64,000 nt of DNA from Sulfurimonas marina (lineage in GTDB: Bacteria; Campylobacterota; Campylobacteria; Campylobacterales; Sulfurimonadaceae), in NCBI RefSeq assembly GCF_014905095.1, contig NZ_CP041165.1, forward strand, positions 248,001-312,000, in the 5' to 3' direction. Shown here one piece after another: positions 1 to 64,000 of the stretch (its first letter is position 1; every line of letters starts with the position of its first letter). The translations under genes and the position numbers were made by a program. Below the pieces are notes generated by a model. The model was not told where the DNA came from. It saw only the letters and a list, made by a program, of their open reading frames with translations, and ran no database searches.

Positions 1-6
1 GAGCGT

Positions 7-186
7 ATGAATTTAGGTAAACATATCCAAAATGCAAAATTAGAGTTAAGTAAAGTTATCTTTCCTACAAAAGGTCAGGTAAAGCAAGCATATATCGCTG
101 TTATAGTTGTAGTGTCTGTTATCGCTGCATTTTTAGCTCTAGTTGACCTTCTTATGTCATCTGTAGTTTCAGCAATCTTAGGTTAA
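7..186 (+). CDS. secE: Preprotein translocase subunit SecE
   Basis: A 59-residue protein with the short SecE form usual in Campylobacterota: an amphipathic N-terminal helix, the conserved ELSKVIFPTK segment (about residues 13-22) and one transmembrane helix at about 28-50. SecE clamps SecY in the inner-membrane Sec translocon. The ATG at 7 follows GAGCGT at the window edge, which could be the end of an AGGAG-type ribosome binding site, so the gene is probably complete. nusG follows after 10 bases, the usual secE-nusG pairing. Length and family are clear; only the exact start is limited by the window edge. Confidence 0.9.
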   Translation: MNLGKHIQNAKLELSKVIFPTKGQVKQAYIAVIVVVSVIAAFLALVDLLMSSVVSAILG

Positions 187-196
187 GGAGAAAGTT

Positions 197-724
197 ATGG
201 CACATCAATGGTACTCAATCCAGACCTATGGAAGTGACAGAGCAGTTAGAGATGCTATCTTCAATATGATTGAAGAGTATGGACTGCAAGAACATATTAC
301 TGATGTAATTGTTCCAACGGAAGATGTTATCGAAGTAAAAGATGGAAAGAAAAAAGTTTCTGAGAGATCTCTTTATAGTGGATATGTTTTTGCTAAAATT
401 GATCTAAATACAGAAATTCAACACATGATCCAATCTATCCCTAAAGTATCAGGGTTTATTGGAGAAGGAAACCATCCGACACCTCTAAGTGAGCATGATA
501 TTAATGTTATCTTAGATCGTGTAAATAATCGTCAGGCACCAAAACCAAAAGTATTTTTTGATAGCGGTGAAACTGTACGTATTATTGATGGACCGTTTGC
601 AAACTTTACAGCGACTGTGGACGAGTACGATTTAGAACATGGTACTTTAAAACTCAACGTTTCAATTTTTGGTAGAGCTACTCCTGTAGATATCTCTTAC
701 ACTCAAGTTGAAAAAATAATTTAA
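197..724 (+). CDS. nusG: Transcription termination/antitermination factor NusG
   Basis: A 175-residue NusG. The N-terminal NGN domain (about 1-110) starts with the typical QWYSIQTYGSDRAV segment and binds the RNA polymerase clamp; the C-terminal KOW domain (about 122-170, with GETVRIIDGPFANF) contacts Rho or ribosomal protein S10. The start follows a strong AAGGAG. It lies between secE and rplK, the standard order. Nothing unusual in length or motifs. Confidence 0.97.
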   Translation: MAHQWYSIQTYGSDRAVRDAIFNMIEEYGLQEHITDVIVPTEDVIEVKDGKKKVSERSLYSGYVFAKIDLNTEIQHMIQSIPKVSGFIGEGNHPTPLSEHDINVILDRVNNRQAPKPKVFFDSGETVRIIDGPFANFTATVDEYDLEHGTLKLNVSIFGRATPVDISYTQVEKII

Positions 725-744
725 ATTCATAAAAAGGAAGAAAC

Positions 745-1170
745 ATGGCAAAAAAAGTTGATGGTTATATCAAGCTTCAAATTCAAGCCGGTGCTGCTAA
801 CCCAGCTCCTCCGGTAGGACCAGCTTTAGGACAACGTGGTGTTAACATCATGGAATTCTGTAAAGCTTTCAATGAAAAAACTAAAGATAAGATGGGATTC
901 AAAGTTCCAACTATCATTACTGTATATACAGATAGAAGTTTTACATTTGTTACTAAACAACCACCTGCATCTGCATTATTAATGAAAGCTGCTGGAATCA
1001 AAAAAGGTAGTGACAATCCACTTAAAAACAAAGTGGCAAAAATTACTCGTGAAAAACTTATGGAAATCGTTGATCAAAAGATCGAAGATTTAAATACAGA
1101 CGATAAAGAGATGGCGGCAAATACTATTGCTGGTCAAGCTCGTTCAATGGGTATTGAGATTACTGAGTAA
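745..1170 (+). CDS. rplK: 50S ribosomal protein L11
   Basis: A 141-residue L11, full family length. It carries the N-terminal proline-rich segment [16 protein letters not shown] that contacts the GTPase-associated centre, followed by the C-terminal 23S rRNA-binding domain. AAGGAAG precedes the ATG. L11 supports elongation factor function and RelA activation. It is first of the L11-L1-L10-L12 series and is followed by a 72-base spacer holding a small inverted repeat before rplA. Confidence 0.98.
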
Positions 1171-1192
1171 TCACCCTTAAATAATCATCGAC

Positions 1193-1212
1193 CACAATGA
1201 TTTAAAATTGTG
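1193..1212 (+). promoter_or_regulatory. Small inverted repeat in the rplK-rplA spacer
   Basis: CACAAT (1193-1198) and ATTGTG (1207-1212) form a perfect 6-bp stem with an 8-base loop, 31 bases before the rplA start. No U-run follows, so it is unlikely to be a terminator. L1 is known to repress its own operon by binding an mRNA mimic of its rRNA site; whether this stem is that site cannot be told from sequence. Confidence 0.35.
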
Positions 1213-1242
1213 TGGCAGAATTTTTAGATGGAGAAATTTGTA

Positions 1243-1935
1243 ATGAGCAAAAGATATAAACAATTACTAGAAAAAGTTGACAGCTCTAAGTCTTATACAA
1301 TCACTGAAGCTTCTTCAGCTGTAAAAGAGCTAAAAAGTGCAAAATTTGACGAGACTGTTGAAATTGCAATGAATTTAAATGTTGATCCACGTCACGCTGA
1401 CCAAATGGTACGTGGTGCGATCGTTCTTCCACACGGTACTGGTAAAACTGTACGTGTAGCTGTATTTGCTAAAGGTGCAAAAGCTGACGAAGCTAAAGCT
1501 GCTGGTGCTGACATTGTTGGTACTGATGAGTTAGTTGCACAAATTAAAGAAGGTAACATCGATTTTGATATCGTTGTTGCTGCACCAGACTGTATGGGTC
1601 TAGTTGGTCAAGTAGGACGTATCCTAGGGCCAAAAGGTTTAATGCCTAACCCTAAAACTGGTACTGTAACTCCAGATGTTGCTACTGCTGTTAACAATGT
1701 TAAAGGTGGTCAAGTAAACTTCAGAGTTGATAAAAAAGGTAACATTCACGCTGGTATCGGTAAAGCAAGTTTCGATGCTGATAAAATTGCTGAAAACCTT
1801 TCTACTTTTGTAAAAGCTATTAATAAACAAAAACCAGCTTCTTCAAAAGGTCGTTACATCAAAAATGCTGCACTTAGTTTAACTATGTCTCCAGCTGTTA
1901 AACTTGATATAGCTGAACTTTTAGATACAAAGTAG
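1243..1935 (+). CDS. rplA: 50S ribosomal protein L1
   Basis: A 230-residue L1, with the conserved [16 protein letters not shown] segment and [15 protein letters not shown] near the C-terminus. It forms the L1 stalk that moves deacylated tRNA out of the E site. An in-frame ATG lies 15 bases upstream at 1228, but it overlaps the GGAG at 1230-1233, which sits 9 bases before the ATG at 1243; the protein from 1243 begins [10 protein letters not shown], the usual L1 start, so 1243 was chosen. Confidence 0.97.
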
Positions 1936-1949
1936 TATAATATAAACTT

Positions 1950-1965
1950 CCGAGAACTTTCTCGG
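1950..1965 (+). terminator. Hairpin just after rplA (attenuator-like)
   Basis: CCGAGA (1950-1955) and TCTCGG (1960-1965) make a perfect 6-bp stem with an ACTT loop, 14 bases after the rplA stop. The following ATAGTTTTGAAAGTTTTTATTTT is U-rich but interrupted, so termination may be partial. This fits an attenuator between rplKA and rplJL. Confidence 0.45.
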
Positions 1966-2039
1966 ATAGTTTTGAAAGTTTTTATTTTGAGATTTTTTAT
2001 CTTAAAGTAAAGATTTTCATTTTTTGATGGGAATCTGAA

Positions 2040-2133
2040 TTACTTGGACTAAAGAGAGTCGGGGGCATAAACTGGAAACAGTTGCTTAAAAAGTCCTTTC
2101 TACCCCACTTGAAGTTTTATGTCTGGGAAGGAG
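2040..2133 (+). promoter_or_regulatory. rplJ leader, likely L10 autoregulatory element
   Basis: The 204-base spacer between rplA and rplJ lies where bacteria carry the L10 leader, an mRNA structure bound by the L10-(L12)4 complex to repress rplJL. It contains a guanine-rich stretch (AGTCGGGGG near 2060), ACTGGAAACAGT (a 4-bp stem closed by GGAAAC) and GTCC/GGAC-type complementary segments before the AAGGAG at 2128-2133. Position and small paired segments are visible; the kink-turn structure was not verified, and a covariance search against the Rfam L10 leader would settle it. Confidence 0.5.
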
Positions 2134-2139
2134 AAATTT

Positions 2140-2622
2140 ATGCTTAAATCTAAAAAAGCTGAAGTTATCGAGCAATTATCTAACTCTTTTGCTGAAACAA
2201 CTGCTGTAGTTATTTGTGACTACAAAGGTTTAACAGTTTCAGAATTAGAAGAGTTAAGAAAAGCTGCTCGTGCTAAAGACGCAAGTGTTCAGGTTGTTAA
2301 AAATACTTTAGCAAACATTGCACTAGAAAAAGCAGGTATGACAGGTGTTGAACTTAAAGATACAAATATCTTTATCTGGTCAAACGAAGTTATTAATGCT
2401 CCAAAAGTTGCTGCTAATTTCGCTAAAGATAATGAGAAACTAGTTGTTAAAGCTGGTTACTTAGACAAAGAAGCAGCTGATGCAGCGCAAATTGATGCTT
2501 ACGCTAAACTTCCAGGACGTGAAGAACTTCTTGGTATGCTTGCTGCAACTTGGATGGCACCACTTACAAACCTTGGGTTTGGTCTTGATGCACTTAGACA
2601 AAAAAAAGAAGCTGAGGCTTAA
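2140..2622 (+). CDS. rplJ: 50S ribosomal protein L10
   Basis: A 160-residue L10, the base of the L10-(L7/L12) stalk. The N-terminal segment (AEVIEQLSNSFAETTAVVICDYKGLTV) binds 23S rRNA, and the helical C-terminus recruits L12 dimers. An in-frame ATG at 2119 would add seven residues, but AAGGAG (2128-2133) sits 6 bases before 2140 and the protein from there begins MLKSKKAEV as expected, so 2140 is preferred. The long structured leader upstream suggests autoregulation. Confidence 0.96.
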   Translation: MLKSKKAEVIEQLSNSFAETTAVVICDYKGLTVSELEELRKAARAKDASVQVVKNTLANIALEKAGMTGVELKDTNIFIWSNEVINAPKVAANFAKDNEKLVVKAGYLDKEAADAAQIDAYAKLPGREELLGMLAATWMAPLTNLGFGLDALRQKKEAEA

Positions 2623-2631
2623 TTTTTTGTA

Positions 2632-2659
2632 ACTAGTTACTAGTCTAGATAAAACTAGT
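2632..2659 (+). repeat. Three ACTAGT copies in the rplJ-rplL spacer
   Basis: The palindrome ACTAGT occurs at 2632-2637, 2639-2644 and 2654-2659. The second and third can pair across a 9-base loop, and an A8 run follows. It lies 39-66 bases before rplL. It may slow polymerase or be an RNA processing point that sets L12 above L10; this is inference. Confidence 0.4.
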
Positions 2660-2697
2660 AAAAAAAATTAAAATTAAAAATACCATAGGAGAAAATT

Positions 2698-3069
2698 ATG
2701 GCTGTAACTAAAGAAGATGTATTAGAATTCATCTCTGGATTATCTGTATTAGAATTATCTGAGCTTGTTAAAGAGTTCGAAGAAAAATTTGGTGTATCTG
2801 CACAACCTGTAGCTGTTGCTGGTGTTGCTGGTGGTGAAGCTGCTGGTGGAGCTGAGCAAACTGAATTCAACGTAATGTTAACTGACGCTGGTGCTAAAAA
2901 AATCGGTGTTATTAAAGTTGTTCGTGAACTTACTGGTCTTGGTTTAAAAGAAGCTAAAGATGCATGTGAAAACTTACCATCTACAATCAAAGAAGGTGTA
3001 GATAAAGAAGCTGCTGAAGAAGCTAAAGCTAAATTAGAAGAAGCTGGTGCAACAGTAGAAGTTAAATAA
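2698..3069 (+). CDS. rplL: 50S ribosomal protein L7/L12
   Basis: A 123-residue L7/L12. The N-terminal dimerisation domain (about 1-50) is followed by an Ala/Gly/Val-rich hinge ([15 protein letters not shown]) and the C-terminal factor-binding domain with [20 protein letters not shown]. It is the multi-copy stalk protein that stimulates translational GTPases such as FusA, encoded farther on. TAGGAG precedes the start. A 215-base structured spacer separates it from rpoB. Confidence 0.98.
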
Positions 3070-3088
3070 TTTTAACTCACTTTTTTAT

Positions 3089-3107
3089 GGAGGGCTTAGA
3101 TCCCTCC
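3089..3107 (+). terminator. Hairpin after rplL (possible partial terminator)
   Basis: GGAGGG (3089-3094) and CCCTCC (3102-3107) form a 6-bp GC-rich stem with a 7-base loop, 20 bases past the rplL stop. No U-run follows. In E. coli the rplL-rpoB spacer holds an attenuator that lowers rpoBC transcription; the position here is the same. Confidence 0.4.
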
Positions 3108-3114
3108 ACTTTCT

Positions 3115-3158
3115 GGGCGCTTTAGTAAGAAGAGGGAACTCTCCTTATTAAAGTGCCC
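3115..3158 (+). promoter_or_regulatory. Long double-stranded RNA hairpin in the rplL-rpoB spacer
   Basis: GGGCGCTTTA (3115-3124) pairs with TAAAGTGCCC (3149-3158) over 10 bp with one G-U pair, and the enclosed 24 bases extend the stem (TAAGAAGAG against CTCTCCTTA, one mismatch) up to a GGAA tetraloop. The whole is a near-continuous stem of about 20 bp. No U-run follows. In E. coli an RNase III site lies in the same spacer, so an RNase III processing site is the favoured reading. Confidence 0.5.
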
Positions 3159-3190
3159 TTATGTCGTTTATAAGCACTATAAAAAATCTC

Positions 3191-3251
3191 TTTGCAATAA
3201 GAGTAAATTTCAAATCTAGGGACGCCTAGAATTTGATAGTTGATTTGCAAA
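3191..3251 (+). promoter_or_regulatory. Nested hairpin upstream of rpoB
   Basis: Outer arms TTTGCAA (3191-3197) and TTGCAAA (3245-3251) enclose an inner stem TCAAATCTAGG (3210-3220) / CCTAGAATTTGA (3225-3236), GACG loop, one bulged base. The structure ends 33 bases before the rpoB ATG. It could stabilise or control the rpoBC message; function unknown. Confidence 0.4.
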
Positions 3252-3281
3252 AAATCATTAATTAACAACTTATCGAGGTAG

Positions 3282-11943
<8,662 letters not shown>

Positions 11944-11944
11944 G

Positions 11945-11965
11945 GAGTAAGCCTTTAGGCTACTC
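11945..11965 (+). terminator. Hairpin directly after rpoC
   Basis: GAGTA (11945-11949) and TACTC (11961-11965) enclose GCCT/AGGC with one bulged A, making a stem of about 9 bp. TTTACAACTTT follows, a weak U-tract. It lies within 2 bases of the rpoC stop and fits the end of the rpoBC message. Confidence 0.5.
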
Positions 11966-12077
11966 TTTACAACTTTCAACTATTTATCCAAAAAATCTAC
12001 ATCTATTTTAAAACAAATTAAAAACCACTTAAAATAAGCAAACTTTAATTACTATTTCTGTAGTATTTCGTGTCTAT

Positions 12078-12100
12078 AACTCTCTAAATTTTAGTGAGTT
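12078..12100 (+). promoter_or_regulatory. Near-perfect palindrome in the rpoC-rpsL spacer
   Basis: AACTC(T)CTAAA / TTTAG(T)GAGTT is a 23-base palindrome with ten pairs and one mismatch, centred on 12089. It overlaps a TATAAC (12075-12080) that could be a -10 box of a promoter for rpsL-rpsG-fusA. It could be an operator or the first leader hairpin of that message. Both roles are inference. Confidence 0.35.
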
Positions 12101-12135
12101 ACATTCTACTGGAAAAATTAAGTTAAAGGAAATAT

Positions 12136-12510
12136 ATGCCTACAATCAATCAATTGATTCGTAAAGAGCGTAAAAAAGTAGTAAAGAAATCAAAATCTGC
12201 TGCTTTAAAAGCTTGTCCACAGCGTCGTGGTGTATGTACTCGTGTTTACACAACTACACCTAAAAAACCAAACTCGGCTTTAAGAAAAGTTGCAAAAGTT
12301 AGATTAACTTCTGGAATCGAAGTTATTTCATATATTGGTGGTGAGGGTCACAACCTTCAAGAGCACTCTATCGTACTAGTACGTGGTGGTAGGGTAAAAG
12401 ATTTACCGGGTGTTAAGTATCACATCGTTCGTGGTGCACTAGATACTGCTGGTGTTGCTAACCGTTTAGTTGGTCGTTCTAAATACGGTACTAAAAAACC
12501 TAAAAAATAG
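12136..12510 (+). CDS. rpsL: 30S ribosomal protein S12
   Basis: A 124-residue S12 of the decoding centre. The conserved [18 protein letters not shown] and [19 protein letters not shown] loops are both intact, with lysines kept at the positions that give streptomycin resistance when changed, so a sensitive form is expected. AAGG lies before the ATG. It heads the rpsL-rpsG-fusA (str) operon. A 192-base spacer separates it from rpoC, probably with its own promoter. Confidence 0.98.
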
Positions 12511-12533
12511 TAGAACTATTTTTTTAAGATATA

Positions 12534-12572
12534 TTCAAAGATAGCTGCAGGGTACAACTAGATGTACTTTGA
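12534..12572 (+). promoter_or_regulatory. Stem-loop in the rpsL-rpsG spacer, candidate S7 site
   Basis: GTACA (12552-12556) and TGTAC (12563-12567) form a 5-bp hairpin enclosed by TCAAA (12535-12539) and TTTGA (12568-12572). In E. coli S7 binds the S12-S7 spacer and represses translation of the str operon; this element has the right place. Similarity to the rRNA site of S7 was not established. Confidence 0.35.
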
Positions 12573-12601
12573 GTAAATTTTTTGAAAAAAATTGAAGATA
12601 A

Positions 12602-13081
<480 letters not shown>

Positions 13082-13101
13082 TATAATAAGGTAATTATAA
13101 A

Positions 13102-15192
13102 ATGGCAAGATCTCATAAATTAAGCGATGTAAGAAACATTGGTATTGCTGCTCACATTGATGCTGGTAAAACAACAACAACTGAGCGTATCCTTTTCTAT
13201 ACAGGTGTTGAGCATAAAATCGGTGAAGTTCACGATGGTGCTGCAACAATGGACTGGATGGAGCAAGAGCAAGAGCGTGGTATTACAATTACTTCAGCTG
13301 CTACAACATGTGAATGGAGCGGTAAACAAATTAATATTATCGATACTCCGGGTCACGTTGACTTTACTATTGAAGTTGAGCGTTCTATGCGTGTACTTGA
13401 TGGTGCTGTATCTGTATTCTGTGCAGTTGGTGGTGTTCAACCTCAATCTGAAACAGTTTGGAGACAAAGAAACCGTTATGGTGTACCTTCAATCGTTTTC
13501 GTAAACAAATATGATAGAACTGGTGCTGATTTCTATGAAGTAGAGCGTCAAATTCGTGAGCGTCTTAAAGGGAATCCGGTTCCTATTCAACTTCCTATCG
13601 GTGCTGAAGATCAATTCGAAGGTGTAATTGACTTAGTACAAATGAAAGAGATTGTTTGGGATGCTGAAGCTGCTATGGGTTCTGCATACAATACACAAGA
13701 TATCCGTGCTGATTATCAAGAAAAAGCTGAAGAATACCGTGAAAAAATGATTGAAGAGATCTCTGCAGTTGACGGTAATGAAGAGTTAATGGAAAAATTC
13801 TTAGAGGGTGAAGATATCTCTGAAGAAGAATTAAAAGCTGCAATCAAAGCTGCTACTATCGGTATGCACATTGTTCCAATGACTGTTGGTACAGCTTTTA
13901 AAAACAAAGGTGTTCAAACTTTACTTGACGCTGTTGTTGATTACCTTCCAGCTCCAACTGAAGTACCGGCTATTAAAGGTACAATGATGGATGATGAAGA
14001 GCAAGAAGTTACAGTTCCTTCAACTGATGATGGTGAATTCGCTTCATTAGCATTCAAAATTATGACTGACCCATTCGTTGGACAGTTAACTTTCATCCGT
14101 GTTTACCGTGGTTCTTTAGAATCAGGTTCATACGTACACAATTCAACTAAAGATAAAAAAGAGCGTATTGGTCGTATCATGAAAATGCATGCTATCAAAC
14201 GTGAAGAAGTTAAAGAGATCTACGCTGGTGAGATCGGTGCGGTTGTTGGTCTTAAATATACTACAACTGGTGATACTCTTTGTTCTGAAAAAGATAAAGT
14301 TGTTCTTGAAAGAATGGACTTCCCAGATCCGGTTATCTCTGTTGCAGTTGAACCAAAAACAAAAGCTGACCAAGAAAAAATGGGTATCGCTCTAGGTAAA
14401 CTAGCTGCAGAAGATCCATCTTTCCGTGTTGCTACTGATGAAGAGACTGGTCAAACTATTATTTCTGGTATGGGTGAGTTACACCTTGAGATTATTGTTG
14501 ACCGTATGAAGCGTGAGTTTAAAGTTGAAGCTGAAGTTGGTGCTCCACAGGTATCTTACCGTGAAGCTATCAGAAGCGAAGTTGACAAAAACTACAAATA
14601 TGCTAAACAGTCTGGTGGTCGTGGACAATATGGTCACGTTGTATTCAAAATGAAACCAGGTGAAGCTGGTGAAGGTCTTGTATTCCACAACGAAATCAAA
14701 GGTGGTGTTATTCCTAAAGAGTACGTTCCTGCTATTGAAAAAGGTATGGAAGAGTCTATGAAAAACGGTGTACTTGCTGGCTTCCCAATTGAAGATGTTG
14801 AAGTTACACTTTACGATGGTTCTTACCACGAAGTTGACTCGAATGAGATGTCATTCAAAATCGCTGCTTCAATGGGATTCAAAGAAGCTGCTCGTGAAGC
14901 AAGCCCAGCTATTCTTGAACCAATCATGAAAGTTGAAGTTGAAGTACCTGAAGAGTATATGGGTGACGTTATCGGTGACCTTAACCGTCGTCGTGGTCAA
15001 GTTAACTCTATGGGTGATAGAAGCGGTAACAAAATTGTTGACGCTCACGTTCCTCTTTCTGAGATGTTCGGATACTCTACTGATCTACGTTCAAATACAC
15101 AAGGTCGTGCTACATACGCTATGGAATTCGATCACTACGAAGAAGTTCCAAGAAACGTATCTGAAGAGATCATCAAAAAACGTAACGGATAA
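13102..15192 (+). CDS. fusA: Translation elongation factor G
   Basis: A 696-residue EF-G, which drives tRNA-mRNA translocation with GTP. The GTPase domain shows [14 protein letters not shown] (P-loop), DTPGHVDF (G3) and NKYD in the G4 position (the usual form is NKMD). Domains II-V follow at full length. It closes the str operon and is followed by a strong hairpin. A single EF-G occurs in this window. Confidence 0.98.
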
Positions 15193-15207
15193 TTTTTATC
15201 CATCCTC

Positions 15208-15235
15208 TATAAGACTTCCATTTGGAGGTCTTATA
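15208..15235 (+). terminator. Strong hairpin after fusA
   Basis: Arms 15208-15219 and 15224-15235 form a 12-bp stem with one U-G pair and an ATTT loop, 15 bases past the fusA stop. No U-tract follows (ACCCCTTC), so it may be a 3'-end stabilising hairpin rather than a classic intrinsic terminator. Confidence 0.6.
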
Positions 15236-15265
15236 ACCCCTTCATTATCTAATAAATCAAAAATT

Positions 15266-15274
15266 TGCTATAAT
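15266..15274 (+). promoter_or_regulatory. Extended -10 promoter for the 15300 gene
   Basis: TGCTATAAT is a perfect extended -10 element (TGnTATAAT), with the hexamer at 15269-15274, 25 bases before the ATG at 15300. No -35 consensus is needed in this phylum's sigma-70 promoters. Confidence 0.65.
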
Positions 15275-15299
15275 ACCACAAAAATTAATAGGTTATAAA

Positions 15300-15971
15300 A
15301 TGCGTAAATTGTTCTTATTAGTATTATTATCTACACTACTTTTTTCGAAAAATCCCGATGTATATGCTGCTTTAGGTGATGTTATATATAATAATGTTGA
15401 CAATATTAGTAAGTTAAAAGATATAAATCAATTTAGTGTTTACAAGGATAAAATAGAAAAATATACTCAAAAAGTAAATGCTACAAAAGCTTTTGGTTTT
15501 AAAATAGAACAGGGGGAACCAAACTTTGATAAAAAAACCTATTTATCAAGTTTAAGAGCACTTTCCAGAGATAATGATTTCTTTTTGCGATTAGCTAAAA
15601 AATTTTATGAAGATTCAATTACAACAGAAAACTCGCAACTTTTTTCTGAGATAATCAACAGTGGTCTTATTAATACTGATGAACATAAACAAGAGATTAT
15701 TGACTACTATTTTGCACATCAAGAAGATATAAATGCTTCAGGTGTTATACAAGCATTTCTTGATGCAGATGCAGGTCTTAGAGGGAAAAAAGAGACTGAG
15801 CTAAAAAATATAAAATCAAAAAGAGAACGTGAACTTGAGAGAATTAAGCAGATAAGAGAAAAAGACAAAAGAGAACAAGAAGCACTAGAGCAAAAACTGC
15901 AAAAAGAGTTAGAAGCTAAGAAAAAAGAGGTTCGTGAAGAACAAAAAAGAGAGCTGTTAAAAACGAGATAA
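15300..15971 (+). CDS. Exported protein with a C-terminal coiled coil, unknown function
   Basis: 223 residues, not recognised. The N-terminus (MRKLFLLVLLSTLLFSKNPDVYA) looks like a signal peptide or anchor. A helical middle region follows, and from about residue 165 the chain is almost only Lys, Arg and Glu (KRERELERIKQIREKDKREQ and on), predicting a long charged coiled coil that ends LLKTR. It has its own extended -10 promoter and weak ribosome binding site, and is convergent with bpt, 2 bases apart. A periplasmic scaffold is possible but not shown. Confidence 0.75.
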   Translation: MRKLFLLVLLSTLLFSKNPDVYAALGDVIYNNVDNISKLKDINQFSVYKDKIEKYTQKVNATKAFGFKIEQGEPNFDKKTYLSSLRALSRDNDFFLRLAKKFYEDSITTENSQLFSEIINSGLINTDEHKQEIIDYYFAHQEDINASGVIQAFLDADAGLRGKKETELKNIKSKRERELERIKQIREKDKREQEALEQKLQKELEAKKKEVREEQKRELLKTR

Positions 15972-15973
15972 TA

Positions 15974-16687
15974 TCAAGACCAGTTAAACTCTTCATACTC
16001 ACTCGGTCTGCCTTCTAAAGTGACATATGGAGTGTAATCTTTCTTATACTCTAAAGATGGACATCCTTCTACATAGTAACCTAAATATATCCATTTTTTT
16101 TCGTATCGCTTTGCAAATTCTATCTGTTTATATAAAGATAATCTACCAAGAGAATATTGTGCAAAGTCCGGATTGTAATAGAAATAGATCGAAGATATTC
16201 CATCTTGCAAAATATCTATAAGATCAACACCTATAAGTTTGTCTTGAAAAAAATATAACACTTCATAACCGAAATTTTCATATCCGCTGACAAAAGAATT
16301 AAAGTAATGATCAGGAGAAGTTGGAGAATAATCCCACCCCTTTTTTTCATTCATATATTTATGGTACTTATCAAAAAGTTCTAGATGGGTTTTTGTCATT
16401 GTAGGGTGTTGTACAACAATAGAGATATCTTTAGCTTTTTTTAGTACACGTCTGGCAGATTTTGAAAATATAAAATTATTAACATCTATTTTTATACTTT
16501 GACATTCATGACAATCTGTACATATAGGTCGAAAATACATTTTCCCAAATCTTCTATATCCTCTTTCTATTAACTCTTGACAAGCAGTAGCAGAACATTT
16601 GTCTATTACTTTATAGTGTGTAGTTTGTTGCATATTTTCTAGATATGAGCATTTATCTTCGAGTAGAAATTCTTTAAGTAAGTTCAT
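15974..16687 (-). CDS. bpt: Aspartate/glutamate leucyltransferase
   Basis: 237 residues, the Bpt/Ate N-end rule transferase family. The N-terminal KCSYLENMQQTTHYKV segment, GYRRFGKMYFRPICTDCHEC and the central DYSPTSPDHYFNSF region match the family signature. It moves Leu (or Arg) from aminoacyl-tRNA to proteins starting with Asp or Glu, marking them for ClpS-ClpAP. It is divergent from the small membrane protein at 16736 and tail-to-tail with the coiled-coil gene. Confidence 0.92.
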   Translation of the reverse strand: MNLLKEFLLEDKCSYLENMQQTTHYKVIDKCSATACQELIERGYRRFGKMYFRPICTDCHECQSIKIDVNNFIFSKSARRVLKKAKDISIVVQHPTMTKTHLELFDKYHKYMNEKKGWDYSPTSPDHYFNSFVSGYENFGYEVLYFFQDKLIGVDLIDILQDGISSIYFYYNPDFAQYSLGRLSLYKQIEFAKRYEKKWIYLGYYVEGCPSLEYKKDYTPYVTLEGRPSEYEEFNWS

Positions 16688-16735
16688 AAGTGAATTTTGA
16701 CATAATTTTGCTTTATTAAAAGCTAAAGGTTAATT

Positions 16736-17062
16736 GTGGAATTTTTTTTAAAACATCAGACAGTTATTTTTAGAAGTGTAGGTGCTTTTTTACTTGTAAT
16801 GGGATTCGCACTTTACTTTTGGGCAGCGCCGCAAAAAGTATTAAGTGAGAATGAAAGGGCAGCTGCAAACTTAGCACGTATGGAAGCTTCTGTAAGTGGC
16901 AGTAGTTCATCAAAGGCTTCAGCACGACAGCAATCAAATGCTTCACCAATATCTGCAGCTATGCAAGAAACACAAAAAAAACAGATTAGAATGTTAATGA
17001 TTATGGTAATGATATTTGGCGCAGGGTTTTTAGGATACAGTTTTTTAAAAAAGAAAGAATAA
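16736..17062 (+). CDS. Small two-helix membrane protein, unknown function
   Basis: 108 residues with two predicted transmembrane segments, about 12-30 and 85-103, joined by a Ser/Ala/Gln-rich loop (about 48-80) of low complexity. The start is GTG with AAAGG upstream; an eight-T run follows the start within codons 2-5. TTGACA in the bpt spacer is a possible -35. The family is unknown to me. The message probably ends close to the convergent prfB stop 8 bases on. Confidence 0.75.
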   Translation: MEFFLKHQTVIFRSVGAFLLVMGFALYFWAAPQKVLSENERAAANLARMEASVSGSSSSKASARQQSNASPISAAMQETQKKQIRMLMIMVMIFGAGFLGYSFLKKKE

Positions 17063-17070
17063 AGAGATGA

Positions 17071-18171
17071 TTACTCCTCTTTATTCTGTGCTATAAGTAC
17101 CCCTTCGATCATCTTATCGATATCACCGTCAAGAATAGCCGGAACATTTGTGTAAGCTTCGTTACTTCTTGTATCTTTTACTTGTTGATACGGTTGCATA
17201 ACGTACGAGCGGATCTGATGCCCCCAGCCAATTTCACTTTTTTCTATACCAGCTTCTTTGGCTTTTTGCTCTTCAAGTTCTAATTCATATAAACGTGATT
17301 TTAACATCTTCATTGCAGTAGCTTTATTTTTATGTTGACTTCTATCATTTTGACACTGTACAACTACTCCGGTTGCTATATGGGTAATACGGATAGCAGA
17401 TTCAGTTTTATTAACGTGTTGTCCACCTGCACCACTCGCACGGTAAGTGTCTATACGAATATCTTTATCTTCTATAACAATATCGATATCATCATCAATT
17501 TCCGGTGAAACCATAACAGAGGAGAATGATGTATGTCTTTTGGCATTGGAATCAAACGGAGAAATACGAACAAGTCTGTGGATACCGTTTTCAACTTTTA
17601 AATAGCCATAAGCATTCTCACCTTTAATGAGAATAGATACATCTTTGATACCCGCTTCATCACCTGCTTGATAATCTAGTACTTCTACCTTAAAATCATG
17701 TCTTTCTGCCCAACGTTTATACATACGTAGCAGCATACTTGCCCAGTCTTGAGATTCTGTTCCCCCGGCTCCAGGATGGATCGAAAGAATTGCATTTGAA
17801 GCATCACTCTCACCGCTGAGTAAAACTTCGATCTCCATAGAACGGATCTGTTCTTCAAGTTCGGGAGCATCCGCAAAAAGTGCCTCTATAGATTCTTCAT
17901 CATCTTCCTCTTTTGCCATCTCATAAAGATCAGCTGCATCATCAACGGCAGATTTGGCAATATTATATTTTTCTAGTTTTCTTTGAATCTGAGTTTTCTC
18001 TTTTTGGATCTTTGCAGCATTTGTCGCATCGTTCCAAAATTCAGGATCGTTTTCAAGTGTTTCGATCTCTTGGAGTCTCTCTTGCAATTTCGCAGGTTCA
18101 ACTACACCCGTAATATTCTCCATTTTTATTTTGATATTTTTTAAAAGTTCTGTGTATTCGTAGTTATCCAT
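17071..18171 (-). CDS. prfB: Peptide chain release factor 2, no programmed frameshift
   Basis: 366 residues from ATG 18171. RF2 reads UGA and UAA: the anticodon-like SPF tripeptide is at 204-206 and the catalytic GGQ at 249-251, nearly the E. coli numbering. The reading frame is open from the start, so the in-frame UGA and +1 frameshift that autoregulate prfB in many bacteria are absent. A longer frame reaches 18210, but GGGAAA lies just before 18171 and the protein from there has the usual RF2 length. Confidence 0.96.
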
Positions 18172-18222
18172 AGTTTTCCCATTATCTTCTATGTTATAAA
18201 GATATATCATAGATACTTGTTA

Positions 18223-18228
18223 TATAAT
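18223..18228 (+). promoter_or_regulatory. -10 box for panC
   Basis: A consensus TATAAT in an AT-rich run, 27 bases before the preferred panC ATG and in the divergent spacer with prfB. No clear -35. Confidence 0.5.
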
Positions 18229-18255
18229 TGCGATTATATTATATTGGGACTTAAA

Positions 18256-19077
18256 ATGAAGATTATTTATGAACCATTAGAGTTACAGACATATCTAAAA
18301 GAGCAAAATAAAACTATAGGGTATGTACCGACAATGGGTGCACTTCACGAAGGGCATATAGAGCTGATAAAAAATGCTAGAAAAGCAAATGAGCTTGTTG
18401 TTGTATCTATTTTTGTGAATCCGACACAATTTTTAAAAGGGGAAGATTTAGATAAATATCCCCGTCGTGATGAAGCTGATAAAAAAATATGTGAACTAGC
18501 CGGTGTAGATGTTGTATTTTTTCCAAGTAAGGAAAATATCTACTTTGAAGATGAAGTAAAGATTGAAGCTCCAGAGGTTAGAGGCTATGTACTTGAAGGT
18601 GCAACACGTCCGGGACATTTTTCCGGAGTTCTTAGAATTGTTATGAAGCTTTTAAATATAGTGAATCCTACACGTGCTTATTTCGGAAAAAAAGATGCAC
18701 AACAGCTAAATCTGATTCAACTAATGGTAAAACACTATTATATGGATGTAGAGATAGTTCCTGTAGATACTGTTAGAGAAGCTGATGGACTTGCAAGAAG
18801 CAGTAGAAATATCTATTTGAGTACTGATGAGAGAAAAGAAGCACTGAAAATATCGGCATCATTATATGCAGCTTCTAAAATGATATCAAAAAATATTCTT
18901 GATGTGGAGGAGATCAAAGGTGAGATGCTTACAATTTTATCACCTTTAGAGATCGGATATGTTGAAATAGTGAATCGTGAATTTGAGCCAATTAAAAAAG
19001 CTGAAATAGGGAACACTGTTATTTTAGTAGAAGTAGTTGTCGGTAAGACAAGATTACTCGACAATATCTGGTTGTAG
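18256..19077 (+). CDS. panC: Pantothenate synthetase
   Basis: 273 residues. PanC joins pantoate and beta-alanine with ATP in coenzyme A synthesis. The HIGH-type signature [10 protein letters not shown], the FGKKDAQQ segment and the KMSKS-like RSSRN are all present. An in-frame ATG at 18217 would add 13 residues overlapping the promoter, so ATG 18256 ([10 protein letters not shown]) is preferred. The 3' end overlaps the convergent ftsI by 24 bases. Confidence 0.96.
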
Positions 19078-20814
19078 ATACCCGTCTTCAACCATAATAT
19101 CAATCGCTTTTTTAAATACGGGTACAGCAGTTTGTGCGGCAAACTGACTCTTTTTCGGTTGAACAACTACAACACCCATTGTATATTTTCTTTTTTTGTC
19201 ATTGACAAAACCGATAAACGAGGTGTTGTATTTGTTAACGTATCTCCCTTTTTCAACGATATGGGCAGTCCCAGTTTTTCCACCCACTTCTAAGCCGGGA
19301 GTGATCGTCTTTACCCCCGTTCCTTTATTTACTGTTTTAATCAAGATATCTTTCATTCTTTGAGCAGTTGTACTTTTTATAGCTTCCACTTGTTCTTCGT
19401 AAGGAATTTTAGTCTCTTGATTGTATTCGTTGATCAAAGAGCGTAAAAGTTTTGGATAGACCATCTTTCCGTTATTATTAAAGGCTGAATAGGCACGTAA
19501 GAGTTGCATGAGGTTTGCTCGCAGGCCATACCCGTATGAACAAGTAGCTTTATAGATCTGATTTTCTAAACGTTTTGCACTTGGAATAGAACCTTTTTTT
19601 TCATAGATAAGATCATGAGTAGAGGATTTTGAAAAGCCAAACTTTTTCAGCCCATCATAAAACTCAAAACCGGATAGTTTTTGGGCTAGTTGAGCAATAC
19701 CCACATTTGATGAGTGAACAATAACATTTTCAGCACTTAACCAGTCAAATCTATGTTCATCAGTGATCATTTTTCTACCAATTTTAAAGCGGCCGTTATG
19801 TCCATTGACTAGATCATAAGGATTAACAAGTTTTTTTTCCAGGAGTAAAGAGAAAGTGACTGGTTTCAGTACACTTCCCGGTTCAAAGCTATACTCAATC
19901 ATCCCACTGTTTAAAGAGGGGTAGTCACTTTTTTTAATCTCTTTTGGAAAGTAACGGTTGGAACTCGCCATTGCAAGGATATCACCGTTAGTAGAGCTCA
20001 TAACTGCAAGCATAATTTGTTTTGCTCTTAGTTCCTCTTTCATCTGATCAAGCATTTTTTCTATTTTTATCTGTAAAGCTACAGGGATAGTTATCTTTAG
20101 ATCAAGTCCGTTAATTTGGGGTTTTGTAAAACTCTCTTTATTTAATAATATATAGCTGTTGACATCACGTTTACCTCGAGAGTACCCATCTTGTCTTGCA
20201 GAAAGCTCATCATCAAAACGTTTTTCTAATCCTTTAACACCTTTTACAAATGTGTATCCATCTTCTTCGAGTTTATGTGGATAACCGATGATAGGAGTTA
20301 GAAGGTTGCCGTAATTATATTCACGACTCTCCCCACTTTCAATAATATTAAGACCATGAACTGAGAGTAAACCTGTACGAGGATTTTTTAATGCTTTGAA
20401 TACTTTAAAACGTCTAAGTTCATACGCAAGTTTTTTTAAATAATGTGCTTGGATTTGGGGAATGTTGTAACTTAAAACGACAACACCTTTATGATTATTG
20501 ATTTTTTTGAGGATAGTTTTTTTCTCCATCCCCGAATAGATAGAGAAAAGTTCTACAAAAAGATCTTTTTTTTGCGGGTCTATATAACGGGTATTGACAA
20601 CAGCTTTAAAAAGTTTTTTGGTAGTAGCTATGTGAAAGCCGTCAGCACTAATGATGCTACCGCGTGATGCTTTTGAACTTTCAGCCGTGTACTTTGAAGG
20701 GATGTGTCTTGGATCAAGAACCGTAAAAAGCATTACGGCAAGAAATACTAAAAATCCTGTAAATATTATGCCGTAGAGAAGAAGGATTTTTCCACTTTGG
20801 TTTTGGTTGATCAT
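19054..20814 (-). CDS. ftsI: Septal peptidoglycan transpeptidase (PBP3/FtsI type)
   Basis: 586 residues. One N-terminal transmembrane helix (about 10-31), a dimerisation domain from about 45, and the transpeptidase domain with S314-V-L-K317 (active serine), S368-S-N and K513-T-G. It cross-links septal wall with FtsW. It is the last gene of the flgB-flgC-fliE-ftsI run, 27 bases after fliE, an order shared with Helicobacter and Campylobacter. Its stop lies inside panC. Confidence 0.94.
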
Positions 20815-20841
20815 ATAGTTTGGAGTATTGCTAAGAGAAGA

Positions 20842-21147
20842 TTAGAGTTGTGTTCTACTGATCTCTTTATAAGCATTTAATGCTTTGTTTCTAATCTCTA
20901 GCATAAGTTTCATACTTGTTTCTGCTTTTCCGATAGCCATAGCAGCCTGATGAAGATCTTTTACTTGTCCTGTTGCGAGATCTGCAATTGCCTGCTCTTT
21001 ATCTTGTTGAATCTCATTTGTCTCGTTGATGGCAGATTTTAATTGTTTAGCAAATTCATCTGAAGCATTTGATGGAGCTGATTTTGCATTGTTTTTAAGT
21101 AGATCAGCTGTTGAGATATTTGCTAAGCTATTTACATTGTTATTCAT
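20842..21147 (-). CDS. fliE: Flagellar hook-basal body protein FliE
   Basis: 101 residues. FliE links the MS ring to the rod; the C-terminal half (IADLATGQVKDLHQAAMAIGKAE and LMLEIRNKALNAYKEI) is the conserved helical domain. There is no signal peptide, as expected for a substrate of the flagellar export apparatus. It lies 15 bases after flgC and reads on into ftsI. Confidence 0.95.
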   Translation of the reverse strand: MNNNVNSLANISTADLLKNNAKSAPSNASDEFAKQLKSAINETNEIQQDKEQAIADLATGQVKDLHQAAMAIGKAETSMKLMLEIRNKALNAYKEISRTQL

Positions 21148-21162
21148 CTTTTACAACTTCCT

Positions 21163-21657
21163 TTACTGTAACAGTGATATTGCACTGTTTGCCATATTTT
21201 TTGCACTTTCGAATGCAGCGACATTTGCCTGATATGAACGAGTCGCTTCAACTAAATCGGCCATTTCCACAACAGGATTAATATTTGGATAGGCAACATA
21301 TCCGTTTGCATCTGCATCTGGATGATTTGGTTCATATTTTAGTTGTGCTTTAGAATCATCACGAGAGATTTTATCAACTACTACACTCATTATAGCAGGA
21401 TTTACCTTTTTTCCAAATTCACCTTCATTTAAGGGGTCTTGATACTCAGCACTGTTTGTCTCATCTGTGAGTGCTTTATTGTAATAATCATTAAAGTTGA
21501 TAGCTTTAAATACTACCTCTTTACGGCGATATGGTCCACCTTCATCAGTCCGTGTTGTTTGTGCATTTGCAATGTTTGATGATATTACATTTACACGAAC
21601 ACGTTGAGCCGAGAGACCATATCCGCTGATATCAAAGCTATTTAAAAAATTACTCAT
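21163..21657 (-). CDS. flgC: Flagellar proximal rod protein FlgC
   Basis: 164 residues. The N-terminal rod signature (SAQRVRVNVISSNIANAQTT) and the C-terminal coiled-coil (VVEMADLVEATRSYQANVAA) are typical. It assembles in the proximal rod with FlgB and FlgF. It starts 14 bases after the flgB stop and is co-transcribed from the sigma-54 promoter. Confidence 0.97.
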   Translation of the reverse strand: MSNFLNSFDISGYGLSAQRVRVNVISSNIANAQTTRTDEGGPYRRKEVVFKAINFNDYYNKALTDETNSAEYQDPLNEGEFGKKVNPAIMSVVVDKISRDDSKAQLKYEPNHPDADANGYVAYPNINPVVEMADLVEATRSYQANVAAFESAKNMANSAISLLQ

Positions 21658-21671
21658 TTGTTAAACCTTTA

Positions 21672-22103
21672 CTAACTTACTTTTTGTGATGCTTCTATTA
21701 CAGATTTAAAAATTGCACCATCTTTTTTATTGGCTTGTATTAAAGCATTGAACATAATAGAGTTTTTACTCATCTCTGTTGTTTCTACATCTATATCTAC
21801 ACTGTTTCCGTCATTTCTTGCCATATGACCATCTCTGAAAAAGAGTGTTGCTTTCGTTTCAGAATTTTGAGCACTCGGTGTTAAGTGTTTAGAATCAGTT
21901 GTAGCCATTTGCAGTTGATTGCTATCTTTGGCATACAGAGCTGCTTCTTTTGCTTTTAGTGCATTTTCAAAACTAATATCTCTAGGTTTGTAATAAGGTG
22001 TATCTGCATTGGCAATATTTGAAGCGATCATATCTTGACGTGCCGCACGATAATCAAGAGCATCTTTGATTAGTGAATGCGTTTTTGAAATCTCTATACT
22101 CAT
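21672..22103 (-). CDS. flgB: Flagellar proximal rod protein FlgB
   Basis: 143 residues, with the FlgB rod signature LDYRAARQDMIASNIANADT and the C-terminal rod helix. It begins the rod on the MS ring. AAGGTG precedes the ATG. A sigma-54 element lies 34 bases upstream of the start, so it is the first gene of a sigma-54 (RpoN) dependent rod operon, in line with the class 2 flagellar genes of Campylobacter. Confidence 0.96.
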   Translation of the reverse strand: MSIEISKTHSLIKDALDYRAARQDMIASNIANADTPYYKPRDISFENALKAKEAALYAKDSNQLQMATTDSKHLTPSAQNSETKATLFFRDGHMARNDGNSVDIDVETTEMSKNSIMFNALIQANKKDGAIFKSVIEASQKVS

Positions 22104-22136
22104 AAATACACCTTTTAGTTTTTATTGTACAAAGAC

Positions 22137-22154
22137 AAGCATTTTTTATTCCAA
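22137..22154 (-). promoter_or_regulatory. Sigma-54 promoter of flgB-flgC-fliE-ftsI
   Basis: On the minus strand TTGGAATAAAAAATGCTT has the GG and GC dinucleotides exactly 10 bases apart and ends TGCTT, matching the Campylobacter RpoN consensus (GGaa-N6-tTGCTT). A start about 12 bases downstream would leave a short leader with AAGGTG before flgB. Confidence 0.8.
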
Positions 22155-22296
22155 ATATATAATTGTGATAATAAAAATGAGAAATACTCTAGTTTTTAGT
22201 GAAAAAGTAATGTTTAAGCATATTTTAATATTTATAGGCTCATAATTAGCGATAAGGTTACAAGAGTAATCCAATTTACTTAATTAAGGAGTTCTT

Positions 22297-22713
22297 ATGA
22301 AAAGAGCTGGTTTTACAATGATCGAATTGATCTTCGTTATCGTTATTTTAGGTATTCTTTCAGCAGTTGCTTTACCGAAATTTATTGGTGTATCTGAGCA
22401 AGCGAAAGCTGGAAAATGTAAAGCATTCGTTGGTACGATGAACCGTACAGTATTACCTGGTATTTGGGCTGGTGCTATTGCAGATGAGGCTACAGATGAT
22501 AACATTTCTGATTACTTTACGGAAGGTAATTTAACTGCACAAATGAGTGATTATCCGACGACTGACTGTAACGCTAGTGCAGCAGATGTGGAAGGTCTAC
22601 TTCAAGATGGTACTACACGTACAATTACATTTGGTGATACTTCATATTCAATTGAAAGAAATGTTTCAGCAAGTACAAGTGAATCTCCAATTTTAGTTTG
22701 GAAGAAAAACTAA
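22297..22713 (+). CDS. Type II secretion/type IV pilus pseudopilin
   Basis: 138 residues. The prepilin-peptidase site is G5/F6 with Glu at mature position 5 (GFTMIEL), followed by the hydrophobic helix IFVIVILGILSAVALP. Two cysteines (about 34 and 83) could form a disulfide. AAGGAG precedes the ATG. It may be a minor pilin of a competence or secretion machine; the assembly ATPase and secretin are not in the window. Confidence 0.88.
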   Translation: MKRAGFTMIELIFVIVILGILSAVALPKFIGVSEQAKAGKCKAFVGTMNRTVLPGIWAGAIADEATDDNISDYFTEGNLTAQMSDYPTTDCNASAADVEGLLQDGTTRTITFGDTSYSIERNVSASTSESPILVWKKN

Positions 22714-22822
22714 TCTAGGGTAGTTGTACCAAACTTATACATCTTTCGAAAGAAAGGTGTATAATCTTTTTTTGCTTGAATTATTTTCGAATGATTTAAT
22801 CAAAGAAAAATATGGACTTATT

Positions 22823-23320
22823 ATGAAAAAAACAAACGCTTTTACTATAATCGAATTAGTTTTTGTAATTGTCGTACTGGGCATTCTATCTGCAATTGCT
22901 CTACCAAGATTTGCCTCAACAGGTACGCAAGCAAGAATAGCTAGTGGAAAAGCTGATGTGATGGCTATTCGTTCAGCAATTATATCGGAGCGACAAACAA
23001 GATTGATTAAAGGTGATTCAAGTTATATAAATAGACTTGATAACGGTGTTACTGCAAATGCAGCAGGGAAGAAATTGTTTGACTCTAATACTACTTTATC
23101 CTCTACATCTCCGCGTCTTTTAAGTATGCCTATAATTTCTGGTGAAGGTGACGGACACTGGATAAAAACTGGAAATAATACGTATGCATATAAGATAAGT
23201 GGGAGTTCGATTACTTTTACATATTACCCTGAAGATGCTACTGTAGATGGTGTCTTTCACCCAGCCGGAGAGTTTAATTGTGATCATTCAAATACAGTCT
23301 GTAAAAAATTAACAGAATAA
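22823..23320 (+). CDS. Pseudopilin with Ala before the cleavage site
   Basis: 165 residues from ATG 22823. The signal reads KKTNAFTIIEL: Ala, not Gly, precedes the cleavage point and Glu is at mature position 5. The helix VFVIVVLGILSAIALP follows, and the C-terminus has a Cys pair (FNCDHSNTVCKK) that may close a loop. A longer frame runs to 22724, but those 33 residues are not pilin-like and precede the prepilin leader. Paralogue of the upstream gene. Confidence 0.85.
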   Translation: MKKTNAFTIIELVFVIVVLGILSAIALPRFASTGTQARIASGKADVMAIRSAIISERQTRLIKGDSSYINRLDNGVTANAAGKKLFDSNTTLSSTSPRLLSMPIISGEGDGHWIKTGNNTYAYKISGSSITFTYYPEDATVDGVFHPAGEFNCDHSNTVCKKLTE

Positions 23321-23329
23321 TTTATTCTA

Positions 23330-25171
23330 TTGTACTACTACAAAATCTCCATAATAGGCTCTGTCTTAGAGCCTTTAACTTACCACTCAGAAGAAAAAAT
23401 TTCACTTTATTCACAAGTTACTGTTTTATTAAACAACAAAGAAAAAAATGGTGTTGTTGTAGAAGAAACATCAGAGCCTGATTTTAAAACACTCAAAGTT
23501 TTAGATATTTCTACACACTATTACTCGAAAAAACAGTATGAACTAGCCAAGTTTATAGCAGGTTACTATATCTGTGCTTTGGGTGAAGCTTTTGCTTTAA
23601 TGCTCCCATTTGAAGATTCTAAAACAGTTGATAATGAAAATAAAAGTACTCCATCTTCTATTACACTCTCACAAAGACAAAATGAGGCGTTAAAATTTTT
23701 GCATAAGCATGAGGTTTCTTTACTCTTTGGTGATACCGGTAGTGGAAAAACAGAGATCTATATGAAATATTTTGAAGAGATTATAAGTCAAGATAAACGG
23801 GCAATATTTCTTATGCCGGAGATCTCGTTAACACCACAAATGTCTAAGCGTTTGGAGGAGCATTTCGGTGAGCAGTTTATTATGTGGCACTCAAAACTTA
23901 CCCCTAAACAAAAAAAAGAGGCCCTAGAAAAAATTTATGACGGTAGAGCCAAGATTATAGCAGGTGCGCGCTCAAGCCTTTTTTTACCTATAAAAGATTT
24001 AGGTTTGATCGTGGTAGACGAGGAGCATGACGACAGTTATAAATCATCTTCAAGACCGCGTTACAATGCTCGTGATTTAGCAGTATATATGGGCAAACTT
24101 TATAATATTCCGGTAGTACTTGGAAGTGCAACACCATCATTGAATTCGTATGTAAAATATCCGCACATAAGACTTAAAGGTGGACATTTTCGTGCAAAAA
24201 GAGAGTTTATATATGAAGCAAAAGAGGAGAGTTTAACCCCTCTTATTTTTTACCATCTCAAAAACACGATTAAGCAGGAAAAACAGGCGATAGTTTTTTT
24301 ACCGACACGGGCAAACTTTAAGTACTTGGTATGTAAAGATTGCGGGGCAACCTACAAGTGCCCGTATTGTAGTGTAGGAATGAGTATACATCAAAAGGCA
24401 AATGCGATCAAGTGTCACTATTGTAACTATATGCAAGCTATTCCTAAAGTGTGTGCAGAGTGTGGTAGTGATCATCTTTCAAGTTCACGTATAGGTACGG
24501 CAGAAGCCTTAAAAGAGATCGAAGAGGAGATGCAGGATGTAAAAGTTGAGCAGTTTGACAGAGATACGATCACAACTGCGAACAAGTTAAAAAAAGCACT
24601 CAAACGTTTTAACGATAGAGAGGTTGACATACTTGTAGGGACACAGATGCTCTCTAAGGGACATGATTATCATGATGTAGAGCTGGCAGTTATTTTAGGT
24701 GTTGATAATATGCTCAGCATTGCAGATTATCGTGCACGTGAGAAAGCACTTTCATCCTTGATCCAAGTTGCAGGTAGAAGTGGAAGGGCAAGTGATGCCA
24801 AGGTATTGGTACAAACATTTAACGAAGAGTTTATAAAGGCATATATAGAGAACTATGAAGAGTTTTTAGAGTATGAAAAAATGTTTCGTGAAGGGCTATA
24901 TCCGCCGTACAAAAAGCTCTGTCGTGTACTTTTTGCCGATAAAAATGGACTCAAAGCGCAAGAAAAGATGCGTGAAATGGAAGAATGTCTTAAAAAGTTT
25001 GATACAATTGAAGTTGTAGGTGCAAAAAAATGTGCTGTTGAAAAGGTGGCAAATAAGTATAGGTTTGAGATTCTTCTTCGTTCAGATAAGGCGACAGACC
25101 TCATAAAAGCTGTAAAGTCGTGTAAAAACTCTATGGCAGAGATCGATATGGACCCAATCGATTTTGCTTAA
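23330..25171 (+). CDS. priA: Primosomal replication restart helicase PriA
   Basis: 613 residues. It has a 3' DNA-binding-type N-terminus (MYYYKISIIG), Walker A GDTGSGKT at 134-141, DEEHD, and the cysteine cluster CKDCGATYKCPYC ... CHYC ... CAECG that binds two zincs. It reloads DnaB at stalled forks, and dnaB lies elsewhere in this window. The start is TTG, 9 bases after the pseudopilin stop, with no strong ribosome binding site. Confidence 0.95.
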   Translation: MYYYKISIIGSVLEPLTYHSEEKISLYSQVTVLLNNKEKNGVVVEETSEPDFKTLKVLDISTHYYSKKQYELAKFIAGYYICALGEAFALMLPFEDSKTVDNENKSTPSSITLSQRQNEALKFLHKHEVSLLFGDTGSGKTEIYMKYFEEIISQDKRAIFLMPEISLTPQMSKRLEEHFGEQFIMWHSKLTPKQKKEALEKIYDGRAKIIAGARSSLFLPIKDLGLIVVDEEHDDSYKSSSRPRYNARDLAVYMGKLYNIPVVLGSATPSLNSYVKYPHIRLKGGHFRAKREFIYEAKEESLTPLIFYHLKNTIKQEKQAIVFLPTRANFKYLVCKDCGATYKCPYCSVGMSIHQKANAIKCHYCNYMQAIPKVCAECGSDHLSSSRIGTAEALKEIEEEMQDVKVEQFDRDTITTANKLKKALKRFNDREVDILVGTQMLSKGHDYHDVELAVILGVDNMLSIADYRAREKALSSLIQVAGRSGRASDAKVLVQTFNEEFIKAYIENYEEFLEYEKMFREGLYPPYKKLCRVLFADKNGLKAQEKMREMEECLKKFDTIEVVGAKKCAVEKVANKYRFEILLRSDKATDLIKAVKSCKNSMAEIDMDPIDFA

Positions 25172-25185
25172 GGTGTTCTCTTCCT

Positions 25186-25746
25186 TTAGTTTTTGATATT
25201 TTCAAAAAACCAATAAAATGCCATCATCATCCCCGGAGTTTTTTGAAAATTCTCATCAAATATAAAGGTTTTTGCTTCATTCGTATTTAGCTCTATAACT
25301 TCGATCTCTTCGTCATGGATACCGCCACCGTCATGAACTCTCATACTCTCATCGATTTCACCGTAATAAAGTGTTTGTTTAGCTCCTGAGATACCTACGG
25401 ATGTAAAGAAACTTGTTACATATCGCAGGTTTATTGTAGGAATATCATAACCACACTCCTCTAAAACTTCCTCTTTCGCAATCTCTGAGAGGGGAATTTC
25501 TTTATCGACTATACCAGCACACAGCTCATGCATGTAGCCATCTTTATGAAGATTAAAAACTGGGGGACGAAGCTGTTTTACTATTATAAAAGCATCTTTT
25601 TCTTTATGCCATAATAAAATTGCTACAGAATCATGGGAGATGATAGCCTCCCATTTTTTCTTTTGATCTTTTTGTGTGTAATGGATCTCTATCGGTTTTA
25701 TATATTTTGGATCTTCAAGTGCTTTTACACAAGTGATTTTATCCAT
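25186..25746 (-). CDS. Nudix hydrolase, NUDT14-like nucleotide-sugar pyrophosphatase
   Basis: 186 residues. The Nudix box lies at about 78-100 (GIVDKEIPLSEIAKEEVL then EECGY). The usual REUXEE arginine is Glu (EEVLEE), and the first box Glu is shifted by one. The surrounding text (ELCAG, VGISGAKQTLYYGE) resembles animal NUDT14, which cleaves UDP-glucose and ADP-ribose; similarity is from memory. It starts inside the last codons of the Csd3-like peptidase gene (8-base overlap). Confidence 0.85.
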   Translation of the reverse strand: MDKITCVKALEDPKYIKPIEIHYTQKDQKKKWEAIISHDSVAILLWHKEKDAFIIVKQLRPPVFNLHKDGYMHELCAGIVDKEIPLSEIAKEEVLEECGYDIPTINLRYVTSFFTSVGISGAKQTLYYGEIDESMRVHDGGGIHDEEIEVIELNTNEAKTFIFDENFQKTPGMMMAFYWFFENIKN

Positions 25747-26935
25747 TTATATCATCCATCATATAGATATAACACATATCCTCAAAGCGTGGAGGTTTTT
25801 TATATGGAGTTTTATTATTAAGGTGTAAATCTATACGTTCATCAAAGTTGTTTTTGAGTTGTAAGAATGCTTTTTTCTCTTTCCCTTTAAGTTTCTTTGT
25901 CGTTACCTGAACTACTCGTAGAGGGTTGATAGCAACTCCACGCTTACGAAGTTCAAAGTGAAGATGTGGACCAGTTGAACGCCCAGTTGAACCTACATAA
26001 CCGATAGTTTGTCCTTTTTTAACATACTTACCTCTATAGATCCCTCGGCGGAATGATTTGAGGTGGGCATAGCGGGTTTCATAACCATCGTTGTGGCGTA
26101 TTTTTATAAGATTTCCATAACTTCCCATACGTGCAGCATAGATAACCTTACCACTTCCTGCTGCAACAATAGGTGTTCCGCGGCGTGCTGCATAATCAAC
26201 TCCAAGGTGAGCTTTCCATTTATGTAGTACAGGGTGGAATCTTCTTTTTGTAAAGTATGAAGAGATTCTGGCTCTAACAGGACGAGCAAGTAAAAAACCC
26301 TCAACCTCATGTGCTTTTTCATCGTAGTATCTATCATCGTCATTAAGGTAGATATAGTGTTTTTTTGAACCCATCTCGATCATAGCAGCATCTAGTGTGG
26401 GCATAGAAAAAGGTTGTCCTAGACGATATTTTTGAGAGTAAAGCATTACAAGCTCATCCCCTTTGCGGATATCGTTTTTAAAGTTAAGTGAATGTTTAAA
26501 TGCCGCAACAAAAACACCTGCAACTTTACGACTTCCCGTTTTTTTAAGTATTGCATAGTTTGGAGAGGAGTTTATCTGAGTATATAAAACCTCATTTCTA
26601 GTAGTACTGATAATAGGGATTGCCTCAAATGCATAGCCGTCACCGTTTTTATAGATGTGAACCTGAAGTTCGTCATTTAGAGGGAGTAAAATTTGTAAAA
26701 TATCATTGTTCGTATCTTTTAAGATCTGATAGTGAACACCTGCTCTCATCTCTTCTGTTAAACGTTGGTCATCTTTATCTAAGTTGTAGTAAAGCTGTCT
26801 GACAGGCAAGTTTAATTTCTCTAGAAAGACTAAGTAAGTTTCTCCATTTTGCCATCTAAAGCGTTCCACATGAGAAGCCAGTAGCGTATTTGAGAAAAAG
26901 AGTGTAATAAAAAGTAGTATGAAAAATCGTATCAT
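25739..26935 (-). CDS. csd3: M23 peptidoglycan peptidase, Csd3/Pgp3-like
   Basis: 398 residues, the size of Helicobacter Csd3 (HdpA). A signal peptide ends near residue 20 (TLLA|S), LytM-associated N-terminal domains follow, and the C-terminal M23 domain has HLGVDYA, RYAHL and GPHLHFE, with zinc and catalytic histidines intact. Csd3/Pgp3 trims peptide cross-links and sets helical cell shape. Its neighbours (a PgbA-like gene and glcD) match the Helicobacter csd3 region. The overlap with the Nudix gene suggests co-translation. Confidence 0.88.
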   Translation of the reverse strand: MIRFFILLFITLFFSNTLLASHVERFRWQNGETYLVFLEKLNLPVRQLYYNLDKDDQRLTEEMRAGVHYQILKDTNNDILQILLPLNDELQVHIYKNGDGYAFEAIPIISTTRNEVLYTQINSSPNYAILKKTGSRKVAGVFVAAFKHSLNFKNDIRKGDELVMLYSQKYRLGQPFSMPTLDAAMIEMGSKKHYIYLNDDDRYYDEKAHEVEGFLLARPVRARISSYFTKRRFHPVLHKWKAHLGVDYAARRGTPIVAAGSGKVIYAARMGSYGNLIKIRHNDGYETRYAHLKSFRRGIYRGKYVKKGQTIGYVGSTGRSTGPHLHFELRKRGVAINPLRVVQVTTKKLKGKEKKAFLQLKNNFDERIDLHLNNKTPYKKPPRFEDMCYIYMMDDING

Positions 26936-27001
26936 TAAATATAAACCTATAATAAATAATTGTGAGAGATTATCAAATTTTGGCTTAGTCTGAGTTTTAT
27001 T

Positions 27002-27010
27002 TGATATAAT
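27002..27010 (+). promoter_or_regulatory. Extended -10 promoter for the PgbA-like gene
   Basis: TGATATAAT at 27002-27010 is a perfect TGnTATAAT, 28 bases before the ATG at 27039. It probably drives the PgbA-like gene and glcD. Confidence 0.6.
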
Positions 27011-27038
27011 CTCAAAGATATTACAAAAGAGAAGTTTA

Positions 27039-27839
27039 ATGAGATATGTTTTTTTAGTACTTTTAATACAGTTTAACCTATTTGCAGGTTTATTAAGTTC
27101 AAAGATTGTTAATCTTGATCTTGAACAAGGAACTGCAACGATAAATATAGATAAAGTTGATGTAGGGGTAAGCGGTTATGTTGTTCATCATATAACTGCT
27201 GAACATAGCTCTATTTTAAAAAGTTGTGTCGTAAAAAGTTTTGATCCTCAAACTAAAACAGCAGTTGTAGAGATGAAAGAGTTTAACCTCTTAAGAAACA
27301 ACGCACTTCCAAAGGGAAAATGGGAAGTTAAGGTTGGTGATAGTGTAGAACTTGCTTTTGGATATACACGTTCACTTCTAATTGCACCGAGTGAAGAGAT
27401 CTATTATCAGATCTCAAAATCTGTAAAGACTCAGTGGGTGCATCCTGATATTTTTGCAACACTTTTATCGATGCATGGGCATCCGACACCACTTCAAGAG
27501 GATTTTAGCGATATTGCTACAGCTTCAAGTGCAGGATTATTATTTATCTATTTAGACCAAAAGCTTTATACTGTAGATATCAAAAGTTTTAAAATTTTAT
27601 ATATAAGCGATGCTCCGCTAACACAAGATAAAGAACAACTTCCATTTTACTCAAGAGTTGAGACAATAGAAGATTCATGGTTTGGTGAGGGTAGTGATGA
27701 ACTTGAAAGTTATGAGCCCCATTACTATGAACTTTTAGTACAAAATAACAACACAAATAAAACGTTATATGAGACGATAAAAAATAGTAAAAATGAAGAG
27801 ATAAACTCTTTAGTTGAACAATTTAAGATTGGAGAATAG
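27039..27839 (+). CDS. PgbA N-terminal domain-like envelope protein
   Basis: 266 residues with a signal peptide (MRYVFLVLLIQFNLFAG). It resembles the N-terminal domain of the Helicobacter pylori plasminogen-binding proteins PgbA/PgbB, and its place beside glcD matches HP0508-HP0509. It is shorter than PgbA and ends EQFKIGE, without the lysine-rich tail used to bind plasminogen. Its own role is unknown; the peptidoglycan-remodelling neighbour suggests the envelope. glcD starts at the next base after the stop. Confidence 0.75.
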   Translation: MRYVFLVLLIQFNLFAGLLSSKIVNLDLEQGTATINIDKVDVGVSGYVVHHITAEHSSILKSCVVKSFDPQTKTAVVEMKEFNLLRNNALPKGKWEVKVGDSVELAFGYTRSLLIAPSEEIYYQISKSVKTQWVHPDIFATLLSMHGHPTPLQEDFSDIATASSAGLLFIYLDQKLYTVDIKSFKILYISDAPLTQDKEQLPFYSRVETIEDSWFGEGSDELESYEPHYYELLVQNNNTNKTLYETIKNSKNEEINSLVEQFKIGE

Positions 27840-29225
27840 ATGTTAGATACAAAACATATACAACATTTTACAAAAATAGTTGGCGATGATAATATTTACA
27901 GTGATAAAGCACACCTAATTGCCTACTCTTATGATGCTACACGTGAGCATTTTGAACCTGATGCAGTTATCTTCCCGCGTAATGAGCAAGATGTTAGTGA
28001 GATTTTAAAATATTGTAACGAACATAAGATTGTTATTGTTCCTCGTGGAGCCGGGAGCGGTTTTACGGGTGGTGCACTGCCAAGTAACGGTGGTATTGTG
28101 TTAGCGATGGAAAAACATATGAACAAGATCCTTGAGATCGATATGAAAAATATGGTAGCGATCGTGCAACCGGGTGTTGTAAATATGGACCTCCAAAAAG
28201 CAGTAGAAGAGGTTGGTTTATTCTATCCACCTGATCCTGCATCTCAGGACTACTCAACTATTGGTGGAAATGTAAGTGAAAATGCCGGCGGTATGAGAGC
28301 TGCCAAATATGGAATCACAAAAGATTACGTAATGGCAACTCGTGCAGTACTTCCAAACGGTGATATCATCAAAGCGGGAAAAAGAACGATCAAAGATGTT
28401 GCAGGGTACAACATTAGCGGTATTTTAATAGCAAGTGAAGGGACTCTGGCGGTTCTTACGGAGATTACACTTAAACTTATTCCAAAACCAAAAATGACAA
28501 AAACTGCAATGGGAATCTTTCCAAGTGTAACAGAAGCTATGAATGCCGTATATAAAACTATGGCAAGCGGTGTTACTCCAGTTGCTATGGAGTTCTTAGA
28601 TAACTTAACTATCCGCGCGGTTGAGCAGACTTTCCATAAAGGTTTACCGGTAGATGCTGGTGCACTGCTTGTAACAGATGTTGATGGAAACTTAGAAGAT
28701 GACCTTAACTTTCAGCTAGAACAGATTGAAAAAGTTTTTAAAGAGAACGGCTGTTCTGAATTTAAGATCGCAAAAGACGACAAAGAAGCGGCTGATCTTT
28801 GGTTTGCCCGCCGTAATGCTTCACCGTCATTAAGTGTGTACGGAAGCAAAAAGCTTAACGAAGATGTAACTGTACCTCGTGCAGTTCTTCCTGAACTTCT
28901 AGAGAAGTTCTATGCGATTGCAGAAAAGTACAATGTAAATATTCCGTGTTTTGGACATACAGGTGATGGAAACGTACATACAAACGTTATGGTTGACGGT
29001 AGTGATCCTGAACAAGTAAAGATTGCTTATCAAGCGATCGAAGAGGTTTTCCAGGCAACAGTTGACCTTGGTGGTACACTTTCAGGTGAACACGGAATCG
29101 GGCTTGCAAAAGCACCGTATATGTCAATGGCATTTACACCTGAAGAGATGGCCCTCTTCAAGTCAATCAAACAAGCGTTTGATCCAAACAACATTTTAAA
29201 TCCTGCAAAGATGGGACTCAACTAA
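27840..29225 (+). CDS. glcD: FAD-linked oxidase, GlcD/D-lactate dehydrogenase family
   Basis: 461 residues. The FAD-binding PCMH-type domain shows PRGAGSGFTGGALP and GGNVSENAGGMRAAKYG; the C-terminal cap has HTGDGNVHTNV and SGEHGIGLAKAPY. It oxidises an alpha-hydroxy acid such as glycolate or D-lactate and passes electrons to the quinone pool. GlcE/GlcF partners are not adjacent, so substrate is uncertain. It begins immediately after the PgbA-like stop. Confidence 0.88.
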   Translation: MLDTKHIQHFTKIVGDDNIYSDKAHLIAYSYDATREHFEPDAVIFPRNEQDVSEILKYCNEHKIVIVPRGAGSGFTGGALPSNGGIVLAMEKHMNKILEIDMKNMVAIVQPGVVNMDLQKAVEEVGLFYPPDPASQDYSTIGGNVSENAGGMRAAKYGITKDYVMATRAVLPNGDIIKAGKRTIKDVAGYNISGILIASEGTLAVLTEITLKLIPKPKMTKTAMGIFPSVTEAMNAVYKTMASGVTPVAMEFLDNLTIRAVEQTFHKGLPVDAGALLVTDVDGNLEDDLNFQLEQIEKVFKENGCSEFKIAKDDKEAADLWFARRNASPSLSVYGSKKLNEDVTVPRAVLPELLEKFYAIAEKYNVNIPCFGHTGDGNVHTNVMVDGSDPEQVKIAYQAIEEVFQATVDLGGTLSGEHGIGLAKAPYMSMAFTPEEMALFKSIKQAFDPNNILNPAKMGLN

Positions 29226-29226
29226 A

Positions 29227-30090
29227 ATGAACTTACGAGCTTCTGAACTTTACAAACAGGTTAAACTTTTTGTTTTATCGTTTGTAGATAAGGAGCTCAC
29301 TCTTTTTGCCGCATCGCTTAGTTTCTATACTATTTTTACGATTATTCCTCTGCTTATCATTATGATGTCTTTACTTACATCATTACCAAGTTTTCAAGAA
29401 CACTATGAGAGTATAAAAGGGTTTATCTTTTCAAACCTTATGCCTGTACAATCGGAAGTTATAATTAGTAAAATTGATGGCTTTTTAGCAAATTCCGCGA
29501 AAATGGGAATTATGAGTTTAGCTGCTGTTTTAGTGGCATCTCTGCTGTTTTTCAAAAACTTTGAATATATCGCAAATAAAATTTTTCATGCAGAATCAAG
29601 AGGCTTATGGGAGTCGATTACAACATACTGGACTATGATGACACTCACACCTATCGGACTCGGGATATCGTTTTATATTACAGGAAAGATTGCGGCTCTT
29701 ATGGCTTCAAATGAGCTTACATCAGGTTTTAATATCCTTCCTCTTATTCCATACTTGATTATTTGGGGAGTTTTCTTTCTTATCTTTCAAATAGGGCCAA
29801 ATGCGAAGGTGAATCCCCGTGCATCGGCTATTAGTTCATTAATCGTTTCAGTGATATTCAGCATCAGTAAAAACGGTTTTATCTATTATGTATTTTTAAA
29901 TAAGTCATACGCTACGATGTACGGTTCTTTTGCAATAGTGATGTTCCTGTTTTTATGGATATATGTCTCTTGGATCATCTTCTTATACGGTCTGAAATTA
30001 TGTCACATTATAGACAGCATATATAAAAACAGACAAAGCAAAGATATTGAGAATGTAAAACAGAACTCTGTTGTAGATACTGCCGAGTGA
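29227..30090 (+). CDS. YihY/BrkB-family inner membrane protein
   Basis: 287 residues with about six transmembrane segments and the YihY/UPF0761 pattern (LFAASLSFYTIFTIIPLLI near the start, GSFAIVMFLFLWIYVSW near the end). The substrate is unknown despite the old name ribonuclease BN. It starts 1 base after glcD. Its last 93 bases overlap the convergent comEC gene, so its hydrophilic tail (KNRQSKDIENVKQ) shares DNA with the ComEC C-terminus. Confidence 0.85.
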   Translation: MNLRASELYKQVKLFVLSFVDKELTLFAASLSFYTIFTIIPLLIIMMSLLTSLPSFQEHYESIKGFIFSNLMPVQSEVIISKIDGFLANSAKMGIMSLAAVLVASLLFFKNFEYIANKIFHAESRGLWESITTYWTMMTLTPIGLGISFYITGKIAALMASNELTSGFNILPLIPYLIIWGVFFLIFQIGPNAKVNPRASAISSLIVSVIFSISKNGFIYYVFLNKSYATMYGSFAIVMFLFLWIYVSWIIFLYGLKLCHIIDSIYKNRQSKDIENVKQNSVVDTAE

Positions 30091-31284
30091 TACACCGATA
30101 AACAGCCATAATATTTTCTGATCAAGAACTACAACAGTTCCAAAATCTGCACTCTTTAATAGCATTACTAAAAGTGGATCAAATAGACTTCCCAATCCAA
30201 CTATATGCAATACTAATGAAAATGGATAGAACAGTGTAAAGAGTGTCGTGTGGATGATCGAGAGTGGATGCAGATATGAAAAGTTTCCAAATAGTGTTAG
30301 AGAGTATGGAAGTATCAAGAGATAGACAAAGATAGGCAGGAGAAAAAACTGATACACTTTACCTAGTTTTTGAAAATAGATAAAAAACAGAAATATATAA
30401 AACACACCTGCTACACTTAGCCATAATCCGATATTAAAAAAAAGATGTGGAAAAAGTGCCAGAATTAACAAAATAGTCAAGAGCAGTGTCTGCATAGAGA
30501 TAATTTTAATTCCCCGATCGTAGAGAAAAAATCCTATTAATAACATTACAAAAGCACGAAGCAAAGAGGGCGGTGATTCTAAAAAGAGGGTATAGAATAA
30601 TAAAACCGTCGCGATAATAAAAAAACTATCTATTTTATAGCTCCTGTAGGGAAAGTAGTTGTTGTGAAAAACTCTATAGGGGTATTTGAGTAGAAAATAG
30701 AGCAGGGCTGAGAGTACCCCTAAATGAAAGCCACTAATTGCTATGAGATGGGATAACCCTAAAGTGGAAAATGTTGTTTGAAGTTTTCTCGGTAATGGTT
30801 TTGCAAGATAGAGCGCTTCATAGATATTTGTAAGCTCTTTATCTTTATGCTGCTTTTTTATAAATTGTGAAAGCTTATCTTTTGTAGTAGTGGAGTTGTT
30901 AATTTTTAAAATCTTACTAAAGGCAAAAAATCCTTTGATGTACTCCATAAAGGTGATATTACCAATCTCTCCTGTAAAGATTTCAAGGTGTATCTCTTTA
31001 GAGATGATGTTAGGAAGATCTTTCTTTGCAATCGTATAAAAGGTATATCCCTCGGATGCTTTTAGCTTTAATACCTGGTAGTGTTTTGTTTTCCTGGTTT
31101 TTGTCAGTTTAGTTTTATTATATTGTTTTAAAACAGTAGCATCTACAAGAGCAGAGTCAAATTTTATAAGTTGTTTGTATTTGTAGTATTCATAAGAGAG
31201 GTTGAGTGTTAGAAGTATAAAAAAGAGAAGAAAAAGAGAGAACCACTCCTTCTTTGTTTGAAGCAGTTCTACTCTCTCTATCAT
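29998..31284 (-). CDS. comEC: ComEC/Rec2-family DNA uptake channel
   Basis: 428 residues, short form without the C-terminal metallo-beta-lactamase domain, like Helicobacter ComEC. The competence-domain motif LSHLIAISGFHLGVLSALLY is clear, followed by many membrane segments. It carries single-stranded DNA across the inner membrane. It lies 4 bases after dnaB, the same pairing as HP1361-HP1362. The 3' end overlaps the YihY-family gene by 93 bases. Confidence 0.9.
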   Translation of the reverse strand: MIERVELLQTKKEWFSLFLLFFILLTLNLSYEYYKYKQLIKFDSALVDATVLKQYNKTKLTKTRKTKHYQVLKLKASEGYTFYTIAKKDLPNIISKEIHLEIFTGEIGNITFMEYIKGFFAFSKILKINNSTTTKDKLSQFIKKQHKDKELTNIYEALYLAKPLPRKLQTTFSTLGLSHLIAISGFHLGVLSALLYFLLKYPYRVFHNNYFPYRSYKIDSFFIIATVLLFYTLFLESPPSLLRAFVMLLIGFFLYDRGIKIISMQTLLLTILLILALFPHLFFNIGLWLSVAGVFYIFLFFIYFQKLGKVYQFFLLPIFVYLLILPYSLTLFGNFSYLHPLSIIHTTLFTLFYPFSLVLHIVGLGSLFDPLLVMLLKSADFGTVVVLDQKILWLFIGVSLGSIYNRVLFYILNIFALSVFIYAVYNVT

Positions 31285-31288
31285 GATG

Positions 31289-32743
31289 TTACAGTGTCGG
31301 CATCTCTATTTTATCAGCTCCGCCAACATCTATATTTGCCGATTTTGTATCGACGTTTTCATAGACAAATTCGGTAGCCTGTGCAAAACTCGGTTGATCG
31401 ATAAAGCGGGTAAGCTTTTTCTGGAATACCAGTTTAACATGTCCCGTTGGACCGTTTCTCTGTTTTCCGATGATGATTTCAGCTTCCTCCTCCTCTTTTT
31501 CAACATAGGTTGGAGTAAACTCTTTTCCTTCAGCTTTTGCAGCTTTTTCACGCTCTTTTTCTTCTTTGTAGAGGTATACATCATCACGGTACACAAAGAG
31601 GATAATATCGGCATCCTGCTCAATAGAACCAGATTCACGAATATCACTCAGCATCGGACGTTTATCATTTCTAGATTCAAGTCCACGATTGAGCTGTGAG
31701 AGTGCTACGATAGGAATCCCAAGTTCACGGGCAAGCATCTTTAATCCACGAGAGATATCTGAAACCTGTAAGTGACGGTCTTGGTTTCCAATCCCCTGCA
31801 TAATTTGGAGGTAATCAATAACTGCCATTTCGATTTCCGGATGTTGTGCTTTTAGTTTTCTTAGTTTTGAACGAAGTTGATTAATGTTTACACTACCTGT
31901 GTCATCTACAAAAAGCTTAGCATTGTTCATCTGATCAATTGCTCCGTTTAACTGACTCCACTGCTCATCACTCATATCCCCGACACGTAGTTTTTGCAGT
32001 GGAATAGAAGTTTGAATAGAGAGCATTCTAAGCATTAACTGTTCAGCCGGCATCTCTAATGAGAAAAATGCCACACCCTTATCCTGCATGATAAGATTGT
32101 GAACCGTATTTAAAATAAATGAAGTTTTTCCCATCGCAGGACGAGCGGCAACGATGACCAAGTCCCCTTTACCAAAACCTGTCGTCATTTTGTTGAGGTC
32201 TTTAAAACCAGTATCTACACCAACAAGTACAGAATTACCGCGAGCTTTCATCTCTTTGATATATTCCATTGTTGCAAATGTCATGGTCGGAGAGTCAAGG
32301 AAGTCGCTTGTTTGGTTGTCTTGCGTAATCTCATAGAGCTTTTTCTCTACAATATCTACAACATCAGCTGATGGTAACTCCTCTTCAACAGTTACACGTT
32401 TGATCTCTGTTGTAAGAGTTAAGAGGTGACGTTTTAAAGATTTGTCTTTTACTTCATCCACATACGCTTTTGTATTAGAGATAGGGTTGGCTGCTAGAAT
32501 CTCTAAAAGTACCTGCTCATCAAACTTCTTCATTTTGTTGAGCTCTTTTTTAATGAACTCCTCATCGATCGGTAAGTCGTTTTGAAAGAGTGTCATAATC
32601 GCTTTAAAGATATCTTGGTGAGCTGGAAGATAAAAATCATCTACTTTTAACATCACACTGAGATCATCAAACTGTGAAGGTTCAAAAACGATTGAACTCA
32701 GTATACTACGTTCAAAAGCTAAATTATATAGGTTGTCTTGCAT
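31289..32743 (-). CDS. dnaB: Replicative DNA helicase DnaB
   Basis: 484 residues from ATG 32743, which follows GGAG and lies 1 base past the ispG stop; a longer frame to 32809 runs into ispG. It has the N-terminal primase-interaction domain (LYNLAFERSILSS) and a RecA-type motor with Walker A ARPAMGKTSF and the B-type AVIDYLQIM. There is an acidic insert near 420 (KEEEEAEI). It unwinds the fork and is reloaded by PriA. Confidence 0.96.
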   Translation of the reverse strand: MQDNLYNLAFERSILSSIVFEPSQFDDLSVMLKVDDFYLPAHQDIFKAIMTLFQNDLPIDEEFIKKELNKMKKFDEQVLLEILAANPISNTKAYVDEVKDKSLKRHLLTLTTEIKRVTVEEELPSADVVDIVEKKLYEITQDNQTSDFLDSPTMTFATMEYIKEMKARGNSVLVGVDTGFKDLNKMTTGFGKGDLVIVAARPAMGKTSFILNTVHNLIMQDKGVAFFSLEMPAEQLMLRMLSIQTSIPLQKLRVGDMSDEQWSQLNGAIDQMNNAKLFVDDTGSVNINQLRSKLRKLKAQHPEIEMAVIDYLQIMQGIGNQDRHLQVSDISRGLKMLARELGIPIVALSQLNRGLESRNDKRPMLSDIRESGSIEQDADIILFVYRDDVYLYKEEKEREKAAKAEGKEFTPTYVEKEEEEAEIIIGKQRNGPTGHVKLVFQKKLTRFIDQPSFAQATEFVYENVDTKSANIDVGGADKIEMPTL

Positions 32744-32744
32744 A

Positions 32745-33803
32745 TTACTCCTGCCCTGCCATTTTTTCAACTTCATCGACAAATTTGTCAACAAGTTCTT
32801 TTTCATCAAGATTTGCTACAACCTCACCTTTAACCATAACCAAACCTTTTCCTTTTCCGTACGCGATCGCAACATCTGCATGAGCCGCTTCACCGATTGC
32901 ATTTACGACACACCCCATTACACTTACATTGAGTGGTGTTTTAATATGTGCAGTTCTTTTTTCAATCTCACTTACTGCACTTACTAAATCAGCTTCAATT
33001 CTTCCACATGTTGGACAAGAGATGATGTTTAGACCATCAGGTAATGCCCCGCTATCTTTAAGGATTGCACGTCCGACATTGATCTCCTCTTCAAGTTCAC
33101 CAGTAATTGAAACTCTTAAAGTATCTCCGATACCGTCAAGTAAAAGTGCTCCAAGTCCGATCGAGCTTTTTACCGTTGCATGAAAGAGTGTCCCTGCTTC
33201 TGTAACTCCAAGATGGAAAGGGTAGTTGTTTTTAGGGCGAAGCATTCTATAGGCATCAACAGTTCTTTGTACATCACTTGCTTTAAGTGAGATCTTGATA
33301 TCGCTAAAACCTAAATCTTCAAGGTATTTGATGTTGTATTCGGCACTTGCTACCATCGCTTCAGCTGTTTGACCGTATTTGTTATCAAACTCTTTTTCCA
33401 GACTCCCGGCATTTACACCGATTCTAATTGGAAGGTTACGCTCTTGACATGCTTTTACAACTTCAGCAACTTTCTCTTTAGAGCCGATATTTCCAGGATT
33501 GATACGGATACAATCAACAGATTCGGCTGCTATAAGTGCTAGCTTATGGTTGAAGTGTATGTCGGCTACAAGCGGAAGTGAAATTTGTTCTTTGATACTT
33601 TTTAATGCCAATGCATCTTCCATATCGGGAACGGCTACACGAACAATGTCACATCCTGCAAAATGGAGACGGTTGATCTGTTCAACAGTTGCAGCAACAT
33701 TATGAGTATCCGAGTATGTCATTGACTGTACAGAGATAGGTGCATCTCCACCTACAGCAACATCTCCGACATATATTTTTTTCGTTGGGTATCTTTCTAT
33801 CAT
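32745..33803 (-). CDS. ispG: 4-hydroxy-3-methylbut-2-enyl diphosphate synthase
   Basis: 352 residues. It makes HMBPP from MEcPP in the MEP isoprenoid pathway. The [4Fe-4S] cysteines are seen as [13 protein letters not shown] and [12 protein letters not shown] near the C-terminus. It is the upstream partner of dnaB and comEC, with a 1-base gap before dnaB. The spacer upstream holds the long inverted repeat at 33858. Confidence 0.96.
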
Positions 33804-33857
33804 AAAAAGGATTTTAGCTTGTTTGATATAAAAAAGTGGTTAATTTTTTAAGTCATA

Positions 33858-33886
33858 TTTTTAGCCCGTATTTTACGGGCTAAAAA
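33858..33886. repeat. 12-bp inverted repeat between ispG and the pentahaem gene
   Basis: TTTTTAGCCCGT (33858-33869) and ACGGGCTAAAAA (33875-33886) are perfect reverse complements with a 5-base loop. It lies 16 bases beyond the cytochrome stop on the minus strand and is probably that message's end. The T-runs lie on the 5' arms and A-runs on the 3' arms, opposite to a textbook terminator, so function is uncertain. Confidence 0.6.
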
Positions 33887-33901
33887 GCATTATTAAAGAG
33901 T

Positions 33902-35557
33902 CTAAAGGTCAAGACTCTTTGTTGTTAAAATTGTAGTTTTTAGTTGTGAAGCATCAAACATAGTTTTAAAACTATTAGATTGCGTAGTGTTGTCTTCAAA
34001 GAGATCTTGAGCAAACGGATAGCTAAGTGTCTGGTAACGTAACTCTACCTCTACACGAGTTGGAGTTGTAGAAAAACTACTTGTATTTATATCGTAAGTT
34101 ACAATGTCTCCACCACCTATAAAGTTTGCATCACCACCATTAGCAGCACCTACAACTGCAATGTCACTTGTGGCTGTTGTTTTATCGAAACCTCTTGGTA
34201 AAAGACGATTGTCTTTTACATAACTTGCTGCACGAAGCAGTGTATATGTTACTTCATTATCACTGTTTTGCATAATCGCTTCATATATTTGCACTTGATC
34301 TTCTGAATTAATAACATCATAATGGGGTTCGTAGGTAGTTTTGTCCATATCACCGTTAGCACCGAAAATGCTTCCGTTAGCATCTACCTTTCCTGATTCA
34401 AATAAGACTGAATCATTTACATCATAAAGTGTAAAGTGAATAAATGCACGACGTGAAGGGAAACTAGTTGGAAGCTTATGCCCCGTATTAGCACTAACAT
34501 TTACATCAATACTGAGTATATTATTTGTTATTCCATTGTCTGTAAGTGTGATCGATGCGGCATTTTGTATAAGCTCATCAGTTTTTGTCAGTGTTTTGGT
34601 AAAGTTTGCACTCTCTACAACACCTAAAGCCGTTTTATTATTGTTAAGAATATCCAGCATCAATTTATTTCCGCCTACAAAATTATGGCGTGAAAAGTTA
34701 TTTCTTGGAGATAAAGTACCGTTGTCCGGACGAGTAGATATAATAACACCATCAGTTTTTTCCATATGACACTCTTGACAGATCGTTGTAGTGCTAAAGT
34801 CACTATGTTCCCATTCGCTATATGGCATCTGCTCAGGAAATTCACTTTCAGCTGTTGTTGAAACCAAATCACCATTACTGTCTACAAATGGCGTTTTAAG
34901 ATTATGACATGTCGCACACATTTTTGATTCACTTATATGACTACTTTGAACAGGTGTATAGTTTAAAGAGTTTTGCATAGGGGTAACGAGAGGGTTAATA
35001 AACTGTCCGTAGATCTCACGATTTGAATTGATTGAGTAGCCTCCTGAAAAACCATCAAGTGTACCAAGGTTTGTCGCATCTATTTGATGGCAAAGTGCAC
35101 AGCTTACTCCGTTCATAGCTTCATTGTAATGGGCATTAGAACTGTTTAAAAATCCATTCTCAAAGACTTTTATTTCATCACTGAGATAATGTGCTTCATA
35201 ATTTGCCATAGGGGCATGACATTTTGTACATTTGTCGTTGATAGTAGTGTTAAGATCGGGATTACGTTTGAGCTCTGATGCAACTTTTGCTTTCCATAAC
35301 GGATCTTTAGAAGAATTCCCCATCATAGTAGCTGCCCAATCACTTTCAATAGAGACATCTGCTCCATTTCCATCAACAATGCCGTTATGACAAAGCGCAC
35401 AGTTTTGTGAGCCAGAAAAATGTGTAGAGGTGAAAGCTCTATCTTCAGATACTATTGTTGTCGTAGTATTTTCTGAAGAACCTCCACCACCGCAAGCTGT
35501 AAAAAATATTGTTGTAAAAATTAATGACGAAGAGAGAATAATTGAAAATTTATTCAT
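33902..35557 (-). CDS. Pentahaem c-type cytochrome lipoprotein
   Basis: 551 residues. The lipobox FTAC gives Cys22, followed by GGGGSS. Five CxxCH sites are at 53-57, 110-114, 153-157, 214-218 and 260-264 (CALCH, CTKCH, CALCH, CATCH, CQECH). Past residue 270 a beta-rich part with GHKLPTSFPSRRAFIHFTL follows, a pattern seen also in the 47717 cytochrome. This is the cytochrome c554-like family, probably an electron carrier or reductase facing the periplasm. It lies 84 bases after the copper receptor gene, on the same strand. Confidence 0.85.
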   Translation of the reverse strand: MNKFSIILSSSLIFTTIFFTACGGGGSSENTTTTIVSEDRAFTSTHFSGSQNCALCHNGIVDGNGADVSIESDWAATMMGNSSKDPLWKAKVASELKRNPDLNTTINDKCTKCHAPMANYEAHYLSDEIKVFENGFLNSSNAHYNEAMNGVSCALCHQIDATNLGTLDGFSGGYSINSNREIYGQFINPLVTPMQNSLNYTPVQSSHISESKMCATCHNLKTPFVDSNGDLVSTTAESEFPEQMPYSEWEHSDFSTTTICQECHMEKTDGVIISTRPDNGTLSPRNNFSRHNFVGGNKLMLDILNNNKTALGVVESANFTKTLTKTDELIQNAASITLTDNGITNNILSIDVNVSANTGHKLPTSFPSRRAFIHFTLYDVNDSVLFESGKVDANGSIFGANGDMDKTTYEPHYDVINSEDQVQIYEAIMQNSDNEVTYTLLRAASYVKDNRLLPRGFDKTTATSDIAVVGAANGGDANFIGGGDIVTYDINTSSFSTTPTRVEVELRYQTLSYPFAQDLFEDNTTQSNSFKTMFDASQLKTTILTTKSLDL

Positions 35558-35609
35558 AAGTTTGCCTTGTTGTATTTTGCTATTGTCTTAAGCAAGTGTT
35601 AGTGAAGTC

Positions 35610-35630
35610 TTAGCACCGAAAAGGTGCTAA
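35610..35630 (-). terminator. Hairpin between the TonB receptor and pentahaem genes
   Basis: TTAGCACC (35610-35617) and GGTGCTAA (35623-35630) make a perfect 8-bp stem. On the minus strand T7 comes before the stem, not after, so it is not a classic terminator. It lies 12 bases past the receptor stop and 53 bases before the cytochrome start, and may limit read-through. Confidence 0.5.
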
Positions 35631-35641
35631 AAAAAGTAGTT

Positions 35642-37612
35642 TTAGAATTTAAAATCTAAGTTAGTATAGAAATAACGGCCAGGTTCGTTAAGAAGCATAA
35701 CATCACCTGTAGTTCCACCAGTTAATAGAGTTAAATCTTTATATGTATTGTTTACAGCATATGTAACATCAAAGATATTGTTCATACCAAGAGTAAGGTC
35801 AAATTTTTTGTTTACGGCATGTTTGATTTTTGCATTTACAACTGCCCAACCAGCGATCTCTTGTTCACCGTTGTCTTCATCAAATTTGTCCCATCTGTCA
35901 CTTGCTTGTAGTTCTAAAGTTGCCATAGAGTTGTTTCTATACTCATAGTTTACACCGATATTTCCACGTAACGGAGCAATATCTGCTAGATCTTTATCTG
36001 TTTGACCTGTAAGTGCTTGATCTTTTTCACCAACTTTATAAGATGCTCCCATATCGATAGTGATTGTGTCAGTTGCATAAACTGACGCGCTTAATTCTAC
36101 ACCATAAACAGTTGCATCTATATTTTTAAAATTGCTTGATGCTAAACCATCTTGATAATAAATGTAGTTATCTAACATAGAGTAGAAAGTTTTAGCTTTT
36201 AATTTAAAATATTGATTATCTGTTTCATAACCTAAATCTACTTCTTGATTTGTTACTTGGTCTAAATTATTAGTAGCATGCATACCCATATATAACTCTC
36301 TAGCATCTGGTACACGTGAAGCTTGACCGATTCCTAAGAAAACTTTATTTTCTTTGTTAATGTTGTATGTAGTCATAATATTTGCACTTAATGCAGTGTA
36401 ATCATTTGACTGTAATGCTGTATCTTCAGGTGTGATTTTTGTTGAATCATATCTAGCACCTATTTCAACATCAAGATCTGCATATGATTTTTTTAGTTTT
36501 GCAAAAATCGCTGCATTCTCTGTTTTTGTAGGAGTTAGTGAAACAGCAATAGAAGCAGGCATAACTACTCCTGAAGCATTTGACATATACTTTTGACCTT
36601 CCCAAGTTCTTTTACTTGTGTCTAAACCTATTAAGATTTCATGTGCCATAACATCAAAACTATTTTTTAGTTTTAAACCTTGCATAGTTGTTTTAAGATG
36701 ATTTGTCATGTAATTTGGTGTATTCATCGTTTGTCTGTACATTGTATCCATCGGATGATCTACATCAGAGTAGTAGTATTGTAGATTTACATTTTTATAG
36801 TTTTCATTAATCGAGTCTATATTGTATTCAACACTATAGATGTTTGAATCATCGTAACGTGCATCCATTTTAGAGTTTGGATAAAGAACATTATCACTTC
36901 TGTTTGCAGTTACACTAAGACGTAATTCTTGATTTTCAAAAGTTGAGATATAAGCTTTTGCCATTGCACTTTTTTTCTTATACGCTGGTACGTCATGATA
37001 TGTTGATGTAAAGAGTGAAGTACCGTAATTATCAACTTGTTCTGCCAGTGTATCACCGTTACCGTCTTTATACTGATCACTAGATTCATCTGATACAGTT
37101 GCAATCATTCTGATAAAATCATTTCCACCGCTTACAGTAGCACCGAATTTTCTGTAGTTCCATGCACCAAAACCTAGATTAATAGAAGCTTGAAGATCTT
37201 TTGTCGGTTTTTTAGTCTCGATTTTTACACCACCGCTAAGAACTCCAAAGCTCTCTACATCGTAAGGACCTTCAATAACCGTTATCTTGTCAACCTGATT
37301 TGCAACAATGTGTGATGTCGGCGGATCCATTCTGTTTGGACATGCACCGCATACTTTTGTACCGTCAACCTCTACAACAATGTTATCCCTTTTTTGACCA
37401 CGGATGTAGATATCGTTAGCGATAGCGCTTCTTCTGTTCATATCGATACTTGGAACTTTATCACTAAGTGCTTTTGCAACATCAGCTGAAGTTTGTGCAT
37501 TTTCTGCAACTTCTGAAATCACCGTTGATTCGACATTGATAGTATCAACTTGAAGATCGTTGGCAACAAGATAAGATACGGCAAGTAATGATAATGGAAT
37601 GATTTTCTTCAT
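35642..37612 (-). CDS. TonB-dependent receptor, OprC/NosA-like copper uptake
   Basis: 656 residues with a signal peptide, a plug domain (IYIRGQKRDNIVVEVDGTKV) and a barrel ending in FYTNLDFKF. The plug has CGACPNRMDPP: Cys91-xxx-Met95 matches the CxxxM copper-binding motif of OprC, and His286-Pro-Met288 (VDHPMDT) matches its HxM motif. So copper import is likely. A further Cys88 may add a ligand. The pentahaem cytochrome follows downstream. The upstream -10 TAGAAT is weak; regulation by copper is not visible. Confidence 0.87.
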   Translation of the reverse strand: MKKIIPLSLLAVSYLVANDLQVDTINVESTVISEVAENAQTSADVAKALSDKVPSIDMNRRSAIANDIYIRGQKRDNIVVEVDGTKVCGACPNRMDPPTSHIVANQVDKITVIEGPYDVESFGVLSGGVKIETKKPTKDLQASINLGFGAWNYRKFGATVSGGNDFIRMIATVSDESSDQYKDGNGDTLAEQVDNYGTSLFTSTYHDVPAYKKKSAMAKAYISTFENQELRLSVTANRSDNVLYPNSKMDARYDDSNIYSVEYNIDSINENYKNVNLQYYYSDVDHPMDTMYRQTMNTPNYMTNHLKTTMQGLKLKNSFDVMAHEILIGLDTSKRTWEGQKYMSNASGVVMPASIAVSLTPTKTENAAIFAKLKKSYADLDVEIGARYDSTKITPEDTALQSNDYTALSANIMTTYNINKENKVFLGIGQASRVPDARELYMGMHATNNLDQVTNQEVDLGYETDNQYFKLKAKTFYSMLDNYIYYQDGLASSNFKNIDATVYGVELSASVYATDTITIDMGASYKVGEKDQALTGQTDKDLADIAPLRGNIGVNYEYRNNSMATLELQASDRWDKFDEDNGEQEIAGWAVVNAKIKHAVNKKFDLTLGMNNIFDVTYAVNNTYKDLTLLTGGTTGDVMLLNEPGRYFYTNLDFKF

Positions 37613-37681
37613 AAATAACCCTCTAAACTAAAATTTGTCTATTCTAATCAAATAATGTTACAAAACTGTTAAGAGAGTATT

Positions 37682-37690
37682 TGATACAAT
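37682..37690 (+). promoter_or_regulatory. Extended -10 box 6 bases before the small ORF at 37697
   Basis: TGATACAAT has TG at 37682-37683 and TACAAT at 37685-37690, then six bases and ATG. Transcription would start about at the ATG, giving a leaderless message. Confidence 0.4.
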
Positions 37691-37696
37691 TTTATT

Positions 37697-37852
37697 ATGA
37701 CAAAAATGGAAAAATTGAAACGAACGGTAATGATAGCGATAGGTTTTGCCCTTGCCACATATTTGATTATGAGTGGCATGGCAATATTAGAACAAGAGGA
37801 ACTAAAGGAGAGTAACTCCACTAGCGAAGTTCATAGTGACACAGTGAAGTGA
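37697..37852 (+). CDS. Candidate 51-residue membrane protein
   Basis: An ORF of 51 codons, MTKMEKLKRTVMIAIGFALA then a hydrophobic stretch to about residue 30, then an acidic/Ser-rich tail ending DTVK. One membrane helix (about 10-30) with a positive N-terminus would sit with the tail outside. There is no ribosome binding site; a -10 box six bases upstream would give a leaderless message. It lies between the copper receptor and aguA genes, with a 51-base convergent overlap with aguA. Expression unproven. Confidence 0.4.
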   Translation: MTKMEKLKRTVMIAIGFALATYLIMSGMAILEQEELKESNSTSEVHSDTVK

Positions 37853-38791
37853 ACCATGTTGGCGGATCAGTGTTGAGCAATCAACACCAACTATTCTGCG
37901 ATCGGGAAATGCCCATTTAAAGATCTCCAGAGCTTCAGCATCCTCTTTCACATTGTAAGTCGGAACTATGACACCTCCGTTAACAAGTAAAAAGTTGGCA
38001 TATGTTGCTGGAAGTCTTTCATCCTCATCGTATACAGCTGAACTCATCGGAAGTTTGATCAGTTTTAGTTTATGCTCTATCACAAACTCTTTAAGTTCAT
38101 CCTCCATCTTTTTTAAGGCTTCGTAGTGCTCGTCTTGTGGGTTATCACACGCTACATACATGATTGTATCTTTTGAGATAAAACGTGCCAGTGTATCTAT
38201 ATGGGAGTCTGTATCATCCCCTGCAAGATAACCATGATCAAGATATAAGATCTCTTTAGCCCCAAAATACTCTTTTAACTTTTGTGTCATCTGCTCTTTT
38301 GTAAACTCTTTATTTCTATTTGGGTTGAGCATACACTCCGATGTTGTAAGGATAAGCCCTTCACCGTTGCTTTCAACACCGCCACCCTCTAAGATAAGAT
38401 CTACATCTTCTAGCGGAGCTGAATAAACAGAAGCGATGGCAGGGGACATGTTATTGTCAAGTTCGGCATCAAACTTACCGCCCCATGCATTAAATGTAAA
38501 ATTAAGTAGTTTGATTTCACCGTTATTTTCAACAGTTAGTGCAGAAGAATCACGAGCCCACGTATCGTTTGCAGTGTACTCTATAAACTTTATATTTGTA
38601 TGATCTTCAAAATAGCTTTGTACCTCTTTTGTGTCATGACACACAACTAAACAAGGTTGAAAAGTTCTGATCGCATTGATGATAGCTACAAAATTTCTTT
38701 TAGCATCCTCTAAACAACAGTTCCAGTCTGTATTTTTATGAGGAAAAACAACTTGAGTGAAGCTTTGTTTTTCAAACTCTGGTATTAACAT
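37802..38791 (-). CDS. Agmatine deiminase family protein (PAD)
   Basis: 329 residues, the peptidylarginine deiminase/agmatine deiminase fold. The catalytic Cys is in QHGSLHCVTMNF, and the His and Asp are in GDDTDSHIDTLAR and WARDSSA. Agmatine to N-carbamoylputrescine is the likely reaction, giving putrescine and nitrogen; the symbol aguA is not certain. The start codon is 14 bases from the divergent alr, and its GGAG lies opposite bases just before the alr ATG. Confidence 0.9.
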   Translation of the reverse strand: MLIPEFEKQSFTQVVFPHKNTDWNCCLEDAKRNFVAIINAIRTFQPCLVVCHDTKEVQSYFEDHTNIKFIEYTANDTWARDSSALTVENNGEIKLLNFTFNAWGGKFDAELDNNMSPAIASVYSAPLEDVDLILEGGGVESNGEGLILTTSECMLNPNRNKEFTKEQMTQKLKEYFGAKEILYLDHGYLAGDDTDSHIDTLARFISKDTIMYVACDNPQDEHYEALKKMEDELKEFVIEHKLKLIKLPMSSAVYDEDERLPATYANFLLVNGGVIVPTYNVKEDAEALEIFKWAFPDRRIVGVDCSTLIRQHGSLHCVTMNFASGVTLL

Positions 38792-38793
38792 AG

Positions 38794-38799
38794 TATAAT
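38794..38799 (+). promoter_or_regulatory. -10 box 6 bases before alr (leaderless)
   Basis: TATAAT followed by TTCTCC and the alr ATG at 38806. No ribosome binding site is possible in six bases, so alr would be translated from a leaderless message. Confidence 0.55.
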
Positions 38800-38805
38800 T
38801 TCTCC

Positions 38806-39819
38806 ATGGCTTATATAACTTTAAATAAAAACAATCTTTTTTATAATTTTGACATTATCGCAGATAAAACTAAAAGCAAAGATAAAGTTGCCGTTGTTTT
38901 AAAAGATAATGCGTATGGACATGGACTTTGCGAAGTTGCAAAGATGGCACAAGAGTATGGAATCAGTAAAGCAGTAGTTCGATCGCATACAGAAGCAGAG
39001 GCTATTTATGAATATTTTGACTATATTTTAGTACTTGCCGAGATGCCACAAAAAGCAGATGAAAAGATTCACTATACTATCAATGATATAAAGCTCATTA
39101 CTAAGTTCCCAAAAGGTACGAAAGTGGAGCTTAAAACAAATAGCGGTATGCATAGAAACGGTGTTGAATTAGAAGAACTGGAGAATGCATTTGCTTTAAT
39201 TAAAGAAAACTCTTTAGATCTAAAAGGGGTTTTCACACACCATTCATCTGCAGATGAAGAGGGGGATTATTTCTCTTTTCAAAAACAAAATTTTTCTTTG
39301 ATCAAACAGAAGTCAAAAGAGTTGGCAGAACAGTACGGATATACACTTGCCTTTCACTCTGCAAACTCGGCTGCACTTTTTCGCGAAGAGAACTTTGATG
39401 AAGATATGGCAAGAATAGGGATCGCAACGTATGGATGTTTGGAACTTCCATCTAGTCTGCCTCAAATAGATTTAAAACCGGTACTAAGTATCTATGCTGA
39501 AAAAAACTCTTCAAGAATTTTAGAAGAGGGGGATTGTGTCGGATATGGTGCAAACTTTAAAAGTACAAAGAAACAGGTGGTAAGTAACTATGATTTTGGT
39601 TACGGAGACGGTTTTTTACGTGCTTGTTCAAATATCTATAAAACACCTGAAAATGTTAGCATTGCCGGAAAAATTTCTATGGATAACAGCTCGTTTTTAA
39701 GTGATAAAGATGAATTGCTGATTTTTAATGATGCAAGAGATATTGCAAAATTTGCCGGCACTATCTCGTATGAATTATTAACATCGTTAAAATCATATAT
39801 ACCGAGAAAAATAGTTTAG
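38806..39819 (+). CDS. alr: Alanine racemase
   Basis: 337 residues, slightly short. PLP Lys is K33 in VLKDNAYGHG and the catalytic Tyr is Y247 in CVGYGANF. It makes D-alanine for peptidoglycan, related to ftsI and Csd3 in this window. The promoter -10 box ends six bases before the ATG. The gene ends with a 4-base convergent overlap with the NlpC/P60 gene. Confidence 0.93.
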   Translation: MAYITLNKNNLFYNFDIIADKTKSKDKVAVVLKDNAYGHGLCEVAKMAQEYGISKAVVRSHTEAEAIYEYFDYILVLAEMPQKADEKIHYTINDIKLITKFPKGTKVELKTNSGMHRNGVELEELENAFALIKENSLDLKGVFTHHSSADEEGDYFSFQKQNFSLIKQKSKELAEQYGYTLAFHSANSAALFREENFDEDMARIGIATYGCLELPSSLPQIDLKPVLSIYAEKNSSRILEEGDCVGYGANFKSTKKQVVSNYDFGYGDGFLRACSNIYKTPENVSIAGKISMDNSSFLSDKDELLIFNDARDIAKFAGTISYELLTSLKSYIPRKIV

Positions 39820-40334
39820 TAATTCAGGATACGTCTAGCCTGCCAATACTTCTCTCTCCAATAGGGGTTATTGAGGTTAGAGATTGTCACACCGTGTTTT
39901 GTTGAGGTGTGTAAAAAATTTCCCGCTTCAAGATAAACTCCTGAGTGTCTTGAACTATAACCTGTTTTAAAAAGGAGCAGATCTCCCTCTTTTATTGCAG
40001 GTTTTTTTACGAAGGTTCCTACTTTAGCCTGATGCTTTGTATCTCTTGGGATATTTAATCCAAAACCGTCTTTGTAAACTTGCTGCACCAATGAGGAACA
40101 ATCTATCCCGTAACAGGTAGTCCCACCATATTTATAGGGAGTGTTTACCCATTTTTTATATTGTTCATAGATCGTAAGCGTTACGGGATTTTTATTGCGT
40201 AATTTATATGATAGTTCTTGTTTTGGAGAAGGGGAATAGGGTGTTAAGGTTGCATACTCTTTTGTTTGCGGTGACTTGCCGGAACATCCACTCAACAGAA
40301 GCAAAGATGTTACGACAAAGAGTAAAAAAGGCAT
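39816..40334 (-). CDS. NlpC/P60 family lipoprotein peptidase
   Basis: 172 residues. The lipobox LLLSGC predicts a lipid anchor, and a NlpC/P60 domain follows with the catalytic Cys (GTTCYGIDCSSLVQQVY) and His (SSRHSGVYLE). It probably cuts peptidoglycan stem peptides, like Spr/NlpC. It is the last gene of a four-gene run starting with rsmG, and shares one base with the upstream gene. Confidence 0.88.
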   Translation of the reverse strand: MPFLLFVVTSLLLLSGCSGKSPQTKEYATLTPYSPSPKQELSYKLRNKNPVTLTIYEQYKKWVNTPYKYGGTTCYGIDCSSLVQQVYKDGFGLNIPRDTKHQAKVGTFVKKPAIKEGDLLLFKTGYSSRHSGVYLEAGNFLHTSTKHGVTISNLNNPYWREKYWQARRILNY

Positions 40335-40723
40335 TAGCTTATCTTTACTATTGCCTCTGCAAACAGGGCTCCGTCAACACCCAGTAGTGCTAACTCTTCT
40401 ATCTCTTCTTCATCCTCTATATGGACTAGGATTTTTGAATCAAAAAGATAGTTTTCGGCAATATTTTGTGCTGTTTTTGCTAAACTTTTTGGTACTAAAA
40501 TATAGTGTGCTCCAAGTGCCGAAGCATAGATAAGCTCTCTTATATTTTGTACATTAAGTGCAAAAGAGATGCTGTTTTTTTGAAGATAGTTAATAATATC
40601 GAGGTTATCTTCATGAAATGCGAGATATAGTTTAGATGACGGTGGCGTATGAGCAATATCATCTATATCAGAGATATGGTAAAAACTCTCACTTTCTATA
40701 AAACGGTGGCCAAAGAGTAACAT
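40334..40723 (-). CDS. Conserved hypothetical, 129 residues
   Basis: Not recognised. The text reads like a small alpha/beta protein (LYLAFHEDNLDIINYLQKN, ASALGAHYILVPKSLAKT, LLGVDGALFAEAIVKIS), perhaps a half-barrel or receiver-like sheet. It starts with ATG at 40723 and overlaps the previous gene by one base and the NlpC gene by one base, so it is translated with them. No catalytic motif seen. Confidence 0.75.
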   Translation of the reverse strand: MLLFGHRFIESESFYHISDIDDIAHTPPSSKLYLAFHEDNLDIINYLQKNSISFALNVQNIRELIYASALGAHYILVPKSLAKTAQNIAENYLFDSKILVHIEDEEEIEELALLGVDGALFAEAIVKIS

Positions 40724-40950
40724 TATTTATCCTTGTTTACACACTCTTGAGAGCAGTAATATTTCCCATTACTGAGAATCGCTTCATCTACTTCAACATA
40801 AACACCGCAACTTGCACATTCGATCATGTCGTTAGATTGTAATTTAGTATCTTTTTTTTCACTCTTAGAATTTACTATCGGCTTTTTTTTGATAAACATA
40901 AAGTATACAACGGCAATTACACCGATAACGAGTAAAATTTTTAATATCAT
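40723..40950 (-). CDS. PP0621-family membrane protein with zinc-ribbon
   Basis: 75 residues: one transmembrane helix (about 3-19) then a linker and a C-terminal zinc-binding pattern CASC ... CSQEC, likely cytoplasmic. It matches the small PP0621-type family found widely in proteobacteria, of unknown function. It overlaps rsmG by 4 bases (ATGA-type) and shares one base with the next gene. Confidence 0.82.
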
Positions 40951-41534
40951 AATTGTTCTCCTAAAAGTAAGTAATGTCTGTTTTGTGTTTCGATAATTTT
41001 ATATTGCATATTCTCTACAACATCATTCACTTCATCAAAAACTTTTTCACCTTTATAAAAAAAGAGTTTTGTATGGGCATCTCTATGGTTTTTGCTTAAA
41101 TTCAAAAGCATTTTTGTATCAGTTACTGCACGTGAAGTGATAATGTCAAATACTTCACTCTCCATCTCTTCTACTCTTTTTTTCACAACTCTAACATTGT
41201 CAAGTCCCAAATCTGCTTTGATAAATTGTAAAAAACTTGCACGTTTTGCAAGTGGTTCTACTAAAGTGACTTGAGTGTCGGGAAGAGCTAGGGCTAGGAT
41301 CATTCCGGGAAAGCCTGCACCTGTTCCTATGTCCATTAACGAGTTGACTTTAGGTAAAAAGCTGACAGGATAAACGGCATCAAAGATAAACTCATCTAAA
41401 GTTTGCTCATCCTTTGCACCTGTAAGGTTATGGATCTTATTCCATTTAGTAAGATGTTCTTTATATTTTTGAACATTGGTAAAAAAATTATCCGGTAATT
41501 GTAGTTCTTGCAGTTTCGATTGTAGATTCAACAA
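40947..41534 (-). CDS. rsmG: 16S rRNA (guanine527-N7)-methyltransferase
   Basis: 195 residues. The SAM-binding motif is [29 protein letters not shown] and IITSRAV follow, as in RsmG/GidB. It methylates G527, and its loss gives low-level streptomycin resistance. The start is TTG (41534 or 41531). The AAAAGGA ribosome binding site lies in the 3' arm of a perfect hairpin, so translation may be regulated. Confidence 0.94.
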
Positions 41535-41537
41535 AAC

Positions 41538-41555
41538 ATCCTTTTCAAAAAGGAT
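41538..41555 (-). promoter_or_regulatory. Hairpin covering the rsmG ribosome binding site
   Basis: On the minus strand ATCCTTTT and AAAAGGAT are perfect 8-bp arms around TG (in practice 7 bp with a TTGA loop). The 3' arm contains AAAAGGA, the only good ribosome binding site for the TTG start of rsmG. GTTTTGTTG follows, too weak for a sure terminator of the PAS gene 22 bases upstream. Confidence 0.6.
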
Positions 41556-41577
41556 ATTTTATCTAAAAAAGTGTTTT

Positions 41578-42141
41578 TTACGAAAAGAGTTTTTTCATTG
41601 CTGTGAAAAACATTTTAAAAATCCCTTTGTTACCGACTAGATCGTTGATGAACTCATCATACGTTACACCTTTTTCTTCTAAAAAGCCACGAAGATATTT
41701 TTCACTTGCTTCAACACCGCCGTCTTTTTCAATCTCTAGAAGTTTTTGGTAGATCGGCTCCATCGTTTCAACTGCTTTTTTTGGTGCAGCTTTTCTAAAT
41801 GCAGTATGGGAGATGATCTCGTTTGTAATAGGATCAACTTTAGGTTCAAATTCTGTTACAACCCAGTAGTAACTTCCATCTTTTGCCAGGTTCTTTACAA
41901 CGGCCATGATATTTTGGGCACGATTAATTCGGTCCCACATCATTTTAAAAACAACTTTTGGCATATCTGGATGACGGATGATATTGTGAGGTTTTCCTAT
42001 AAGTTCAGCCTCTGTATAGCCGGAAATTTCGACAAAATAATCATTACCGTACTCAATGATCCCTTTTGGATCTGTTTTTGAAACAATGTATTTCTTTGGA
42101 TTTAATACTTTCTCTTTATCGATTGGAGTTGGGCGTGCCAT
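41578..42141 (-). CDS. PAS-domain energy-taxis-type sensor
   Basis: 187 residues, one PAS domain (about 15-115) with the aerotaxis-receptor text EISGYTEAELIGKPHNIIRH, common in Aer and Campylobacter CetB, which bind FAD. No HAMP, kinase or chemoreceptor domain follows, so it probably acts with a separate transducer. It is divergent from the CZB-protein gene and upstream of rsmG. Confidence 0.85.
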   Translation of the reverse strand: MARPTPIDKEKVLNPKKYIVSKTDPKGIIEYGNDYFVEISGYTEAELIGKPHNIIRHPDMPKVVFKMMWDRINRAQNIMAVVKNLAKDGSYYWVVTEFEPKVDPITNEIISHTAFRKAAPKKAVETMEPIYQKLLEIEKDGGVEASEKYLRGFLEEKGVTYDEFINDLVGNKGIFKMFFTAMKKLFS

Positions 42142-42208
42142 ATACTAATCCTTTTAAAAAAATTAATTTCATTATATAACTTAATTTGTTAATTTTTTCT
42201 AATTAGTA

Positions 42209-42214
42209 TATAAT
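42209..42214 (+). promoter_or_regulatory. -10 box for the CZB-protein gene
   Basis: TATAAT 30 bases before the start at 42245, in the AT-rich divergent spacer with the PAS gene. No clear -35 box. Confidence 0.5.
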
Positions 42215-42244
42215 TTATAAATTTTATGGCAAAAGAGAATATGA

Positions 42245-42691
42245 ATGACAAAGACGGAAATGTTAGAAGCGGTTGTGGCTGCAAAAGATATTCATAAAAA
42301 AGAGATGGAGAAGATTGAGAATATCATAAAAGGCAAAAGTGTGGAAGAACCGACGGCACTTGGCAAAATGGAGTGTGCTTGCGGTCAATGGTTTTATGCA
42401 AATGAAGATATGATGAAAAAAATTTTAGGACACCAGCTTTTTGATCGTTTAGACAAAACGCATGAAAAGTGGCATAAAGATTATAGTAGAGTCTATGAGA
42501 TTTATCAAAATCACAAACAAAGACAATCAGGATTCTTTTCTAAAATTATAAATAAAAATATGGATGCTTTAGAGTATGATAAACTGAAGCTTTACTATAA
42601 AGAGCTTTCACAAATTACGGATGAACTTTTTAGAGAAGCTGATGCTGCAATTCGACGAATTACAGCTCTACAGGAGAGTAAATTTAAATAG
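42245..42691 (+). CDS. Stand-alone CZB (chemoreceptor zinc-binding) domain protein
   Basis: 148 residues made up of a CZB domain plus a helical tail. Candidate zinc ligands are His17, Cys44 or Cys46, His63 and His73 or His77, with the CACGQWF core. CZB domains bind zinc or sense hypochlorous acid and are usually fused to chemoreceptors or GGDEF domains; this one is free. The 3' end overlaps the GGDEF-EAL gene by 8 bases. Confidence 0.85.
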   Translation: MTKTEMLEAVVAAKDIHKKEMEKIENIIKGKSVEEPTALGKMECACGQWFYANEDMMKKILGHQLFDRLDKTHEKWHKDYSRVYEIYQNHKQRQSGFFSKIINKNMDALEYDKLKLYYKELSQITDELFREADAAIRRITALQESKFK

Positions 42692-45149
42692 CAAGAAGGA
42701 ACTTCTCCATACTGTTTGAATCGATAGGCTTAGAGTAATAATAGCCTTGAATAACTTTACATCCATTCTCCAGCATAAACTCCTGTTGCTCTTTTGTCTC
42801 AACACCCTCTGCAATAAGATCAAGGTTTAAAATTTTAGCAAGTGCAATGATCGCTCTGGATATAGCAATATCTTCCTCATCATGAGGGAGACCGTCCACA
42901 AAAGCCTTATCTATTTTGAGTTTATTTAAAGGAAGTTTCTTCAGATACGCTAATGAAGAATAACCTGTACCGAAATCATCGATCGCAATTTCAATTCCAA
43001 GAGCATTAATCTCTTTAAGCTTTTCAATCGAGTCTTCCGGATTTTTCATAATTTGACTCTCGGTTACCTCTAACGTAAGCCATGCAGGATCAAACTCCAA
43101 CGTTTGCATTGTATCTGAAAGGATCTCAATAAAATTATTGTTTTCTATCTGTTTGGCAGATAAATTTAACGAAAGTTTCCCTGGAGTAAGTCCTTGTTGA
43201 TACCACTCTTTAAATTGTGTCATCGCTTTTTTAAGGACTATGAGGTCGATATGGATGATCATCCCTGTCTCTTCAGCTAAAGGGATAAAGTTTGCCGGCG
43301 AGACAATGCCTACATCAGGATGCTCCCATCTTACAAGTGCTTCCATCCCGACAACTTTTTTGTTTTCTGAATCTATTTGAGGCTGGTAATATACAAGGAA
43401 ATTTTCTTGTTGGATCGCAACACGCAGACTTTGCTCCATAATAACACGTTCAAATGCCGATTCAGTCATCTCCGATGAATAGTACTGGTAGTTATTACGA
43501 CCTTCATCTTTTGCTTTATACATAGCTGCATCTGCATATTTTAAAAGATTGTCCCCCTCTTTTGTATCATCAGGATAAACGGCAATCCCTATGCTTGAAG
43601 AGACGTAGAGTTCAAGTTCCTGAATAATAATAGGATCTTTTAAAATATCTATAATTTTTTGTGCAACAATTGTAGCGCTTTTTGCATCTTTTATATCTTT
43701 TAGGATAATGGTGAACTCATCCCCTCCAAGTCTTGCAAGGGTGTCTTCTTCACGAATTACACTGCTTAAACGTTTCGAAGCTTCAATTAAAACTTCATCA
43801 CCGATATGGTGACCTAAAGAGTCGTTGATATTTTTAAACTGATCAAGATCGATAAATAAAAGAGCAAATTTTTTATCGTACCTTTTTGCAGTAGCTATGT
43901 TTTGATTGAGCCTGTCTCTGAATAAAACTCTGTTTGGAAGATTTGTGAGCATATCATGGTGTGCTTGATGGCGTAGCTTTTCTGTCTGGATATCAAGCAT
44001 TTTTTTGGTCTCTTTTTGTTTTGTAATATCCTGAATATATCCTATATAGCCCGTTATATTATTATGATTATCGGTTGATACACTCAGAGATATGTCGCAG
44101 ATAATTTCACTGCCGTCTTTTTTAATCATCTTAAATTCATCGTTAATATTATTCGTATCATTGATATCTTCAAAATATTCAGAGAGGGCAGTTTTATTAT
44201 TTTTACTATAGATGAGTTTAATATTTCGTCCAATCACTTCAGCAGCTTCATAACCAAAAAGTCTCTGACTTCCATTGTTCCAAGTAACAATATTACCGCA
44301 GTTGTCTACACTGATTACAGAATCATGAATATTTTCTAAAATCTTTGCCTGTTTTTTATACTCAGATTCCAGTTCTACAATTTGGGAGATGTCAGTATCG
44401 AAAATAACATACGATTTTTTATTTTGATACTCTATAATATGTAAATATGATTGTACATAGTACAGAGTACCATTTTTTCTTTGATGGATTGTTTTATTGA
44501 GGATGTGCCCATTATTCTCTAGTAATTGTTTCAAGTTTTCAATTTCTGAGTGTTTGAGATAGGGATTTACATCTTGAACACTCATCTCTAAAAGCTCTTC
44601 TTTTGTATACAGCAGAGCTTTTGTCGCACCCTCATTTACGTAAAGATACTCTAATGTGTCAAAATCGACAATATATATTTCGTTTGATGAATGTTTTACA
44701 AGTTCCGATAACTCTTTTGCTTCTTGTTGGAGTTTTATAATATTGGTAATATCTTGTGTTGAACCTATAAATTTTAACGGTGTATCATCTTCATCAAAGA
44801 GAGTTTTTCCATGGATAAGTATATCTATTATCTTCCCATCTCCCCGTTTTGCTTTTGCTTGAAAAGAGAAGATATCTTTAGAGTTTTTGGACATTGCTAT
44901 GATCTGTTTTGCTTCTTCAACGTACTCAGGTAAGATAAGGTTTAAAAAGGTTTCAAAATTGATAGGTGTATTTTTTGGGATTTGGTAGATGTTGTAGAGG
45001 CTCTCGGACCATTTTGTAGAGTGGGTTTTTAAATCTATCGCCCAATTTCCAAGTCCTGAGAGCATGCTAAACTCATGGAGAATATCTTCTCTTACTTTTA
45101 GTTTATTGATAGCACTGTTTAAATTATCTTCCTGTAAATTTATGACCAT
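42684..45149 (-). CDS. PAS-PAS-PAS-GGDEF-EAL cyclic-di-GMP protein
   Basis: 821 residues. Three PAS/PAC repeats span about 20-380, then GGDEF with the intact active site GGDEF at 475-479 and the inhibitory RxxD site REED at 466-469, then EAL starting at 603-605 (EALVRWEHP) with DDFGTGYSS farther on. Both synthesis and breakdown motifs are intact. No transmembrane helix is seen, so it is a cytosolic sensor. It ends opposite the CZB gene. Confidence 0.93.
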   Translation of the reverse strand: MVINLQEDNLNSAINKLKVREDILHEFSMLSGLGNWAIDLKTHSTKWSESLYNIYQIPKNTPINFETFLNLILPEYVEEAKQIIAMSKNSKDIFSFQAKAKRGDGKIIDILIHGKTLFDEDDTPLKFIGSTQDITNIIKLQQEAKELSELVKHSSNEIYIVDFDTLEYLYVNEGATKALLYTKEELLEMSVQDVNPYLKHSEIENLKQLLENNGHILNKTIHQRKNGTLYYVQSYLHIIEYQNKKSYVIFDTDISQIVELESEYKKQAKILENIHDSVISVDNCGNIVTWNNGSQRLFGYEAAEVIGRNIKLIYSKNNKTALSEYFEDINDTNNINDEFKMIKKDGSEIICDISLSVSTDNHNNITGYIGYIQDITKQKETKKMLDIQTEKLRHQAHHDMLTNLPNRVLFRDRLNQNIATAKRYDKKFALLFIDLDQFKNINDSLGHHIGDEVLIEASKRLSSVIREEDTLARLGGDEFTIILKDIKDAKSATIVAQKIIDILKDPIIIQELELYVSSSIGIAVYPDDTKEGDNLLKYADAAMYKAKDEGRNNYQYYSSEMTESAFERVIMEQSLRVAIQQENFLVYYQPQIDSENKKVVGMEALVRWEHPDVGIVSPANFIPLAEETGMIIHIDLIVLKKAMTQFKEWYQQGLTPGKLSLNLSAKQIENNNFIEILSDTMQTLEFDPAWLTLEVTESQIMKNPEDSIEKLKEINALGIEIAIDDFGTGYSSLAYLKKLPLNKLKIDKAFVDGLPHDEEDIAISRAIIALAKILNLDLIAEGVETKEQQEFMLENGCKVIQGYYYSKPIDSNSMEKFLLAI

Positions 45150-45160
45150 CTATCCCCTCT

Positions 45161-45724
45161 TTATATCATGTGTCCCATCTCATCGCGTTTGACGTTGAGA
45201 TAACCTTCATTATATTCATTTGATTCCATCACAATAGGGATCCTCTCAACAATCTCAACCCCACTGATGGAGTTTATTTTAGCAGGATTATTTGTAAGAA
45301 GCCTAATTTTGTCAATATTAAAATGGTTTAATATAAATGTAACTATCTCATAACTTCTCTCATCTGCAGAAAATCCAAGTTGATGATTCGCTTCTATTGT
45401 GTTGTAACCTTGATCTTGAAGAGCATAAGCATTCACTTTATTGAGAAGTCCGATATCTCTTCCCTCTTGACGCAGGTATATAACCATCCCACCTGTTTCA
45501 TTTGCCATCTTCAAGGCGTATTCGAGTTGATCACGACAGTCACATTTCAGGCTTCCGATCGCATCTCCTGTTAAACATTCCGAGTGAACTCTAACAATAG
45601 GAATATCATCTAAATTTTTTGAATAGATAACTAAATGTTCTTTGTGACCCTCTTTAAATGCTTTGACTTTAAAATCGCCAAAACGTGAAGGTAAATTTGC
45701 TATTTCCGATATCTCTATATTCAT
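45161..45724 (-). CDS. ribA: GTP cyclohydrolase II
   Basis: 187 residues. Zinc cysteines are in HSECLTGDAIGSLKCDCRDQ; the RQEGRDIGLLNKVNAY segment is the substrate site. It opens riboflavin synthesis from GTP, and ribH (lumazine synthase) lies near 62700. It has no 3,4-DHBP synthase domain, so it is not the bifunctional type. It lies 11 bases before the GGDEF-EAL gene, possibly on one message, and is divergent from hemB. Confidence 0.95.
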   Translation of the reverse strand: MNIEISEIANLPSRFGDFKVKAFKEGHKEHLVIYSKNLDDIPIVRVHSECLTGDAIGSLKCDCRDQLEYALKMANETGGMVIYLRQEGRDIGLLNKVNAYALQDQGYNTIEANHQLGFSADERSYEIVTFILNHFNIDKIRLLTNNPAKINSISGVEIVERIPIVMESNEYNEGYLNVKRDEMGHMI

Positions 45725-45740
45725 TTATTAATCTTTATAA

Positions 45741-45749
45741 TGGTAAAAT
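45741..45749 (+). promoter_or_regulatory. Extended -10 promoter for hemB
   Basis: TGGTAAAAT (TGn then TAAAAT) 32 bases before the hemB ATG, which has AAGG as its ribosome binding site. Confidence 0.5.
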
Positions 45750-45781
45750 AATCACAATTATAGCAAAAAAGGTTAAAAACT

Positions 45782-46753
45782 ATGTTCCAAAGATTTCGTA
45801 GAACACGTTTAAACAAACATTTACGTGCATTAGTACGAGAAACACAAGTGAGTGTTGATGATTTTATCTATCCATTATTTGTAAGAAGTGGGGAAGGGAT
45901 TAAGACGGAAGTAGCATCTATGCCTGGTGTATATCAGATGAGTATAGATGTAGCGGTAAAAGAGTGTGCGGAGTTAAAAGAGTTAGGTATTTATTCTATT
46001 ATATTATTTGGTATCCCGGATACTAAAGACTCTGTTGGAAGCGATGCTTTATGTGAACATGGAATTATTGCAAGTGCGGTTAAAGAGATTAAAAAAGTAC
46101 ATCCGGATATGTTTGTTGTTACAGACTTATGTTTTTGTGAATATACAGATCACGGACACTGCGGTATTATTGATGAAGAGAGAGAAACGGTTGTAAATGA
46201 TGCAACTTTAGAGCTTTCGGGTAAACAAGCTGTTGTTCATGCAAAAGCAGGTGTTGATATGATCGCACCTTCAGGGATGATGGACGGTATTATCGAAACA
46301 CTTAGAGATGCACTAGATGAAGCGGGTTATGAAGACCTTCCGATCATGAGTTACTCAACAAAATTCGCTTCAGGATACTACGGACCTTTCCGTGACGTAG
46401 CAGAATCAACACCGAGTTTTGGAGATAGAAGTTCTTACCAAATGGATCCTGCAAACCGCAGAGAAGCTATTGCAGAGTCTATTGAAGATGAGGCTCAGGG
46501 TGCAGATATTTTAATGGTAAAACCGGTTCTTGCATATCTTGATATAGTAAGAGAGATCAAAGACAACACTACAAAACCGTTAGCAGTATATAATGTAAGC
46601 GGTGAGTATGCAATGTTAAAACATGCAGGAGCAGCAGGTTTAATCGACTACGATCGTGTGATGATGGAAACTATGGTAGCATTTAAACGTGCAGGTGCTG
46701 ATATAATTATTTCATATCACGCCAAAGAAGTAGCAAAACTTCTAAAAAAATAG
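45782..46753 (+). CDS. hemB: Porphobilinogen synthase (5-aminolevulinate dehydratase)
   Basis: 323 residues. The active-site zinc cysteines [14 protein letters not shown] are present, so it is the zinc-dependent form. The substrate-binding lysines are in SYSTKFAS and LMVKPVL. It joins two ALA molecules for haem synthesis, needed for the many cytochromes here. It is followed by argF, whose promoter -10 begins at the base after the hemB stop. Confidence 0.97.
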
Positions 46754-46759
46754 TATAAT
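46754..46759 (+). promoter_or_regulatory. -10 box for argF
   Basis: TATAAT beginning at the base after the hemB stop, 30 bases before the argF ATG, which has AGGAC before it. Confidence 0.5.
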
Positions 46760-46789
46760 TGATGCTTATTTAAAAATTTAGGACAGAAA

Positions 46790-47713
46790 ATGAGACATTT
46801 TTTAACACTAAAAGACTTTAGTAAAGAAGAGATATTAGAGATTATTGATCTAGGTCTTAGTATTAAAAAAAATTTGAAAAACGGTATATATAATAAAGAG
46901 TTAGAGAACAAAACTTTAGCAATGATTTTTGAGAAAAGTTCAACAAGAACTCGTGTGAGTTTTGAAACTGGAATGTTCCAGCTAGGCGGGCATGCACTCT
47001 TTTTATCTAACCGTGATATTCACTTAGGACGTGGTGAACCTGTAAAAGATACTGCACGCGTAATTAGTAGAATGTGTGACATGGTTATGATTAGAACTTT
47101 TGAGCATTCTATGATCGAAGAATTTGCTAAATATTCAAAGGTACCTGTTGTAAACGGTCTAACGGATTCATACCACCCTGTACAACTTCTTGCAGATTAC
47201 ATGACTATACTTGAATATGGTATGGAGAAAGATTTAGTAGTTGCATATGTGGGAGATGGTAACAATATGACTCACTCTTGGCTAATGTTAGCTGCCAAGC
47301 TTGGATTTGAACTTCGTATCGCTACACCAAAGGGTTATGAAGTAGACAGTGAAGTACTCAAAGAAGCTTATGAGATCGCAAAAGAGAGCGGAGCTGTTAT
47401 TAAAGTAAGTAACGATCCAAAAGAAGCTATTACAGGTGCGACGGTTGTAACGACAGATACATGGGCATCTATGGGGCAGGAAGATGAAAAAGAGCAACGT
47501 ATTAAAGACTTTGAAGGTTATATAGTAGACGGTCTTATGATGTGCTTAGCGAAAAAAGATGCAATATTTCTTCATTGTTTACCTGCATATCGAGGTCAAG
47601 AGGTGAGTGAAGAAGTTTTAGAAGAGCATAGTGAAGTGGTTTTTTCTGAAGCTGAAAATAGATTACATGCTCAAAAAGGGCTTATGGTCTGGTTAGATAA
47701 ACAAAGAGGATAA
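46790..47713 (+). CDS. argF: Ornithine carbamoyltransferase
   Basis: 307 residues. The carbamoyl-phosphate site is in [12 protein letters not shown], the ornithine site in the [19 protein letters not shown] segment with HCLP. It makes citrulline for arginine. It is followed 3 bases later by the pentahaem cytochrome, so they may share a message although the functions differ. Confidence 0.96.
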
Positions 47714-47716
47714 ACA

Positions 47717-48901
47717 ATGAAAATTTTTCTAGTTTTTTTACTTGCAGTTAGTTTTGGTTATGGTGCTGAAGTTGTTAAGGTAGATGAGAAGTATCAAGAG
47801 TCTACAAGTTGTAAAACGTGTCACAAAAGGATAGTTGACGAGTGGAGCAACTCTTGGCATGCAAAAAGCCATTTTAAAAACGATGAATACTTTAGAAAAA
47901 GTATAGAGTATGTAAGTAGAAAAACAAGAAAAAGTTTAAACAGTGTAAAAGTTGAATGTGCAACATGTCATAACCCTAGAATTTCTGTAACAGATACGGG
48001 GATGGATTATGAGATAGCCGCAGTTATGGGACTTGATAAAGGTAGTAAAGTCAATAAGGCAGTTAATGATGATGCTATCAGTGAAGGGATTAACTGTGTA
48101 GTATGCCACAACGTAGATAAGATCCATGATGAATACGATGAGAAAAAGCGTGGAATGGACAGAGTTGAGTGGACACCATCTGGAACTATGACGGGGCCGT
48201 ATAAAGATGCTAAATCTCCATACCATAAAACTATTCACCACGATTTTATGGACAAAACACCTAACAGACTTTGTTTTGTTTGTCATGCAAACGATAGAAG
48301 TGTAAAAGGTTTAGTGTTTACTAATATGGAAGCTGAGTATAAAGGTGACCAAGCGTGTGTAACATGTCATATGGGACCGCAAAAACAAGATGTGGCTGCA
48401 ACGTTTAGCATTAACGGAAAACAAAAGATTAGAAGTGTAAGAAACCACGGTTTTATGGGTGCACACTCTTCTGCAATGTGGGAAGGAGCATTAAAGGTTG
48501 CATTGTCTACAAAGCAAAATAATCTTCTTATTAGTATAGAAAACCCTCAACCTCATAATATCCCAAGTGGTTTTGGTGGAAGAGAATTAGTTTTAGATGT
48601 AATTTTTAAAGATGCGCAGGGAAAAGCTTTAGGAACTAAAACTATCTCTTTAACAACAAAATACACAAGAAGAAAAGGTAAAGCAAGTACTCCTCATATC
48701 GCAAAAAAACAATCTAAAGATATGAGTATTCCTGCAAAAGGGAGAAAAGTATTGAAAGTTGAGAAGTTAAAAGGTGCTAAAAAGGTTGAAGTGAACCTAA
48801 GTTATAAACTTGTAAATGATGAGATCAAAGACCTTTTAGATTTAAAAGAGCCAATTTGGAGTAAAAAGTTTACTATTACCAAAGCAACTAAAAAGTTATA
48901 A
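47717..48901 (+). CDS. Pentahaem c-type cytochrome, secreted
   Basis: 394 residues. A signal peptide ends about residue 17 (FGYGA). Five CxxCH sites are at 32-36, 81-85, 127-131, 186-190 and 214-218. The rest is beta-rich with NPQPHNIPSGFGGRELVLDV, like the GHKLPTSFPSRR segment of the 33902 protein, so the two are paralogues of a cytochrome c554-like family. No lipobox is seen, so this one may be soluble. It lies 3 bases after argF. Confidence 0.85.
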   Translation: MKIFLVFLLAVSFGYGAEVVKVDEKYQESTSCKTCHKRIVDEWSNSWHAKSHFKNDEYFRKSIEYVSRKTRKSLNSVKVECATCHNPRISVTDTGMDYEIAAVMGLDKGSKVNKAVNDDAISEGINCVVCHNVDKIHDEYDEKKRGMDRVEWTPSGTMTGPYKDAKSPYHKTIHHDFMDKTPNRLCFVCHANDRSVKGLVFTNMEAEYKGDQACVTCHMGPQKQDVAATFSINGKQKIRSVRNHGFMGAHSSAMWEGALKVALSTKQNNLLISIENPQPHNIPSGFGGRELVLDVIFKDAQGKALGTKTISLTTKYTRRKGKASTPHIAKKQSKDMSIPAKGRKVLKVEKLKGAKKVEVNLSYKLVNDEIKDLLDLKEPIWSKKFTITKATKKL

Positions 48902-48998
48902 GGTACTTTTTTAGTATCTTGTAACTCTTCCCTAAAACTTTAGAAGCTATTCCTCCTGCTTCTATTTCCAAAAATAATTTATATCTCTCCTTAGAATG
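48888..48998 (-). other. Protein-like minus-strand frame, possible remnant
   Basis: A frame without stops, 36 codons, reads SKERYKLFLEIEAGGIASKV then LGKSYKILKKYLITF and a stop. It has no ATG, only an AAGGAG some 13 bases before a TTG. The amphipathic, protein-like composition in a mostly non-coding spacer is odd. It may be the end of a decayed gene, or chance. Confidence 0.25.
48901..48919 (+). terminator. Hairpin after the 47717 cytochrome gene
   Basis: AGGTACT (48901-48907) and AGTATCT (48913-48919) make a 7-bp stem with one G-U pair and a T5 loop. It begins on the last base of the stop codon. No U-tract after it, so strength is unclear. Confidence 0.35.
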
Positions 48999-49005
48999 TT
49001 ATAAT
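48997..49005 (+). promoter_or_regulatory. Extended -10 promoter 6 bases before the response regulator
   Basis: TGTTATAAT, a perfect TGnTATAAT with the hexamer at 49000-49005, then CTAATT and the ATG at 49012. The transcript would start about at the ATG and be leaderless. Confidence 0.65.
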
Positions 49006-49011
49006 CTAATT

Positions 49012-49680
49012 ATGAAAAAAATATTACTTCTTGAAGATGATATGGCATTACATGAAACTGTTAAAGATTTTTTAGAGTCACTAGGCTATGAAGTGATCAG
49101 CAGTTATGACGGAGAAGATGCCAGTGAGAAAGCATACGAGAATAACTTTGATCTATTGTTGCTTGATGTAAATGTTCCCAAACTGAGCGGTTTTGAACTT
49201 TTACAAACGATCAGAGATTCGGACAATCAAACACCTGCTATTTTTATTACATCATTAGGGGGGATAGCAGACCTTGAGAGTGGATATGATAGCGGATGTG
49301 ATGATTATATAAAAAAACCGTTTGCACTTAAAGAATTGCAACTAAGAGTTGAGACACTTTTAAAAAGGGAGTTCTATCATCAGAAAAGTGATGAGATAAT
49401 TTTGCCAAACGGATGTAGTTTTGAGCCAAACAGTGAGAGTTTAAAACAAAACGGTACTTTAATATCACTTGCAAATAAAGAGCTACAACTTTTAAAACTT
49501 TTTTTGCAACATAAAAATGAACTCGTTAGTCATGAAGTGATCGAGAGCAGACTATGGGAATATGATGAGGAATCTAGTGAAAGTGCTGTAAGAACTTACA
49601 TAAAACATCTGCGTCAAATCTTGGGAAAGGATACAATTGTCAGTATTAAAAAATCTGGATATAAATTTATCCACAAGTAG
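49012..49680 (+). CDS. OmpR-family response regulator
   Basis: 222 residues. Receiver domain with acidic D9, D10 and phospho-acceptor D52 (LLLLDVNVP), and the conserved Lys in YIKKPFALKEL. A winged-helix DNA-binding domain follows (SESAVRTYIKHLRQILG). It pairs with the kinase at 49637, which overlaps by 44 bases. Its promoter -10 lies just six bases before the ATG. Targets are unknown; the downstream cytochrome c553 and soxYZ genes are candidates. Confidence 0.93.
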   Translation: MKKILLLEDDMALHETVKDFLESLGYEVISSYDGEDASEKAYENNFDLLLLDVNVPKLSGFELLQTIRDSDNQTPAIFITSLGGIADLESGYDSGCDDYIKKPFALKELQLRVETLLKREFYHQKSDEIILPNGCSFEPNSESLKQNGTLISLANKELQLLKLFLQHKNELVSHEVIESRLWEYDEESSESAVRTYIKHLRQILGKDTIVSIKKSGYKFIHK

Positions 49681-50827
49681 CAAGAAAACGCTTCGAAACT
49701 TTTTATTGCTTTATACCTTTTTTACACTGGTTATAACTGCACTGGGTGTATACCTTTATTACAGTTCACAAAAAGAGATCTATAATCAAGAACAGTTAGT
49801 TGCTTTAAATGATTATGCAAATGAGTTGAGTTTAACGCTCAAAGATCTTAAAAACGATACAACCAATGAGCTTATCTATCCTTGGGATCAAAAGTTTAAA
49901 ACAACTCTTTATGATAAAGATTATAAACTTTTGTATTCAACAAAAGAGAACCCTACACTTGATCTTAGCAATCTTCAAATGACACAGAATATGATAGCTC
50001 GCTATCTGAAAAACAGTGATGAGTATTATCTAGGAGCACAGTATATTATAGTTGAGATGATTGAAGATAAAGGTTTTGAAATTAGTTTGGTGCGCTCTGT
50101 CAGTTTGTATGCAGGCATCTTTTTAGCATTCATGATGATAGTCGGATATTTCCTGCTCTCTCTTATACTAAAACCTATGAGAGATACACTATTTTTACTT
50201 GATAGATTTATTAAAGATACAACCCATGAGTTAAATACACCAGTGAGTACGATTTTAACAAATATTGAACTGCTTCAATCACAAGAGCAAAATAAGTTTT
50301 CTCAAAAAGTGATAAACAGAATTGAGATAGGGGCAAAAACACTTTCAAATATTTATGATGATCTTACTTTTTTAATCCTCAAACATAAACTGAACTCTCA
50401 AGAGGAGAAGATAGTTTTAAATGAACTGCTGGATGAAAGAGTTGAGTATTTTAGAGCCCAGGCTGTGATGAAAAGTATAGAGATCGTAAAAAACTTTTCT
50501 GAAGAGGTTACTTTAGAGGTTGATAGAAAAAAAATTACAAAGGTGATTGACAACCTTCTCTCAAACGCCATCAAATACAATAAAGTAAATGGGATGATAC
50601 AGATATCACTTTCTCAAAAGAGCTTAACCATTAAAGATACCGGCATAGGAATAGAGAAAAAGAATTTAGAAAATCTCTTTAGCAGGTATGCAAGATTTAC
50701 AGATGTAACTGGGGGATTTGGAATAGGGCTGCATATTGTTAAATCAATTTTGGATGAATATGGCTTTGATATAAGTGTAGACTCTGTTAAAGAACAATAT
50801 ACATCCTTTACTGTAAAGTTTTTATAA
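49637..50827 (+). CDS. Sensor histidine kinase
   Basis: 396 residues. Two transmembrane helices (about 21-43 and 157-178) enclose a roughly 110-residue periplasmic sensor with no known domain. The phospho-acceptor is H197 (DTTHELNTPVSTIL), with the N box DNLLSNAIKYNK and G box DTGIGIEKKNL. It starts at TTG 49637 with AAAGGA upstream and overlaps the response regulator by 44 bases. Signal unknown. Confidence 0.9.
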   Translation: MSVLKNLDINLSTSSKKTLRNFLLLYTFFTLVITALGVYLYYSSQKEIYNQEQLVALNDYANELSLTLKDLKNDTTNELIYPWDQKFKTTLYDKDYKLLYSTKENPTLDLSNLQMTQNMIARYLKNSDEYYLGAQYIIVEMIEDKGFEISLVRSVSLYAGIFLAFMMIVGYFLLSLILKPMRDTLFLLDRFIKDTTHELNTPVSTILTNIELLQSQEQNKFSQKVINRIEIGAKTLSNIYDDLTFLILKHKLNSQEEKIVLNELLDERVEYFRAQAVMKSIEIVKNFSEEVTLEVDRKKITKVIDNLLSNAIKYNKVNGMIQISLSQKSLTIKDTGIGIEKKNLENLFSRYARFTDVTGGFGIGLHIVKSILDEYGFDISVDSVKEQYTSFTVKFL

Positions 50828-50891
50828 CTTCACAATCACTTCACAATTATTTTCTATACTACTCCTAACAAAACAAAAAAAGGAGTTTCAA

Positions 50892-51188
50892 ATGAAAACT
50901 TTATTAAAAACAATCATAGGTTTAGGAATCTTAGGTGCGAGCGTTTTAAGCGCAGATGCTAACTTCGCAAAATGTACAGCATGTCATGGTGCAAACGGTG
51001 AGAAAAAAGCTTTAGGAAAATCACAAGTGATTCAAGGTTGGAAAGCTGAGAAAACACTTGCAGCTTTAAAAGGATACAAAGATGGAACATTCGGTGGTCC
51101 GATGAAAGGTGTTATGAAAGGTCAGGTTGCAAAATTAAACGAAGCTGATATGAAAGCACTTGCTAAACATATAGAGGGTTTAAAATAA
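50892..51188 (+). CDS. Cytochrome c553-type monohaem cytochrome
   Basis: 98 residues with a signal peptide (residues 1-21). The haem site is C28-TAC-H32 and the methionine ligand is in GGPMKGVMKG. It is a periplasmic electron carrier of the c553 type. AAAAAAAGGAG precedes the start. soxY follows 48 bases later, so it may accept electrons from thiosulfate oxidation, but SoxA and SoxX are not near. Confidence 0.9.
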   Translation: MKTLLKTIIGLGILGASVLSADANFAKCTACHGANGEKKALGKSQVIQGWKAEKTLAALKGYKDGTFGGPMKGVMKGQVAKLNEADMKALAKHIEGLK

Positions 51189-51236
51189 GCTAAAACATTA
51201 TAAAATAATATTCAATTTCAAAGCAAGGAAAAGATT

Positions 51237-51716
51237 ATGGAAAGAAGACAATTTTTAAGTATGACTTTAGGTGCATTAGCTTTAGCTGTTGTACCTGCAA
51301 GCGTAAGAGCTGAGGATTTCAGAAAATCAAAACCAGCTGTATGGACTGCACACACTGTTGATGATGCTATCATGGCAATGTATGGTAAAAAAGATTTAAC
51401 TATGAGCAATGTTAAATTAACAGCTGCTAAAGTTCCATCTGATAGCCCTAAAAAAGCTGTTGCATCTAACGGTGGTGCAATTCCAGTTGATTTTTCAGTA
51501 TCTGTTCCTGCTAAAACTGTAGCAGTATTCCAAGATGCTAACCCAGAAGCTGCTGTATGTGTATACACTGTATCTAAATACGATGCAATGAACTACTCAA
51601 TCAAAATTAAAATGGCTAAATCTGGTACTATTACTATCGTAGCTGAAGGTACTGACGGTAAACTTTATGCTGCTAAACAAACTTTAGATGTTGCTCTTGG
51701 TGGATGTGAAGGTTAA
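51237..51716 (+). CDS. soxY: Thiosulfate-oxidation carrier protein SoxY
   Basis: 159 residues. The Tat signal (ERRQFLSMTLGALAL) is followed by a beta-rich domain and a C-terminus GGCEG. The carrier Cys157 holds the sulfur substrate during the Sox cycle; the usual tail is GGCGG, here Glu replaces the penultimate Gly. It forms a heterodimer with SoxZ, encoded next. AAGGAAAAG precedes the start. SoxA, SoxB and SoxCD are not in the window. Confidence 0.93.
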   Translation: MERRQFLSMTLGALALAVVPASVRAEDFRKSKPAVWTAHTVDDAIMAMYGKKDLTMSNVKLTAAKVPSDSPKKAVASNGGAIPVDFSVSVPAKTVAVFQDANPEAAVCVYTVSKYDAMNYSIKIKMAKSGTITIVAEGTDGKLYAAKQTLDVALGGCEG

Positions 51717-51786
51717 GGACTTATATGTACGCCATTGAAGCAAAGCTCCAATAGGCTACGTTTGCGCCACTTTGGCAACTGAAGCT

Positions 51787-51802
51787 TGCCTTTTTAAAGG
51801 CA
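51787..51802 (+). repeat. Palindrome in the soxY-soxZ spacer
   Basis: TGCCTTT (51787-51793) and AAAGGCA (51796-51802) are perfect arms two bases apart. The 123-base spacer also has GCCACTTTGGC-type pairs. It may be a processing or stability element that lets soxZ be expressed at another level from soxY. Function not shown. Confidence 0.4.
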
Positions 51803-51839
51803 GATAGTTATTGAATAAGAAAAAATATAAGGAATAAAT

Positions 51840-52154
51840 ATGTCAGCAATTAAAGTAAAAGCAAAATTAAAAGGCGGTGTAGTTTCTGTTAAAGCAATGG
51901 CTAAACACGAAATGTCTACATATAACATGGCTGAGAAAAAAACTGGTGATAGAGAAAATGCTAACTTCATTACTCATATCTCTGCTACAATCAACGGTGA
52001 AACTGTAATGGATATGTCAACTTCTCAGTTCTTATCTAAAAACCCTATCTTTAAATTCGACCTTAAAGGTATCGGTGCTAAAGGTGACGCTCTTGAGATG
52101 GTTGCTGTTGATCGTAAAGGTAACACCCTTAAAGGTAAAGGTAAAATTAAATAA
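51840..52154 (+). CDS. soxZ: Thiosulfate-oxidation complex protein SoxZ
   Basis: 104 residues, single immunoglobulin-like domain, with no signal peptide because SoxYZ is exported as a pair through the SoxY Tat signal. The KVKAKLKGGVVSVKAMAKHEM start is typical. AAGGAAT precedes the ATG. A strong hairpin with a T4 run follows. The soxY-soxZ spacing is wide. Confidence 0.92.
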   Translation: MSAIKVKAKLKGGVVSVKAMAKHEMSTYNMAEKKTGDRENANFITHISATINGETVMDMSTSQFLSKNPIFKFDLKGIGAKGDALEMVAVDRKGNTLKGKGKIK

Positions 52155-52164
52155 TTTTACTTTT

Positions 52165-52188
52165 CTTTCCCTCACTCTAGAGGGAAAG
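52165..52188 (+). terminator. Rho-independent terminator after soxZ
   Basis: CTTTCCCTC (52165-52173) and GAGGGAAAG (52180-52188) form a perfect 9-bp stem with a 6-base loop, followed by TTTTAG. It ends the soxYZ message and abuts the convergent trpS stop. Confidence 0.75.
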
Positions 52189-52190
52189 TT

Positions 52191-53156
52191 TTAGTACTTG
52201 ATTCCTGTTACACTTCTGACTTTTTCAATAAGCTCAGAAGCTACAACTCTTGCTTTTGCAGCTCCACTGTTTAAAATATCTCTCACTTCGTCTTGATTCT
52301 TTTCAAAGTATGCACGTCTTTCTCTATACGGTCTGAAATATTCCCAAATTACATCGTGAAGATAAAGCTTGAAGTGCCCATGACCTTCACCACCTTGTGT
52401 GTAACGTTCTTGAAGTGCTACACATTCCTGTTCATTTAAAAAGAGTTTTGCCATGTTGTAAACATTACACTCTTCATACTCTTTTGGAGCTTCTAAAGGT
52501 ACGTTTTCAGTGACGATCTTTTTAATAGTTTTAAGCTGTTTCTTCTCTTCACCAAAAATATTTACAGTGTTTCCGTAACTTTTTGACATTTTTTGTCCGT
52601 CTATTCCCGGTACTGTCGCAACATTTTCTGCAACCTGATACTCAGGAAGTTTAAAGATCTCACCATATTCATTGTTGAACTTGATCGCAATATCACGAGC
52701 AATTTCAACGTGTTGGATCTGATCTTTTCCAACAGGGATAACATCCGGTGAGAAAAGTAATATATCTGCTGCCATAAGTACAGGATAAGAAAATAGTGAA
52801 TGGTTTGCAGCTATCCCTTTAGCTGTTTTGTCTTTATAGCTGTGTGCACGCTCTAAAAGTCCCATTGGAGTGAATGATGAGAGAGCCCAGTAAAGCTCAA
52901 GAACCTCTTTTACATCTGATTGTACCCAAAATGTAGATACATTTGGATCAATTCCTAAAGCTAAAAAGTCAGTTGCCGCTTGCATAGTTAATTCACGCAG
53001 GCGCTCACCGTCGCTTAATGATGTCATAGCATGATAGTTTGCTATAAATGCAAAGGTTTCATTTTGTTCTTGTGCATCAACCATCTGTTTAATAGAACCA
53101 AAGTAGTTCCCAAGATGCAGATCTCCTGATGGTTGAATTCCCGTAAAAACTCTCAT
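52191..53156 (-). CDS. trpS: Tryptophanyl-tRNA synthetase
   Basis: 321 residues from ATG 53156. The HIGH-type PSGDLHLGNYFGS and KMSKS in GQKMSKSYGN are intact, giving the class I form. A longer frame has an ATG at 53165, too close to the AGGA; MRVFTGIQPSG from 53156 is the usual start. It is tail-to-tail with soxZ and divergent from hpf. Confidence 0.96.
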   Translation of the reverse strand: MRVFTGIQPSGDLHLGNYFGSIKQMVDAQEQNETFAFIANYHAMTSLSDGERLRELTMQAATDFLALGIDPNVSTFWVQSDVKEVLELYWALSSFTPMGLLERAHSYKDKTAKGIAANHSLFSYPVLMAADILLFSPDVIPVGKDQIQHVEIARDIAIKFNNEYGEIFKLPEYQVAENVATVPGIDGQKMSKSYGNTVNIFGEEKKQLKTIKKIVTENVPLEAPKEYEECNVYNMAKLFLNEQECVALQERYTQGGEGHGHFKLYLHDVIWEYFRPYRERRAYFEKNQDEVRDILNSGAAKARVVASELIEKVRSVTGIKY

Positions 53157-53262
53157 ATTACACATTCCTAATAATTTTTTGCGTATTATACTAATCTTAG
53201 CTTTATTTTGCTATTATTTGAGTAAATTAAAGGGTATAAAGCCCCTATATAAAGGATATGTT

Positions 53263-53592
53263 ATGAATTTACAAATTCGTGCAAAAGATATTACATTAAC
53301 TGACAATACAAAAGATCATATCGGTAACGCTGTTGAAGCATTTAAAAAATATTCATTAGATATTACAAGCATTGATTGTGTAATTGCTGCAGAGAAAAAA
53401 GGTGTAATGGTAGAGTTCAATATTAAAGTAGCTCACGCTAACCCTGTAATTATTACACAACATGATGAAGATTTAGATGCTGCGATCGATCTTGCTGTAG
53501 AGCGTGCTACAAAAGCACTTCGTCGTTTACATGAAAGAGTTGTTTCTCACGGTGCTGAGTCATTAAAAGACTTAGAAGTGGTTGATGCATAA
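53263..53592 (+). CDS. hpf: Ribosome hibernation promoting factor, short form
   Basis: 109 residues from ATG 53263, with AAAGGA upstream; the longer frame from 53179 is not homologous. It begins MNLQIRAKDITLTDNTKDHI and matches the short HPF/YfiA fold with the basic helix VERATKALRRLHERV. It sits in the decoding channel of idle ribosomes. The next gene starts inside its last codons. Confidence 0.9.
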   Translation: MNLQIRAKDITLTDNTKDHIGNAVEAFKKYSLDITSIDCVIAAEKKGVMVEFNIKVAHANPVIITQHDEDLDAAIDLAVERATKALRRLHERVVSHGAESLKDLEVVDA

Positions 53593-54193
53593 AATATTTT
53601 TTTTAAGTATTTTACTGCTATTTTTCACTAGCTTGTCCGCTAGTGAAAATCAATATTCAATTCGTGGTGTTTACGGTTGGTCTTCAGTTAAAGACCTTGG
53701 GGATATTTTATTTGGTGACGTAGATCCAGACCATAAAGAGTATAAGCTTTATTCTGTTGATGCTGGTAAGTTATTGTATAGTAACGTAAATAAGTGGCCT
53801 ATAGATCTTTACGCTAAAGCTGGTTTTGTTTATTACAATGAAAACAACTTTGAAGATTGTTATGGTGCAGATGTTTACATCAAAGCATTTTGGAACCTTG
53901 ATTTTTTGGATAATCGTGTTCGTTTAGGTCTTGGTGAAGGACTCTCCTATACAACAAGACTATTACAAATTGAAGAGCTTGATGCAGAGCTTAAAACTTC
54001 TCCAACTTCCAAATTTTTGAATTATCTTGATCTTAGTATAGATTTTGACCTTGGAAAACTTATAGGATCAAAACCTTTGGAGGAACTCTACTTAGGTGTT
54101 GTAATGAAACATCGTTCAGGGATATTTGGAACTTTTAGCGGTGTTCACGGCGGTTCAAACTATAACTCTATCTATTTAGAGAAAAACTTTTAA
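53585..54193 (+). CDS. Outer-membrane beta-barrel, PagL-like, uncertain
   Basis: 202 residues from ATG 53585, which overlaps the hpf stop. A signal peptide (about 1-19) precedes alternating, aromatic-rich strands ending IYLEKNF, as in small outer-membrane barrels. H176-R-S178 near the C-terminus recalls the His-x-Ser of lipid A 3-O-deacylase PagL, but the expected acidic residue twelve positions on is missing. So function is not settled. hemJ follows 11 bases later. Confidence 0.6.
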   Translation: MHKIFFLSILLLFFTSLSASENQYSIRGVYGWSSVKDLGDILFGDVDPDHKEYKLYSVDAGKLLYSNVNKWPIDLYAKAGFVYYNENNFEDCYGADVYIKAFWNLDFLDNRVRLGLGEGLSYTTRLLQIEELDAELKTSPTSKFLNYLDLSIDFDLGKLIGSKPLEELYLGVVMKHRSGIFGTFSGVHGGSNYNSIYLEKNF

Positions 54194-54204
54194 AGGATAT
54201 AAAG

Positions 54205-54627
54205 ATGTATGACTGGGTAGTATGGTTTCATGTACTTTCGTTTATATCTTGGTTTTCCGCTCTGTTTTATCTTCCTCGTTTATTTGTATACCATGCAGAA
54301 AATATCGAGAATAAAGGTTTTGTAGAGGTTGTGAAAATTCAAGAGTATAAACTCTTTAAGTATATTGGTGTGCCTGCAATGTGGGCTACACTTTTAAGTG
54401 GCGGTTATCTGGCATACAGCATCGGTTTTAGCGGTAATGCTTGGTTACATGCAAAGATACTTTTTGTTGTGTTTTTAGTGATCTATTTTGTATCGTTAGA
54501 AAAGTTTCGTAGAGATTTTGAAGCTGACAAATGTACAAAAAGTGGAAAATTCTTTAGAATGTACAACGAGATACCGACATTATTAATGTTGGTGATTGTT
54601 GCAATGGTGGTTATCAAACCGTTTTGA
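54205..54627 (+). CDS. hemJ: Protoporphyrinogen IX oxidase, HemJ type
   Basis: 140 residues with four membrane helices. It has the HemJ/UPF0093 signature HVLSFISWFSALFYLPRLFVYH and LHAKILFVVFLV, and the C-terminal FFRMYNEIPTLLMLVIV. It oxidises protoporphyrinogen in the haem pathway with HemB, which feeds the same pathway, elsewhere in the window. AAAGGA precedes the start. A long inverted-repeat region follows the stop. Confidence 0.92.
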   Translation: MYDWVVWFHVLSFISWFSALFYLPRLFVYHAENIENKGFVEVVKIQEYKLFKYIGVPAMWATLLSGGYLAYSIGFSGNAWLHAKILFVVFLVIYFVSLEKFRRDFEADKCTKSGKFFRMYNEIPTLLMLVIVAMVVIKPF

Positions 54628-54692
54628 CCTTGTCTTGAGCGTATGGAACATTTTTAACAAAAATGTTCACGGAAGCTCAAAAAGAGACAAGG
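54628..54692. terminator. Nested inverted repeats after hemJ
   Basis: CCTTGTCTTGAGC (54628-54640) pairs with GCTC and AGACAAGG (54675-54692, four bulged bases), enclosing a perfect hairpin GAACATTTTT (54646-54655) / AAAAATGTTC (54659-54668). It begins at the base after the hemJ stop. There is no U-run, so it may be a two-part terminator or a small repeat element. Confidence 0.5.
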
Positions 54693-54695
54693 TTA

Positions 54696-54709
54696 TTCCC
54701 GAAAGGGAA
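54696..54709. terminator. Small hairpin beside the der stop
   Basis: TTCCC (54696-54700) and GGGAA (54705-54709) with a GAAA tetraloop, six bases past the end of der on the minus strand. It may be part of the der transcript end. Confidence 0.35.
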
Positions 54710-54714
54710 CTTCC

Positions 54715-56193
54715 TTATCTCTCACCCCTTTTCTTTGCCTTAAATAGTAAAGGTGTCCCCTCAAAGTTAAATGCCTCGCGGAATTTATTTGCCAAATATC
54801 TTCTATATGTAAAATGCAGACCTTTAGGCTTATTCATAACAAGTGCAATCTTCGGCGGTCTTGTTTCATACTGTGTAGCATAATAGATACGAATCACCTG
54901 TCCGCTTACACTTGGAAGCGTATGGCGTCTGAGCGCACGCTGTAATACTTCGTTTAGTTGTGAAGTTGGAATTCTTTGCGTATAGTTCTCGTTAATGCTC
55001 AGAATCATATCGTGAAGCTTATCAACACGCTGTCCCGATTTTGCAGAAAGAGTAATGATCGGTGCATATGCTAAGAATTTAAATCTGTCACGAACCTCTT
55101 GGATGATTTTGTCATGTTCTTGTTTATCTGAGATATCCCATTTATTCAGTACTATAATTGCAGATAAACGGTTTGAATCAACAAGTCCTGCAATCTTTTC
55201 ATCCAGATCTAAAAAGGGCTGGCTTGCATCTAAAACGATCAGTGCCATATTTGCATTTTCAAGCATCTCTTTTGTACGAAGCAGGGCATATTTTTCTATA
55301 CCTATAATTTTACCGCGGCGGCGTAGACCTGCAGTATCTACAAATGTGATCTGTTTGTCTTTATAAACAATAGTCTCATCAATCGGATCGATAGTAGTTC
55401 CCGATACACTACTTACAACTGAACGCTCTTCATGTAAAAGAGCATTTAAAAGTGAGCTTTTTCCAACATTTGTACGTCCAATAATGGCAACTTTTATATG
55501 GTTGTCATCTTCTGGATCGTACTCTTTGATATTGTCGTTTTCTGCAAAGATTGAATCATCTTCAAAAGTAGCTTCTTCATCATCTGCATCCCAGTAGTAG
55601 TATCCATCCTCTTCATCATCATGTTCTATAAAGAACTCTTCATCAGTGATCTCTTCATCATCAGCAGAAACAATCTCTTGCTCTTCATCTTCTGTAATAA
55701 TATCTTCATCAGGTATTCTCTCATACAGCCAATCTAATAGAGCTACCGTATTTCTGTTGTGTGCTACAGATATTCCGAAAATTGCATCAGTTCCAAACTC
55801 GTAAAACTCCCAAAGCTTATCTTTCATCTTGTCATTATCGATTTTGTTAACAACAAGCGCTACCTCTTTTCCAAGAGTCTGTAGTTCATAAAAAAGTTTT
55901 TTGTCTTCCTCTTCAGGTAAACCTTTACCATCAACCATATATAAAATGATATCTGCGGCATAGGCTGCTTTTAAACTCATCTCTTTAATCTTGTCAAACA
56001 GCTCACAACCTTTGTCAAGACCACCCGTATCTAAAAGCTCCGCTTGTTTATCGTTGATAATTGCAACTTTTCTTTTAATATCTCTTGTAGTACCTGCCAT
56101 ATCGGATGTGATCGCATCACGTTTTTTGACAAGTCTGTTAAAGAGTGAGCTTTTTCCAACATTTGGGCGACCGATAATGGCGATTTTTTTCAT
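54715..56193 (-). CDS. der: GTPase Der (EngA), with long acidic linker
   Basis: 492 residues. Two GTPase domains show GRPNVGKSSLFNRL at the N-terminus and GRTNVGKSSLLNALL midway, with DTGGL and DTAGL; a KH-like domain ends it. Der aids 50S assembly. Between the GTPases lies an acidic linker of about 60 residues (DDEEITDEEFFIEHDDEEDG and on), longer than usual. AAGG-type site precedes the start. It faces the restriction-modification genes. Confidence 0.96.
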   Translation of the reverse strand: MKKIAIIGRPNVGKSSLFNRLVKKRDAITSDMAGTTRDIKRKVAIINDKQAELLDTGGLDKGCELFDKIKEMSLKAAYAADIILYMVDGKGLPEEEDKKLFYELQTLGKEVALVVNKIDNDKMKDKLWEFYEFGTDAIFGISVAHNRNTVALLDWLYERIPDEDIITEDEEQEIVSADDEEITDEEFFIEHDDEEDGYYYWDADDEEATFEDDSIFAENDNIKEYDPEDDNHIKVAIIGRTNVGKSSLLNALLHEERSVVSSVSGTTIDPIDETIVYKDKQITFVDTAGLRRRGKIIGIEKYALLRTKEMLENANMALIVLDASQPFLDLDEKIAGLVDSNRLSAIIVLNKWDISDKQEHDKIIQEVRDRFKFLAYAPIITLSAKSGQRVDKLHDMILSINENYTQRIPTSQLNEVLQRALRRHTLPSVSGQVIRIYYATQYETRPPKIALVMNKPKGLHFTYRRYLANKFREAFNFEGTPLLFKAKKRGER

Positions 56194-56228
56194 GAGATGT
56201 ACCTTAAAAGAAGTATATTTTTTTTGGA

Positions 56229-56234
56229 ATTATA
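56229..56234 (-). promoter_or_regulatory. -10 box for der
   Basis: TATAAT on the minus strand 35 bases before the der ATG. The 153-base spacer to the methylase gene is AT-rich and also has AAATATAAT (about 56255-56263) on the plus strand, a candidate for the methylase. Confidence 0.45.
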
Positions 56235-56349
56235 TCTAAATTTGAGCTACCTTTAAATATAATGCCAAATCGTGAATTGCAATTTGACATATTTTTTTCA
56301 AATATATTTTTTAGATAGTATGATGTTGTAAACAAAATGAAGGGTAATG

Positions 56350-57162
56350 ATGTGTAAGCCAATAATAAAATGGGTAGGTGGAAAAAGACAGCTACTTAGT
56401 GATCTTAAAAGATTGATGCCAAAAGAGTATAATAGATACTTCGAACCTTTTATAGGGGGCGGTGCACTTTTCTTTGATCTAAAACCTCAAAATGCCTTTA
56501 TAAATGATTACAACACAGAGCTTACAAACCTTTATAAAACAATTAGAGACAACCCTGAAGAGTTGATCAAAGATTTAGAAAAACATAAAAATGAATCGGA
56601 ATACTACTATCAAACAAGAGCACTCGATCGAGATAAAAAAGTGTTTGATAAACTTGACAATATTCAAAGAGCAAGCCGTTTTATCTATTTAAACAAAACA
56701 GGCTTCAACGGACTTTATAGAGTAAATTCAAAAGGGGAATGTAACGTTCCGTTTGGAAGATATAAAAACCCAAAATATTGTGACAGCGAAAATATACAGG
56801 CGTGTAGCGAACTGCTGAAAAATACACAAATAAATAACGGTGATTTTGAATCTATTAGAGAACACGTAAAAGAGGGTGATTTTGTTTATTTTGATCCTCC
56901 ATATGTACCTCTCAATGCAACTTCAAGTTTTACTGGCTATACAGATCAGGGATTTGATGAAGATATGCAGTTTAGATTAAAAGAGTTATGCGATCACATA
57001 AACGACATTGGTGCGTTTTTTATGCTTTCAAACTCTTCTGCAGAGTATGTATATAAACTTTATGACGGTTATACGATCCATGAAGTAAAAGCGACGAGAA
57101 ATATCAACTCTAACGCTTCTAAAAGAGGCAAAATTACGGAAGTGGTTGTTACAAATTACTAG
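56350..57162 (+). CDS. GATC-type N6-adenine DNA methyltransferase (DpnM-like)
   Basis: 270 residues from the second of two ATGs, better spaced from the AAGGG. D12-class: FEPFIGGGALFFD (SAM site) and DPPY at 183-186 in VYFDPPYVPLNATSSFTG. Its text closely follows DpnM/MboI methylases, as with the ending GKITEVVVTNY, so GATC methylation is expected. It lies 8 bases before the endonuclease gene. Confidence 0.88.
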   Translation: MCKPIIKWVGGKRQLLSDLKRLMPKEYNRYFEPFIGGGALFFDLKPQNAFINDYNTELTNLYKTIRDNPEELIKDLEKHKNESEYYYQTRALDRDKKVFDKLDNIQRASRFIYLNKTGFNGLYRVNSKGECNVPFGRYKNPKYCDSENIQACSELLKNTQINNGDFESIREHVKEGDFVYFDPPYVPLNATSSFTGYTDQGFDEDMQFRLKELCDHINDIGAFFMLSNSSAEYVYKLYDGYTIHEVKATRNINSNASKRGKITEVVVTNY

Positions 57163-57170
57163 GAAGTGCT

Positions 57171-58415
57171 ATGCAAAAAGTCTCTAACAATGAAGCATGG
57201 AATCATATCTTTGACGATCTGGATATCTTAGAGGAGATAGAGAAAAACGGTTATTTTGATATCTCGGCCGAAGAGATCAAAAAAAGAGACGGCAAAGAAG
57301 CGAGGCTGATGACAAAGACCGATCACAAAGAGCATCTTCCTCTCGTGATGCAGGAGAACGGCCTGTCGATCTTGGCAATTAAAAACGGACTCTACAGAAT
57401 TGCAAAAACAGACCCTTTTATCTATATAGAAAAAGAGCCGCAGTGTGAAATCAAAACAATTAAACAGCCTGTAGATATAACAACGCTCGATCCTCTTAAT
57501 CTTAAAAGTGAATCGGCAGCATTAGATATTGCAAGTATATCTGGAATGTTGGATGAAGTTTTCGGTGAAGCGACAAACTTAACTATACGCGGAAGATTAC
57601 GGGGGGAACTCTCATTTTGTTTAGACTCGGTGCCTTATGATATCGAAGGGGTGCAGATAGAGGTTGACGGCGGTTATGAAGGGCAAAACAGCGTTAATCT
57701 GGTGGAAGCAAAAATAGGATACAGAAACAACATCAACATCAGACAACTCTTATATCCTGAACTTTTTTGGAAAACCCAACTTAAAGGGCAGAGAAAAGAG
57801 GTGAAAAGTTTTGTCTTTTATTATCAGGACGATATCTTTCGGTTTATCCCTTTTTACTATGACGGTAATATTATCACGGCTGTACATAATCAGGAAAAAG
57901 CCTTTGTTTTTGATCGTAAAAGTTCGTTTACGCTAGAGTTGTTAGAGAAAAACAAAACTATTTTAGTTGATCGCACTATCCCGTTTCCCCAGGCGAATGA
58001 TTTTGAAAAAGTGCATGCTATCTTTTTAAATATTGCCAAAGAGGAACATCCAACAAAATCAAGTGTCACAGATGAGTTTGATATTGTTGCAAGACAGTAT
58101 GACTATTATCTGAATGTTTTAAAGTGGATGGGTGTATGTCAAGAGCAAGGTTCAGAGATCTTTCTAACAGAGCGTGGAGAGCGCCTGCTTACTTTAAACA
58201 TAGAAAAAAGGTTTGAAGAGTTTGTGAGAATTATTTTTTCTGAGCCAATATGTTTTGCACAGCTAAGAAAGTTAGAGCAAAATGAAGAAGATTTTAAAGC
58301 ATATAATTTAAGTGGAAGTACTATAGAGAGACGAATGCAAAGTGTTCGAGCATGGATCAAATATTTTGAGAAGTTTTTTACAAAAAGTTCCCCGAAACAG
58401 GGGAGACTTTTTTAA
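57171..58415 (+). CDS. Type II restriction endonuclease, PD-(D/E)XK, likely GATC
   Basis: 414 residues, not DpnII-like. The N-terminus (VSNNEAWNHIFDDLDILEEI and EARLMTKTDHK) matches a known restriction endonuclease family found beside DNA methylases. The catalytic core is IEVDGGYEGQNSVNLVEAKIG with D166 and E179-A-K181. A winged-helix-like C-terminus follows (RRMQSVRAWIKYFEKFF). It partners the methylase 8 bases upstream; specificity is inferred from it. The start has AGGAAG. Confidence 0.8.
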   Translation: MQKVSNNEAWNHIFDDLDILEEIEKNGYFDISAEEIKKRDGKEARLMTKTDHKEHLPLVMQENGLSILAIKNGLYRIAKTDPFIYIEKEPQCEIKTIKQPVDITTLDPLNLKSESAALDIASISGMLDEVFGEATNLTIRGRLRGELSFCLDSVPYDIEGVQIEVDGGYEGQNSVNLVEAKIGYRNNINIRQLLYPELFWKTQLKGQRKEVKSFVFYYQDDIFRFIPFYYDGNIITAVHNQEKAFVFDRKSSFTLELLEKNKTILVDRTIPFPQANDFEKVHAIFLNIAKEEHPTKSSVTDEFDIVARQYDYYLNVLKWMGVCQEQGSEIFLTERGERLLTLNIEKRFEEFVRIIFSEPICFAQLRKLEQNEEDFKAYNLSGSTIERRMQSVRAWIKYFEKFFTKSSPKQGRLF

Positions 58416-58421
58416 GAGTTA

Positions 58422-59006
58422 TTACTCTGTAGGGAATTCTTTATCTAATTGCTCAAGAGCTTGTTTAGATTGGAATTGTTGCCATAAAGCTTCATCGTTT
58501 TTGAAGCTAGTTTTAACAGCTTTTTTAACCTCTTTATTTACTTCACCTTCTGGAACCGTTACTAGCATATAGATAGCTCCTGATGGTGCTTGCCACATAT
58601 TTACAGCTTTTGAAGATTTCAGATCAACTTTTGCAACTTGTTTTGTTACTGCAGTTGTAACCATGTCAACAGCCTCAGCTGAACCGTTACCAGTAGCACG
58701 AGTAAAACCTTCTACTTTGTCTTTTACTTGTGTTTGAATTTGTTGCGCAAGGTCACTTCTACCATTCATAACTGCAACTCTTCTCATATGTGCAATACCT
58801 GCAGCAGATTTATCAGCTACACCAACACCTGAATAATAACCTGGAACATCAGGGATACAAGTCCAAGTAGGTGCAAGAACATTCTCTTGTTTACATTGAA
58901 AATCAGTTGGAAGCTGATCTTGAGGCTCAGGTTTTTTATCACCACAAGCAGATATGAACGCTGCAAGCGTTAAAGATAAAGCAATCTTAGAGATATTTTT
59001 CATCAT
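58422..59006 (-). CDS. LPP20-family lipoprotein
   Basis: 194 residues. The lipobox ISAC with a lipid-modified Cys is followed by a domain with the LPP20 text YYSGVGVADKSAAGIAHMRR. LPP20-like proteins of Helicobacter are outer-membrane lipoproteins of unknown role. A second ATG lies 3 bases downstream. It is convergent with the endonuclease gene, 6 bases apart, and divergent from the phosphoribosyltransferase. Confidence 0.85.
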   Translation of the reverse strand: MMKNISKIALSLTLAAFISACGDKKPEPQDQLPTDFQCKQENVLAPTWTCIPDVPGYYSGVGVADKSAAGIAHMRRVAVMNGRSDLAQQIQTQVKDKVEGFTRATGNGSAEAVDMVTTAVTKQVAKVDLKSSKAVNMWQAPSGAIYMLVTVPEGEVNKEVKKAVKTSFKNDEALWQQFQSKQALEQLDKEFPTE

Positions 59007-59035
59007 TGTATGGCCTTTTATTTTATTTATGGATA

Positions 59036-59045
59036 TAGTATACTA
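59036..59045. repeat. 10-bp palindrome upstream of the LPP20 gene
   Basis: TAGTATACTA is a perfect palindrome which overlaps the longer inverted repeat starting at 59041. It may serve as a -10 or operator for the LPP20 gene. Confidence 0.35.
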
Positions 59046-59081
59046 GCAAAATTCTTTAGCAAATATTATGTAATGCTAGTA
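59041..59081. promoter_or_regulatory. Inverted repeat in the divergent LPP20/phosphoribosyltransferase spacer
   Basis: TACTAGCA (59041-59048) and TGCTAGTA (59074-59081) are perfect 8-base complements with a 25-base gap. It lies between two divergent starts and could be an operator or leader stem. No regulator is known. Confidence 0.4.
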
Positions 59082-59103
59082 AACCATGATTTATAGGAAT
59101 ATT

Positions 59104-59553
59104 TTGAAACATTATTACACATACGAAGAGTTTAGAACCGATACAAAAGCGTTACTTAAGCAAGTTGAAACGCAAAAGCCTGACGGTATTGTTGCGATCT
59201 CACGGGGTGGTCTGACACTTGGGCATTGTATTGCGGAAGGATTGGACCTGCGTGATGTTCAAACGATACGAACAGAGCTTTATGACGATACGACAAAACG
59301 TGATGCTATTAAACTTTTTGGGGAATGTAAGTTTGGTGAACATAAAAAAGTTTTGGTGCTAGATGATATATCTGATAGTGGTGAAACATTAAAGTTTGTG
59401 ATGGAGTATCTTCAAAAGAACTTTGAACATATAGAGTTTATCTCAGCAACTCTATTTTACAAACATACCTCAAAATATGAACCAACTTTTTGGATTAAAG
59501 AGGCAAAGATGTGGATAGATTTTTTCTGGGAAGCTGATTACAGAGCAGAGTAG
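59104..59553 (+). CDS. Purine phosphoribosyltransferase (Gpt-like)
   Basis: 149 residues from TTG 59104, which has AGGA (59095-59098) ahead; an ATG at 59086 lacks one. The PRPP-binding loop is VLVLDDISDSGET, with ISRGGLTLG as the other phosphate loop. It probably makes GMP or XMP from guanine or xanthine. Ends tail-to-tail with the TerB-DnaJ gene, 2 bases apart. Confidence 0.88.
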   Translation: MKHYYTYEEFRTDTKALLKQVETQKPDGIVAISRGGLTLGHCIAEGLDLRDVQTIRTELYDDTTKRDAIKLFGECKFGEHKKVLVLDDISDSGETLKFVMEYLQKNFEHIEFISATLFYKHTSKYEPTFWIKEAKMWIDFFWEADYRAE

Positions 59554-59555
59554 TT

Positions 59556-60311
59556 TTACTCTCCTCTTGTTTTTTTAATCAACTCATATGCTTGATTGAT
59601 CTCTTGTGTTTTTTTCGTAGCATCTTCCATGTGCTTTTCAGAATGAGTTTGTGAGGCGATAATATCCGGATGGTATTTTCGTATAAGTTTTCTATACGCT
59701 TTTTTGATCGTTTGCATATCGTCACTTTCAGATACTCCCAAGATATCGTAAGCATTTTTAACCGTATGTTGCGGTTGAATGTTTTTAATCATCTCTTCAA
59801 AATGATCAAAGATCTGATGGTAAATTCCAGGATTTACTCTCATTGTTTCGGCAATGATCTGTAAAAGTTCTTCCTCTTCTTTACTTACTTGACCGTCCGC
59901 AAAAGCAAGCTGGATCAAAAACCCCATAAATTTTTCTTGCTGTGTGGTATTTTTATGTGTAGCATCCCCTAATTTTTGTGCGATCTCTTTTACGTTATCG
60001 CTTCGATCTTTTTCTCTTGCAAAAATATCTTTGAGAATTTCACGTGTTTTTTGGGGTTCTGGAAACACAGAAGAAACATCATCAAACATCAGTCCTACGA
60101 GTTCTGCTTCAAGATTATCCACCTTTCCATCAGCTTTTGCAACCTTTGCTACAAGTGCAACAAAAAGTCCCAGATCACTGTTTTCAATAGCTTCGGGAGT
60201 TGCTGCATAGTTTTTCATAGTCTCTGCCGTATATGCTTCATATGTTGAATAGCTTCTAAAGACGTAGTAAAAAAGGATACCTGTAAGTAAAGTAATTATG
60301 AGATAAGACAT
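59556..60311 (-). CDS. TerB-DnaJ membrane co-chaperone (DjlA-like)
   Basis: 251 residues from ATG 60311, with GGAG ahead; an in-frame TTG sits one codon before. One N-terminal transmembrane helix (about 2-20), a TerB-like region with two similar copies of ADGKVDNLEAELV / ADGQVSKEEEELL, and a C-terminal J domain with the HPD motif (RKYHPDIIAS). It would recruit DnaK to the membrane, like DjlA. Confidence 0.88.
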   Translation of the reverse strand: MSYLIITLLTGILFYYVFRSYSTYEAYTAETMKNYAATPEAIENSDLGLFVALVAKVAKADGKVDNLEAELVGLMFDDVSSVFPEPQKTREILKDIFAREKDRSDNVKEIAQKLGDATHKNTTQQEKFMGFLIQLAFADGQVSKEEEELLQIIAETMRVNPGIYHQIFDHFEEMIKNIQPQHTVKNAYDILGVSESDDMQTIKKAYRKLIRKYHPDIIASQTHSEKHMEDATKKTQEINQAYELIKKTRGE

Positions 60312-60386
60312 CAATTGTCTCCTGTTTGATAGAATATTTATAAATTATAATACAAAAAAGAGGTTAATGTAAGTAGAATTTCAATT

Positions 60387-61274
60387 ATGAAAAGAATTTT
60401 AGAAATAAATAAGGGTGTGCTCTATATGCTCATCGCATCTTTTACGTTTGCGATCATGGGTGCATTTGCAAAACTGGCATCAGATCATATGAGTTCATTA
60501 GAGGTAGTGTTTTTTAGAAATATAGCGGGTGTAATTTTAGTAGGACTTGCTCTTTGGAAGAAACCTTTACAAAATAAAGGTGGAAAACCTTTTCTACTCT
60601 TTTTTAGAGGGTTTATGGGGTTTGTTGCACTTCTTGCTTTTTTTTACAACATAGCACATATCCCACTCGGAGATGCGATGACATACTCTAAAACATCACC
60701 TATATTTACAGCTATCTTTGCGTGGATGTTTCTGCAGGAGAAGTTAAGTCTTAAGGCATGGGGTGCAATCGGACTTGGTTTTATCGGTATAGTTTTTATT
60801 ACGCAACCTACAGGTGTGGGGTTCACAAAGTACGATCTTCTGGGTATTTTTTCGGGAGTGGGTGCGGCACTTGCATACACTTCGATCAGAGAGTTAAAAA
60901 ACTATTACGATACAAGAAGCATAGTACTCTCTTTTATGGGTGTAGGTACAGTGGGCCCGGTTGTTTTATTTTTAGTATCTCCGTTTTTAGAATTGCCCGA
61001 ACTTGATTTTATGCTTGGAGAGTTTGTACTTCCGCAGGGGATAGTTTGGGTTTATGTACTGGCTATGGGAGTGTTCGCAACTATTTCGCAACTGTTGATG
61101 ACAAAAGCATACGGATATGCAAAAGCGGGAATTGTCGGGACTGTTAGTTACAGTAATATTGTTTTTTCAATCTGTGTGGGGATGTTGTTAGGGGATGCTT
61201 TTCCAAGTATGAGTACAACAATCGGAATCGTGCTTATTATTGTTGCAGGAATTATGGTTGCGAGGGCAAAATGA
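60387..61274 (+). CDS. EamA-family (DMT) transporter
   Basis: 295 residues with about ten transmembrane helices in two EamA repeats (GVLYMLIASFTFAIMGAFAK and GVGAALAYTSIRELKNYYD). It is a metabolite exporter-type permease of unknown substrate. It overlaps the next gene by 4 bases. A T8 run occurs near codon 85. Confidence 0.88.
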   Translation: MKRILEINKGVLYMLIASFTFAIMGAFAKLASDHMSSLEVVFFRNIAGVILVGLALWKKPLQNKGGKPFLLFFRGFMGFVALLAFFYNIAHIPLGDAMTYSKTSPIFTAIFAWMFLQEKLSLKAWGAIGLGFIGIVFITQPTGVGFTKYDLLGIFSGVGAALAYTSIRELKNYYDTRSIVLSFMGVGTVGPVVLFLVSPFLELPELDFMLGEFVLPQGIVWVYVLAMGVFATISQLLMTKAYGYAKAGIVGTVSYSNIVFSICVGMLLGDAFPSMSTTIGIVLIIVAGIMVARAK

Positions 61275-61783
61275 GTTTAGATTTAAGTGTTCGATATTAT
61301 TCAGAGTCAAAGATAGATACATCTAAATATAAAGGTGCTGATCTTGGGGAGTATTTTGATGAATACGATGAAGAGGACTACTTGGATGAACATAGTGTAA
61401 GTGTCGATTATCGTTTAGTAATCAGTGCTATTGAAGAGGAAAGCAGACTAATGTGCATGCAATTAAATGTTTCAAGCATCTTGAGTATACTTACTTGTTT
61501 TGAAGGGTGGAGTGGCTTTAACGGCGAGAGTTATGTTATAAGCAATACGGGAAATGAGTTGGTTTTTGAAAAAGGTTTTGATGAAACAGAAGTGGTAGCC
61601 CAACTTAAAGAGAAAGATCTTCAAAGATATAAAGATGATGTACATAGATCATATGACGAGCTTGAAAAATATCTGCAAAGGGATCGAAGTAATTATATTG
61701 CGAATAAAAACTTTGTAATTTTAGAGATGTTAAAAGATCTTCTAATACATAAAGACTCACAGATATATGCCGACTTTGATTAG
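61271..61783 (+). CDS. Acidic hypothetical, 170 residues
   Basis: Not recognised. It has an acidic N-terminal part (EYFDEYDEEDYLDEH), a middle beta part with SGFNGESYVISNTGNEL, and a helical C-terminus with a run of charged residues (QRYKDDVHRSYDELEKYLQR). No signal peptide or membrane helix. It starts with ATG overlapping the EamA stop (ATGA), so it is on the same message. Confidence 0.7.
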   Translation: MSLDLSVRYYSESKIDTSKYKGADLGEYFDEYDEEDYLDEHSVSVDYRLVISAIEEESRLMCMQLNVSSILSILTCFEGWSGFNGESYVISNTGNELVFEKGFDETEVVAQLKEKDLQRYKDDVHRSYDELEKYLQRDRSNYIANKNFVILEMLKDLLIHKDSQIYADFD

Positions 61784-61821
61784 GCTAAAAACAGAATAAG
61801 TGTAGATTTACAACAAAACGC

Positions 61822-61827
61822 TATAAT
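61822..61827 (+). promoter_or_regulatory. -10 box for kdsA-ribH-nusB
   Basis: TATAAT 27 bases before the kdsA ATG, in the 71-base spacer after the hypothetical gene. Confidence 0.5.
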
Positions 61828-61854
61828 TATAAAAATTTTTTTAAAGAAGATATT

Positions 61855-62646
61855 ATGAAACTACTTGCTGGACCATGTGTTATTGAGAGTGAAGAAAATA
61901 TTTTAAAAATTGCTGGCGAATTAAAAAAATATCATGAAGATGAGAGTATAGATTTTTATTTCAAAGCGAGTTTTGACAAAGCAAACCGTACCTCTTTAGA
62001 GTCTTTCCGCGGGCTTGGAATTGATGAAGGGCTTCGTATTTTACAAAAAGTAAAAGATGAGTTTGGCTATAAAGTTGTAACTGATGTTCATGAATCTACG
62101 CAAGTAGCGCAAGTTGCTGAGGTTGTAGATATGCTTCAAATTCCTGCATTTTTATGTCGTCAGACAGACCTGCTTGTAGCATGTGCACAGACGGATAAAG
62201 AGATCAATATTAAAAAAGGACAGTTTCTTTCAGCTGATGCAATGAAGTACCCTCTTTTAAAAGTGCTTCAAACTCGCGGATGTAATGAAGCGACATACGA
62301 AAATGCAGCAAAACACGGTGTGTATCTGTGTGAGCGTGGGAACTCTTTTGGTTACGGGAATCTTGTAGTAGATATGAGAAACTTAGTGATCATGAGAAAC
62401 TATGCACCTGTTATTTTCGATGCGACACACTCTGTTCAAATGCCTACAGCACAAGACGGTAAAACAGGTGGAGACAGCTCAATGGTTCCATACTTAGCAA
62501 GTGCGGCAGCAGCAGTTGGCGTTGACGGTTTCTTCTTTGAAACACACTTCGATCCAAGCATTGCTTTGAGTGACGGACCGAATATGGTAAAATTAGACCA
62601 ACTAAACGATTTAATAGAAAAAATCAAAAAAATTCAAGCGATATAA
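61855..62646 (+). CDS. kdsA: KDO-8-phosphate synthase, metal-dependent class
   Basis: 263 residues. It joins PEP and arabinose-5-phosphate to KDO8P for lipopolysaccharide. The N-terminal AGPCVIES carries the metal-binding Cys8 of the class that needs a divalent metal, unlike E. coli with Asn there. DATHSVQMP follows. The kdsA-ribH-nusB order is shared with Campylobacter. Confidence 0.96.
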
Positions 62647-62660
62647 ATTAAAGGAAAATG

Positions 62661-63125
62661 ATGCAAGTTATTGAGGGTAAATTAAGAGCTGTTGAAGGTA
62701 AAAAAATAGCGATCGTAAGTACAAGATGGAATCACTTCGTAGTTGACAGATTAGTAGAGGGTGCAAAAGATGCATTCTTAAGACACGGCGGTGAAGAAGA
62801 TAACTTAACACACGTATTAGCACCGGGTGCATTTGAATTACCGATGGTTGTTCAAAAACTTTTAGAGAGTGGAAAATATGACGGTGTATGTGCATTAGGT
62901 GCAGTTATTCGTGGTTCAACTCCTCACTTTGATTATGTATCTGCTGAAGCGACAAAAGGGATCGCATCTATGAGTTTAAAATATCAAAAACCTGTTTCAT
63001 TCGGTCTTTTAACAACAGACACGATCGAGCAAGCGATAGAGAGAGCTGGTACTAAAGCCGGGAATAAAGGTTTTGAAGCGATGACTGTTGTACTTGAAAT
63101 GCTTGACCTTTACGAGGTACTGTAA
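62661..63125 (+). CDS. ribH: 6,7-dimethyl-8-ribityllumazine synthase
   Basis: 154 residues from the second of two ATGs, better spaced from the AAGGA. The substrate loops [18 protein letters not shown] and [16 protein letters not shown] are intact. It makes lumazine from RibB and RibA/D products. It overlaps nusB by one base (TAATG). Confidence 0.96.
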
Positions 63126-63526
63126 TGGCGACTAGACATCATGCTCGTATGGCTGTAGTTAGCCTTTTATATGCTTACGATTTAGGAAACGGAAATATCG
63201 CTGAACACACAGACGAGATTTTAGAAGAGAAAAAGATCCGTAATAAACAAAAAGATTTTGCACTCAATTTGTATGAAGGTGTAATGGAAAAACTGCCGGA
63301 ATGTGACAAAGCAATTATAGAACATCTAAAAGAGTGGGATTTTGAGCGTCTCGGTGCTATTGAAAGAGCGACACTTAGACTTGCAGCATACGAGATCTTA
63401 TTTGGTGAACTTGACAGTGCAGTTATTATCAACGAAGCTGTTGAGATTACAAAAGCTTTTGGAACTGAACAATCTCCAAAATTTATTAACGGTGTATTAG
63501 ACGCGATCTCTAAAGACAAAAAGTAG
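63125..63526 (+). CDS. nusB: Transcription antitermination protein NusB
   Basis: 133 residues, all helical. The HHARMAVVSLLYAYDLGNG start and GAIERATLRLAAYEILFG are typical. It binds boxA of rRNA operons with S10, and complements NusG in the first operon of the window. It shares one base with ribH. Confidence 0.94.
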   Translation: MATRHHARMAVVSLLYAYDLGNGNIAEHTDEILEEKKIRNKQKDFALNLYEGVMEKLPECDKAIIEHLKEWDFERLGAIERATLRLAAYEILFGELDSAVIINEAVEITKAFGTEQSPKFINGVLDAISKDKK

Positions 63527-63530
63527 TTTT

Positions 63531-64000
63531 ATGCGATATCTTGCACTCGTAATAGCGTTTGCTCTAAATCTTTTTGGAGCGAATGAATGTAATTCGTGCC
63601 ATCAAGAACAAACAAAATATATGACAAGTGAATGTACAACTTGTCATGTAGATACCCAACCACACCTAAAAGACAATCTACAAAAAACTTCCCCTGTTAC
63701 ACTTACAAACTATCAAAAATTTTATAACGATGACAGACCGATCATCCGTTCTTATCAAGGGAAAATGCAGACTAGTTACGGTTCATCACAATATTTTCAT
63801 ATGCAGGGTGATGTTCATTTCCAAAAAGGGATGATCTGTCAAGATTGTCACAGTTCAAAAGAGCTTCACAGTGACGGTTTTTGGCAGGCAAAGCAAGCGA
63901 GCAAGATAAAGTGTCAAGATTGTCACGGAACGATTGAAAAATATCCGTGGGAAATGGAAAATTCGTCAGAGATAAAAGCTAAAAGAGAAGGGGATAGTCT
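63531..64000 (+). CDS. Multihaem c-type cytochrome, cut by window end
   Basis: At least 156 codons; the gene runs off the window. A signal peptide (MRYLALVIAFALNLFGA) is followed by four CxxCH sites so far, CNSCH, CTTCH, CQDCH and CQDCH, and further His residues that may ligate haem (VHFQKGM, KELHSDG). It starts 4 bases after nusB, with weak ribosome binding. In Campylobacter this place holds pyrF, so the neighbourhood has changed. Full haem number and family cannot be told. Confidence 0.8.
   Translation, partial: MRYLALVIAFALNLFGANECNSCHQEQTKYMTSECTTCHVDTQPHLKDNLQKTSPVTLTNYQKFYNDDRPIIRSYQGKMQTSYGSSQYFHMQGDVHFQKGMICQDCHSSKELHSDGFWQAKQASKIKCQDCHGTIEKYPWEMENSSEIKAKREGDS

Follow-up and report, generated by a model that had tools for sequence, protein, structure and literature searches.

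An OprC-like copper receptor and a pentahaem cytochrome in Sulfurimonas marina are probably separable neighbours

Main

Do a gene for a copper receptor and a gene for a multihaem cytochrome that lie side by side on one strand form a unit dedicated to copper-linked respiration, or do they merely share an address? The question arises in a 64,000-nucleotide stretch of the Sulfurimonas marina genome (NZ_CP041165.1, positions 248,001 to 312,000; hereafter the window, whose own numbering we use throughout), where a first-pass annotation read such a pair as a copper-dependent or copper-reducing respiration unit. We compared both genes with structures, family models and the 135 genomes of the genus. 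Each proved to be of a known kind, and we judge it probable that they are two separable neighbours, a genus-wide copper importer and an optional surface cytochrome occupying a variable slot; nothing points to a unit dedicated to copper respiration.

Results

The receptor gene (35642–37612, minus strand) encodes a TonB-dependent protein of 656 residues that matched the Pfam families Plug and TonB_dep_Rec_b-barrel above their cut-offs. A profile built from 15 orthologues had Pseudomonas aeruginosa OprC as its top PDB match (E = 1.7e-38) and aligned C91 and M95 with OprC Cys143 and Met147, and H286 and M288 with His323 and Met325, the residues named as copper ligands in the OprC study (PMC8610252). 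Counted from the open reading frame start at 37612, the plug signature C91-P-N-R-M95 lies at 37328–37342 and the barrel signature H286-P-M288 at 36749–36757, both on the minus strand. All four ligands, which P. stutzeri NosA and OprC have at homologous positions, were unchanged in 31 of 31 aligned orthologues, so that the copper site reflects homology and not a chance motif. M249, the counterpart of Met286 in the methionine track of OprC, was equally invariant (31/31), with the remaining track residues falling in poorly aligned loops. The protein's best family-model match was TIGR01778, the TonB-copper equivalog (E = 1.2e-55), but its 189.5 bits lie far under the cut-off of 472.45, and we therefore call it OprC-like and do not count it as a TIGR01778 member. 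Judged from its sequence, the receptor is OprC-like with a full CxxxM–HxM site, and the first-pass annotation was right to assign it both copper signatures. A structure prediction from a three-row alignment (pLDDT 35.8) was left unused.

The cytochrome gene (33902–35557, minus strand) encodes 551 residues with five CxxCH motifs, a lipobox-like N-terminus (FTAC-GGGGSS) and a C-terminal Ig-like domain, bearing out its earlier description as a lipoprotein-type pentahaem cytochrome 3' of the receptor on the same strand. The ten cysteines and five histidines of the haem sites were unchanged in all 17 alignment rows. A PDB search with the single sequence gave no match; a profile matched one entry, the pentahaem cytochrome c552 of Thermochromatium tepidum (5ze8, E = 0.0015), with its best-scoring stretch on the C-terminal part of that protein (278–338). 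The same structure was the top fold match of the predicted model (Foldseek E = 4.8e-7; Z = 10.7 over model residues 44–551, with 219 residues aligned at an rmsd of 5.1). Within the model, residues 332–551 form beta strands (pLDDT about 70–93) with matches to 5ze8 and to further beta-sandwich domains, and the haem domain is poor (pLDDT mostly below 50). Both proteins thus have five haems and a C-terminal beta domain; they differ in that identity is 15–18% and in the lipobox-like N-terminus of the window protein, whose haem domain is modelled at low confidence.

This layout of a pentahaem domain with an Ig-like domain is that of the pentahaem cytochrome (PHC) family, which includes Geobacter ExtKL, Gsu2801 and the PHCs of cable bacteria (PMC11976967). 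The ExtKL model NF040886 matched residues 50–268 (E = 5.6e-11) with 41.7 bits, far from its curated cut-off of 250, and the flanks examined held no ext-type genes. We conclude that this protein is a member of the published pentahaem-plus-Ig-like family, as are T. tepidum c552 and ExtKL. Elsewhere its relatives are solitary and carry varied, surface-type tails, for example a dockerin in methanotrophs, which makes a role in electron transfer at the surface, the predicted location, likely. From phylum to phylum, one pentahaem core is combined with differing anchoring-type modules, and this renders the surface role testable. Relatives are common in methanotrophs. There, the PEP-CTERM partner of the cytochromes gave no PDB match by profile search, and its reading as a cohesin had one weak match among seven.

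The slot that holds the cytochrome is bounded by ispG on its right-hand side (32745–33803, minus strand; Pfam GcpE, E = 3.6e-143), a conserved flank. To the left, beyond the receptor, lies an agmatine deiminase-type gene (37802–38791, minus strand; PAD_porph, E = 3.4e-111) that is kept in many relatives. Two minus-strand hairpins punctuate the locus: one between receptor and cytochrome with an 8-bp stem (TTAGCACC/GGTGCTAA, 35610–35617/35623–35630), and one 3' of the cytochrome with a perfect 13-bp stem (33858–33870/33874–33886). Both lack a T-run after them on the coding strand and are missing from the output of a terminator scan, so that to call them terminators is itself to infer. The first-pass annotation had the second hairpin closing the pair. 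Its perfect stem, spanning 33858–33886, stands, but the hairpin is not the pair's own: its homologue lies directly 3' of the receptor in G047, the nearest relative of the window genome (receptor 84% identical), which has no cytochrome. By this comparison, in which 129 of 138 aligned bases on the cytochrome–ispG side were identical, the window cytochrome lies 3' of the receptor stop codon and ahead of a hairpin that is the receptor's own.

Across the genus, the receptor was present in 117 of 135 genomes and the cytochrome in five; the two were adjacent, in the same orientation, in three (the window genome, G028 and G133), leaving 112 of the 117 receptor genomes without the cytochrome. These counts speak against the proposed respiration unit and show the pairing to be rare outside the window, an outcome that the first-pass annotation had itself named as refuting its reading. 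In all three pairs the junction folds into a hairpin, of a different sequence in each. In G009 and G127 both genes occur, distant from one another or on different contigs, and the examined flanks of their cytochromes contained no OprC-like receptor. Nor did those examined around 14 further cytochrome relatives (L063–L076), and none is annotated near the plasmid-borne copy of Sulfurovum mangrovi. Among the 35 genomes in which the 3' neighbour of the receptor was read, it was the cytochrome in three, ispG in 24 and neither within the sequence read in eight. The slot is empty in G047 and G164, and other genomes have unrelated cargo 3' of the receptor, in one case a CRISPR-type array. We found no description of the receptor–cytochrome pair in listings of open-licence papers.

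A cytochrome tree (fragment rows L068, L074 and L076 excluded) grouped the three in-slot copies with support of 98/98. In the receptor tree, which covers 35 of the 117 receptor genomes, the cytochrome-free G047 is the sister of the window genome, and loss in G047 therefore explains the pattern equally as well as a recent gain in the window would. In G133 the cytochrome occupies the same slot, and the receptor branches far away in the receptor tree; selection for the neighbourhood could account for this.

The co-occurrence with nosZ that the annotation had proposed as a check found no counterpart in the pair-bearing genomes. The NosZ model TIGR04246 matched nothing in either the window genome or G028 and gave a short match below the cut-off in G133, so that none of the three pair-bearing genomes exceeded it; G127, where receptor and cytochrome are apart, was alone among the five cytochrome genomes in doing so. 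For the receptor itself, NosZ above the cut-off was found in 60 of 117 receptor genomes versus 4 of 18 without a receptor match (Fisher p = 0.024, uncorrected for kinship and incomplete assemblies). The window genome has two COX1-family genes. The MtrB/PioB porin model (PF11854) gave no match in it and exceeded its cut-off in 6 of 135 genomes.

Discussion

These observations favour two separable neighbours. The receptor would be an importer of the OprC/NosA type, binding copper near the outside at C91, M95, H286 and M288 and, powered by TonB, drawing it into the periplasm, from where the metal would most likely supply haem-copper oxidases, as the two COX1-family genes and the missing NosZ match suggest. 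The cytochrome would be an accessory surface lipoprotein engaged in electron transfer on the external side of the outer membrane, with an extracellular acceptor as the probable destination, its gene being an optional occupant of the slot between the receptor stop codon and the receptor's downstream hairpin. Shared transcription of the two genes is possible.

A closer coupling can be imagined, in which the lipid-anchored cytochrome acts on Cu(II) outside the cell and the resulting Cu(I) enters the methionine track of the adjacent receptor, comparable to the way Fre reductases provide for Ctr1 in yeast. Adjacency and shared orientation in three genomes fit this idea, as does the invariant M249 at the Met286 position of the track. 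In OprC the track binds only Cu(I), and the main site probably accepts either oxidation state (PMC8610252). Precedent comes from Bordetella CrtA–CrpH, where a copper TonB receptor is reported to share an operon with a putative reductase of a haem-dependent superfamily (PMC12914433, PMC13038864). CrpH, however, is described as a membrane protein of the PepSY_TM type that supports haem-copper oxidoreductases and is not a multihaem lipoprotein, and CrtA is placed in a separate receptor subfamily. Copper reduction at the surface must also contend with the 112 receptor genomes that do without the cytochrome, with a cytochrome that occurs without the receptor across most of its range, with hairpins that part the genes in 3/3 pairs and with a genome in which we found no MtrB/PioB-type conduit for outward electrons; we regard it as improbable. 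If true, it would amount to a two-part bacterial device for copper uptake, the outer-membrane equivalent of reductase-coupled import, which a few lineages of the genus have retained in the same slot. Less probable still is a line of copper supply resembling that of NosA, serving N2O reductase or some other copper respiratory enzyme to which the cytochrome would donate electrons: the kinship-uncorrected excess of NosZ among receptor genomes would suit it, but the pair-bearing genomes lack NosZ above the cut-off and, as far as TIGR04246 can tell, N2O reductase supply in the window genome is refuted.

The alternative is that the cytochrome serves extracellular electron transfer as its terminal module, with metal oxides, electrodes or partner cells as acceptors, and that its place here is accidental and copper uninvolved; in our estimation this reading has not quite an even chance. 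The varied surface-type tails of its relatives argue for it, as does its family membership, since the ExtKL of Geobacter has been associated with extracellular electron transfer as well as with the reduction of selenite (PMC11976967, PMC5877670); the missing MtrB/PioB porin and the low ExtKL score weigh on the other side.

Returning to the two separable neighbours, the locus shows that two genes can adjoin in a single genome, and even be neatly closed off by a hairpin, without forming a functional unit, because the same hairpin lies directly 3' of the receptor in a cytochrome-free relative. The comparison also gives the OprC copper site a firm place in this genus of Campylobacterota, including genomes without NosZ. 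As an observation that runs counter to separability, the pair is kept in both the window genome and G028 despite divergence to 67% identity in the receptor and 69% in the cytochrome.

An OprC-like receptor and its pentahaem neighbour

The receptor gene (35642-37612, minus strand) encodes 656 aa and is a TonB-dependent receptor by Pfam. Among NCBIfam models, TIGR01778 (TonB-dependent copper receptor) fits it best; it scores 189.5 bits, short of the 472-bit cut-off. Because this curated score is not reached, we name the protein OprC-like and keep it out of TIGR01778. In the PDB it matches P. aeruginosa OprC. In a profile of 15 orthologues, the OprC ligands Cys143 and Met147 align with receptor C91 and M95, and His323 and Met325 with H286 and M288; the OprC positions, counted along the printed alignment, agree with the numbering in PMC8610252. 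All four receptor residues are invariant in 31/31 orthologues, as is M249, the counterpart of the OprC methionine-track residue Met286 (PMC8610252). The CxxxM and HxM signatures recognized in the first-pass annotation are therefore borne out: judged from sequence, they are homologous to those of OprC, with chance ruled out, and we infer that the receptor imports copper.

After 84 untranslated bases comes the cytochrome gene (33902-35557, minus strand), encoding 551 aa with five CxxCH motifs and, at the N-terminus, a lipobox-like FTAC with GGGGSS after it. Searched with a profile of 17 relatives, the PDB gave a single match (E 0.0015): 5ze8, the Thermochromatium tepidum pentahaem cytochrome c552, where the best-scoring stretch is C-terminal. 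The predicted model has a mean pLDDT of 55.4 and is weak in the haem part; with it, Foldseek returned 5ze8 as the sole match under E 0.001 (4.8e-7), and VIA-align gave 5ze8 as top row (Z 10.7, rmsd 5.1, 219 aligned). PMC11976967 places ExtKL, Gsu2801 and cable-bacteria proteins in a pentahaem family that has an Ig-like domain and is structurally related to T. tepidum c552. Both defining parts of this family are present in the cytochrome, which is nevertheless not ExtKL itself (ExtKL model score 41.7 versus 250 bits). In the genus, more distant relatives (loci L004-L029) outnumber cytochromes of the window's type; most of them are 26-32% identical, and in many the open frame is about 600 aa long.

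Adjacency of the two genes

The receptor occurs in 117/135 genus genomes (E 1e-60 or better) and the cytochrome in five (E 1e-40 or better), all of which also carry the receptor. The two are adjacent in the window genome, G028 and G133; in G009 a single contig carries both, at 0.37 and 2.72 Mb, and in G127 they are on different contigs. We read 41 receptor 3' ends from 35 genomes. The cytochrome came next at 7 loci (3 genomes), ispG without a cytochrome at 26 (24 genomes), and neither within the DNA read at 8 (8 genomes), one of which, L093, stops 22 bases past the receptor. The pairing of an OprC-like receptor with a pentahaem lipoprotein-type neighbour stands as a description of the window, and adjacency is confined to 3/35 genomes read, the window genome included. 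Outside the genus, no OprC-like gene lay beside the cytochrome in the flanks, several of them short, of 14 relatives (L063-L076).

The space between receptor and ispG is variable. Where ispG follows, 13 of the 24 genomes have gaps under 150 bases and 11 have 300-1358. The DNA past the receptor also differs in content: it holds a DUF2202 gene whose product starts like a lipoprotein (L054), small paired ORFs (L055) or a carbonic anhydrase (L038, ispG not reached in the DNA read). In G038 (L039, 1-1440), a CRISPR-type array of 22 repeats of about 30 nt, spaced 64-67, lies directly 3' of the receptor, where the window has the cytochrome; ispG was again not reached in the DNA read. G133 has a PemK/MazF-type toxin gene on the opposite strand between cytochrome and ispG (L062, 9606-9950; Pfam E 2.8e-21).

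Hairpins and history of the pair

In the window, the receptor stop is followed by hairpin A (35610-35630), the cytochrome, hairpin B (33858-33886) and ispG. In G047, whose receptor is 84% identical, and in G164, the order is receptor stop, hairpin, ispG. From the cytochrome end into ispG, window and G047 are identical at 129/138 aligned bases, and hairpin B corresponds to the hairpin after the G047 receptor; the two stems differ by a paired change. Given this match and the shared hairpin, hairpin B belongs to the receptor's own 3' end. It had been taken to close the pair, a role that does not hold, since the same hairpin follows the receptor in G047 without a cytochrome. Hairpins fold at the receptor-cytochrome junction in 3/3 pairs, with unlike sequences. 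The terminator scan listed neither A nor B, and both lack a following T-run.

The receptor tree gives G047 as the window's sister (100/96); G164 and G118 join after that, then G028 (95/90), and G133 groups elsewhere with G055 (100/99). The cytochrome tree joins the window and G028 (99/97), then G133 (98/98), with G009 and G127 outside. The pair in the window and G028 may have been kept from a common ancestor and lost in G047 and G164. In that case its occurrence in G133 requires a transfer to the same position or, alternatively, a far earlier origin and repeated loss. Under both readings of its history, the receptor does without the cytochrome across most of the genus. In G127 (L097), the stand-alone cytochrome (585-2021) sits between two tRNA-Gln genes (102-176 and 2208-2282), which may mark insertion by tRNA-targeted recombination. 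A 48% identical cytochrome lies on a 395-kb Sulfurovum mangrovi plasmid (L100; NZ_CP087125.1, 58076-59743), so the gene can ride extrachromosomal replicons; PLSDB gene tables, which are incomplete, annotate no OprC-like gene within 8 kb of it.

Location and function

Tails vary among cytochrome relatives: methanotroph proteins have an N-terminal DUF642 and C-terminal thrombospondin-3 and dockerin, Sulfurovum relatives acidic calcium-binding-like repeats, and L066 a hydrophobic anchor-like C-terminus (the last two read by eye). Together with the window lipobox, these tails favour a cell-surface location, where the cytochrome would transfer electrons. We found no MtrB/PioB porin in the window genome.

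The pair had been proposed to form a copper-dependent or copper-reducing respiration unit. A check for co-occurrence with NosZ does not support it: TIGR04246, the NosZ model, is over cut-off in 64/135 genus genomes, has no match in the window genome, and among the five cytochrome genomes is over cut-off only in G127, where receptor and cytochrome lie apart. Across the genus, NosZ occurs in 60/117 genomes that have the receptor and in 4/18 that lack it, a modest excess (p 0.024, uncorrected for kinship and incomplete assemblies). With two COX1-family genes present in the window genome, haem-copper oxidases would be the obvious users of imported copper. That the cytochrome might act with the receptor in copper uptake as a surface Cu(II) reductase is quite improbable; we keep the idea because Bordetella offers a precedent, a copper receptor that shares its operon with a putative reductase dependent on haem (PMC12914433 and PMC13038864).

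The seven methanotroph relatives (L065 and L067-L072, from Methylomonas, Methylobacter and a Methylococcaceae MAG) all have a C-terminal Dockerin_1 match, six over the Pfam cut-off, and six have an N-terminal DUF642. If such a cytochrome were held at the surface by a cohesin-dockerin tether, this would be new to us for aerobic methanotrophs. One of the seven PEP-CTERM-type partners has a weak Cohesin match (E 0.0043). These partners, all of one family, each follow a methanotroph cytochrome, as at L070 (7395-9851 and 9946-10536).
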